Below are positions 1 through 39,596 of a stretch of 39,596 bases of DNA, piece by piece. Both the position numbers and the translations under genes were made by a program. Below the pieces are notes generated by a model that had not been told where the DNA came from, did no database searches, and worked only from the letters and a program-made list of their open reading frames with translations. Source of the DNA: a bacterium (GTDB lineage: Bacteria > UBA9089 > JASEIO01); contig JASEIO010000011.1 of NCBI GenBank assembly GCA_030017475.1, positions 1 through 39,596 of the forward strand. The letters run 5' to 3'. How positions within the stretch are numbered: position 1 is the stretch's first letter; each line of letters starts with the position of its first letter.

Positions 1-2886
1 GTTGTAATCTATAATGATACCATCTCCTGTAGCAGGAGTAACAGGAAATTCACTAATATTTATCTGATCTACCCATCCTGTTCCGGTATTATCCATAAAT
101 TGATACATGGAAGATGGTATCTCGATTCTACTCTGTGCACTTAAGTCATAATACCACAGTCTTATAGTATTTGGATTTACATCTTTATTACCCAAATCAT
201 AGGTACCTATGATAGGGGCATTATTAGTACCATATTCAAACAGCTCTTCACCCATAACAAGCCTTCCTCCACCGCCAGTTCCAACCTCTTCTCCTGTTAC
301 CTTTGTACCTCTTACCTCTTCTCCTCCCTTTCCAACTGGCTCTGAAGATACTGTATTTGGTGATATATTTACCCTAAAATAATCCTTACCTGATTCCTTT
401 ATACCTGTTGTCTCCCTCCAACCATCCAATGCTGGATCTGGGATCTCTGTTTCTAAATCCATAACCCCATTATTGTTTCCACCCTCAACTGTTCCAGTTG
501 GTATATTTATCTCTGAGAGGAATGGTACTGTTCCTGATTCCTCTAAGGTCATTATATCACCTGGTGTATCCGATTTTAGGGTGAATTTGTCTGTTGTAAT
601 GTCATAGCTCATAGTTACCTTTGCATCTGATGCATTTATCTCATTTATCAAATTCTGTACTGTTGGATAATTTGTGGCATTTATTGGACGGGATACATAC
701 CGACCAGATGTTGTGATGATTGTAATTGTTCCATTAACCGTTCCACCATCAAATTGATCCCATCCACTTGCCAAGTCAACCGTTGATGGACCTGCAATAA
801 CCTCTGACCCAGATACAATAGCTGGAAATGCCTCTGTATCAACAAAGTTATTTATAACCTTTCCATCTTTATCCAATTGCAATATACCCTTTGCCTCTTG
901 GTTTTTGTTGTAATAATAATCTGCAGTTACCTTTTGTGCTTTTAAAGGGATGTAGTCTATACATACATTATCACCTGCACTAACCTGTAGTGTAATCTGA
1001 TCAACACCATTTGTTCCAGTATTATCAGAAAATGTATAATTGGTTGTAGCTATGCCATTTACATATACTATCAAGTTATTAGGGTCAACTAAAGGGCTTT
1101 CTAGATCATAGGTATTTGTCCCTGCTGTGGCATTGATTACTACGTAGTTAGATATTACCTCCCTTCCTTCTGGGGCATAGTAATAATCAGCCTTTATCGC
1201 TACATTATCTCCTGGTGCCTCTATAAACTCAATCTCATCAACTCCTCCTGGTCCAGTATTATTGTGAAACATCCAGTCAGTTCTTGGTCTTTGCTCTATA
1301 CCATTTAAATAAACCCTTAGGGTTCGAGAATCAACAAGGTTTGAATCCAACTTGAATCTCGTTGCTACACCATTCCCAGTGCCAATTTCTGCATCCTTTA
1401 CCTCTTTAAATATAATTTGGTCAACACCACCTGGTCCAGTATTGTTTGATACATAATAGACTGTCCTTGCCTGGATTACTTCATCGACCTTTGCAATTAG
1501 GGTTGTTGGGTCGACAGATGTCTCATCTAAATTAAATCCAATCCTATCATAACTTGCTGTTATCTTAACCCCACTACCTGGTGGATCTTTAAAGGTAATC
1601 TCATCCACTCCATTTGGTCCTGTATTGTTTGAGAATGTGTAATTCGTAACCTCTGTACCATCTTGATAAACCTTAAGACTTAGATAATCGACATCTGGAT
1701 TTGCCAATTGGAAGGTTCTTTTTACGCCGTCCCCCAATCCTACATATTCATCGGTTACCGCAATCTTATCATTTCCTTCTCCTACCTCTTCTCTTGCTTT
1801 ATAGAAATAGGCATTTGTATTTATCAACTCCCATGTCTCTGGTTTTACTGCCTTCCATCTTACATATGTTCTATCAGGATGCATAGGATCAAATAGATGG
1901 GTAAATAGGATAACCATCTCCACTGAGGTATTGAACGTACCCAATGGAATCTTAGCCTGGGAGAAGAACCCACATCCAGTAGTCTTTGGGTTTTCGGATA
2001 ATTCTATATCAATCCCCACCCCATCAGGTTTTATATTAAACCTATCTGTTCCCTCATCATACTCTATGGTTACATTCGCCTGACTCGATTTATTAATGGC
2101 ATTCATTAAATCCTTAGGGGTAGTGAAGATATCAAGTGAAAATGTAGCCCCATTAATGGTTATTGTTCCATCTGGGGTTGATTCAAAGCCGGCATCTATC
2201 CAATTCTTCGTTATATCTATCCCTTCTCCCGCAGATGCAACAGATGTTGACCTAACACCTTTAGTGAATGATATCTTTTCTTTATCAATCATAAATGGAG
2301 ATTCTGAATTCAAGTTGCCAGCTATCCTTATCTCATTAGTTGCCTTAGCTGGAAGTACATCGTTCATCTCTATCTTTATATTCTCTATTGGTTTACCAAC
2401 ATTGATTATTGACTTACCAGTTAAGGGATCAATCTTTAACCCTGAATTCTTTTCTCGTTCTGCATTCCAACCCTGGACATGGAATCCAGTTGATGGATCG
2501 ACATAATCTCCATCTCGATCAAAATCAAATGCACCAGCCCTTGAATAATGGGCTAAATGACATCCCAATTCCTTTAAGATAAAGTAACCATCCCCTTCTA
2601 TAGCTATATCTGTATCCTTACCTGTCTCTTTCATTGCCCCTTGAGTATGTATGGTTTGTAATTGAGCAATCTTTGTACCTAATCCAATCTGCTTTGGATT
2701 CTCTCCACCTCGACCTTCTCTTGGGGCATTTGCTGACTCAAGCATCTCACTAAACTTACTTGAGAATAAGGCCCTTGATCTCTTATAACCCACGGTATTT
2801 ACATTGGCTACATTATCACCAATAAGATCCAACCACGTCTGGTGGAGCTTTATCCCTGTCACACCTGAATACATAGATCTAAACAT
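1..2886 (-). CDS. flgE: FlgE-like flagellar hook protein, C-terminus cut by window edge
   Basis: Structural protein of the flagellar hook or a hook-like filament, assembled outside the cell. The start is ATG at 2886 after AGGAGG with 8-nt spacing. The N-terminus (MFRSMYSGVTGIKLHQTWLD, then NVANVNTVGYKRSR) is the classic rod/hook N-terminal signature, and 962 codons stay open to base 1. Residues 60-230 match the paralogue at 3287-7726 (GRGGENPKQIGLG, KDTDIAIEGDGYFILKE). Two flagellin/hook IN-type motifs lie near residues 230-280 and 715-770. A module centred on NNTGPGGVDQI recurs near residues 418, 478, 538, 617 and 927. By comparison with the paralogue, roughly the last 200-300 residues lie outside the window. 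It is far longer than an ordinary hook protein (about 400-450 aa). Family assignment is firm; the exact role among hook paralogues is inference. Confidence 0.85.
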   Translation of the reverse strand, partial: MFRSMYSGVTGIKLHQTWLDLIGDNVANVNTVGYKRSRALFSSKFSEMLESANAPREGRGGENPKQIGLGTKIAQLQTIHTQGAMKETGKDTDIAIEGDGYFILKELGCHLAHYSRAGAFDFDRDGDYVDPSTGFHVQGWNAEREKNSGLKIDPLTGKSIINVGKPIENIKIEMNDVLPAKATNEIRIAGNLNSESPFMIDKEKISFTKGVRSTSVASAGEGIDITKNWIDAGFESTPDGTITINGATFSLDIFTTPKDLMNAINKSSQANVTIEYDEGTDRFNIKPDGVGIDIELSENPKTTGCGFFSQAKIPLGTFNTSVEMVILFTHLFDPMHPDRTYVRWKAVKPETWELINTNAYFYKAREEVGEGNDKIAVTDEYVGLGDGVKRTFQLANPDVDYLSLKVYQDGTEVTNYTFSNNTGPNGVDEITFKDPPGSGVKITASYDRIGFNLDETSVDPTTLIAKVDEVIQARTVYYVSNNTGPGGVDQIIFKEVKDAEIGTGNGVATRFKLDSNLVDSRTLRVYLNGIEQRPRTDWMFHNNTGPGGVDEIEFIEAPGDNVAIKADYYYAPEGREVISNYVVINATAGTNTYDLESPLVDPNNLIVYVNGIATTNYTFSDNTGTNGVDQITLQVSAGDNVCIDYIPLKAQKVTADYYYNKNQEAKGILQLDKDGKVINNFVDTEAFPAIVSGSEVIAGPSTVDLASGWDQFDGGTVNGTITIITTSGRYVSRPINATNYPTVQNLINEINASDAKVTMSYDITTDKFTLKSDTPGDIMTLEESGTVPFLSEINIPTGTVEGGNNNGVMDLETEIPDPALDGWRETTGIKESGKDYFRVNISPNTVSSEPVGKGGEEVRGTKVTGEEVGTGGGGRLVMGEELFEYGTNNAPIIGTYDLGNKDVNPNTIRLWYYDLSAQSRIEIPSSMYQFMDNTGTGWVDQINISEFPVTPATGDGIIIDYN
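985..1645 (-). repeat. Tandem protein repeat module in the downstream hook protein
   Basis: Four copies of a roughly 60-residue module lie in frame. Their conserved cores (NNTGP.GVD.I) are encoded near 1600-1634, 1415-1452, 1233-1271 and 996-1035; a fifth, isolated copy is near 64-104. The spacing of the first three is about 182 nt. Each core is preceded by a segment resembling VDP.TL.VY.NG and followed by PG..V.I.ADY. The copies diverge at the nucleotide level, so this is an old duplication. Confidence 0.75.
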
Positions 2887-3006
2887 AGGAATATCCTCCT
2901 CATCCCCAAATTCCTTTTCGGTTTTTAGATTAAACTCCCTTTACTAAAGTGTTATCTGTAACCCACAACCTTTTAGACATTTTTTCTTAAGAACCAATAA
3001 CTGCTC

Positions 3007-3189
3007 TTACCTTACCTTTACATTCCCCTTAAATGCATCCCTTCCACCCCCTTGTTGTATCTTCATCTTTTCTTGGGTATCCTTATAGATGATAAAAACC
3101 TGTGTCTCTTCCTGGGTGCGAAAGTATCTATTTACTTTAGCAATACCCGCCGAAGCTTTCTCAAGCCATATTCTATGATGTATGTACAT
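3007..3189 (-). CDS. Small hypothetical protein between the two hook genes
   Basis: A 60-codon frame starts with ATG at 3189 behind a strong AAGGAGG with 8-nt spacing. It lies in the roughly 400-nt gap between the two hook genes, on the same strand. The product begins MYIHHRIWLEKASAGIAK and is basic; I see no signal peptide, membrane segment or known motif. Flagellar operons often carry a small gene (flbD) after flgE, but this sequence does not show the FlbD pattern. The Shine-Dalgarno sequence and position are the only support. The rest of the gap (2887-3006 and 3190-3286) holds no other gene that I can support. Confidence 0.45.
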   Translation of the reverse strand: MYIHHRIWLEKASAGIAKVNRYFRTQEETQVFIIYKDTQEKMKIQQGGGRDAFKGNVKVR

Positions 3190-3286
3190 AATTCCATCCT
3201 CCTTGTATTTATTAAGCTAGAAGGATTAAGCCTTTTTATCAAACCGTGGAACATCCTGCCAACAACTTACTACTTACAACTAATGA

Positions 3287-6200
3287 TTACATTCGTAGTC
3301 TCATTATCTCCATCAGCATCCTGTCCCATGTGGTTATGGTTCTACTTGAAATCTGGAATGATCTCTCAGCTAAGACCATATTTACAAATTCAGCGGTTAT
3401 ATCTACATTGGACATCTCTAATCCCCGTGAGATAATATCTCCAAAGCATTCTTCGCTTGCTGACCCAATCTCTGCCTCTCCAGAGTTTGCAGATTCTCGG
3501 AACATCGTGGCATCCTCTTTTATTAATCCAGAAGGATTTTTGAATCTTGCCAAGGCGATTTGGGCTAAAGGGAGATGTTTCTTATTGGAATACTCTCCAA
3601 TCAAAAATCCTTGGGTATCAAACCTTACACCCTTTAAGATACCCTTAGGATACCCATCCTGGTCTATCTCTACATCATTCGCGTGCTGGGAGAATTGAGT
3701 TAAATCCGAAAGATCAATGTCTATCTCCAATCTATTAGCCCCATACCCTGATGGTGGCGAACCATTATAATCCTTTGGATAAGGGGTGTCTGGTGGATCG
3801 AGGTAGATCCCTTGAAATCCAATTGTCTTTCCTCGCCTTATCCCTGAATCCTCATCAAAGGTCTTTGGATCAGATGGTGATTGAAAGATTTCTGATATAA
3901 ACCCATTATATTCCCCATTGGCATCAAAACGTATCAAACCATATCCAGATATCTTACCCTCTTCCACTGGATTTTTTACATACCAAAGCCAGTAATTTGT
4001 ATCCAATCTTTCAAAGGTAAAGTTTAATGGGAAGCTATTCCCTAATGAATCATAAACGGATTCAGATATATTGTATTCGTATTGCTCTTGGGACCTTAAT
4101 TCTGCAATAACAGGAGAACCTGTACCTGCTTTAATAATAGGTGTTATAAGATCTCCGTTAATCTCATCCCCTAAATTGGGTGTAAATTTGATTGGCTCTT
4201 CCCCTGTTATCTGTCCATTTGGAATGAATATGGCTACATCATTACCCGCTATATTGATGGTGAAGAAATCCCTTCCATCTTGGGTTTTGTATATCCAATC
4301 ATCCCTTTTTGGATCAGGAATCTCTTCGGTTATATCTAATACATCATTTGCCTTATGAATAGCAGTTTTAGAATTTATATCTGTATCTATAAAGCAATTC
4401 TTAACCTTACCATAATTCAAACCTTTTATATCCCCTTCCAATTGAAGGATGCCTGAGGTAGCGGATTTAGTACCTGTTTTCATATGGATCCTTGTGAAGA
4501 ATCCAGGTATCCTTCTTGGTTCTGCATCTATCTGTCCTATAAATCTTCCTTCTCCTTTACCATAGGCCCTGCCGGAAATTATTTCCCGACCGGTTCTTGG
4601 ATTATATTCTACCCTACCTTTAACGCTACCAATAACCGTCCCAATGAAATCCATCTCATGCTCTACATAGACCCCTTCAACATATCCTTTAACAAGCCCT
4701 TTAATCTCACCTGAGATTGTACCTACAGCGGATCCAACGAACCTGGCTACATTCCAAGGATCAGTCGAAATGGTTCCGTCAAGACTACCATCAAATGTTC
4801 CAATTGCGGATGTATAACCTTCGTACTTCCCTTCGATATCTCCATAACCTTGAACTTCACCTACAATTCGACCAAGAATTGCGTAATCATCTAATATCCC
4901 GTAACTTCCATAAATGGCATTTACCTCTCCATCGAAGTAACCAAGGATTTTTTGATCTCCTCCTCTTAATCTAACCTCTCCTTCAATTGTACCTGTATTC
5001 TGAAACGAAGAGGCGATAAGGGACCTAATAATTGCTCCTACATTAGACCCTTTAGTCCCTTCATCCGCTGCTGTTGTTGATGCAGAATTGATTGAACCTG
5101 TAATTTCACCTTCTATCTTGATATTTGCATCTACATAACCTTTGCCCGAAAACTCCCAGGCATTAACTTCCGAATGCTTAATCTTTCCAGAGATTTCACC
5201 ATGTGCTCCTTGATAATCCTGGTCAGTCTGTGCACCTCTACCTAATACTTCACCAGAGACTGTTCCATAGGCAGATCCGATTAGATTACCACTTGCCTTT
5301 ACAGCTGCATTTATATAATCCGTAGCTCCAACTGGTCCAGGTCTATTAAAGACCTCTCCGTTTACATTCACCTCTCCTCTCCAATCACCATCTACCTCTC
5401 CCTTAATTATGGCTGTAGTACCAGTAATAGGGGTGCCAGTTACAGGTCCATTTATAATTCCAGTAATATCTCCTCGGGCATAACCAGTAACCAAACCTTC
5501 AATAGTTCCTGTTACTATAAAATCCCCATTTAGCATAACATTTGTACCGGTATTTGGAGTTCCAGTAGCTCTATCCCAGTATCTCCCTGTTATGGTGGCA
5601 TTTATCGTCCCTATAGCTGAACCGATAATCTTCCCATTAATTGTCGCAAGGGTTGGTGGATCCACCCAATTATTGTCTCCATCACCTCCACCAGCAGGTA
5701 TGATATTATAAAAGTTACTCCATCTTACCCCATCTGATTCCAGTCCTGCTTGTCCCTGAACATGTCCACCAGTTACCTTCGTGGTATCCACTGTTCCTGT
5801 AGCTGATCCAATAATCTGTCCAGTAACCTTTCCTCCTGCCTCTAAATAACCATCTATATCCCCAATTAAATGAAAGGTGTGAGATTGGACTTTGGCAGAA
5901 AAACTGGCATTATTGATTGTTCCAATCGATGAGCCTGAAACTATTCCATTTATATAAGAGATTAATTGAGGAGTCTCTCCAGTATCGGTAGATGTAACAT
6001 CCCCTTTTATTTTCCCAGTAAATATTACTACACTCCCACTTAACATCCCTCGTCCCTCGATCCTTGCTTCATGAACCTCACCAATTGTATGTCCTGTCAA
6101 TTTACCAATTGCATATTGCCCAAGGGTCATTCCTTTCACTGTTCCAATTGCAGTGGCATTATTTTTAATCGTACCGTCAATCTGGCCTAATACCTTTCCA

Positions 6201-7726
6201 TCGATATATCCTTCACCGCTCATTCTGTCCATAAGGCACCCTTTGATCTTAGCTCCCTCTAAATCCGGTACCTTTTCCTCATGAATCGTAAGATGTCTAC
6301 CTGGTACTTTGTTAGATATGGTAAATCTATCAATCCTTGGATCATATGAGATAACAACACCTGCCAATTCTGAATTGTTGATCTCATGGATTAAACTATT
6401 AAGACTTTCATACTGTGATAAAGGGCGGGATGTATAATCATTTATAGTAATTGTTCCATCAGGGTTGTCCTCTTGGAAGGCTTCGGTTGGTTTTTTTGTA
6501 AGATCCAATACACCTCCCCCATATTGTACTTCCGAGGTAGACATAATCCTTGGAGTTTCAGGATCGTAGGTTTCTGGATCAATTGGAGTAAACCTAAAGT
6601 AGAGATTATCTGGGTTTTGGGGTTCAAATAGATGTTTGAATACAATCCTTATATCCTTCCCTTTAATCTCCCCGACAGGGATTTTACATTCAGTAAAGAA
6701 GCCAATAGGTGAGGTCTCAGAAGGCATCTCTTCTAATCTTAAATCATCCCCTAAGATGTCTTGCTCAATTGTCCATTTGTCTTCTGTCTCATCATATGAA
6801 ATAGTAACATTTGCCTTCTGTGACTCATTTACAGCCTGAATGAAGTCCTTAACCGTTGCATAATCCGATAGCACAAAAGTAGCTCCATTAATTGAGATTG
6901 AACCGGTAGGAATTCTTTCAAAACCAGCCGTCTTCCAATCTCTACTGATATCCAATGCTGATCTAACCAAATCTGGCTTACGAGCTAATGTATTGTCTGA
7001 ATGCCACCAGAATCCAAAATCGTCTTCATAAACAAATCTTCCATCCTCTGTAAATCCATAATTTCGACTTACTACCTCTTCAGTAGATTTGGCCGATGCG
7101 GTAAACCCTATTTCAATAGGAGAGATAGGGATAGGTTGATCACTACTTAAATTTCCAGTAAGTTTTAGGTTATCTGTAACCTTTGGAGCTAAAATCTCTC
7201 CAAAATCAACTCTTATGTTTTCAAGAGGTTTATCTGTATACACTATACTCTTTAGTGTCTTAGGATCAATCTTCAATTGACCATTTTCCGGATTTCGCTC
7301 TGCCATCCAGCCTTGAACAAAAAAGCCATTTCCGGGATTAACCAAGTTTCCATCCGAATCGAAATCAAAACTACCAGCTCTTGTAAAATGTTCTAAATGA
7401 CATTCTATCTCCTTCAAGATAAAGAATCCTTCCCCTTGTATAGCTAAATCCGTATCTTTTTCAGTATCATTAATCCCTCCCTGAGTATGTAAAACCTGAA
7501 TAGTGGCATTAGTAACCCCCATACCGATCTGCTTTGGATTCTCACCACCCCGTCCATTTCTTGGCGAAAAGGCACTCTTTAAGGTTTGATTAAAAAGTTC
7601 TTCAAATGTAACCCTTGATTTTTTAAATCCAATAGTTTGAGCATTCGAGATGTTATTTCCGATTACCTCTAACCATGTTTGATAACTATTTAAGCCTGAT
7701 ATCCCTGCGTATAATGCCTGAAACAT
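3287..7726 (-). CDS. flgE: Giant FlgE-like flagellar hook protein with Gly-rich repeat domain
   Basis: A 1479-residue hook-family protein. The N-terminal rod/hook motif (MFQALYAGISGLNSYQTWLE, NNISNAQTIGFKKSRV) and a canonical C-terminus (ISRGLEMSNVDITAEFVNMV, then LAERSFQISSRTITTWDRML) bracket the insert, as expected for export and axial assembly. Residues about 60-230 form the FlgE core. IN-type motifs lie near residues 273-320 and 425-470. Residues about 500-1100 are many short G-x-I/V-x-G units, probably a beta-solenoid. A FlgE D2-like segment follows (SVYDSLGNSFPLNFTFERL). Start ATG at 7726 follows GGGGGTG. Upstream lie a sigma-28-type promoter and a leader terminator hairpin. The ordinary hook protein is about a third of this length. 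No rod, cap or hook-length genes are in the window. Confidence 0.9.
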   Translation of the reverse strand: MFQALYAGISGLNSYQTWLEVIGNNISNAQTIGFKKSRVTFEELFNQTLKSAFSPRNGRGGENPKQIGMGVTNATIQVLHTQGGINDTEKDTDLAIQGEGFFILKEIECHLEHFTRAGSFDFDSDGNLVNPGNGFFVQGWMAERNPENGQLKIDPKTLKSIVYTDKPLENIRVDFGEILAPKVTDNLKLTGNLSSDQPIPISPIEIGFTASAKSTEEVVSRNYGFTEDGRFVYEDDFGFWWHSDNTLARKPDLVRSALDISRDWKTAGFERIPTGSISINGATFVLSDYATVKDFIQAVNESQKANVTISYDETEDKWTIEQDILGDDLRLEEMPSETSPIGFFTECKIPVGEIKGKDIRIVFKHLFEPQNPDNLYFRFTPIDPETYDPETPRIMSTSEVQYGGGVLDLTKKPTEAFQEDNPDGTITINDYTSRPLSQYESLNSLIHEINNSELAGVVISYDPRIDRFTISNKVPGRHLTIHEEKVPDLEGAKIKGCLMDRMSGEGYIDGKVLGQIDGTIKNNATAIGTVKGMTLGQYAIGKLTGHTIGEVHEARIEGRGMLSGSVVIFTGKIKGDVTSTDTGETPQLISYINGIVSGSSIGTINNASFSAKVQSHTFHLIGDIDGYLEAGGKVTGQIIGSATGTVDTTKVTGGHVQGQAGLESDGVRWSNFYNIIPAGGGDGDNNWVDPPTLATINGKIIGSAIGTINATITGRYWDRATGTPNTGTNVMLNGDFIVTGTIEGLVTGYARGDITGIINGPVTGTPITGTTAIIKGEVDGDWRGEVNVNGEVFNRPGPVGATDYINAAVKASGNLIGSAYGTVSGEVLGRGAQTDQDYQGAHGEISGKIKHSEVNAWEFSGKGYVDANIKIEGEITGSINSASTTAADEGTKGSNVGAIIRSLIASSFQNTGTIEGEVRLRGGDQKILGYFDGEVNAIYGSYGILDDYAILGRIVGEVQGYGDIEGKYEGYTSAIGTFDGSLDGTISTDPWNVARFVGSAVGTISGEIKGLVKGYVEGVYVEHEMDFIGTVIGSVKGRVEYNPRTGREIISGRAYGKGEGRFIGQIDAEPRRIPGFFTRIHMKTGTKSATSGILQLEGDIKGLNYGKVKNCFIDTDINSKTAIHKANDVLDITEEIPDPKRDDWIYKTQDGRDFFTINIAGNDVAIFIPNGQITGEEPIKFTPNLGDEINGDLITPIIKAGTGSPVIAELRSQEQYEYNISESVYDSLGNSFPLNFTFERLDTNYWLWYVKNPVEEGKISGYGLIRFDANGEYNGFISEIFQSPSDPKTFDEDSGIRRGKTIGFQGIYLDPPDTPYPKDYNGSPPSGYGANRLEIDIDLSDLTQFSQHANDVEIDQDGYPKGILKGVRFDTQGFLIGEYSNKKHLPLAQIALARFKNPSGLIKEDATMFRESANSGEAEIGSASEECFGDIISRGLEMSNVDITAEFVNMVLAERSFQISSRTITTWDRMLMEIMRLRM
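4480..6230 (-). repeat. Gly-x-Ile/Val-x-Gly repeat array inside the giant hook protein
   Basis: The encoded region (about residues 500-1080) is dominated by units such as GTIKNN..IGTVKG, IGSAIGTI and GSAYGTVSGEVLG, with Gly every 4-6 residues alternating with Ile/Val. This pattern is typical of beta-helix or solenoid folds. Units are degenerate in DNA, and no frame break occurs across about 1.75 kb. Confidence 0.7.
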
Positions 7727-7749
7727 ATTACACCCCCGAACGAAGAACT

Positions 7750-7776
7750 AAAAAAGCCACGGGTACCTTCCGTGGC
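7750..7776 (-). terminator. Intrinsic terminator-like hairpin in the flgE leader (candidate attenuator)
   Basis: On the minus strand a perfect 7-bp stem (GCCACGG / CCGTGGC, loop of 7) is followed by six T. It sits 24 nt before the hook ATG and downstream of the only visible promoter, with no gene in between. It therefore cannot simply end an upstream gene and is best read as a leader attenuator. Confidence 0.65.
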
Positions 7777-7943
7777 AAAGATTTACTCCTCCAACCTCAT
7801 CCTATAAAAATGGCTGGGCGGCAGAAAAGAAAAAGGCGTGAACTAAAGACTGGGGCGAGGCTTTAGTTACCTTATTTCTTCTTTTGCCGTTTCAGCCTTT
7901 TTTGGCTTTAAGATCTGGGCCGTGAACACAGTTTCACAATTCT
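7777..7943 (-). promoter_or_regulatory. Structured 5' leader of the giant hook gene, unknown class
   Basis: From the predicted start near 7943 the untranslated leader is about 215 nt long, counting the hairpin before the ATG. It contains GTGAA/TTCAC at 7922-7937, an AGCC-A6-GGCT hairpin near 7895-7908, and a perfect 8-bp stem AACTAAAG/CTTTAGTT at 7841-7868 with a 12-nt loop. The loop contains CGCCCC, which could pair with GGGGTG of the ribosome binding site. A fragment resembles parts of the c-di-GMP-I riboswitch (GGCAAA ... AAAGCC), but the rest of that consensus is absent, so the class is left open. Confidence 0.4.
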
Positions 7944-7950
7944 ATAATAT

Positions 7951-7978
7951 ATATCGGCAGAATTAGTTCAAAACTTGA
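7951..7978 (-). promoter_or_regulatory. Sigma-28 (FliA/SigD)-type promoter
   Basis: Minus-strand TCAAGTTT, 12 nt, GCCGATAT. The -10 element is identical to the SigD/FliA consensus and the -35 differs from TAAAGTTT at one base. It points at the giant hook gene. The same geometry recurs at 38461-38488. Confidence 0.75.
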
Positions 7979-8034
7979 GTGCGATACAAAAGAAATAGGT
8001 ATTTTTTTGTAATATATTGCAAATACAAAACTTA

Positions 8035-8060
8035 GCCACTGATTACATTGTGGCTTTTTT
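8035..8060 (+). terminator. Intrinsic terminator upstream of the asp23 promoter
   Basis: GCCAC, 10 nt, GTGGC, then six T on the plus strand. It ends one base before the TTGACA box of the next promoter. No plus-strand gene precedes it, so it would insulate the operon from antisense readthrough or end a small RNA starting in 7940-8034. Confidence 0.5.
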
Positions 8061-8061
8061 C

Positions 8062-8090
8062 TTGACATTTAGTCGATCTTCTATTATATT
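8062..8090 (+). promoter_or_regulatory. Sigma-70-type promoter of the asp23-thi operon
   Basis: TTGACA, 17 nt, TATATT, about 35 nt before the asp23 start. The leader is too short to hold a TPP riboswitch, although three thiamine genes lie in the operon. Confidence 0.75.
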
Positions 8091-8126
8091 TTTAATATCA
8101 GAGAAGATTTGAGAAAGGAGGAGAAG

Positions 8127-8519
8127 ATGTCACAAGATATTCAAAAGGAGATTGGAATTGTTAAGGTGTCAGATGAAGTGGTGGGAACGATTGCTGGACT
8201 GGCAACTGTTGAGGTTCCGGGAGTGGCTGGAATGAGTGGAGGGATTGTAGATGGATTTGCAAAACTACTAACTGGAACACAGTTAACTAAAGGCGTAAAG
8301 GTTGAAGTTGGTGAAAAAGAAGCAGCAATTGATCTCTCAATTATTGTAGATTATGGAGTATCAATCCCTGAGGTGGCTTGGAAGGTTCAAGAAAATGTTA
8401 AAAGGAATGTAGAGCAGATGACTGGTTTGAATGTGGTAGAGGTAAACGTATATATTCAAGGAGTTCATATGGGAAAGAAGGAAGGGAAAGAAGAGAATAG
8501 ACGATTTGAGGTAAAGTAA
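8127..8519 (+). CDS. Asp23/Gls24 family envelope stress protein
   Basis: Small Asp23-family protein of about 130 residues that, in Gram-positive relatives, is tethered to the membrane by AmaP and linked to envelope homeostasis. The core GIVKVSDEVVGTIAGLATVE, the segment VPGVAGMSGGI and the C-terminal NVVEVNVYIQGVHM are typical of the family. I place the start at ATG 8127 behind AAAGGAGG rather than the in-frame TTG at 8109, which overlaps that ribosome binding site. AmaP begins two bases after the stop, and a DUF2273 gene follows, which is the conserved three-gene module. The basic, Glu-rich tail (KKEGKEENRR) is ordinary for the family. Its role in a diderm is inferred from homology only. Confidence 0.9.
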   Translation: MSQDIQKEIGIVKVSDEVVGTIAGLATVEVPGVAGMSGGIVDGFAKLLTGTQLTKGVKVEVGEKEAAIDLSIIVDYGVSIPEVAWKVQENVKRNVEQMTGLNVVEVNVYIQGVHMGKKEGKEENRRFEVK

Positions 8520-8520
8520 A

Positions 8521-9066
8521 GTGGATATAGTTAATAGGATAGGTATAACCTTAGTAGTTGTGGCCTTAGTATTAATAGGGGGATTAGGAATACTTTTTTC
8601 AATCAATCTAATTGATCTTGACATGATTACAAGTTTTGTGGTCACCCCAAATAGTAAGATTTATGTTGCCTCTTTTTCGCTTCTTTTAGTGTTGATTAGC
8701 ATCCTCGTAACATATACCGATTATAGACTTAAAGAGAAAGGGCAAGGTGTAGTTTTGGATAATCCTTTAGGTAAAGTCGATATCTCGAAACAGGCTTTAC
8801 AAGATTTTATAAAGAGAATAGGGCAGGAGGAATCAAATATTCGGATTACAAATCCTGCAATCGTACTATCTAAAAAAGGAGTGGTAATTAAACTTGAGAC
8901 TTTGGTTTCTTCAAATAGATACATACCAGAAGCGATTTCTAATCTGCAAACCCATATTAAGGATCGTTTAGAAGGTGTAGTTGGGATACCAAATGTATCC
9001 TCGGTAGTAGTTAAGGTTTCACAAATAGGTAAGGCTAAGGAAGAAAGGATAAGGAGAGTAGAATGA
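8521..9066 (+). CDS. amaP: AmaP, Asp23 membrane anchor protein
   Basis: A 181-residue protein with two N-terminal transmembrane segments (about residues 7-30 and 48-65) and a cytoplasmic C-terminal Asp23-like domain containing VDISKQALQDFIKRI and VVGIPNVSSVVVKV. This is the AmaP architecture, which anchors Asp23 at the membrane. The start is GTG at 8521, two bases after the asp23 stop, so translation is probably coupled. The 3' end overlaps the next gene by 4 nt. Length and topology fit the family; identity rests on architecture and neighbours more than on a single diagnostic motif. Confidence 0.85.
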   Translation: MDIVNRIGITLVVVALVLIGGLGILFSINLIDLDMITSFVVTPNSKIYVASFSLLLVLISILVTYTDYRLKEKGQGVVLDNPLGKVDISKQALQDFIKRIGQEESNIRITNPAIVLSKKGVVIKLETLVSSNRYIPEAISNLQTHIKDRLEGVVGIPNVSSVVVKVSQIGKAKEERIRRVE

Positions 9067-9269
9067 AAGAGATAGAGAAGATAAGAAGAAGACTTACAGA
9101 ATTAATGGCCAAATATCCAAATAGATTTATTGGAGCAATAATTGGTTTTTTAGCTGGACTTTTGTTAATTGTAGTTATTAAACTCCTCGGGTTTTTTGGT
9201 GCCTTGTTCATTGTAGTTTGTATAGGTGTTGGATTTCTGATTGGTAAAAAAAGGGAAGGTAAAGATTGA
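9063..9269 (+). CDS. DUF2273 family small membrane protein
   Basis: A 68-residue protein with a short basic N-terminus (KEIEKIRRRLTELMAKYPNR) and two adjoining hydrophobic segments (residues 22-62). This is the usual shape of the DUF2273 protein accompanying Asp23 and AmaP. It overlaps amaP by 4 nt (ATGA) and the next gene by 4 nt. Function unknown in the family; probably part of the membrane Asp23 complex, by context. Confidence 0.8.
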   Translation: MKEIEKIRRRLTELMAKYPNRFIGAIIGFLAGLLLIVVIKLLGFFGALFIVVCIGVGFLIGKKREGKD

Positions 9270-9715
9270 AGGAAGACCCACTTACTACCTGCCGCCTACC
9301 GCTTATCGCTGTCTATAGAATCATCGATGCAAATGCAAATAGGGTTAGGGAAGGACTAAGAGTAGTTGAAGAGGTAGCTAGATTTGTATTTGAGGATGAA
9401 AAATTAGTCTTGACGTTGAAAAACCTGAGACATGAGGTTACTGAATTAGTGAATAAGGTGACTTCTCCAACTGAATTATCAAGTTATCGGGAAAGTAGAA
9501 AGGATGTAGGAAAGGATTTGGTGGTAGATAATGGATGGCGAAAGAAGGATTTACTGCAAATAGTGGAGGCAAATATGAAGAGAACCCAGGAAGGAATAAG
9601 GGTATTAGAAGAATTTTGTAAAGTTATAGATGAAGGATCAAGTAGTAAGTTGAGAAAGATGAGGTTTGAGGCATATTCATTAGAAAAAGAGATCAGACAA
9701 AAGATAGCTAGATAA
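9266..9715 (+). CDS. thiD2: ThiD2-type hydroxymethylpyrimidine phosphate kinase, stand-alone
   Basis: Matches the ThiD2 domain usually fused in front of ThiE: RIIDANANRVREGLRVVEEV followed by VEANMKRTQEGIRVLEEFCK, two related halves each ending in a Glu-rich helix. ThiD2 phosphorylates HMP-P to HMP-PP, the pyrimidine substrate of ThiE. Here it is a separate gene of about 149 aa, 80 nt before thiE. The start is a TTG overlapping the preceding stop. Residues before YRIIDAN are encoded by an odd C-rich stretch (9275-9305) with no family resemblance, so the true N-terminus is uncertain. Confidence 0.8.
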   Translation: MKEDPLTTCRLPLIAVYRIIDANANRVREGLRVVEEVARFVFEDEKLVLTLKNLRHEVTELVNKVTSPTELSSYRESRKDVGKDLVVDNGWRKKDLLQIVEANMKRTQEGIRVLEEFCKVIDEGSSSKLRKMRFEAYSLEKEIRQKIAR

Positions 9716-9795
9716 ACGTAAGATTCCGAATAATTTTATCCCGTGAATCTTCGAGAATCTGCATCCCATTGATACGGTTGCACAGGTTGAGGTGT

Positions 9796-10437
9796 ATGGA
9801 TTGGGATTTATACGTTATCATTGACCAGAATTTAGTAAAGAGAGGATTTGAGGATACAGTAAGAAAGGTAATCTTTGGAGGGGCAAAGATCTTACAGCTT
9901 AGATGTAAAGAAATGACAGATCAGAAGTTTCTTAAAGTAGCTAAGGAGGTTTCGGAAATTGTTAGGCATGAAGGCGTAAGCTATATTATAAATGATAGAA
10001 TAGATATTGCCTTAGCAGTTGATGCCTCGGGTGTCCATTTAGGTCAAGATGATCTACCCGCTGCAATTGCTCGTCATTTATTAGGTGATAAAAGAATAAT
10101 CGGCATTTCTACCCATTCACTTAAAGAGGCCTTAGAAGCCGAATCATCGGGTGCTACATATATTGCGGTTGGATCTATTTATAAAACCTTGACTAAGTCT
10201 CCGGCTAAAGAACCTATAGGAATAGACCTAATAAGTAAGATTAAAGATAAGATTAATCTGCCCATAATAGCTGTTGGAGGGATTAATGGGGAAAATGTAG
10301 ATGAAGTAATAAGAGCTGGTGCTACAGGAGTAGCAGTAGGGAGAGCAATACTAGAATCAGACGATATCACCTTCGCTACTCAAAGTTTACTCCGTAAGAT
10401 TCGGGAAGTTAAACGATCCATGGAGAGGAACTCATGA
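9796..10437 (+). CDS. thiE: Thiamine phosphate synthase
   Basis: Couples HMP-PP with the thiazole phosphate to give thiamine phosphate. TIM-barrel motifs are in order: KILQLRCKEMTD, YIINDRIDIALAVDASGVHL with GQDDLP, IGISTHSLKEA, YIAVGSIYKTLTK, and IIAVGGINGENV with GATGVAVGRAIL binding phosphate. I choose ATG 9796 (MDWDLYVIIDQN), since an in-frame TTG at 9769 would add nine residues with no family match. Length about 213 aa is normal. It overlaps thiC by 4 nt. The 80-nt gap to thiD2 holds no gene. Confidence 0.93.
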   Translation: MDWDLYVIIDQNLVKRGFEDTVRKVIFGGAKILQLRCKEMTDQKFLKVAKEVSEIVRHEGVSYIINDRIDIALAVDASGVHLGQDDLPAAIARHLLGDKRIIGISTHSLKEALEAESSGATYIAVGSIYKTLTKSPAKEPIGIDLISKIKDKINLPIIAVGGINGENVDEVIRAGATGVAVGRAILESDDITFATQSLLRKIREVKRSMERNS

Positions 10438-11729
10438 CACAGCGGGAGAGGGCTATAAAGGGGGAGATAACCGATGAAGTGAAATATGTAGCAGAAAAAG
10501 AGGGGATAGATCCAGAGGTTCTACGAACCAAGATAGCTACGGGGAAGGTAGTTATTCCTCATAATATAAACCACGCCTTAAAGAAATTCTGTGGAATTGG
10601 AGAAGGTCTAAGAACTAAGGTTAATGCCAATATCGGTACGTCCCCTGATGGTGATGATTATGAGATGGAATTAAAAAAGGCACGCGTTGCGATTTCGGCT
10701 GGGGCGGATTGTCTGATGGATTTATCCATTGGAGGTAATATCGATAAAGTAAGAATGGGCATCTTAAAAATGGTAGATGTCCCTTTGGGAACAGTTCCTA
10801 TATATCAAGCTGCCTTAGAAGGGATTAATTCTTCGGGCTCCATTATGGATATGACATCTACCTCTATTTTAAAGGTAATTGAGCGTCAGGCACAAGATGG
10901 TGTTGATTTTATGACTATCCATGCTGGAGTTACTCGGGAGGTAATCTCCAGTTTGAAAAAAGTGGGAAGGGTTTTGGATATCGTGTCCCGTGGTGGGGCA
11001 TTTTTAGTAGAATGGATGGTTTACCATAATAAAGAAAATCCTCTCTATGAAAACTTCTCACAAATTTTGGATATAGCTAAGGCGTTTGACGTCACCTTAA
11101 GTTTAGGAGATGGTTTAAGACCTGGGGCTATTTCGGATGGAACGGATGCGGCACAGATTCAAGAATTGATTGTATTGTCTGAATTAACCCAAGATGCTTG
11201 GTCAGAAGGGGTTCAAGTGATGATTGAAGGACCAGGACACCTGCCTTTACACCAAATAGAGGCAAATGTGAGATTACAAAAAGGTATCTGTAAAGGTGCA
11301 CCATTTTATGTCTTAGGGCCTTTAGTTACTGATGTTACACCTGGATATGATCATATATCGGCTGCTATTGGTGGAGCAATAGCAGCCTGGGCAGGAGCTG
11401 ATTTTCTATGTTATGTTACACCAGGAGAGCACTTAAGATTACCTACATTAGAAGATGTTAAGGAAGGGGTGATAGCTACTCGGATTTCTGCCCACTCTGC
11501 CGATATAGCAAAGGGGATTAAAAATGCCATAGATTGGGATTACAGGATGAGTAGAGAAAGAAAGAAATTGAATTGGGAAGGGCAAAAAAACCTATCCATT
11601 GACCCTACGAGGGTTTCCGAGTGGAAAGGGAAGTCAAAATCAGACCCGAAGGCTTGCACTATGTGTGGTAAATATTGTGCTATAGAGATAGTGAACAAAT
11701 ACCTAAAACAGGAGGTAGAAAATAGATGA
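10434..11729 (+). CDS. thiC: Phosphomethylpyrimidine synthase ThiC
   Basis: Radical SAM enzyme converting AIR to HMP-P, the pyrimidine half of thiamine. Conserved segments are GLRTKVNANIGTS, DFMTIHAGVTREV, IVSRGGAFLVEWM, LSLGDGLRPG, MIEGPGHLPL and YVLGPLVTDVTPGYDHI. The C-terminal cluster motif CTMCGKYC has CX2CX3C spacing, the short form seen in clostridial-type ThiC rather than the CX2CX4C of the E. coli protein. The 431-aa length matches that clade. It overlaps thiE and the following gene by 4 nt each. The anaerobic paralogue BzaF (5-hydroxybenzimidazole synthase) is close in sequence; the thiE/thiD2 context favours ThiC. Confidence 0.93.
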   Translation: MTQRERAIKGEITDEVKYVAEKEGIDPEVLRTKIATGKVVIPHNINHALKKFCGIGEGLRTKVNANIGTSPDGDDYEMELKKARVAISAGADCLMDLSIGGNIDKVRMGILKMVDVPLGTVPIYQAALEGINSSGSIMDMTSTSILKVIERQAQDGVDFMTIHAGVTREVISSLKKVGRVLDIVSRGGAFLVEWMVYHNKENPLYENFSQILDIAKAFDVTLSLGDGLRPGAISDGTDAAQIQELIVLSELTQDAWSEGVQVMIEGPGHLPLHQIEANVRLQKGICKGAPFYVLGPLVTDVTPGYDHISAAIGGAIAAWAGADFLCYVTPGEHLRLPTLEDVKEGVIATRISAHSADIAKGIKNAIDWDYRMSRERKKLNWEGQKNLSIDPTRVSEWKGKSKSDPKACTMCGKYCAIEIVNKYLKQEVENR

Positions 11730-12289
11730 CAGAAAGGGTGATTGTAGCTGGATTTGGTGGGCAAGGGATAGTTTTTATGGGGCACTTATTGTGTTATGTA
11801 GCTATGATGGAAGGAAAAGAGGTATGTGGGATACCATCGTATGGAGCTGAAATGAGAGGAGGGACAGCAAATTTCGCCTTAACCATATCAAGTTGCGAGA
11901 TCGCCTCTCCTGTATTCTCAAATCCAGACACAGCCATTATTATGAACCAACCAAGTTTAGATAAATTTGAGGAAAGGATAATTCAAAATGGCCTATTAGT
12001 AATCAATACCTCTCTTATCTCAAGAGAGATCATTCGGTCTGACTTAAAAATCCTGCGTGTTCCTGCCACTGAGATTGCCTCACAAATCGGTAACCTAAAG
12101 GTAGCAAATATGGTAATTTTAGGTGCCTATGTGAATAAAACACGTGTAGTGGCATTAGAAACTGTAGTAGAAAGTCTTCCTTCGATCCTTCCAGAACATC
12201 TTTATAAATTTCTTTCATTAAACTCTTGTGCCTTGAGAGAGGGTGCAAGGTATGCCACAAGATTGACCACAGATAATCACCAATTATAA
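11726..12289 (+). CDS. korC: 2-oxoacid:ferredoxin oxidoreductase gamma subunit, orphan
   Basis: Homologue of the gamma subunit (KorC/PorC/VorC type) of oxidoreductases that make or split acyl-CoA using thiamine diphosphate and ferredoxin. It starts with a nucleotide-binding-like IVAGFGGQGIVFMGHLL and contains IPSYGAEMRGGTANF, both hallmarks of this subunit. The 187-aa length is normal. The alpha, beta and delta subunits are not in the window. It overlaps thiC by 4 nt, placing it last in a thiamine operon; since the enzyme depends on thiamine diphosphate, co-regulation makes sense (inference). The substrate (2-oxoglutarate, pyruvate or branched-chain) cannot be read from this subunit. Confidence 0.85.
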   Translation: MTERVIVAGFGGQGIVFMGHLLCYVAMMEGKEVCGIPSYGAEMRGGTANFALTISSCEIASPVFSNPDTAIIMNQPSLDKFEERIIQNGLLVINTSLISREIIRSDLKILRVPATEIASQIGNLKVANMVILGAYVNKTRVVALETVVESLPSILPEHLYKFLSLNSCALREGARYATRLTTDNHQL

Positions 12290-12414
12290 TCCAAGTCCAT
12301 AGTCTATCTCTTTCTTTCCCCTGAACTATTGAGTGTTGATGTAGTTTTTCCTCCCCCAATATCTTGAGTAGTTACGATAGTCTGTAAAAATCTGTGTAAT
12401 CCGTGGTTTTTTAC

Positions 12415-12443
12415 TTGACAAGTTACGAGACATTAAGTATACT
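12415..12443 (+). promoter_or_regulatory. Sigma-70-type promoter of the ffh operon
   Basis: TTGACA, 17 nt, TATACT, about 36 nt before the ffh ATG. The rest of 12290-12414 has no gene but contains a short element TCTGTGTAATCCGTGG (12391-12406) of a kind that looks dispersed. Confidence 0.7.
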
Positions 12444-12479
12444 TATCTTTAATCTTTTAAGGGTTTTTTAAGATGTTAT

Positions 12480-13802
12480 ATGAGTTTTGAGAATTTGACC
12501 AGTAAATTTCAAGTTATATTTAAGAAATTACGAAGGAAAGGAAGACTTAACCCTAAAGATATCCAAGAGGCCTGTCGAGATATTAAATTGGCATTACTTC
12601 AAGCCGATGTCAATTTCCGGGTAGTAAAAGAGATTATTGCAAATATCTCGAAGAAGGCAGAGGGTAAAGAGGTAATGCAAAGTTTAACCCCAGGGCAGCA
12701 GGTAATAAAGATTGTCAAATCGGAGTTAACTCGTATTATGGAAGGAGGGGAAAGCGACCTGAATCTTTCGCCTTTTCCTCCTACTATAATTATGTTAGTT
12801 GGATTATATGGTTGTGGAAAGACTACAACGTGTGCAAAATTGGGTTATTACCTTAAGCAAAAAGGACATTCTTCCATGCTGGTAGCTGCAGATCCATATC
12901 GTCCTGCTGCTTCAGAGCAACTAAAGATTTTAGGCAAAAGGATTGACATACCAGTGTATACAGGGAGCGAGGAAGGTTCACCTGTAGATATAGTTAAATC
13001 ATCTAAGATTTTAGCTGAGAAGGAGATGTATGATTTCCTGCTTATTGATACCTCAGGGAGACTTCATATTGATGAAGGTTTAATGGAGGAATTGAGGTTG
13101 ATGAAAGAAGAGATTTCGCCAAATGAGGTTTTGTTAGTGGTTGATGCTATGACTGGACAAGAGGCAGTGAATATAGCAAAGACTTTCAATGAGAAATTGG
13201 ACATTAGCGGAGTAATCTTGACCAAGCTTGATTCTGATGCTCGAGGAGGGGCAGGCTTATCCATTAATATGGTTATTGGAAAACCAATAAAGTTTGTAGG
13301 GGTAGGGGAGGGGTTATCGGATCTTTCGAGATTTTATCCTGAAAGGATGGCATCTCGTATCATAGGGATGGGAGATGTTTTTTCATTGATTGAGAAGGTA
13401 GAAAAGGCTATAGATGAGAAAAAGGCACGCGAATTAGAATATAGATTGAAAAAAGAGAGATTTGACTTAGAGGATTTTTTAGATCAGCTTAAGGTTATAA
13501 AAAAGATTGGGTCGTTTGATCAAATCCTTTCTATGATACCAGGTTTACCGAAGACAGGAAAAGAGGAGGTTGACAAAAAAGAGAAAGAGATGGTTAAGAT
13601 AGAGGCAATCATAAATTCTATGACTCGTGAAGAAAGAAGAAATCCTGAGATTATAAGCGGTTCAAGAAAAAAAAGGGTTGCATATGGATCTGGAACAACC
13701 CTTCAAGATGTAAATCGTGTATTAAGACAATTTAATCAGTTGAAAATGATGATGAAGAACATAAACAAGTTTAGCAAAAAGGATCTTCCCTTTCAGATAT
13801 GA
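12480..13802 (+). CDS. ffh: Signal recognition particle GTPase Ffh (SRP54)
   Basis: Binds signal sequences of nascent membrane and secreted proteins and, with SRP RNA and FtsY, delivers ribosomes to the membrane. The N domain (residues 1-90) is followed by the G domain with the P-loop GLYGCGKTTTCAKL, DTSGRL and TKLDSDARGG, and a C-terminal M domain with MIPGLPK and the RNA-binding IISGSRKKRVAYGSG. At 440 aa it is a normal length, with a short Met-rich tail. ATG 12480 has no clear Shine-Dalgarno. It heads the conserved order ffh-rpsP-khpA-trmD-rplS. Confidence 0.97.
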   Translation: MSFENLTSKFQVIFKKLRRKGRLNPKDIQEACRDIKLALLQADVNFRVVKEIIANISKKAEGKEVMQSLTPGQQVIKIVKSELTRIMEGGESDLNLSPFPPTIIMLVGLYGCGKTTTCAKLGYYLKQKGHSSMLVAADPYRPAASEQLKILGKRIDIPVYTGSEEGSPVDIVKSSKILAEKEMYDFLLIDTSGRLHIDEGLMEELRLMKEEISPNEVLLVVDAMTGQEAVNIAKTFNEKLDISGVILTKLDSDARGGAGLSINMVIGKPIKFVGVGEGLSDLSRFYPERMASRIIGMGDVFSLIEKVEKAIDEKKARELEYRLKKERFDLEDFLDQLKVIKKIGSFDQILSMIPGLPKTGKEEVDKKEKEMVKIEAIINSMTREERRNPEIISGSRKKRVAYGSGTTLQDVNRVLRQFNQLKMMMKNINKFSKKDLPFQI

Positions 13803-13839
13803 CAACAGAGGAAAAACTTAATTCTCTAAGGAGGTTTAG

Positions 13840-14091
13840 ATGACAGTTAGGATAAGATTGAGAAGAATGGGGAAAAAGAAACAACCAAGTTATCGGATTG
13901 TAGTGGCCGATTCTAGATCTCCAAGGGACGGAAGGTTCATTGAGATTGTTGGGCATTATAACCCTATAGAGAAGAGATTATGTGTTTCACGAGAAAGGGT
14001 TGACACTTGGTTAAAAAGAGGAGCAAAGCCATCTTCTACGGTCAAGCATTTGCTTTGTAAAGCAGGAGGGCTAAATGAAAGAGCTGGTTGA
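13840..14091 (+). CDS. rpsP: 30S ribosomal protein S16
   Basis: Small-subunit protein. The N-terminus [20 protein letters not shown] and the segment [15 protein letters not shown] are diagnostic. The start is ATG 13840 behind AAGGAGG. Its 83 residues are normal. The 3' end overlaps khpA by 17 nt. Confidence 0.97.
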
Positions 14092-14305
14092 ATATATTAT
14101 AAAATCCTTAGTGGATCAACCTGAAAAGATAGAGATTAAAGAGATTCTGGGGGAAAAGACAGTGATCTTAGAGTTAAAGGTAGCACCTGAAGATGTTGGT
14201 AAGGTAATTGGTAAACAGGGAAGAATAATCAAGGCTATTAGGACTGTGTTAAATGCTGCAGCATCTAAGGTATCAAAAAGGGTGGTTTTAGAGATTCAAG
14301 ACTAA
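14075..14305 (+). CDS. khpA: KH-domain RNA-binding protein KhpA
   Basis: A 76-residue single KH domain with the GxxG loop in [19 protein letters not shown]. KhpA pairs with KhpB in many bacteria and binds diverse RNAs; it is nearly always encoded between rpsP and rimM/trmD, as here. It overlaps rpsP by 17 nt. Only 32 nt separate it from trmD, so the rimM gene usual at this place is absent. Confidence 0.93.
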
Positions 14306-14337
14306 GAAAGTTACAGAGGTTTGGTTTAAAAGAAGGG

Positions 14338-15012
14338 ATGAACATTGACATCTTAACCTTATTTCCAGGGATGTTTAAAGGACCACTTCAGGAAAGTATT
14401 ATAAAAAGGGCAACTGATCGAAAACTTGTCCAGATTAAGATTTACAATATACGTGATTTTGCTGATAACAAATCCTATAAAGTTGATGATTACCCGTATG
14501 GGGGTGGACCAGGGATGGTGCTTCGGCCTGAGTCAATTTTTGAAGCTACGGAGAGACTACTTCCAGGACATGTTATTTTAATGACCCCAGATGGTTACCT
14601 TTTTAATCAAAAAAAGGCTTTGGAATTATCTCGCCTTAAGCATTTGATATTTATCTGCGGGCATTATGGAGGGGTTGATGAGAGAGTACGAGAATTAATA
14701 GATTCAGAGATTTCCATTGGTGATTATGTTTTAACTGGAGGAGAGCTACCAGCCTTAGTAGTAATTGATGCTGTAATACGAACAATCCCTGGCGTGTTAG
14801 GTAATCCTTCTTCGCTCAGTTCGGATTCATTTTATTATAATATCCTGGGATATCCACAATATACTCGTCCAAGAGATTTTAGAGGGATGAAGGTACCAGA
14901 AATTCTTCTATCAGGTAATCACCAGCATATAAAGGAGTGGAGAAAGAAAAAGGCTATGGAACGAACACTTGAAAGAAGACCATATTTACTCAAGGGGGCA
15001 AAAGATGATTGA
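14338..15012 (+). CDS. trmD: tRNA (guanine-N1-)-methyltransferase TrmD
   Basis: Makes m1G37 in tRNAs with G36, including tRNA-Pro(GGG) such as the one encoded at 23619. SPOUT-fold knot motifs are present: [24 protein letters not shown], and [18 protein letters not shown]. At 224 aa it lacks any extension. ATG 14338 follows a weak AAGAAGGG. The stop overlaps the rplS start by 8 nt. Confidence 0.97.
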
Positions 15013-15328
15013 TTTATTAAAAGAGGTAACTAAAGATCAGTTGAAGGAGATTCCAAATTTTAGACCTGGAGATACAGTAAGGGTAAGAATTAAGATGATA
15101 GAAGGGGGAAAAGAAAGGACACAGGTTTTTGAGGGGATTGTGATTAGAAAGAAAGGTTCTGGTATAAGCAGTACCTTTACAGTGAGAAGAATGAGCTATA
15201 GAATTGGGGTGGAGCGAACCTTTCCCCTTCATTCTCCAATGATAGATGAGATAAAGGTGGTAAGGTTTGGGAAGGTAAGAAGATCACGCCTTTACTACTT
15301 GAGGTTAAAAGAAGGAAAGGAGACTTAG
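15005..15328 (+). CDS. rplS: 50S ribosomal protein L19
   Basis: Large-subunit protein at the subunit interface. [32 protein letters not shown] and [12 protein letters not shown] are typical. The ATG at 15005 ([12 protein letters not shown]) lies inside the end of trmD behind AAGGGGGC, and gives 107 aa; a longer frame from TTG 14969 only reads trmD in another phase. No rnhB lies between rplS and yraN, where it is often found. Confidence 0.97.
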
Positions 15329-15355
15329 GTTAAGCGAAGGTTTCCAAAGCGGAAG

Positions 15356-15703
15356 ATGCAGAGTAAGGTTACGATTGGAAAAAAAGGAGAAGAGGAGGCT
15401 GTTAGGTATTTGAAAAAGCGAGGCTATAGGATAATAGAACGAAATTTTAGATGTAAATTAGGGGAGATTGATATAATCGCTATAGACAAGAACTATCTTG
15501 TTTTTATAGAGGTGAAGAAAAGAGATAGTTCGAGTTTCGGAAACCCTTTAGAATCAGTGGATGAAAAAAAACAAAAACAGATAGAAAAGGTAGCCTTGAG
15601 TTTCTTAAGATATAAAGGGTTAAGTGATGTAGATTGTAGATTTGATGTAGTTTCTATAACCTTGGATAAAATAGAATTGATAAAGGATGCCTTTCAGATT
15701 TAG
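15356..15703 (+). CDS. YraN family (UPF0102) putative endonuclease
   Basis: A 115-residue protein with the YraN pattern: GKKGEEEAVRYLKKRGYRI, then ERNFRCKLGEIDIIA and LVFIEVKKRDSSSFG. The E...D...EVK arrangement is the PD-(D/E)XK nuclease core. The cellular role is unknown in the family. Position before comM is conserved in many bacteria. Its 3' end runs close to comM, whose ATG comes 11 nt after the stop. Confidence 0.9.
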   Translation: MQSKVTIGKKGEEEAVRYLKKRGYRIIERNFRCKLGEIDIIAIDKNYLVFIEVKKRDSSSFGNPLESVDEKKQKQIEKVALSFLRYKGLSDVDCRFDVVSITLDKIELIKDAFQI

Positions 15704-15713
15704 AGGTAGGGCT

Positions 15714-17261
15714 ATGTTAGCTAAGGTTTATTCATCAGCTGTTTTAGGAATAGATGGTTATCTTGTAGAAGTAGAAGTGGATGTTTCTGCAGGATTACCA
15801 GGACTTACCTTAGTGGGGTTACCAGATATAGCAGTTAAGGAATCAAAGGAAAGGGTAAAAGCGGCTATCAAAAATTCAGAATTTAATTTTCCAGTTAAAA
15901 AGATTACTGTCAACTTAGCACCTGCTGATATAAAAAAGGAAGGGGTTGGTTTTGATTTGCCCATTGCTATAGGAATTTTAGGTGCTTCGGGCGAGATTTC
16001 AAATGAGGATTTAGAAGGGTATGTCTTTGCGGGAGAACTTTCTTTAGATGGTGAAATTAGACCCATCCGGGGGATCTTGCCTATGGCCTTGTCTGCAAAA
16101 GAGAATAGGAAGAAAGGAATGGTTGTTTCGCATGCAAATGCAGATGAATCAGCAGTTGTGGAAGGCTTGGATGTCTATCCAGTGTCTACTCTTCATGAGG
16201 TAGTAAATTTTCTAAATCACAAGATAAATATAACGCCTTATTCTATTGACCTGAGAAAGGTTTTTTCGGAAAACAACAAGTATGATCTCGATTTTCAAGA
16301 AGTAAAGGGACAAGGGCATGTAAAGAGGGCATTAGAGATATCTGCAGCAGGTAATCATAATGTGTTGATGATTGGACCTCCTGGTTCTGGAAAAACAATG
16401 TTGGCAAAGAGACTTCCAACAATACTCCCTTCGCTTACCTTACTTGAAGCGATTGAGATTACAAAGATATATTCTGTTTCTGGGTTATTACCGAAGCATT
16501 TGTCACTCATTGCAACACGTCCTTTTAGGTCTCCTCATCATACTATCTCTGATGCAGGATTAATTGGAGGTGGACATAGCATAAGACCAGGGGAGATAAG
16601 TCTTTCTCATAACGGGGTTCTTTTTTTAGATGAGTTGCCCGAATTCCAAAGAGATGTATTAGAAGGATTAAGGCAACCATTAGAAGATGAGGTGGTGACT
16701 ATTTCCCGTGCCAAGAATTCCATTTCTTATCCAGCAAGATTTATGTTTGTTGGAGCAATGAATCCCTGTCCTTGTGGTTTTTTAACAGATGAGAGGAAAG
16801 AATGTATATGTACACCTCTTCAGATTCATAAGTACTTTTCTAAGATATCAGGTCCATTACTTGATCGAATTGATATCCATATAGAGGTTCCAAATGTCTC
16901 TTATAAAGATTTGGCTAAAGAAAAAGAGACAGAGGAGAGTTCAAGTGAAATAAGGAAGAGAGTTAATAAGGCAAGAAAGGTGCAGAAAAAAAGATTTGAA
17001 AAAGAAGGGATTTATACCAATTCCCAAATGAAACCAAGGCATATCAAAAAATATTGTAAAATCAAGGATTCATCTAAAGAGCTACTTAAAACTGCTATTG
17101 ATAATTTGGGATTTTCGGCTCGGGCATATAATCGAATCTTAAAGATATCAAGGACAATTGCTGATTTAGAGGGTGCACCCGATATCTTAGATACCCATAT
17201 TGCTGAAGCGATTCAGTATCGATCTTTGGATAGAGGTTATTGGTTAGATGCAAGACTTTGA
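15714..17261 (+). CDS. comM: ComM/YifB family AAA+ ATPase (Mg-chelatase-like)
   Basis: Hexameric helicase-like protein that aids branch migration during transformation in competent species. The N-terminal domain contains VDVSAGLPGLTLVGLPD. The AAA+ core has Walker A GPPGSGKTML, Walker B GVLFLDELPEF and a Cys-rich segment NPCPCGF followed by CICTP. The C-terminal segment DNLGFSARAYNRILKISRTI is diagnostic. I start at ATG 15714 behind GAGGTAGGG; an upstream in-frame start would overlap yraN and adds nine unsupported residues. At about 515 aa it is full length. No other competence gene is in the window. Confidence 0.95.
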   Translation: MLAKVYSSAVLGIDGYLVEVEVDVSAGLPGLTLVGLPDIAVKESKERVKAAIKNSEFNFPVKKITVNLAPADIKKEGVGFDLPIAIGILGASGEISNEDLEGYVFAGELSLDGEIRPIRGILPMALSAKENRKKGMVVSHANADESAVVEGLDVYPVSTLHEVVNFLNHKINITPYSIDLRKVFSENNKYDLDFQEVKGQGHVKRALEISAAGNHNVLMIGPPGSGKTMLAKRLPTILPSLTLLEAIEITKIYSVSGLLPKHLSLIATRPFRSPHHTISDAGLIGGGHSIRPGEISLSHNGVLFLDELPEFQRDVLEGLRQPLEDEVVTISRAKNSISYPARFMFVGAMNPCPCGFLTDERKECICTPLQIHKYFSKISGPLLDRIDIHIEVPNVSYKDLAKEKETEESSSEIRKRVNKARKVQKKRFEKEGIYTNSQMKPRHIKKYCKIKDSSKELLKTAIDNLGFSARAYNRILKISRTIADLEGAPDILDTHIAEAIQYRSLDRGYWLDARL

Positions 17262-17324
17262 ATTAGTTTAAGGGTTATCTAACAACTAATAACTGATGAA
17301 AGAAAAGGAGGTGAAGGGGGATAA

Positions 17325-18356
17325 ATGAAGTGGAAGTTTACGGTTTTTGTAATTGGTATTTTTGTAGTAGTAGGCCTTAATGTTTGGAGTCAAGAAGAAG
17401 GAGGTATTTTAGAATCTGAAACGGATATTGAGGTGGAGGTGGAAGAGGCATTAGCAGCAGAGGCAAAGGCCTCTGCAGAGGCAGAGGCAGCTCGGGCAGC
17501 TGAAAGAGAGGCTGCAGCAGAGGCAAAGGCAGCTGCAGAGGCAGCAAAGATTGCAGAATCGGCAATGGAAGCTGCTAGAATTGCTAAAGAGCAAGCTGTA
17601 TCTTTAGCTGAGGCAGCAGTAGCTGCTGCTGAGAGGATGGAACAGGCTGTTGAGGCTGCAAAGGCAGCAGAACAGGAGGCTAAAAGAACCTTAGAGGCAG
17701 CCCGTATTGCAGAAGAGAAGGCCAAGGCAGATGTAGAAAAGGCAAAAACTGAGTTAGATTCCGTAAAGGCTAAGGTTACATCACATAAGAATTTGGCTAA
17801 GGAACTTTTTTCCCTCGCTAAACAGGCAATGGATAAAAGAGAAACTGCTAAAGCTATAGAATTAGCTACCAAAGCTAAAGGTGAAATGGAGTTAGCAAGA
17901 AAGGCCGCAGAAGAGGTTAAGGCATCAGAAGCAGTTTACCAAGAGGCATTAAAAGAGGCAAAGATTAAGGTTGAAATTGCCAAAGAGGCAGAAAATAGGG
18001 TAAATGCTATGGTAAAGATGACAAGGGCAACAGAGGCAAAGGCTATTTCCGAAGCTGAGGCTGCAAAGAATGCATCATTGCAAGCAGAGCAGGCAATAAA
18101 AAGATATGAGGCAGAAAGGGCTAATGCAGAGGCTAAGTTAGCATCAGCAAAGGCTGCAGAAAAGAAGGCACAATTTAAACTTGAGGCAGCTAAGTTGGCA
18201 GAAAGTATGGCTATATCTGTGGCAAAGGCGACAAAGTTGGCAGAAACTCATGCAAAACAAAGAGAGGAGGCGATAAAGATTGAAAGGGATAAGGCAGTTT
18301 CAATTCTTAATGAACTCCAAAGAGAGATTGAGGACTTTGAACATAAACTTGAATAG
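17325..18356 (+). CDS. Secreted Ala/Glu/Lys-rich coiled-coil protein
   Basis: A 343-residue protein with a clear N-terminal signal sequence (MKWKFTVFVIGIFVVVGLNV, then WSQEE) followed by about 300 residues almost wholly of Ala, Glu, Lys, in patterns such as AEAARAAEREAAAEAKAAAE and AAKIAESAMEAARIA. The pattern predicts one long alpha-helical rod, with a Lys-rich part around residues 140-200 and a charged end (QREIEDFEHKLE). The ribosome binding site is AAAGGAGG. Such proteins in diderms span or scaffold the periplasm (TolA-like or Lpp-like roles), but no TonB/TolA C-domain or peptidoglycan-binding motif is visible, so no function is assigned. The antisense open frame opposite it is a codon-bias shadow. 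Confidence 0.85.
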   Translation: MKWKFTVFVIGIFVVVGLNVWSQEEGGILESETDIEVEVEEALAAEAKASAEAEAARAAEREAAAEAKAAAEAAKIAESAMEAARIAKEQAVSLAEAAVAAAERMEQAVEAAKAAEQEAKRTLEAARIAEEKAKADVEKAKTELDSVKAKVTSHKNLAKELFSLAKQAMDKRETAKAIELATKAKGEMELARKAAEEVKASEAVYQEALKEAKIKVEIAKEAENRVNAMVKMTRATEAKAISEAEAAKNASLQAEQAIKRYEAERANAEAKLASAKAAEKKAQFKLEAAKLAESMAISVAKATKLAETHAKQREEAIKIERDKAVSILNELQREIEDFEHKLE

Positions 18357-18374
18357 TTTATTAGGAGGAAAGCC

Positions 18375-18653
18375 ATGACTAAGAGAGATTTAGTGGTTGG
18401 TGTGGCTACAGAAATGGGCTTAACTCAATCTGTGGTAAAAAGGGTTATCGAGAGTACTTTGCAGGAGATTGTTGATTCTTTATGCAGAGGAGAGAAGGTA
18501 GAGTTAAGGGATTTTGGTGTCTTTAAGGTTAAAAAAAGAAAGGAAAGAATTGCCAGAAATCCAAAGACAGGAGAGGAGGTTCCCATAAAGGCCAGGCGTG
18601 TTGCTTATTTTAAACCCGGTAAACTTTTAAAGGACAAGATAGAGAATTCATAA
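18375..18653 (+). CDS. HU/IHF family DNA-binding protein, copy 1
   Basis: A 92-residue nucleoid protein. VELRDFGVFKVKKRKERIAR followed by NPKTGEEVPIKARRVAYFKP is the beta-arm and signature region of the HU/IHF family. ATG 18375 follows AGGAGG. It is more IHF-like in the arm (KARRVAYFKPGK) than copy 2 at 22853. Near its 3' end lies TTTAAAG (18626-18632) in a phase that permits -1 slippage into the zinc-ribbon frame that follows. Confidence 0.93.
   Translation: MTKRDLVVGVATEMGLTQSVVKRVIESTLQEIVDSLCRGEKVELRDFGVFKVKKRKERIARNPKTGEEVPIKARRVAYFKPGKLLKDKIENS
18626..18632 (+). other. Candidate -1 frameshift heptamer T TTA AAG
   Basis: In the HU reading frame the codons are CTT TTA AAG, so the heptamer T TTA AAG is of the X XXY YYZ type. 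A -1 slip here reads TTT AAA GGA and continues without a stop to 18838 through the zinc-ribbon frame. I see no convincing upstream Shine-Dalgarno-like stimulator or strong downstream stem, so function is unproven. Confidence 0.35.
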
Positions 18654-18838
18654 CTCGAAATAATTTAGGTCATTATCCGAAGAAAACTCATACATATTGT
18701 TGTGAAGGTTGTGATTATAGGTGGAATCTTAAAGTAAATTTTGAAGAGGAGAGCTCTCTTGATTATGGAGATTCTTTCAATTCAAGAGGTGTTGTCTCCT
18801 GTCCAATGTGTGGTTCTGAAGATATAAGTGAATTATAA
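18650..18838 (+). CDS. Zinc-ribbon frame between HU and miaB, without a normal start codon
   Basis: The frame, open from 18623, reads two cysteine pairs about 45 residues apart: THTYCCEGCDYRWNL and GVVSCPMCGSEDISEL, a clear zinc-ribbon. Its TAA overlaps the miaB ATG by one base (TAATG), as in coupled operon genes. No ATG, GTG or TTG occurs in this frame; the listed start is an ATA at 18650 that overlaps the HU stop. Three readings are possible: initiation at ATA; a -1 frameshift from HU at TTTAAAG yielding an HU-zinc-ribbon fusion; or an indel in the sequence or gene. The coding character of the frame itself is well supported by the paired CxxC knuckles. Confidence 0.5.
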   Translation: MTRNNLGHYPKKTHTYCCEGCDYRWNLKVNFEEESSLDYGDSFNSRGVVSCPMCGSEDISEL

Positions 18839-20136
18839 TGAAAAGAGTATGTTTATTTACCTATGGTTGTCAAATGAATAAGTATGATTCTGAAGTAATA
18901 TCTTCTATATTGGATAGAGAAGGTTATTCTTTTACCTCAAGCCCACGAGAAGCAGATATAATTTTATTAAATACATGTTCTGTAAGAGCACATGCAGAAC
19001 AGAGGGTTTTTAGCAAAATAGGAAGCTTGAGAAAGATAAGGCTTAAAAATCCACATCTAATCCTTGGCATTTGCGGTTGTATGGCAAAGCACTTAGGAGA
19101 TAAACTCTTACGCAAGTTTCCCTATCTTGATTTGGTGGTTGGACCAAATGATTTGGATCAACTACCTAGGATTCTGAGAGAGAAAAAAAGACCTGTTATT
19201 TCTATCAATACCCCAAATCGTTCAGAGTTTTGTACCTCTCTTTTAAGAGAGGATAAAATAAAGGCCTATGTTCCTATTAACTTTGGCTGCAGTAACTATT
19301 GTTCATATTGCGTGGTTCCTTATGTAAGGGGTGAACTAAAAAGTAGAGACAAAGAGGAGATTATTGAAGAAATAAGGAGATTGGCTAAACAGGGTTATAA
19401 AGAGATAACCTTACTTGGACAAAATGTTACACAATATGGAAGGGATTTAAGAAATGGGATTAACCTTTCGAATCTTTTAGAAGAAATAGAAGCCATAGAT
19501 GGACTGAAAAGGATTAGATTCCTGACCCCTCATCCAAAGGATGTAACAGATGAGCTAATTAGTGCCATGTCTCGTCTTTCTAAGGTGTGTGAACATATCC
19601 ACTTGCCTGCTCAGGCAGGATCAAATAAGATTTTAAGAAAGATGAATAGAGGATATACAGTTGAAGATTATAAACAGATTGTAGAAAGGATGAGAGAAAG
19701 AATCCCACATCTATCCATTACCACTGATTTGATTGTTGGATTTCCAGGGGAAGACGAACATGATTTTGAAGAGACCTTAAAATTGGTTGAAGATATTAGA
19801 TTTTCGGCAAGTTTTACCTTTAAATTTTCTAAAAGACCTGGTACCAAAGCAGCTAATCTCAAACCGGAGATTCCGGAGGATGTAAAGAAAGACCGCTTAC
19901 GCATATTGAATGATGTTCAGAGAGGAATAACTTTAGATTTGAATAAGAGACTTATTGGAACTCGACAAGAGGTCTTGGCTGAGTGTATTAATCCAAAAAA
20001 TGAGCGGCAACTTATTGGAAAGACAGGGCAAGGTAAAGTGGTTATCTTCTCGGGAGATAGCGGATTGATTGGGGAGATTGTTCATGTAAAGGTAAAGGAC
20101 GCAAGATTATGGAGTTTATTAGGTGAGCTTAGCTAA
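18838..20136 (+). CDS. miaB: tRNA-2-methylthio-N6-dimethylallyladenosine synthase MiaB
   Basis: Radical SAM methylthiotransferase acting on i6A37 of tRNAs reading UNN codons. The N-terminal UPF0004 domain carries three cluster cysteines (TYGCQMNKYDSE, LLNTCSVRAHA, GICGCMAKHL). The radical SAM CX3CX2C is in FGCSNYCSYCVVPYVRG, and LGQNVTQYGRD and HLPAQAGSNKILRKMNRGYT are typical of MiaB. The C-terminal TRAM domain ends the 432-aa protein. It starts with TAATG overlap on the zinc-ribbon frame and overlaps pgsA by 14 nt. Confidence 0.95.
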   Translation: MKRVCLFTYGCQMNKYDSEVISSILDREGYSFTSSPREADIILLNTCSVRAHAEQRVFSKIGSLRKIRLKNPHLILGICGCMAKHLGDKLLRKFPYLDLVVGPNDLDQLPRILREKKRPVISINTPNRSEFCTSLLREDKIKAYVPINFGCSNYCSYCVVPYVRGELKSRDKEEIIEEIRRLAKQGYKEITLLGQNVTQYGRDLRNGINLSNLLEEIEAIDGLKRIRFLTPHPKDVTDELISAMSRLSKVCEHIHLPAQAGSNKILRKMNRGYTVEDYKQIVERMRERIPHLSITTDLIVGFPGEDEHDFEETLKLVEDIRFSASFTFKFSKRPGTKAANLKPEIPEDVKKDRLRILNDVQRGITLDLNKRLIGTRQEVLAECINPKNERQLIGKTGQGKVVIFSGDSGLIGEIVHVKVKDARLWSLLGELS

Positions 20137-20653
20137 TAAGATTACTATCTTACGGATCTTTTTGATACCTATATTTATCATTTCTTTGATGTATTCTCAA
20201 AGAAATTTGGCTATAATTATATTTCTCCTATCTATTATAACTGATGGTTTAGATGGGATAGTGGCGAGAAGATTTAGTCAAAGGAGTGACTTAGGGTCTT
20301 TCTTGGACCCATTGGCTGATAAATTACTTTTAACCTCTTCATTTATAGTCCTTGCAATCCGGGCAGAAGTAGAGCCATTGGTTGCCATACTTGTTGTGTC
20401 GCGCGAGGTAATCCTTTTCTTAGGTTGGGTAACCTTTTATCTCCTTACGGGTAATCTGCTTGCGGTCTCACCAACCATCATTGGCAAATTTACTACTTGT
20501 TTGCAAATGACCACTATCATCTTATATCTGTTAAGGTTTTTCTTTGCCTACCCATTTTGTATGATAATGCTCGCCTTTCTTGTCTTCTCTACATTAGAAT
20601 ATCTCCATAAAGGAAGTCGGAAGCTTACGCAACATGGAATGGAAACAAAATAG
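20123..20653 (+). CDS. pgsA: CDP-diacylglycerol-glycerol-3-phosphate 3-phosphatidyltransferase
   Basis: Membrane enzyme forming phosphatidylglycerol phosphate. The CDP-alcohol phosphotransferase motif is present as DGLDGIVARRF with GSFLDPLADK, which matches D-G-x2-A-R-x8-G-x3-D-x3-D. Several hydrophobic helices span the 176 residues. The start is GTG 20123, inside the end of miaB; the N-terminus LANKITILRIFLIPIF is standard for PgsA. The 3' end overlaps der by 20 nt. With plsY it covers two steps of phospholipid synthesis. Confidence 0.93.
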   Translation: MSLANKITILRIFLIPIFIISLMYSQRNLAIIIFLLSIITDGLDGIVARRFSQRSDLGSFLDPLADKLLLTSSFIVLAIRAEVEPLVAILVVSREVILFLGWVTFYLLTGNLLAVSPTIIGKFTTCLQMTTIILYLLRFFFAYPFCMIMLAFLVFSTLEYLHKGSRKLTQHGMETK

Positions 20654-21944
20654 TCTTCCAAAGGTAGTAATTGTTGGTAGACCTAATGTTGGCAAATCAA
20701 CCCTTTTTAATCGAATAATTCCAAAAAGGATAGCCTTAGTAGATAAAACACCTGGTGTTACAAGAGATCGCCTTGAAGCCCGAGCCCAATGGGGTAAGTA
20801 TTCATTCATTTTAGTTGATACTGGTGGATTAGAACCTTCATCGAAAGATAAAATGTTTATCTTAATAAAAAAACAGGTTGATTTAGCAGTAAGTGAGGCA
20901 TCGGTAATTCTTGCCCTTTTTGATAATAAAGAAGGTGTTATCCCTCCCGATAAGGAAATAGCTGAAATTTTAAGGAAGACCAAAAAGCCGGTCTTGGCAG
21001 TAGTTAATAAGGTTGACAATATAAATGAAGTAGATTTTTGGGAGTTTTATAAATTAGGATTGGGTAAACCAATCCCAGTCTCAAGCCTGCACGGATTGAA
21101 TATTGACTATATGCTGGATGAGGTAGTAAGATTTCTTCAAGAAGGCACACAAGGCTTTGAAGAGATTATTCCTTTAAAAGTAGCTATTGTGGGAAGACCT
21201 AATGTAGGAAAATCAAGCCTTTTAAACTCAATCTTAGGCGAAGAAAGGGTAATAGTTTCAGAAGAACCAGGTACAACACACGATTCCATTAATACCATTT
21301 TTAGTATAGGGGAACATAGGTTTCTCTTTATTGATACTGCTGGAATAAGACAAAAGACTAAAATATATAAAGAATTAGAAGGATATTGTGTATCTCGTGC
21401 CAAAAGGAGTATTTCTATAAGTGATGTAGCCATATTAGTTATTGATTTATCGGATGGTTTAACAAACCAAGACAGGCGTATATTAAGATTAATTGAAACT
21501 AAAGGTAAGGGAGGGGTTATCTGTGGTAATAAATTGGATTTAATAGATAGGGGAAAGATCGCATATTATCAAGAATATATTAGAACTCAATCATCATATC
21601 TTCCCGTTATACTTGTCTCTTCAAAGACTGGTAAAGGAGTTATGAATCTTATTAACCTCGTGGAGGAAGTAGGGGTTGCTCAATCGGCCCGAGTGGAGAC
21701 GCCCCTTTTAAATAAGGCAATTGAGGAGATTTACTCTCTGCATCAACCAAGGTCCCAATTCGGTAAGAGCCTACACATCTATTACGCTACCCAAGTGGCT
21801 ACTAGCCCACCTACCTTCTTGTTATTTGTGAACTATCCTCACCTTTTAACTGCGATTTATAGGAGATATTTAGAGAATCAACTTAGAAATAGATTAAAGT
21901 TACATGGTACTTCGATTCGAATTATAGCTCGAAAAAGGAGATAG
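20634..21944 (+). CDS. der: Ribosome assembly GTPase Der (EngA)
   Basis: Two tandem GTPase domains, each with GRPNVGKS (residues about 14 and 183), DTGGLEP and DTAGIRQ G3 motifs, NKVD and NKLD G4 motifs, and a C-terminal KH-like domain. Acts in 50S subunit maturation. At 436 aa it is a normal length. It begins inside pgsA. plsY follows after 23 nt, the common der-plsY order. Confidence 0.96.
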   Translation: MEWKQNSLPKVVIVGRPNVGKSTLFNRIIPKRIALVDKTPGVTRDRLEARAQWGKYSFILVDTGGLEPSSKDKMFILIKKQVDLAVSEASVILALFDNKEGVIPPDKEIAEILRKTKKPVLAVVNKVDNINEVDFWEFYKLGLGKPIPVSSLHGLNIDYMLDEVVRFLQEGTQGFEEIIPLKVAIVGRPNVGKSSLLNSILGEERVIVSEEPGTTHDSINTIFSIGEHRFLFIDTAGIRQKTKIYKELEGYCVSRAKRSISISDVAILVIDLSDGLTNQDRRILRLIETKGKGGVICGNKLDLIDRGKIAYYQEYIRTQSSYLPVILVSSKTGKGVMNLINLVEEVGVAQSARVETPLLNKAIEEIYSLHQPRSQFGKSLHIYYATQVATSPPTFLLFVNYPHLLTAIYRRYLENQLRNRLKLHGTSIRIIARKRR

Positions 21945-21967
21945 GTGCCACGGATTTTGGAGAATGT

Positions 21968-22588
21968 GTGATGGTAACTAAATGGATATTCATAAGCTTA
22001 ATTAGTTATTTAATTGGTTCTATCCCTTTTGGCCTATTACTTGGGAGATTGAAAGGGGTTGATGTTAGGAATTATGGTTCAGGAAACATAGGTTTTGCAA
22101 ATGTATATAGGGTAGCAGGAACATTACCTGGGATTATTACCTTAATTTTGGATATAGGGAAAGGTGTGCTATCGGTTTTTTTAGCTCCATTATTTTGTAC
22201 CCCAGGAATTATACCCAGGGTTTTATGTGGTATAGCAGTAATCCTAGGGCACGTTTTTTCGGTCTTTCTCAAAGGGCGGGGTGGCAAAGGGGTAGCTACA
22301 AGTTGTGGAGTGCTTATTGCATTAATTCCTGTTCCTACGATAATAGCCATTTTGATATTCATATTAGTTGTCTTATTAAGTCGTTATATCTCTTTAGGCG
22401 CAATAATAGCAGCAGGTTCCCTTCCTTTCTTAATATATCTCTTTAAGAAAGAAGATATAATTATAATAATATTTGGAATTATTATAGCTTTAATTGTGCT
22501 TATAAGACATATCTCTAATATTAAGCGTCTAATAGCTGGGAAAGAATATAGATTTGGACAAAGGATTAAAGCCACGGATGAACACTGA
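21968..22588 (+). CDS. plsY: Acyl-phosphate:glycerol-3-phosphate acyltransferase PlsY
   Basis: Integral membrane enzyme that acylates glycerol-3-phosphate at sn-1 using acyl phosphate. Motifs GSIPFGLLLGRLKGVDVRNY, GSGNIGFANVYRVAG, GHVFSVFLKGRGGKGVATS and the late IRHISNIKRLIAGKE are conserved; the GRGGKGVAT loop and GSGN are active-site parts. GTG 21968 and ATG 21971 are both possible starts. The last codons (ATDEH) fall in GCCACGGATGAACACTGAT, a sequence that resembles dispersed intergenic elements, so the extreme C-terminus may have been replaced. In many bacteria gpsA follows; here only a remnant does. Confidence 0.93.
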   Translation: MMVTKWIFISLISYLIGSIPFGLLLGRLKGVDVRNYGSGNIGFANVYRVAGTLPGIITLILDIGKGVLSVFLAPLFCTPGIIPRVLCGIAVILGHVFSVFLKGRGGKGVATSCGVLIALIPVPTIIAILIFILVVLLSRYISLGAIIAAGSLPFLIYLFKKEDIIIIIFGIIIALIVLIRHISNIKRLIAGKEYRFGQRIKATDEH

Positions 22589-22671
22589 TAGTTTTTAATA
22601 AGTTTTTTAAATTTAAAGACTTAAAGATAGCACCCGTTATTGCTCATGAGGCTTATATAAAAAATTTTTGT

Positions 22672-22833
22672 GTGAAAGATATTAAAAAATCCTTGCAATA
22701 TCAAAGGGTTTATGATAGTATTGGCAAAACCAGTTTTAAGATAGCTATCTTAGGTGCAGGGTCTTGGGAAACCACTTTAGGCCTTGCACGATATGGTTAT
22801 GGTTGCAGAACAGGAGAAAGAGAATTTGATTAA
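22672..22833 (+). pseudogene. gpsA: Remnant of gpsA (glycerol-3-phosphate dehydrogenase) N-terminus
   Basis: The frame reads KTSFKIAILGAGSWETTLGL (22726 onwards), matching the Rossmann GxGxxG start of GpsA, IAVLGAGSWGTTLA. After about 20 matching residues the homology ends and the frame stops at 22833, just before the second HU gene. Upstream sequence in the same frame (22591-22725) is open but unlike GpsA. The missing Gly (GSWET for GSWGT) and absence of the remaining 300 residues show it is broken. Its place after plsY is where gpsA commonly lies. It was probably destroyed by rearrangement involving the adjoining HU gene. Confidence 0.65.
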
Positions 22834-22852
22834 GAAAGGAGGTGAGGAAGAG

Positions 22853-23122
22853 GTGACTAAGGCAGATTTAGTTGATAAGGTAGCCCAAATAGGACTAACT
22901 AAAAAGAAGGCTGCAGAGGCAGTTGAGGCAATGATTTCTGCGATTAAAGATGCTTTGCAAAGTGGAGACAAGGTTCAATTAATTGGGTTTGGGTCTTTTT
23001 CAGTAAAAGAAAGAGCAGCCCGTACAGGAAGAAATCCACAAACAGGGGAAGCTTTAGATATTCCAGCGAAAAAGGTACCGGTATTTAAACCTGGAGAAAC
23101 CTTAAGAGAGTCAGTTAAGTAA
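22853..23122 (+). CDS. HU family DNA-binding protein, copy 2
   Basis: A typical HU of 89 residues: TKADLVDKVAQIGLTKKKAA, VQLIGFGSFSVKERAARTGR, NPQTGEALDIPAKKVPVFKP. I start at GTG 22853 behind AGGAGG (22837-22842); earlier in-frame starts read the tail of the gpsA remnant in another phase. It is closer to canonical HU than copy 1. A strong hairpin follows at 23141. Confidence 0.93.
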   Translation: MTKADLVDKVAQIGLTKKKAAEAVEAMISAIKDALQSGDKVQLIGFGSFSVKERAARTGRNPQTGEALDIPAKKVPVFKPGETLRESVK

Positions 23123-23140
23123 AGGATGATGGCTTGGTTT

Positions 23141-23182
23141 AGGTGTGTAGGGTTGAGGTTTTAAAGGCCTAACCCTACACCT
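23141..23182 (+). terminator. Strong hairpin after HU copy 2, no U-tract
   Basis: TGTAGGGTT (23146-23154) pairs perfectly with AACCCTACA (23171-23179), extended by AGG/CCT beyond a 2-nt bulge. No T run follows, so it may be an mRNA 3'-end stabiliser or a symmetric site rather than an intrinsic terminator. Confidence 0.4.
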
Positions 23183-23264
23183 GTTAGTTAAGTTGTAAGC
23201 TGTAAGAATTAAGTAAACAGTATCTCTTTTGAGCTTAATCCTTCTTCAATTCGTGGGGAGTTTG

Positions 23265-23591
23265 ATGAAGATTCCTGAAAAGCTATTTTTTTCCATTTCT
23301 GAGGTAAGCAATTTAACAGGAGTAAAGCCTTATGTATTACGATATTGGGAATCAGAATTCGACCTCCTGAAACCAGAAAAGAATGAAGCTGGGAATCGAA
23401 GGTATAGAAAAAAGGATGTAGAGCTAATTCTTCGAATAAAAGAGTTGTTATACGAAGACCTATATACTATTGCCGGGGCAAAGAAGAGGTTACAAGAAGA
23501 GAAGCGAAAGAGGATTAAGAAGGCCCCTATATTATGGATTTCTGAATTAAAAAAAGAACTACAGGAGATATTAGAGATCTTATCTAAATAA
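23265..23591 (+). CDS. MerR-family transcriptional regulator (small)
   Basis: A 108-residue protein with a MerR winged-helix N-terminus: [25 protein letters not shown], then [20 protein letters not shown]. The C-terminal half is a short helix of the kind found in ligand-free MerR-like proteins (YfmP/RacA-like size), with no cysteine for metal sensing. ATG 23265 follows GGGGAG. MerR-like genes of this size often sit after HU/IHF genes in bacteria. Target unknown. Confidence 0.88.
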
Positions 23592-23618
23592 AATCAGACA
23601 TCTGATTTCTGAAATAGG

Positions 23619-23696
<78 letters not shown>

Positions 23697-23697
<1 letters not shown>

Positions 23698-23725
23698 AAA
23701 GATTTCTATTTCATAAAAATCTTTT
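23697..23725 (+). terminator. AT-rich hairpin after tRNA-Pro
   Basis: AAAAGATTT and AAATCTTTT form a 9-bp stem with an 11-nt loop directly after the CCA. The T run is only four bases and lies inside the stem. Weak terminator or processing element. The rest of 23726-23833 has no gene that I can support. Confidence 0.35.
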
Positions 23726-23833
23726 GAGGAAACAAGTTTTTCGGCGTGGTGATTTGCTTTCAACAAACTTTTCTATTACTTCTAAGTTTTCTCTGTGAGC
23801 ATATTGGGGAATCTGAGGGTCATAGATAAGCCG

Positions 23834-24757
23834 CTAATTGCAGAGGCCGAATATTAGCATGAGTAAAGAGGTAGTGTATAGTAGATGAATACTCTCCTTT
23901 ATATGTCCTATATTTAACACATGAATAGAATCGCCAATATATGGTTTATAATTGGGTATACCTTGATAATAGCTTAAGCCACCAAGTCTTATGCCTAAGG
24001 CACCTGCTACCCCTGCCTCAGGTATTCCACTGTTTGGACTAGGATGATTTTTGCCATCCCGTAATACCGTTTGAAATGCCCTCTTTCCATCCTTGCCTAA
24101 TAGATAGGCAGCAAGTGGAAGTAATATTCCAGTAATCCGAGCAGGGATATAGTTTGCAAGATCATCTAACTTAGCTGAAGCCCAACCAAATTGGATGTAA
24201 TCCTTGTTCTTATACCCTACCATGGAGTCTAAGGTGTTAACTGCCTTGTATGCATAGGCTAATGGTGCCCCACCAAGTAGGCTATAGAATAAGGGAGCAA
24301 TTACTCCATCAGTGATGTTCTCTGCTATTGTTTCTATAGTAGCCCGAATTATTCCCTCTTCGTCTAAATTTTTAACATCCCGTGAAACAATCATTGAGAG
24401 GGAAGACCTGGCGGTTTTAAGATCAGAATTCCTTAAGGCATTATAGACCTTAAGTGCCTCTTGACCTAAACTCTTTATAGAAAGGGTAGTGAAGATGAGT
24501 ATTATGGAGATTAAGGTACCAAAGAGATTGTGAATGGAACTAAAAAGCCATACGATTGAGAATGTGAGTAGATAGACTAAGGTAACTATAATTATCACCA
24601 ATAATATACCTGCAATCCTATGGTTTAAGATATACCTCTTAAGTATCCTCTCTAATAAGGTTATTAGCTTACCAATCCCTCGTACAGGATGTGGCATCTG
24701 CTTTGGGTCACCAACGAGTATATCCAGCCCATATGCTAAAAGGATCTCATATCTCAT
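23834..24757 (-). CDS. cbiB: Adenosylcobinamide-phosphate synthase CbiB
   Basis: Membrane enzyme that attaches (R)-1-amino-2-propanol phosphate to adenosylcobyric acid. GLDILVGDPKQMPHPVRGIG near the N-terminus, DGVIAPLFYSLLGGAPLAYA and VNTLDSMVGYKN are hallmark segments; several hydrophobic helices follow residues 45-95. 307 aa is normal. ATG 24757 directly abuts the cobD stop (TAGATG). It is the last gene of the riboswitch operon. After its TAG the same phase stays open for about 38 more codons. Confidence 0.95.
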   Translation of the reverse strand: MRYEILLAYGLDILVGDPKQMPHPVRGIGKLITLLERILKRYILNHRIAGILLVIIIVTLVYLLTFSIVWLFSSIHNLFGTLISIILIFTTLSIKSLGQEALKVYNALRNSDLKTARSSLSMIVSRDVKNLDEEGIIRATIETIAENITDGVIAPLFYSLLGGAPLAYAYKAVNTLDSMVGYKNKDYIQFGWASAKLDDLANYIPARITGILLPLAAYLLGKDGKRAFQTVLRDGKNHPSPNSGIPEAGVAGALGIRLGGLSYYQGIPNYKPYIGDSIHVLNIGHIKESIHLLYTTSLLMLIFGLCN

Positions 24758-25834
24758 CTAACCAAGATCTAAAACTTCTCTAAGATTATTGATTAAACAG
24801 AGATTATCCTCCCGTCTCCTTATTGCTATCCGGATAAATCTTGAATTAAGATATCTAAAGGAGGAGCAGTCTCTAATCATAATACCTCTTTTACCAAGTG
24901 CTTGGGTGAGGTATTTGGAGTTTACCTTATCTTGTATTAACTTGATGAGTAAGAAATTGACTGAAGAGAGGTATGGCTTGAGGCTGTTGAACCCTGAGAG
25001 GGCATCAAATAGATACCTTCTCTCCTCTTTGATAAATTCACAGGTCTTCTTTATAAATCCTTTATCTTTAAGAACTTGACTTCCAACTGCTTGGGCAAAG
25101 GTGTTTACACTCCATACACCTCTTATTCCCTCAAGTCTTCTGATTAATCCACTATTTCCAACTCCATAACCTATACGCAATCCAGGTAGGGCAAAGAATT
25201 TGGTTAAGGAGCGAAGTACAAATATATTCTTCCCAGTAGCTGCCAAATTAACCATACTCTCATCTTGTGCATCATTAACAAAATCGATGAATGCCTCATC
25301 TATTACTACAAATACACCATTCTTTTCAGTATGGTTAATTAAGGTCTTTAGTTCTTCTCTCCCTATCATTCTACCTGTAGGGTTGTTAGGGTTACAGAGG
25401 AATAAGAGCTTACTCCTGTGCAGATTCTTTATAATATCATCACTATATAGTTGAAAATCATCTTCCTCTCTTATCCTTAAATATCTTGGTGTACTTCCAA
25501 AACTCTTCAGGGAAGACTCATACTCTCTGAAAGTGGGAGATGGAATAAGCCCTTCCCTATGGAATAGTGCCTTAGTGATTAGGTATATTAGCTCCATAGA
25601 ACCATTCCCTACAATGACATTCTCTTCGCCTACTCCCAAATATTGGGCTACCATAGTTTTTAGTTCCTTTGATTGTGGATCAGGGTAGTGTTTTATGCAA
25701 TCTATATTATCTAAGATTATATCTCTTACATAATCTGGAGGACCGAGTGGGTTAATATTAGCACTAAAGTCTAATATCCTCTTCCCTTTCAGATTATACC
25801 TCTCTATTGCCTCCTTAATATTTCCTCCATGCAT
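24758..25834 (-). CDS. cobD: Threonine-phosphate decarboxylase CobD
   Basis: PLP enzyme making aminopropanol phosphate, the side chain that CbiB attaches. The fold-type I aminotransferase has ILDFSANINPLGPP, CNPNNPTGRMIG, VIDEAFIDF and the PLP lysine in RSLTKFFALPGLRIGYG. It starts MHGGNIKEA, as CobD proteins do. At 358 aa it is a normal length. Histidinol-phosphate aminotransferase is the nearest alternative; the neighbour cbiB and N-terminal HGG favour CobD. Confidence 0.93.
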   Translation of the reverse strand: MHGGNIKEAIERYNLKGKRILDFSANINPLGPPDYVRDIILDNIDCIKHYPDPQSKELKTMVAQYLGVGEENVIVGNGSMELIYLITKALFHREGLIPSPTFREYESSLKSFGSTPRYLRIREEDDFQLYSDDIIKNLHRSKLLFLCNPNNPTGRMIGREELKTLINHTEKNGVFVVIDEAFIDFVNDAQDESMVNLAATGKNIFVLRSLTKFFALPGLRIGYGVGNSGLIRRLEGIRGVWSVNTFAQAVGSQVLKDKGFIKKTCEFIKEERRYLFDALSGFNSLKPYLSSVNFLLIKLIQDKVNSKYLTQALGKRGIMIRDCSSFRYLNSRFIRIAIRRREDNLCLINNLREVLDLG

Positions 25835-25911
25835 TAGAATTCTTACCTCTTTCCATAAGATGATCCTTTTTTGGGTACTAATTTTGATAAATCAGGTTGG
25901 CAATGGTTGGT

Positions 25912-26589
25912 TTAATCTTCTATTGTGTAACTTAATGGATCTAAGAACCAGTGGTTATCTCTCAGCACCTTCCTGGTCTTAAGTATCTTTATCCTGGACT
26001 TAAATAATGGGCCATAGGTAACAAAGGTATGGTATTCACCAGATTCACCACAGAAGGGTATATCTTTAGATCTATATTTAAAAACCTCTTTTAAATCGTG
26101 TACAAAGTCCATATCTATCCTACGGCCTAACCAATCTTTTCCCAATATATCAGCACGCGTTGTAACTACGATCGCTTCAAAACCTACCTCTATAAAATCT
26201 CTGAGTATCTCCTCCTCACCCCTTCCCCATAGAGGTAGATATGGGTGAATACCTAATTCTTGACATACCTCCTCAACCCAATCCCTATGAGGTTGAAGCG
26301 AGATATCGCCAAACACCCCACCTCTTATACCTACCTGCTTTAGCCTTTTTATAGCAGCCTTAAACTCTTGCTCATAACCTTCCCAGGTTGCCTTCCTTTG
26401 GATGATTGGGATTCCAACTACATCCGACTGTAGATCTATTAGTGAAGAACTTAGTCCATGGGATCTTGATCTTTCACCATCTTCACTTAGGATATTCAGA
26501 AGATGAAGCACCTTAAGGCCTGAAAGTGTAGCTGTGTATAACGCAAGACATGAATCTTTACCACCACTCCAAGAAACAAAGACCTGCAT
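25912..26589 (-). CDS. Dph6-like ATP-pyrophosphatase (diphthine-ammonia ligase family)
   Basis: An adenine-nucleotide alpha-hydrolase (PP-loop) protein. VFVSWSGGKDSCLALYTA is the PP-loop; HGLSSSLIDLQSDVVGIPI, GVFGDISLQPHRDWVE and CGESGEYHTFVTYGPLF match the Dph6/MJ0570 family, which adenylates a carboxylate and forms an amide with ammonia. I start at ATG 26589 (MQVFVSW); a longer frame overlaps the upstream gene. At 225 aa it lacks the C-terminal YjgF domains of eukaryotic Dph6. Bacteria do not make diphthamide, so the substrate is something else. Its place between an AsnB-like gene and cobD suggests a corrinoid or side-chain carboxylate (inference). Confidence 0.8.
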   Translation of the reverse strand: MQVFVSWSGGKDSCLALYTATLSGLKVLHLLNILSEDGERSRSHGLSSSLIDLQSDVVGIPIIQRKATWEGYEQEFKAAIKRLKQVGIRGGVFGDISLQPHRDWVEEVCQELGIHPYLPLWGRGEEEILRDFIEVGFEAIVVTTRADILGKDWLGRRIDMDFVHDLKEVFKYRSKDIPFCGESGEYHTFVTYGPLFKSRIKILKTRKVLRDNHWFLDPLSYTIED

Positions 26590-26605
26590 TATAAAGAAGA
26601 ATCTC

Positions 26606-27526
26606 TTAAATAGGGGAGCTTCCACAAACCTGGCAGTGTGAAGCCCGTAATTGAACTCCAGCACCACAACTACTACACCTATCTTCTCCTTCTTTAGGCT
26701 TGGGTATCTCTCCTATCTCTTCCCGGTACACCTCATAATAGAAAAGGTGCTCTTTGTTCATAAATCTTATTGGATACACCTTCCCTTTTTCTTTAAACTT
26801 CTGATCCGAGATTCTTGATTCAATAATCTTTCGGAGTTTATTTGTGCCTGAGCCATATTCAAGTGGGGTCTTATCTCGCCAGATGATCTCCTTTGGTAAG
26901 TCATCTTCAAAGGCCTTACGTAAGATCCACTTCCCCCATCTCTTTCCATTTATATCCTTTATCTTTAAATCTTGTGGAATCTTGATAGCAAATTCAATGA
27001 ACTCAGGGTCTAAATAAGGTTGCATTATCTCAATCCCCAAATATTGAGCAAGCCTATTAGAAGAGAATTGCATAGTATGAATGAGCTTAGGGATGTAATC
27101 ATCTAAATCTATGTTATGCATATACCTATATCCAGCAAATAACTCATCTCCACCATCACCAGTCATAACTCTGTTCGCCCCATACTCTTTAGCCAATTTC
27201 AGACCAAACCAGGTAGCTATATCATTTGGAAGTGCCAAGTCAAATGTCTTTAAGATCCTTATTACTTCTGGAATCGAATCAAGAGCCTCTGAGCTACTGA
27301 ACACCTTCGAGTAATATTCAATGTTAAGGGATTTACTTAGTATATCAACATACCTTAGATCACTACCTTCAGACCCTAATGAAGAAACAAATCCCTTTAT
27401 ATTAGGAGTTAAAGCTATTAAGATACTCGAATCAAGACCACCTGAAAGTAATATTCCATCAGCCATGTTTCGTTTGACAGCTTTATATAACCTTTCCCTT
27501 AATTCATTTAATAAAGGCATCATCAT
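26606..27526 (-). CDS. AsnB-like synthetase domain with C-terminal zinc ribbon, no glutaminase
   Basis: The ATP-pyrophosphatase half of asparagine synthetase without the N-terminal glutaminase: GILLSGGLDSSILIAL is the PP-loop, VMTGDGGDELFAGYRYMH is the second AsnB hallmark, and RKAFEDDLPKEIIWRDKTPL follows. Residues 284-301 add two cysteine pairs (CSSC, CQVC), a zinc ribbon unusual for this family. It would adenylate a carboxylate and take ammonia or an amine from elsewhere. Its ATG at 27526 overlaps the btuB stop (TAATG), tying it to the cobalamin operon, and the Dph6-like gene begins 17 nt after its stop. It is not a general asparagine synthetase by architecture; the true substrate is unknown. 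Confidence 0.8.
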   Translation of the reverse strand: MMMPLLNELRERLYKAVKRNMADGILLSGGLDSSILIALTPNIKGFVSSLGSEGSDLRYVDILSKSLNIEYYSKVFSSSEALDSIPEVIRILKTFDLALPNDIATWFGLKLAKEYGANRVMTGDGGDELFAGYRYMHNIDLDDYIPKLIHTMQFSSNRLAQYLGIEIMQPYLDPEFIEFAIKIPQDLKIKDINGKRWGKWILRKAFEDDLPKEIIWRDKTPLEYGSGTNKLRKIIESRISDQKFKEKGKVYPIRFMNKEHLFYYEVYREEIGEIPKPKEGEDRCSSCGAGVQLRASHCQVCGSSPI

Positions 27527-29508
27527 TAGAATGCAATCTCTATCCTGAGTTCGTATGTCCTTCCTGGTGATGGATTATAGTAGTATTTCCCTCCTTTAAT
27601 ATAACCATAGCCGTAATACTCCTCATCAAATAGGTTGCTTATGATTAAAGATAGGAAATGCCAATTAATTTTTGTGTCTACAACTGTATAAGAAGGAAGT
27701 TCCCCTGTATTTTCTTGATCCAAAAATGATCTCCCAACCCTTGTAGTAGTTAAGTGAAGACCTAAGCCAAAATCTGATTGATATCTAAGTCCAAAACTAC
27801 CTTTATGTTTTGGTACATGTGCTAAGAATTTACCCTTATTTGTTCCACTTTCATTTTTGGAAATGGTATAGGTATAATTTGTAAAGCCTGTTAAGCCTTT
27901 TGTGGCATTGAATTCTAAGCCCATCTCTACACCTTTGTGGGAGGTTTCACCGTAATTCTTGTATTTCATTTCAGCCTTGTCATACCATATCTCATTTTCA
28001 AGATTCATCTTGTAGAAGGAGATATTGCAAGCTAAAATAGAGCCAAAGCGGTGTCTTATCCCAAGTTCGTAACTATCTACCTTTTCAGGTTCAAGCTCTG
28101 GATTTGCAAAACTACCATATGTAAATAACTGGGCAAGGGTTGGAGTTCTAAAGGCTTTTGAGTAATTAACATAGATACTTGAGTGCTCCAAGTAGTTATA
28201 GACTATACCAATACTTGGACTTGTAGCAGACATATCTCTTTTAGACCTACTATCATCTTTGTGATTAGTAAAATCGAAACTCGCTACATCATATCTTAAT
28301 GCCAATATCGAACTCAAAGCTTGATTAAACCTAATCTCGTCTTGAACGTAACCTCCAATTCTTCTCCGAAGGACACTATAGTCTTCCTGTAGCTCACCTC
28401 TTTTTTTCTCAAAGGCTTTATATTCCTTACACTTGAAATCATCCCATTCTAAATCAGCCCCAATAACAAAAGAGTTCAATTTGCCAAAAAGGGTTTCATA
28501 TCTTAGAATCAATCCCAAGGGCCTTTCATCCTTAAGATATTCCTTCCCATCTGGTTTACCGCTCTTGAAATAGGAGTGAGTATCTTCATCTCTCAGATAC
28601 AAAGTGCCATCTATCCTTGAAACGTTACCTATATCCTTATGGTAGGTTATCCCAAGATCGATCATTGTATCTTCCCCTTCATCGTTCTCTGTCCCTGGTC
28701 TTGCCTGGGTCCTATCCTCTTTAAGCTCGCTCTCTTCTAAAGCCCAAGGATAAGCCCCTCTTTTTGATAAATGGCACCCTAAAGAGAGCTTCACATCTTG
28801 TGATTTACCAAGGGGAATGCCTAATTTGCTTATTAGATGAATGCCTATATAATTACAATGCTTGCGATATCCTGATGTTGACTTTCCACTGATATTTAAG
28901 AGATAGTTTATATTCCCCTTTGTACCATCCAAACTAAGTCTAAATTTTCCAGTATAAAAACTCCCAAAAGAAGAAGATATTTCAATCCCTGGATGTCCAC
29001 TACCCTCTTTAGTTATAATATTAATCACCCCGGAAAAGGCATTATCACCATATAGGGCAGAGACTGGTCCTTTAACTATCTCTACTCTTTCAATATTATC
29101 AAGGGGAATTAGATTCCAGTCCACCAATTTATCCTCTGTCTTATTTACAGGTATACCATCTATAAGGACTAGATTATGGGTAGACATATCTCCCCAGAAT
29201 CCACGCATATTCACTCTACCAGCAGTTCCAACACCTGAAGAGTCATAGACATATATGCCCTCGATCGACTTAAGTAGATCAGGTATATTTTTTGCTCCAG
29301 AATCTTTGATCTGATCTCCTGTTATAACACTTACCCTTACTGGGAGTGATGATATCCTCCTTTTCATCTTTGTCGCAGTTACAACTATCTCTTCAAGTTG
29401 AAAGATTGCCCTCTCCTTTTCTTCCACCTCTTCTTGCCAGCTAATTTGAGGCATTATCAAAATTATCCCAATCATCAATCCAGTCACTTTTCCAAAAAAA
29501 TCTCTCAT
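27526..29508 (-). CDS. btuB: TonB-dependent outer-membrane receptor, BtuB-like
   Basis: Outer-membrane 22-strand barrel with plug, importing a corrinoid using TonB energy. A signal peptide (FGKVTGLMIGIILIMPQISW) is followed by a TonB-box-like EEIVVTATKMK and a plug domain (IPDLLKSIEGIYVYDSSGVG, NMRGFWGD, VEIVKGPVSALYGDNAFSGV). The barrel ends in the typical aromatic ELRIEIAF. ATG 29508 follows AGGAGG. At about 660 aa it is normal. Ligand assignment as cobalamin rests on the operon (btuCDF, cob genes, riboswitch). It shows that the organism has an outer membrane. Confidence 0.9.
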   Translation of the reverse strand: MRDFFGKVTGLMIGIILIMPQISWQEEVEEKERAIFQLEEIVVTATKMKRRISSLPVRVSVITGDQIKDSGAKNIPDLLKSIEGIYVYDSSGVGTAGRVNMRGFWGDMSTHNLVLIDGIPVNKTEDKLVDWNLIPLDNIERVEIVKGPVSALYGDNAFSGVINIITKEGSGHPGIEISSSFGSFYTGKFRLSLDGTKGNINYLLNISGKSTSGYRKHCNYIGIHLISKLGIPLGKSQDVKLSLGCHLSKRGAYPWALEESELKEDRTQARPGTENDEGEDTMIDLGITYHKDIGNVSRIDGTLYLRDEDTHSYFKSGKPDGKEYLKDERPLGLILRYETLFGKLNSFVIGADLEWDDFKCKEYKAFEKKRGELQEDYSVLRRRIGGYVQDEIRFNQALSSILALRYDVASFDFTNHKDDSRSKRDMSATSPSIGIVYNYLEHSSIYVNYSKAFRTPTLAQLFTYGSFANPELEPEKVDSYELGIRHRFGSILACNISFYKMNLENEIWYDKAEMKYKNYGETSHKGVEMGLEFNATKGLTGFTNYTYTISKNESGTNKGKFLAHVPKHKGSFGLRYQSDFGLGLHLTTTRVGRSFLDQENTGELPSYTVVDTKINWHFLSLIISNLFDEEYYGYGYIKGGKYYYNPSPGRTYELRIEIAF

Positions 29509-29533
29509 ATTTAAGTAACCTCCTTTTTTAACC

Positions 29534-30328
29534 TTATATCTCACCTTTATCCCATTTTGAATACAAGAACAGGTGGGGTTTGAAAGAGATTGGACTTTTA
29601 TCCACCACTACTACTGTGTTATAAACCTCTTTTATATCTTGGCATGTCAAAACATCCCCTGGTGTTCCTTCCTTAAATATCTTACCTTCTTTAAGTAAGA
29701 TTAGCCGTTTGCAATATTCACTAGCCAAATTTAGGTCGTGTAAGATAGAGATTATAGTCAGGTCTTTTTCTAAGCTTAATCTCTTTACCATATCCAAGAT
29801 ATCCACCTGATGACTGATATCTAAATGTGTAGTTGGCTCATCAAGTAATAGAAGCTCTGGTTGTTGAGCCAATGCCTGTGCCAAGAGAACCCTTTGTCTC
29901 TCACCTCCTGAGAGTTCCCCAATCTTTCTATCTCGAAGCGATAATGTATCGGTTGATTCAATAGCCCTTCTAACTACCTCTAAATCCCCTTCCTTTACCT
30001 TCTCAAATCTTTCAAGGTGCGGAAATCTACCCATCATAACAAATTCAGAAACTGTAAATGGGAATGTAATCTCTAAGATTTGTGGTAATACCGCTACCTT
30101 CTTTGCCAATTCCTTAGAAGAGATTTTACGAATATCTTCTCCTTCGTAGAGGATCTCTCCTTGCCATATAGGTAAAATCTTTGTAAGTGCACGAAATAAG
30201 GTAGTCTTTCCTGATCCATTAGGACCAATTATGCCAATGAAATCACCCCTTCGGACATGGAAAGAGACATCCTTTATCACCTCCTTTCGTCCATTATAGC
30301 CACAAGTAAGATTAAATACCTCTAACAT
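29534..30328 (-). CDS. btuD: Corrinoid ABC transporter ATPase
   Basis: ATPase of the FecE/BtuD type: Walker A GIIGPNGSGKTTLFRAL, signature LSGGERQRVLLAQALAQ, Walker B LLLLDEPTTHLD, and His loop in ISILHDLNLA. ATG 30328 (MLEVFNLTCGYNG) shares its A with the TGA of btuC, so the two are coupled. Normal length (264 aa). Confidence 0.93.
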   Translation of the reverse strand: MLEVFNLTCGYNGRKEVIKDVSFHVRRGDFIGIIGPNGSGKTTLFRALTKILPIWQGEILYEGEDIRKISSKELAKKVAVLPQILEITFPFTVSEFVMMGRFPHLERFEKVKEGDLEVVRRAIESTDTLSLRDRKIGELSGGERQRVLLAQALAQQPELLLLDEPTTHLDISHQVDILDMVKRLSLEKDLTIISILHDLNLASEYCKRLILLKEGKIFKEGTPGDVLTCQDIKEVYNTVVVVDKSPISFKPHLFLYSKWDKGEI

Positions 30329-31320
30329 CAAAATATCTCCCACCTTTTAGCCCTTAATAGAAATGTTAGAAAGAATATCCCACCGAGAATACCTGTAATC
30401 ACTCCTACTGGTAATTCTTGCGGGGCTATAATAGTTCGGGCTAAACAATCGCATAGAGATAAAAATATTGCCCCAGCTAATACTGAGGCTGGAATTAACA
30501 CTACATGATTAGGTCCAATTAGCTGTCGCATGAAATGCGGAATAATTAACCCTACAAAACCTATTATACCAGATGCTGATACACATCCCCCTGTAATGAA
30601 AGAGGTGATGATAAAAAGGAGTCTTTTGACTTTTATCACTTCTACTCCGAGATGAGTTGCCTTCTCTTCTCCTAAGGTGAGTATATTTAGATCTCGACTA
30701 AAGATAAGAATGGATGATACGCCAATTAATATAAAGATAAGGATCAGTTTTATCAAATTAGGTTCTGCAACTGATAGATCTCCCATTAACCAAAGGATAC
30801 AAGAATGGATCCTATCTGATTGAGAGATGGCAAAGATAAACATTACCATAGATGAGAATAGAAAACTTAAGATCACTCCACCTAATACCAAAGTAGGAAT
30901 AGAGAATCGTTTTATACTGGCTACCAAATAAACTAATGAGATAGAGAGAAGTGCCCCTAAAAAGGCACACCCAGGCAACCAAAAGGATCCTAATTCTAAG
31001 ATGACCCCAATGGTTGCACCAAATGCTGCACCACCAGAGACACCTAAGGTGTAAGGCTCAGCTAAAGGATTACGTAGAAGTCCCTGAAAAACACAGCCCG
31101 ATGCAGCTAGTCCTGCCCCGACTAAGAATCCTAAGATGACCCTCGGGATCCTTATTTGCCAGATAATGGTTGAAGCCACTCCTTCGGATTGAGGGTGAAA
31201 CAACCCCGTTATAACCTCTTCAATGGATATCCTGCCTCCTCCGAACATAAGACAGCCAAAGAAGCTTGATATAAGTAAGATAATCAATATAAAAAAGACA
31301 TTCCTCAATCCGCTCCTCAA
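30328..31320 (-). CDS. btuC: Corrinoid ABC transporter permease, FecCD family
   Basis: Integral membrane permease with about ten helices. GFLVGAGLAASGCVFQGLLR with NPLAEPYTLGVSGGAAFGA and the late SGIIGFVGLIIPHFMRQLIG are the FecCD/BtuC signatures. The apparent start is a TTG (31320) overlapping the btuF stop. At 330 aa it is normal. It pairs with the adjoining ATPase and binding protein. Confidence 0.93.
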   Translation of the reverse strand: MRSGLRNVFFILIILLISSFFGCLMFGGGRISIEEVITGLFHPQSEGVASTIIWQIRIPRVILGFLVGAGLAASGCVFQGLLRNPLAEPYTLGVSGGAAFGATIGVILELGSFWLPGCAFLGALLSISLVYLVASIKRFSIPTLVLGGVILSFLFSSMVMFIFAISQSDRIHSCILWLMGDLSVAEPNLIKLILIFILIGVSSILIFSRDLNILTLGEEKATHLGVEVIKVKRLLFIITSFITGGCVSASGIIGFVGLIIPHFMRQLIGPNHVVLIPASVLAGAIFLSLCDCLARTIIAPQELPVGVITGILGGIFFLTFLLRAKRWEIF

Positions 31321-32180
31321 TAATGAAGTAAATGAAATACCTCCTCTACTCCCTTAACAAAGGTAATAGGAGTAGGGGAACAAACCGAATGGGCCTCTAT
31401 TGTATAGATTCTTCGGTTCTTAACTGCCGAGAGATCTTTAAACCTTTGCCAACTCTTTATCTCTTCCGAAGTAATATCGCCCATCTCTACCAAGATAATT
31501 ACATCTGGGTCTTTTCTTATCACCTCTTCTAAACTATATCGTGGATATCTAACCTGACTTCTATGGGCGATATTTACTCCTCCCGCAGTCCTAATAATCT
31601 GATCAGAAAATGTCCCTTTAGCTACAGTAACTAATGGCCTTGCCCCTATCTCCCAGAAGACCTTTACCTTTGGAAAATGGATTGCCTTTCTCTTTATTTT
31701 AAGAAACCTTTTTTTTGCCTCATTTACGATTGACATAGCCTCCTTCCTTTTTCCAACCATCTTTCCTAAGATCAAAAATTGATTACAGATATCTCTGAAA
31801 TCCCTTCTTTCGTCAAATACAAATACCTTTAATCCTAAATCCCGCAACCTCTTAATCGTCTTTTCTCGATTACCTTCCCGAGTTGCCAATACTAGATCTG
31901 GTCTTAATGAATAAATCCTTTCAAGATTAGGCGTAAGTAAGGTCCCAACCTTATCCTTCATTTTGGCCTGTTCAGGATATTTACAATAGACAGTTACCCC
32001 AACAACCCTATCTTCTACCCCTAAGAGATAAAGTGACTCGGTTATAGAAGGTGCAAGAGAAACTATCCTTTTGGGATATCCCCTTTTATCCTCTTTCCTT
32101 CCTATCTTTTCTTCTCCGCAATTACATATCAAAAGAAGGATTATCAAAGATAACAGGTATCTACACTTTTGCAAGTTCAT
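31317..32180 (-). CDS. btuF: Corrinoid-binding lipoprotein, BtuF-like
   Basis: Periplasmic-binding protein of the helical-backbone type. The N-terminal hydrophobic segment (YLLSLIILLLICNCGEE) with cysteines suggests a lipoprotein. RIVSLAPSITESLYLLGVED, LRPDLVLATREGN and a C-terminal VCSPTPITFVKGVEEV are typical of BtuF/FhuD proteins. I use ATG 32180 behind GAGGAG with 11-nt spacing rather than the GTG at 32192, which overlaps that site. Together with BtuCD it moves the corrinoid from periplasm to cytoplasm. Confidence 0.9.
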   Translation of the reverse strand: MNLQKCRYLLSLIILLLICNCGEEKIGRKEDKRGYPKRIVSLAPSITESLYLLGVEDRVVGVTVYCKYPEQAKMKDKVGTLLTPNLERIYSLRPDLVLATREGNREKTIKRLRDLGLKVFVFDERRDFRDICNQFLILGKMVGKRKEAMSIVNEAKKRFLKIKRKAIHFPKVKVFWEIGARPLVTVAKGTFSDQIIRTAGGVNIAHRSQVRYPRYSLEEVIRKDPDVIILVEMGDITSEEIKSWQRFKDLSAVKNRRIYTIEAHSVCSPTPITFVKGVEEVFHLLHY

Positions 32181-32214
32181 ATAGAAGATCACTCCTCATA
32201 AATCCCTAAATTTC

Positions 32215-32952
32215 TCATTTTATTTCACAAAATGAAGTAATTACGATAAAGAGAAGGGTTAATACCTCTACAATTTCACTGATAGCTCCTAATGTATCTC
32301 CTGTCAACCCTCCGATCCTCTTTTTAATAAATTTAGTCAAGATAAAGGTTATTATCCCAATAGATAGGCATAAAAACACACCTTTTATCTTCATTAAACT
32401 TACACTTACACATAAGGTAATGAGTGTAGCTAAAAACCACTCTCGCTTCCCAACCCATTCAATAAAGGATCTTCCTTTTCCATTTATCCGTGCGCAAGAA
32501 GAGAAAGTGGCTCCCGTAACCATAGACCATCGTGAAACCGTACACATAGGTACTAATAAAATCTTGGTAGATAGACTTCGAATCAGTGTAAATTTTAATA
32601 ATAACAAGCAAACTACCCAAACTACCCCCATAAATCCAATCCTTGGATCCCGCATAATCTCTAAGATATCCTCCTTTTCCCGTCCACCATAAAATCCATC
32701 AATGGTATCCGAGAAACCATCTAAATGGATACCACCTGATAAAAGGATTAAGGTAATGAGTACTAATACACTTGTTACATCCTGAGGAAAGAGCTTAGAA
32801 CCCCCGATTTCAACCAATACCAAGCAAAAACCAATAAATAAACCAATAACTGGGAAATAAGACATTGATTTACCAAGTTCTCTTTCCTCAAATTCCTTGA
32901 TCTTAACAGGGAATATGGTTAAAAATTGGATGGCTACAAGAAACCTTTTCAT
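32215..32952 (-). CDS. cobS: Adenosylcobinamide-GDP ribazoletransferase CobS
   Basis: Membrane cobalamin synthase joining AdoCbi-GDP with alpha-ribazole (phosphate). GGIHLDGFSDTIDGFYGGRE, then EIMRDPRIGFMGV, and a basic-aromatic VSRWSMV are diagnostic. Multiple hydrophobic helices fill the 245 residues. ATG 32952 (MKRFLVAIQFLTIFPV) is chosen; a TTG at 32961 that overlaps the cobT stop is the alternative. Confidence 0.94.
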   Translation of the reverse strand: MKRFLVAIQFLTIFPVKIKEFEERELGKSMSYFPVIGLFIGFCLVLVEIGGSKLFPQDVTSVLVLITLILLSGGIHLDGFSDTIDGFYGGREKEDILEIMRDPRIGFMGVVWVVCLLLLKFTLIRSLSTKILLVPMCTVSRWSMVTGATFSSCARINGKGRSFIEWVGKREWFLATLITLCVSVSLMKIKGVFLCLSIGIITFILTKFIKKRIGGLTGDTLGAISEIVEVLTLLFIVITSFCEIK

Positions 32953-32957
32953 CTTAA

Positions 32958-34016
32958 TCAATTCGCTCGAGAGACATCAGCCTCATTAAAGGATGCCATC
33001 TCAGTGAGTATCTTACATCCTGCCTCAATAATTGAGATTCCTAATGCTGCACCAGTTCCTTCTCCAAGCCGGAGTCCAAAATCAAACATTGGTTTTAGAC
33101 CCATGTAATGTAAGGCAACCCTATGACCTATCTCTGCAGAGTTATGGGAGGCAAAAAGGTAATCTTTAACTAAAGGCGCAAGGCAAGTAGCTATTAGGCT
33201 TGCGGCAGTGGTTATAAATCCATCAATTACAACAGGTACGGAGTTCCTTGCTGCTGCTAAAGTGCAGCCAACCAATCCTCCGATTTCGTATCCACCTACC
33301 TTTTGTAAGACATCGATTGGATCCTTAGGATCTGGTCGATTAATCTCTAATGCACGCTTAATCACCAAGATTTTCTTCATCAACTGTTCATCCCCTATCC
33401 CACTTCCACGAGATGTAACATCTTCTACCCGAGAGTCAGTGATTACAGCTACTATTGCACTTGATGGAGTGGTATTGGCAATACCCATGTCCCCTAAGGC
33501 TATGATATCAATCCCTTCATGTTCCATCTCTTGCTCAAATACCTCAATTCCTCGAATAATCGATTGGATTGCATCCTCCTTACTCATTGCCTCACCTTTA
33601 GCCATATTCCGAGTTCCGTAGCCTACCTTTTTTATAAGTAGTCCAGGATGTGGCTCTAAATCCTGGGCTACTCCCATATCTACCACTACTACCCTTGCTC
33701 CTACGTGGCGAGCCAATACATTTATCCCTGCTCCACCTCGGAGAAAATTATAAACCATCTGGTGAGTGACCTCCTTTGGAAAGGCACTTACTCCTTCATC
33801 CGAAACCCCATGATCACCTGCCATAGTGAATATCACCTTTTTATCAATCTTAGGATTTACCTTTCGGGTTATCCCAACTACACGCTTGGCAAAATCCTCT
33901 AACCTTCCTAAGCTTCCTCGTGGCTTGGTAAGTGAATCCAACCTGTTTTGGGTTTCTTCCATAAGACGGGTATCAATAGGTTTAATATCTCTAATTGTTT
34001 CCAAAATCCTATCCAT
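32958..34016 (-). CDS. cobT: Nicotinate-nucleotide:dimethylbenzimidazole phosphoribosyltransferase
   Basis: Activates the lower-ligand base to its alpha-ribotide. QNRLDSLTKPRGSLGRLEDF, TMAGDHGVSDEGVSAFP, LGDMGIANTTPSSAI and the catalytic Glu region LRLGEGTGAALG are all present. At 352 aa it is full length. ATG 34016 follows GAAGGAGG and overlaps cobU by 8 nt. The base used (DMB, adenine or another) cannot be inferred from sequence here; no bluB or bza genes are seen. Confidence 0.96.
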   Translation of the reverse strand: MDRILETIRDIKPIDTRLMEETQNRLDSLTKPRGSLGRLEDFAKRVVGITRKVNPKIDKKVIFTMAGDHGVSDEGVSAFPKEVTHQMVYNFLRGGAGINVLARHVGARVVVVDMGVAQDLEPHPGLLIKKVGYGTRNMAKGEAMSKEDAIQSIIRGIEVFEQEMEHEGIDIIALGDMGIANTTPSSAIVAVITDSRVEDVTSRGSGIGDEQLMKKILVIKRALEINRPDPKDPIDVLQKVGGYEIGGLVGCTLAAARNSVPVVIDGFITTAASLIATCLAPLVKDYLFASHNSAEIGHRVALHYMGLKPMFDFGLRLGEGTGAALGISIIEAGCKILTEMASFNEADVSRAN

Positions 34017-34542
34017 TTCCTCCTTCTTTCAATTTAATAGGTATTCCTGAGATCATCAGATAGACTTGGTGAGAAGAGCGGGCTATTATCTGATTTGCAA
34101 TTCCCACTATATCTCTAAAGCGTCTTCCTAATCTATTTTTAGGTACTATTCCAAAACCTACCTCATTTGAGACTACTATGGTGGTATATTTGGCATGCGA
34201 AATAACATCAACTATTCTTAGAATCCCATCCTTTATATAATCCTCATCTTTATTCATTAAAAGAAGATTTGAGATGAGAAAGGTTAGGCAATCTATAATA
34301 ACTACCTTACATAAGGGTTCAGTCTCGAGAAGGATTGAAGCCACATCTTTCCCTTCCTCAATTGTTTTCCAATTTGAAGGCCTTTCCTTCCTGTGTAATT
34401 CTATCCTTTCCTTCATCTCTTGATCCTTGGGAATGCAAGTAGCAATAAATGTAACTTCCTGGGAGATACCTTTTGCCAATTCTACGGCATATGCACTTTT
34501 TCCACTTCTTGCACCACCAGTAATAAAGATAAGCCTTCCCAT
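34009..34542 (-). CDS. cobU: Adenosylcobinamide kinase/guanylyltransferase CobU
   Basis: Bifunctional enzyme that phosphorylates and then guanylylates adenosylcobinamide. The P-loop FITGGARSGKSAYAVELA, HRKERPSNWKTIEE with its guanylylated His, and VVSNEVGFGIVP are diagnostic. ATG 34542 gives 177 aa; an earlier in-frame ATG reads through the terminator hairpin. Its Shine-Dalgarno GAGGA lies in the 3' arm of that hairpin, so both termination and translation can be controlled by the riboswitch. Confidence 0.95.
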   Translation of the reverse strand: MGRLIFITGGARSGKSAYAVELAKGISQEVTFIATCIPKDQEMKERIELHRKERPSNWKTIEEGKDVASILLETEPLCKVVIIDCLTFLISNLLLMNKDEDYIKDGILRIVDVISHAKYTTIVVSNEVGFGIVPKNRLGRRFRDIVGIANQIIARSSHQVYLMISGIPIKLKEGGNG

Positions 34543-34545
34543 AAC

Positions 34546-34582
34546 AAAAAAATCCTCAAAAAGTTTCTCGCCTTTTGAGGAT
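34546..34582 (-). terminator. Riboswitch expression-platform terminator that also buries the cobU SD
   Basis: On the minus strand ATCCTCAAAA and TTTTGAGGAT form a perfect 10-bp stem with an 11-nt loop, followed by seven T. The 3' arm contains GAGGA, which is the only Shine-Dalgarno candidate for cobU. Confidence 0.85.
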
Positions 34583-34616
34583 TGCACCCTGATTCCTTCA
34601 CCCTCCTCGGGGTTTC

Positions 34617-34783
34617 TATATGGGCAGGTCTTCTGACTTATGGATCATCCTACTCAAGGGCACCTTCCCACCTCATCCTTTCTTAGAAAGGGCTAGGCAG
34701 TGGCATTTTTGCCCTTTTTCGTCCCCAATCACAGCTGCGGGACAGCAAACGGAATCTCACCGTTTTCCCTTAAAACCCATATG
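34617..34783 (-). promoter_or_regulatory. Cobalamin (AdoCbl) riboswitch
   Basis: Conserved blocks on the minus strand in order: GGGAAAACGGTGAGATTCCG, GCTGTCCCGCAGCTGTGA, ATGCCACTG, GGTGGGAAGG and AGTCAGAAGACCTGCC (the B12 box region). P1 is closed by CATATGGG with CCCATATA. It controls the cob/btu operon on the same strand. Confidence 0.96.
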
Positions 34784-34804
34784 TCATATTCGATTGTAGT
34801 TTCT

Positions 34805-34833
34805 ATTCTAATTAAAAATTACTTATATGTCAA
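34805..34833 (-). promoter_or_regulatory. Sigma-70-type promoter of the B12 operon
   Basis: Minus-strand TTGACA, 17 nt, TAGAAT, ending about 20 nt before riboswitch helix P1. Confidence 0.75.
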
Positions 34834-34842
34834 CACAAATCT

Positions 34843-35031
34843 TCATTTTCCTCTAATCCTAATTAAGGCATCAATTATTATTCCAACAATAATTGACGTA
34901 AGCATCACTAAGCCAGGAGAGGTATCAATTGACCAGAGGATAAGCTTTATCCTTACCACCTCGTAATTTTGAAGAGAGATGATTAGACATCCTATAATTA
35001 AGACTATACCAATAAGATAACCAAGTTTCAT
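34843..35031 (-). CDS. LapA/DUF1049-like small membrane protein
   Basis: A 62-residue protein with two hydrophobic helices (residues 4-20 and 39-56) joined by QNYEVVRIKLILWSIDTSPG. This N-x-x-x-V-x-x-x-L-x-W pattern is typical of the DUF1049/LapA family, linked to LPS assembly in E. coli. It has no cytoplasmic TPR protein (LapB) beside it. It follows the DUF1844 gene by 13 nt, and its last part nearly touches the -35 box of the B12 operon. Confidence 0.8.
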   Translation of the reverse strand: MKLGYLIGIVLIIGCLIISLQNYEVVRIKLILWSIDTSPGLVMLTSIIVGIIIDALIRIRGK

Positions 35032-35044
35032 CGTCCTTTACCTC

Positions 35045-35404
35045 CTATCCTCCTCGATTCACTTTATCTTTCTTATTTTCATCTACTTCCTTTTTCTCAG
35101 TCCCCTCTCCCTCTTTCTTTTCTTCCTCCTTTTTTAACTCTTCCACGTAATTCATTTGTAGATTGCTTAAGGTGTCAGCCAAGAATCTCTCTTCCCTTTC
35201 ATTTAGGTTTCCTTTTGTTCTCTTTTTTAACATCATTAAGATATCAATCGTTGCCTTGGCTGCATCCAAATCTCTTTCAATCTTTTTGGTCAAAGGATTT
35301 GAAATCTTTCCTAAATGCTGCATTACTGAATCTGCAAACATGGAAACTACCTGCATAAATTGAATCTCCTCTACTACCCTTTCATCTACCTTTTTCTCCT
35401 CCAT
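35045..35404 (-). CDS. DUF1844 family protein
   Basis: A 119-residue protein with EIQFMQVVSMFADSVMQHLG and AAKATIDILMMLKKRTKGNL, the DUF1844 pattern. The C-terminal 35 residues are a low-complexity Glu/Lys tail. I start at ATG 35404 behind AAAGGAGG; a longer frame adds 21 unsupported residues. Function unknown. A promoter lies at 35446-35474. Confidence 0.88.
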   Translation of the reverse strand: MEEKKVDERVVEEIQFMQVVSMFADSVMQHLGKISNPLTKKIERDLDAAKATIDILMMLKKRTKGNLNEREERFLADTLSNLQMNYVEELKKEEEKKEGEGTEKKEVDENKKDKVNRGG

Positions 35405-35445
35405 AGCCCCCTCCTTTTGAAATTGCGGTTTATCCAATGGTTTAC

Positions 35446-35474
35446 AATATACCATATTATGTTTCAAAAGTCAA
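35446..35474 (-). promoter_or_regulatory. Sigma-70-type promoter of the DUF1844-lapA pair
   Basis: Minus-strand TTGACT, 17 nt, TATATT. Divergent from and adjacent to the plus-strand promoter at 35482. Confidence 0.7.
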
Positions 35475-35481
35475 TTATTTG

Positions 35482-35510
35482 TTGCTATTTATGCGTCTTT
35501 TTGCTAAAAT
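35482..35510 (+). promoter_or_regulatory. Promoter of the polynucleotide kinase gene
   Basis: TTGCTA, 17 nt, TAAAAT. The -10 box ends 7 nt before the chosen ATG (35518), so the transcript would be leaderless or nearly so. Confidence 0.5.
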
Positions 35511-35517
35511 ACGAGGG

Positions 35518-36540
35518 ATGAAAGATCTTATCTTGCCAGATGAATGGAATGAGAAAGCGAAGGGGATTTTATCTTCGGGGAAGATTACGGTTGTCTTGGG
35601 AGACGTAGATACAGGTAAGACTACCTTTGTCACCTATTTAGCTAATCTTTCGGTAAGGGAAGGTCACCTTACAGGTATCGTAGATTCGGATGTAGGACAA
35701 TCAGATATTGGACCACCAACTACTATCGGATTAGGGATAATAGATCATCCCATTTCGAGTTTAACCCAGATTACACCAAAGGCCCTATATTTTGTAGGCT
35801 CGATCTCTCCAGAGAAACACTTACTTCCAATGGTAGTTGGCACACAGAAAATGGTTGAGAAGGCTCTCTTCTTCGGGGTAGAGCGAGTTATTGTTGATAC
35901 TACTGGATTAGTTTATGGAGGAGTAGGAAGGGCTTTGAAGTACCATAAGATAAAAGGTATTTCTCCAGATAACATAATTGCTATACAAAAGAAACAGGAG
36001 ATTGAGCATCTATTAAAGCCCTTTGAAGTGTTAAAGGATATAGTAATTCATAGGCTTTCTTCACCACTTCATGCAAAAAGGAGGAATCAAGATATAAGAC
36101 GGGATAGTCGAGAGAAAAGGTTAGCTCTATATTTTAGAGATGCAATTGGTTTAGATATCCCTTTTTCAAGCATTAGAACCTATAACACCTTCTTTCTTTC
36201 AGGAAAACCATTAAATCAAGATGAAATCGATAGATTATCAAAGGAGCTCAGTGAGATTGTTTTTTATGGAGAAAGAATACCTGAAGGCTTGTATCTGGTT
36301 TCAGCTGATATAATACCTGAAAGGAGATTGTTTCATATCAAACAAAAGGTATTTCAGAAAACCCCTGAGGACTTTGAAGGAATTCTGGTTGGGTTAGGCG
36401 ATGAAAAGGGGGAGGTGGTTTCTCTTGGAATTATAGAGCGAATTGACTTTTCTGGCATGATGTTAACTATAAAAACCCCTTTTTCTACCAGAGGGTTAAT
36501 AAAAACCGTCCAATTTAGTGAATTCAAGCTGGGTACTTAG
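35518..36540 (+). CDS. Clp1/Grc3-type polynucleotide 5'-hydroxyl kinase
   Basis: P-loop kinase of the family that phosphorylates 5'-OH ends of RNA or DNA. ITVVLGDVDTGKTTFVTYLA is the P-loop; the lid-side GIVDSDVGQSDIGPPTTIGL is diagnostic for Clp1/Grc3; VIVDTTGLVYGGVGRALKYH follows. About 340 aa, with a C-terminal beta-rich domain. The start is ATG 35518 (MKDLILPDEWNE); the longer frame from 35437 overlaps the divergent promoter and adds no homology. Such kinases are standard in archaea and eukaryotes and much rarer in bacteria. Its 3' end overlaps an archaeal-type RNase HII by 45 nt, tail to tail. Confidence 0.85.
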   Translation: MKDLILPDEWNEKAKGILSSGKITVVLGDVDTGKTTFVTYLANLSVREGHLTGIVDSDVGQSDIGPPTTIGLGIIDHPISSLTQITPKALYFVGSISPEKHLLPMVVGTQKMVEKALFFGVERVIVDTTGLVYGGVGRALKYHKIKGISPDNIIAIQKKQEIEHLLKPFEVLKDIVIHRLSSPLHAKRRNQDIRRDSREKRLALYFRDAIGLDIPFSSIRTYNTFFLSGKPLNQDEIDRLSKELSEIVFYGERIPEGLYLVSADIIPERRLFHIKQKVFQKTPEDFEGILVGLGDEKGEVVSLGIIERIDFSGMMLTIKTPFSTRGLIKTVQFSEFKLGT

Positions 36541-37131
36541 TTCCTTTACATTCTTCCATCTTTTCCTTATCCCCTTTGGCAATTCCTTATGCTCTAATAG
36601 ATAATTCCTTATAAACTCATCTGTTTTTTCATTTGGATAACCAGAGACTCCATATCCTAAATCCCTAATTGCCCTATCCCTTTCTACCTTGGCCAAGATT
36701 GAGGAAGCTGCCACCACTAAATAATCTCTGTCTGCCTTTTTCTCATATATAATTTCTATATCATTAGGCTCTAATAAACGTAACTTCTTCAAGAATCTTT
36801 CTCTACTTAATCCCCCTATCTTATCGATTATTACCTTATCTGGTTTCAATTCATTGGTTATCATTTTGATCTTTTCTATCTCAATATCGGTTATAATCCC
36901 TTGATCAATCTCTTGAGCCAAAACCAAAACTATCTTATACCCCAAAACAATATCAATTATTTTGTTAAGTAAATCCTCTCTTACCTCAGGACGCAGTCTT
37001 TTACTATCCTTTATACCAATCTTCTTTAGATCTTCCAATTTGTCTTTATTTACCTTAATTCCTGCTATAACCATAGGACCAATACAAGATCCTCTTCCTG
37101 CCTCATCTATACCCACAACTATCTCATCCAT
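36496..37131 (-). CDS. rnhB: Ribonuclease HII, archaeal type
   Basis: Removes ribonucleotides and RNA primers from RNA-DNA hybrids. VGIDEAGRGSCIGPMVIAGI carries the catalytic Asp-Glu, and the later YLVVAASSILAKVERDRAI and GYGVSGYPNEKTDEFI fit. The spacing LKKIGIKDSKRLRPEVRE and SGYP...T pattern are those of archaeal RNase HII rather than the bacterial rnhB usually found between rplS and yraN. At 211 aa it is normal. It is the last gene after acyP and an unknown basic protein. Confidence 0.9.
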   Translation of the reverse strand: MDEIVVGIDEAGRGSCIGPMVIAGIKVNKDKLEDLKKIGIKDSKRLRPEVREDLLNKIIDIVLGYKIVLVLAQEIDQGIITDIEIEKIKMITNELKPDKVIIDKIGGLSRERFLKKLRLLEPNDIEIIYEKKADRDYLVVAASSILAKVERDRAIRDLGYGVSGYPNEKTDEFIRNYLLEHKELPKGIRKRWKNVKELSTQLEFTKLDGFY

Positions 37132-37132
37132 A

Positions 37133-37576
37133 TTATCCCCATTTTCTCATAAAACCACTTATAAAATCAATATATCTCTTAGAGCCTTCTTCACCTTTAG
37201 AATGTTTGTCAATGGAATTTAGAATACGCTCAAAACATAAGATTATTTGAGTAAAAGGTAATTCTTCCTCTACCATCTCTACATATTCTTTAGTCCTTTT
37301 CTGCAATTCTGAAACCAAACCATTTATCTTGGAAGAGACCTCTATTTCCCTTTCGCCTTTTATATTCTGTAGTACCTTCTTACAGGCTAATTTGACATCA
37401 AGATCGTAAATCTCATCCTTCTTATAGAATTCAACAATTGCCTCTTCTATCCTGTACAAAAGTCCAAACCCAAGGAAATCCTCTCTCCTTTTTCTTTTAT
37501 CAAGATATCTTTTTCTTTCCCATTCTTTTTTCTCCCTTTCTCTCCTCCTCTCCTTTCTTTTCTTTAGTTTACCCAT
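37133..37576 (-). CDS. Hypothetical basic protein
   Basis: A 147-residue protein not recognised. The first 34 residues are extremely basic (KLKKRKERRREREKKEWERK) and likely bind nucleic acid or the ribosome. Residues 36-140 look like a helical globular domain (LLYRIEEAIVEFYKKDEIYD, LPFTQIILCFERILNSI). Its gene ends one base before the rnhB start and begins 13 nt after acyP, so the three form one unit. ATG 37576. Confidence 0.7.
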   Translation of the reverse strand: MGKLKKRKERRREREKKEWERKRYLDKRKRREDFLGFGLLYRIEEAIVEFYKKDEIYDLDVKLACKKVLQNIKGEREIEVSSKINGLVSELQKRTKEYVEMVEEELPFTQIILCFERILNSIDKHSKGEEGSKRYIDFISGFMRKWG

Positions 37577-37589
37577 AAAGACCTCTTTA

Positions 37590-37874
37590 TCAATAGCGAC
37601 CGTACCTTATCTCAAAACCCGTAAATTCTCCCAAATATTTTTCGTATTCCACATCCACATCCTCCACTCTCGCTCCAGGTGGACCTTTTTTACACAACCC
37701 AATTACCCTTTCCACATCTTCCTTCTCACCTTCAAGAACTGCCTCAACCTTTCCATTCGGCAGATTTCTTACCCATCCTGAGACTCCTCTTGAACTTGCC
37801 CAAGACCTTACATTAGCCCGGAAAAATACCCCTTGTACCCATCCTGACACATAGATATGTGCTCTAATTTTCAT
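37590..37874 (-). CDS. acyP: Acylphosphatase
   Basis: Small hydrolase of acyl phosphates. VSGWVQGVFFRANVRSWASS carries the phosphate-binding loop and catalytic Arg, GWVRNLPNGKVEAVLEG the catalytic Asn, and the C-terminus ends in FEIRYGRY. 94 aa is normal. ATG 37874 follows AAAAGGGG. It has its own promoter at 37907-37935. Confidence 0.93.
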   Translation of the reverse strand: MKIRAHIYVSGWVQGVFFRANVRSWASSRGVSGWVRNLPNGKVEAVLEGEKEDVERVIGLCKKGPPGARVEDVDVEYEKYLGEFTGFEIRYGRY

Positions 37875-37906
37875 TTTCTTACCCCTTTTTACAATAATTT
37901 TGCATT

Positions 37907-37935
37907 AGTGTATATCAATCTATCGATTTTTTCAA
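37907..37935 (-). promoter_or_regulatory. Sigma-70-type promoter of acyP-hypothetical-rnhB
   Basis: Minus-strand TTGAAA, 17 nt, TACACT, about 33 nt before the acyP start. Confidence 0.65.
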
Positions 37936-37958
37936 TATATTTTTGACAAGATTTGGAT

Positions 37959-38330
37959 TTAAGAGGTGAAATTTGGTTGGCAAAAAAGGCAAGAGGATTG
38001 GTTATACTCAATCTTGCCAAATTGGGAAGGGGGTTTTCCTGCCAAAACCATATCTACTACATAGCGCCTACCACATCGAGTACAGGTAGAATAAACAAAC
38101 TCAAAATCTGTATGTTCCACTATCATATATTTACCACTATATATCTTACCTAACTCAATATATCTCTTAACATCAGGATGCAAATGATAGCCTAAGATTC
38201 TATCAATGAATTCAGCTTCTGATGCTGAAGTCTCGTTTTTGTAAATTCCATCTCCTCTATCTTCATCTATTTCAATCTTTGAGAGATATTTTAAAGAACA
38301 TGCTGACCACTCCGTTTGAATCCCTTCCAT
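37959..38330 (-). CDS. Unknown zinc-ribbon protein under a sigma-28-type promoter
   Basis: A 123-residue protein not recognised. The N-terminal half is acidic (KYLSKIEIDEDRGDGIYKNE) with a helix EAEFIDRILGYHLHPDVKRY. The C-terminal third has cysteine pairs CTRCGRRYVVD and CLFC about 25 residues apart, a zinc ribbon. ATG 38330 follows a strong AAGGAGG. Upstream are a terminator hairpin (38360-38397) and a consensus sigma-28 promoter (38461-38488), so it probably belongs to the flagellar or chemotaxis regulon. TTTACCTC in the leader is the exact complement of GAGGTAAA at its ribosome binding site. Confidence 0.75.
   Translation of the reverse strand: MEGIQTEWSACSLKYLSKIEIDEDRGDGIYKNETSASEAEFIDRILGYHLHPDVKRYIELGKIYSGKYMIVEHTDFEFVYSTCTRCGRRYVVDMVLAGKPPSQFGKIEYNQSSCLFCQPNFTS
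37982..38018 (-). terminator. Terminator-like hairpin inside the 3' end of the zinc-ribbon gene
   Basis: Minus-strand GGCAAGA pairs with TCTTGCC (7 bp, plus inner TTG/CAA), followed by six T, all within the last codons of the gene. It would end transcription before acyP, which has its own promoter. Confidence 0.55.
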
Positions 38331-38359
38331 GGGTATTTACCTCCTTGTGTCCCTCTATT

Positions 38360-38397
38360 AAAAAAGGCTTATCATAAAATGGTATTATGATAAGCCT
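38360..38397 (-). terminator. Strong terminator hairpin downstream of the sigma-28 promoter
   Basis: A perfect 13-bp stem AGGCTTATCATAA/TTATGATAAGCCT with 7-nt loop, followed on the minus strand by T-rich sequence (the A65 pairs, then five more T). On the plus strand it is followed by CTTTT, so it is partly bidirectional. It ends the pcm-mth938 transcript and also lies in the leader of the next gene. Confidence 0.85.
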
Positions 38398-38460
38398 CTT
38401 TTGTTCTATATTCGTTTCACTCCTTTGAGGTAAAACCATCCTTGTCCCTCCCACTATCTA

Positions 38461-38488
38461 ATATCGGCAAAAACTCTAAAAAACTTTA
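38461..38488 (-). promoter_or_regulatory. Sigma-28 (FliA/SigD)-type promoter, consensus boxes
   Basis: Minus-strand TAAAGTTT, 12 nt, GCCGATAT: both boxes match the consensus at every base, and the spacing equals that at 7951-7978. It begins two bases after the stop of the Mth938-like gene and points at the unknown zinc-ribbon gene. Confidence 0.8.
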
Positions 38489-38489
38489 C

Positions 38490-38825
38490 TTAACATGTAA
38501 GATGTAGGGCTGCTATTACATCTTTATTCTTTGATAGATCATTAAATTCCTTTACCGCCTTATCAGTTTTCTCAATGATTACCCGGATACCCCTTTTTTG
38601 AAGCAGATCCTTTACCTCTTGAGATACATCTACTATTCCGTATGCACCAGTACCAAAGATTACGACCTCAGGTTTTTCTTTTAATATCTCTTCAATATCT
38701 CTTGTAACTACTCTATGTCCTGTGACCCTCCACCAGGATTTAACCCCATCTCGGAAGATTCTAACATCATGACTATAAGTTTTACCATCAATCTTTATCT
38801 GCCCAAAGTTATAATCTTCTATCAT
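38490..38825 (-). CDS. Mth938-like domain protein
   Basis: A 111-residue protein with the Mth938/NDUFAF3 pattern: YNFGQIKIDGKTYSHDVRIF, then PEVVIFGTGAYGIVDVSQEV and LLQKRGIRVIIEKTDKAVKE. The bacterial role is unknown; the human homologue aids complex I assembly. It follows pcm by 12 nt. ATG 38825 follows AGGTAGAT, with GGGGTGAGG further upstream. Confidence 0.85.
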   Translation of the reverse strand: MIEDYNFGQIKIDGKTYSHDVRIFRDGVKSWWRVTGHRVVTRDIEEILKEKPEVVIFGTGAYGIVDVSQEVKDLLQKRGIRVIIEKTDKAVKEFNDLSKNKDVIAALHLTC

Positions 38826-38837
38826 CTACCTCACCCC

Positions 38838-39476
38838 CTAATGCCTGCCTGCCATCAATACAAATGCACAGCCTGTAATGGAGGTAGTTTCTATTTTGCC
38901 CCTTTCCTTTTTGATCAAGGTTAATATATGAGGATACCTACCACCCAAGGGTAAAACCATTTGTCCTGGGTCTTTTAATTGGTCAATCAATGGATCTGGT
39001 ATCTTTAAACAGGTACAGGTAACTATAATTCCATCATATGGAGAAAATTCGGGCCAACCATAATATCCATCAGAAATCTTAAATCTTATATTTTTATAAC
39101 CAAGGCTTCCTAAAATTCCCTTAGCTTGTCTTCCTAATCGTTCAATTATCTCTACCGTATAAACCTCCCGAGAAAGTTCAGCCAATACAGCAGTTTGATA
39201 ACCCGATCCAGTACCTATCTCCAGTACCTTTTCATCCCCTTTTAAATCAAGTAAAGTAGTCATTAAAGCCACCATATATGGCTGAGAGATTGTTTGATTA
39301 CAATCAATTGGTAAAGGACGATCCGAATAAGCTACTCCTTGTTCAGTACGCCTAACAAACCTATGCCTTTCTACCTTTCTCATAACATCCAACACCCTTT
39401 TATCTTTAATAGCCCTTATCCCTCCATTCTCAATCTGTGTTCTTACCATATCTTCTCTCGCTTTCACATAATCCAT
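38838..39476 (-). CDS. pcm: Protein-L-isoaspartate O-methyltransferase
   Basis: Repairs isoaspartyl residues using SAM. DRPLPIDCNQTISQPYMVAL is the family's substrate-site signature, KVLEIGTGSGYQTAVLAEL is SAM motif I, and GQMVLPLGGRYPH the late motif. 212 aa is normal. ATG 39476 follows GGGGTAG. Promoter at 39495-39523. Confidence 0.95.
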   Translation of the reverse strand: MDYVKAREDMVRTQIENGGIRAIKDKRVLDVMRKVERHRFVRRTEQGVAYSDRPLPIDCNQTISQPYMVALMTTLLDLKGDEKVLEIGTGSGYQTAVLAELSREVYTVEIIERLGRQAKGILGSLGYKNIRFKISDGYYGWPEFSPYDGIIVTCTCLKIPDPLIDQLKDPGQMVLPLGGRYPHILTLIKKERGKIETTSITGCAFVLMAGRH

Positions 39477-39494
39477 CTATCTACCCCTTTAATA

Positions 39495-39523
39495 ATTATA
39501 AACTATGATAGGTTAGATGTCAA
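39495..39523 (-). promoter_or_regulatory. Consensus sigma-70 promoter of pcm
   Basis: Minus-strand TTGACA, 17 nt, TATAAT, both boxes and the spacing at full consensus. The -35 box overlaps the stop of the preceding frame. Confidence 0.8.
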
Positions 39524-39596
39524 GGAAACTTTCTCTTCTCTTTGGCTGGCATAGGCACATGGTATCCAGTCTTGTAATAATTGTCAAACAATATTT
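39520..39596 (-). CDS. Possible C-terminus of an upstream gene, cut by window edge
   Basis: One minus-strand phase reads NYYKTGYHVPMPAKEKRKFP to a TGA at 39520-39522 and stays open to the window edge. The ending looks protein-like, and other phases are interrupted or lack such character, but only about 25 residues are visible. Not recognised; surE is a common neighbour of pcm, but I do not see its C-terminus here. Confidence 0.3.
   Translation of the reverse strand, partial: ILFDNYYKTGYHVPMPAKEKRKFP

Follow-up and report, generated by a model that had tools for sequence, protein, structure and literature searches.

Sigma-28 promoter-terminator units and a predicted small RNA family with an anti-Shine-Dalgarno loop in Desantisbacteria and spirochaetes

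What does a sigma-28-type promoter do when an intrinsic terminator stands between it and the gene behind it? The question is raised by a locus on the minus strand of a Desantisbacteria contig, within a window of 39,596 nucleotides. The initial annotation had described a promoter, a terminator hairpin and an 8-nt element complementary to the ribosome binding site (RBS) of a small zinc-ribbon-like gene, and all three were found at the positions that it gave, on that strand (Table 1). Elsewhere in the window a cobalamin riboswitch (34606-34795, minus) is located near genes of cobalamin biosynthesis and transport.

Table 1. Features of the sigma-28 locus in the window, with the basis on which each was assigned.
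Feature	Position	Strand	Basis
pcm, preceding the DUF498 gene	38838-39476	-	
DUF498 gene, upstream of the unit	38490..38825	-	Pfam
Sigma-28-type promoter TAAAGTTT-N12-GCCGATAT	38461..38488	-	pattern; comparison with flgM and fliS
Predicted sigma-28 transcript of about 95 nt, start near 38453	38357..38454	-	deduced from promoter and terminator positions
TGGGAGGG, likely RBS of the leader ORF and exact complement of the conserved sRNA loop	38446..38453	-	window scan, duplex energy
Possible leader ORF of 55 codons, beginning MVLPQRSETNIEQ	38272..38439	-	codon score
TTTACCTC, complementary to the RBS of the 123-aa gene	38427..38434	-	sequence, fold, shuffles
Intrinsic terminator (13-bp stem, 7-nt loop, T-run)	38360..38397	-	sequence and fold
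GAGGTAAA, RBS of the 123-aa gene	38336..38343	-	sequence
Orphan 123-aa gene with two CxxC pairs, zinc-ribbon-like	37959..38330	-	relative and Pfam searches

The assignment of the promoter to sigma-28 is well supported. It agrees with the sigma-28 (FliA) consensus (TAAA, a spacer of about 15-17 nt, and GCCGATAA/T), and the pattern TAAA-N15-17-GCCGATA occurs at 12 sites in the 1.64-Mb genome and at none in the reversed control. Late flagellar genes of this genome share the promoter type: an exact-pattern promoter precedes fliS (contig C100) and the same type, in the variant GTCGATAT, precedes flgM (contig C11), the two genes being what we take them to be from reading the translated sequences by eye. 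Although flgM and the promoters are present, the search of this genome, which is 98.5% complete, gave sub-threshold RpoD-like matches only and no FliA over the family cut-off; in the phylum, 16 of 19 genomes have a FliA that passes it. The search for further such promoters and their leaders, which had been suggested as a check, revealed that at least six of the 12 sites give a predicted short transcript followed by a terminator-like hairpin: the one in the window (contig C14), two on contig C15, and one each on C44, C56 and C67. The C44 unit precedes a gene with a DUF5610 domain and the C56 unit a gene that is presumably Maf-like. At several of the sigma-28 sites the promoter overlaps or adjoins the stop codon of the gene upstream, and in the window its TAAA begins one base past the stop codon of the DUF498 gene.

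A few other products of these promoters were observed. The unit on C67 (L016:1320-1500, minus) has a sigma-28 promoter, an apparently non-coding RNA of about 180 nt and a strong terminator, and is unrelated to the C-rich small RNAs described below. On contig C18 (L010) a 39-aa protein with two CxxC pairs lies directly behind a sigma-28 promoter and represents a second small zinc-ribbon-like product of the regulon. The idea that the GGA-rich leaders serve as sponges for CsrA was ruled out, since this genome has no CsrA.

Read most simply, the locus consists of a sigma-28 promoter-terminator unit that would produce an RNA of about 95 nt, with some read-through into the orphan gene. The hairpin is a strong intrinsic terminator, the 98-nt transcript folds at -28.8 kcal/mol (z = -5.1), and a hairpin that closes a short sigma-28 RNA at its 3' end explains the arrangement at least as well as does control of the gene by its leader, which the initial annotation had favored. 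In that proposal the leader acts on the zinc-ribbon gene at termination as well as at translation, through pairing and possibly with a ligand or a protein, and one workable version is that ribosomes on the leader ORF melt the hairpin and the RBS pairing and so allow expression. The leader-RBS match is unusual to some degree, as dinucleotide shuffling of the leader gave a match of 8 nt or more in 18 of 2000 cases (0.9%) and a duplex energy at least as good in 11 of 500, which is suggestive but not compelling for a feature chosen by eye. The combined structure has a good minimum free energy (MFE); in the MFE fold of the 145-nt leader, however, the terminator and the RBS-covering pairing coexist rather than alternate, so the mutually exclusive terminator and antiterminator of an attenuator or riboswitch are absent from the predicted fold, and a classical two-state attenuator is therefore not indicated. 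The leader ORF begins just before TTTACCTC, crosses the hairpin and enters the gene in a different frame, an overlap that would hinder initiation there. Its first 31 codons nevertheless score at the median of real genes, a value reached by 4.4% of out-of-frame stretches, and a translation-coupled leader stays among the rivals because its codon usage resembles that of real genes. Similarly, the C56 and C44 units have a hairpin ahead of a real gene. Leader-peptide attenuators share with this locus a short ORF and a terminator upstream of a gene, whereas the window leader has no predicted antiterminator exclusive with the terminator and no conservation. No Rfam family matched the leader above the gathering threshold. 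The 123-aa gene matched no Pfam family and had no relative in 60 genomes or in a wider collection of genome contigs, which leaves no covariation to draw on, and the proposed leader control, whether by pairing, ligand or protein, thus finds no backing in conservation. We regard it as unlikely. The accompanying suggestion that the gene is flagella-linked is no more than conjecture, given that the gene is an orphan and that relatives without flagellin also keep FliA and sigma-28-driven RNAs.

An equally unlikely explanation is that the hairpin is simply the terminator of a pcm-DUF498 operon, that the sigma-28 promoter sits by chance between it and the stop codon, and that the orphan gene is barely expressed or has its promoter elsewhere. 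The hairpin can be explained in this way because no other terminator was found between the DUF498 gene and the orphan gene, and the several sigma-28 promoters of the genome that overlap or abut an upstream stop codon would fit as well. Against it, a promoter so near to perfect would make a short RNA anyway, and no sigma-70-like promoter was seen immediately before the orphan gene from which it might be expressed.

The promoter-terminator reading of the window gains its context from contig C15 (L003:1246-1500, minus, genome G000), where two of the units form a tandem pair of predicted sigma-28-driven small RNAs (sRNAs). The two are paralogues whose stems differ while their loops are nearly the same (UUUUUCCCCUCCCAGUUUC and UUUCCUCUCCCAGUCUC). 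When they were used as BLAST queries against the 18 other genomes of the phylum, the same RNA recurred, every time behind a sigma-28-type promoter, and together with a covariance model (R1) the searches place the family in 11 of 19 Desantisbacteria genomes. Its members consist of a covarying hairpin with an invariant single-stranded CCCCUCCCAG loop, complementary to RBSs, and then a terminator. In an alignment of fourteen Desantisbacteria sequences, 19 of 30 pairs change on both sides, 92.4% of the cells are paired, a share that drops to 44.5% or less once the partners are slid, and the covariation score was reached in 0 of 500 shuffles. In its own genome R1 matches the two C15 RNAs only, and the window leader, having no R1 match, was rejected as a member. 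No Rfam match to the family was found above the gathering threshold and only chance-level matches at a low threshold, and a limited literature search found no description of it. Six of the sRNA-bearing genomes gave no flagellin match (G005, G009, G011, G013, G015, and G017); five of these have FliA above the cut-off and G013 has a sub-threshold match only. Other short sigma-28 units of the phylum look different. In G010 (L050), where the C-rich sRNA was not found, a sigma-28-type promoter is followed by two short ORFs, GTTTGGGAGGGGAGAG and a terminator-like hairpin, and in G003 (L042) a predicted sigma-28-driven short RNA carries another hairpin loop (CUUCCUAA) and a terminator.

The family extends to a second phylum. 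An exact scan of 84,980 species for the -10 element plus loop returned 33 loci, 24 of which are titled as spirochaetes, and the exact promoter-plus-loop pattern is present in about 23 spirochaete genomes. The spirochaete loci that were inspected follow the same design of promoter, loop hairpin and terminator, and twenty-two of the sequences share the invariant AGUUCCCCUCCCAGUUU. Their alignment contains 23 pairs, 14 of them changing on both sides, with a covariation score reached in 0 of 500 shuffles. In both phyla the sRNA always adjoins a sigma-28-type -10 element. Among the other matches of the exact scan, those in Poribacteria, Atribacteria and Nealsonbacteria look like coincidences within coding sequences, and the one titled 'Marinifilum' and a Desantisbacteria sRNA locus are one and the same DNA. 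By comparison of promoters, terminators and covariation in the two phyla, these predicted RNAs are a family.

Where might the invariant loop act? A complementary sequence occurs at, or close to, the beginning of flagellin, rsmH, nrdD, fliG and an AAA+ ATPase gene. In 42 genomes it was found within 9 nt of an ATG 45 times compared with 3 for the reversed pattern, although about 11 of the 45 have the letters expected of the antisense strand of the sRNA itself. A match at L218 is antisense to rpoC and was taken as chance, and three further matches are nearly letter-identical to it. The site recurs before nrdD and, in three spirochaetes, before the AAA+ ATPase gene, whereas fliG and a thioredoxin-like gene provide one case apiece. 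In the genome of the window, pairing with loop 1 places the flagellin RBS (CAGGGAGGGGTAAAAATG) among the best 0.25% of 60-nt stretches, and the rsmH start (CTGGGAGAGGAAATG) is a perfect 13-nt complement of loop 2, a pairing that ranks below 0.03% of the background; loop 2 differs from the consensus opposite the base at which the rsmH site carries A instead of G, as would be expected of a matched change. In all four f8 Desantisbacteria genomes, two of which have the sRNA, CTGGGAGGGGATAAGG stands about 100 nt before rsmH, while rsmH of f6 and f4 Desantisbacteria and of G004 and G010 is without the site. Between CTGGGAGGGGATAAGG and the likely rsmH start, the f8 genomes (L197, L199, L196, L200) have a hairpin-forming insert of about 70-90 nt, the sequence of which differs between genera. 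A scan of the genome of the window for near-complements of the loop, with mismatches allowed, gave no excess over the control, and any effect is therefore confined to few, strong sites. Full-length co-folding of sRNA1 with the leader or the targets is predicted to gain only about 7-8 kcal/mol, and the predicted co-folds with the leader and with rsmH do not use the loop. Flagellin leaders also differ with the presence of CsrA: those of the CsrA-bearing G008 and G001 (L070, L073) contain two GGGAGGA/AGGAGGA-like sites, and those of the CsrA-less G000 and G004 (L167, L075) contain CAGGGAGGGG, which is complementary to the core of the sRNA loop. The sRNA might replace CsrA.

The connection between this family and the RNA of the window is the weakest part of the overall explanation. 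At the 5' end of the leader, TGGGAGGG is exactly complementary to the core of the loop and has no second copy in the 39.6-kb window, yet the energy of its duplex with the loop puts it no higher than the best 2.6% of 60-nt stretches, which makes the leader a weak candidate for a target or sponge of the sRNA. That the window RNA acts as a sponge, its 5' TGGGAGGG capturing the anti-Shine-Dalgarno loop and relieving repression of the targets, is very unlikely: the exact 8-nt complement and the G-rich, loop-complementary stretches in the sigma-28 RNAs at C44, at C56 and in G010 would agree with it, but the pairing is of that modest rank and TGGGAGGG could equally be an ordinary RBS.

Several known systems resemble the family in part, the nearest being sRNAs of E. 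coli and Campylobacter, which work in a similar way yet are distinct RNAs. Alphaproteobacterial anti-Shine-Dalgarno sRNAs such as the cuckoo RNAs direct a C-rich loop against RBSs, are under alternative-sigma control and occur in tandem copies, all of which is shared by the family described here; their promoter type and phylum are different, and the present family has no Rfam match. In Campylobacter jejuni, the flagellar cascade likewise includes sRNAs: FlmE (CJnc230) carries a single-stranded anti-Shine-Dalgarno stretch, represses flgM and is RpoN-dependent, and FlmR (CJnc170) is FliA-dependent (PMC11187230). Both differ from the present family in sequence and phylum, and FlmE also in its RpoN dependence and its motif, CCUU rather than CCCCUCCCAG (PMC11187230). 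In E. coli, sigma-28-dependent sRNAs include UhpU, derived from the 3' UTR of a metabolic gene, and MotR and FliX, which connect flagella with growth genes, namely those of ribosomal proteins (PMC10578931). Sigma-28 control and short terminated RNAs are common to these and to the unit in the window, which has its own sigma-28 promoter and intrinsic terminator as the UTR-derived E. coli sRNAs do, and the origin of UhpU resembles the place of the unit behind DUF498. The Desantisbacteria and spirochaete sRNA differs in its fixed anti-Shine-Dalgarno loop, and the sequence comparison, made through Rfam, gave no match.

Taken together, we consider it reasonably probable that the genome carries at least six sigma-28 promoter-terminator units, the locus in the window among them, that the C15 pair belongs to a trans-acting sRNA family whose loop blocks RBSs, and that the window RNA is perhaps bound by it. 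The unit in the window would have been inserted directly behind the DUF498 gene. Sigma-28 RNA polymerase would start near 38453 and mostly stop at the hairpin, and a minority of transcripts would read through into the orphan gene, whose RBS can pair with the leader, so that translation would be weak. Meanwhile the sRNA loop most likely pairs with the G-rich RBSs of flagellin, rsmH and nrdD and blocks their translation while sigma-28 is active, a block that we infer because the target sites recur.

The family is undescribed, deeply conserved and equipped with an invariant targeting loop, and it adds two phyla to the post-transcriptional control by sigma-28-dependent sRNAs known from E. coli and Campylobacter. 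That it persists in lineages with FliA in which flagellin was not detected suggests that its function is not confined to flagella. A wider reading, which we offer as tentative and rather doubtful, is a conserved switch between swimming and growth in Desantisbacteria and spirochaetes, in which the sigma-28 sRNA would, while sigma-28 is active, repress nrdD, for the synthesis of DNA precursors, rsmH, at the start of the division cluster, and flagellin, and other sigma-28 leaders, including that of the window, would be targets or sponges. The recurring sites before nrdD and rsmH would allow a direct connection of motility with growth to be tested in culturable spirochaetes, provided that these carry the RNA.
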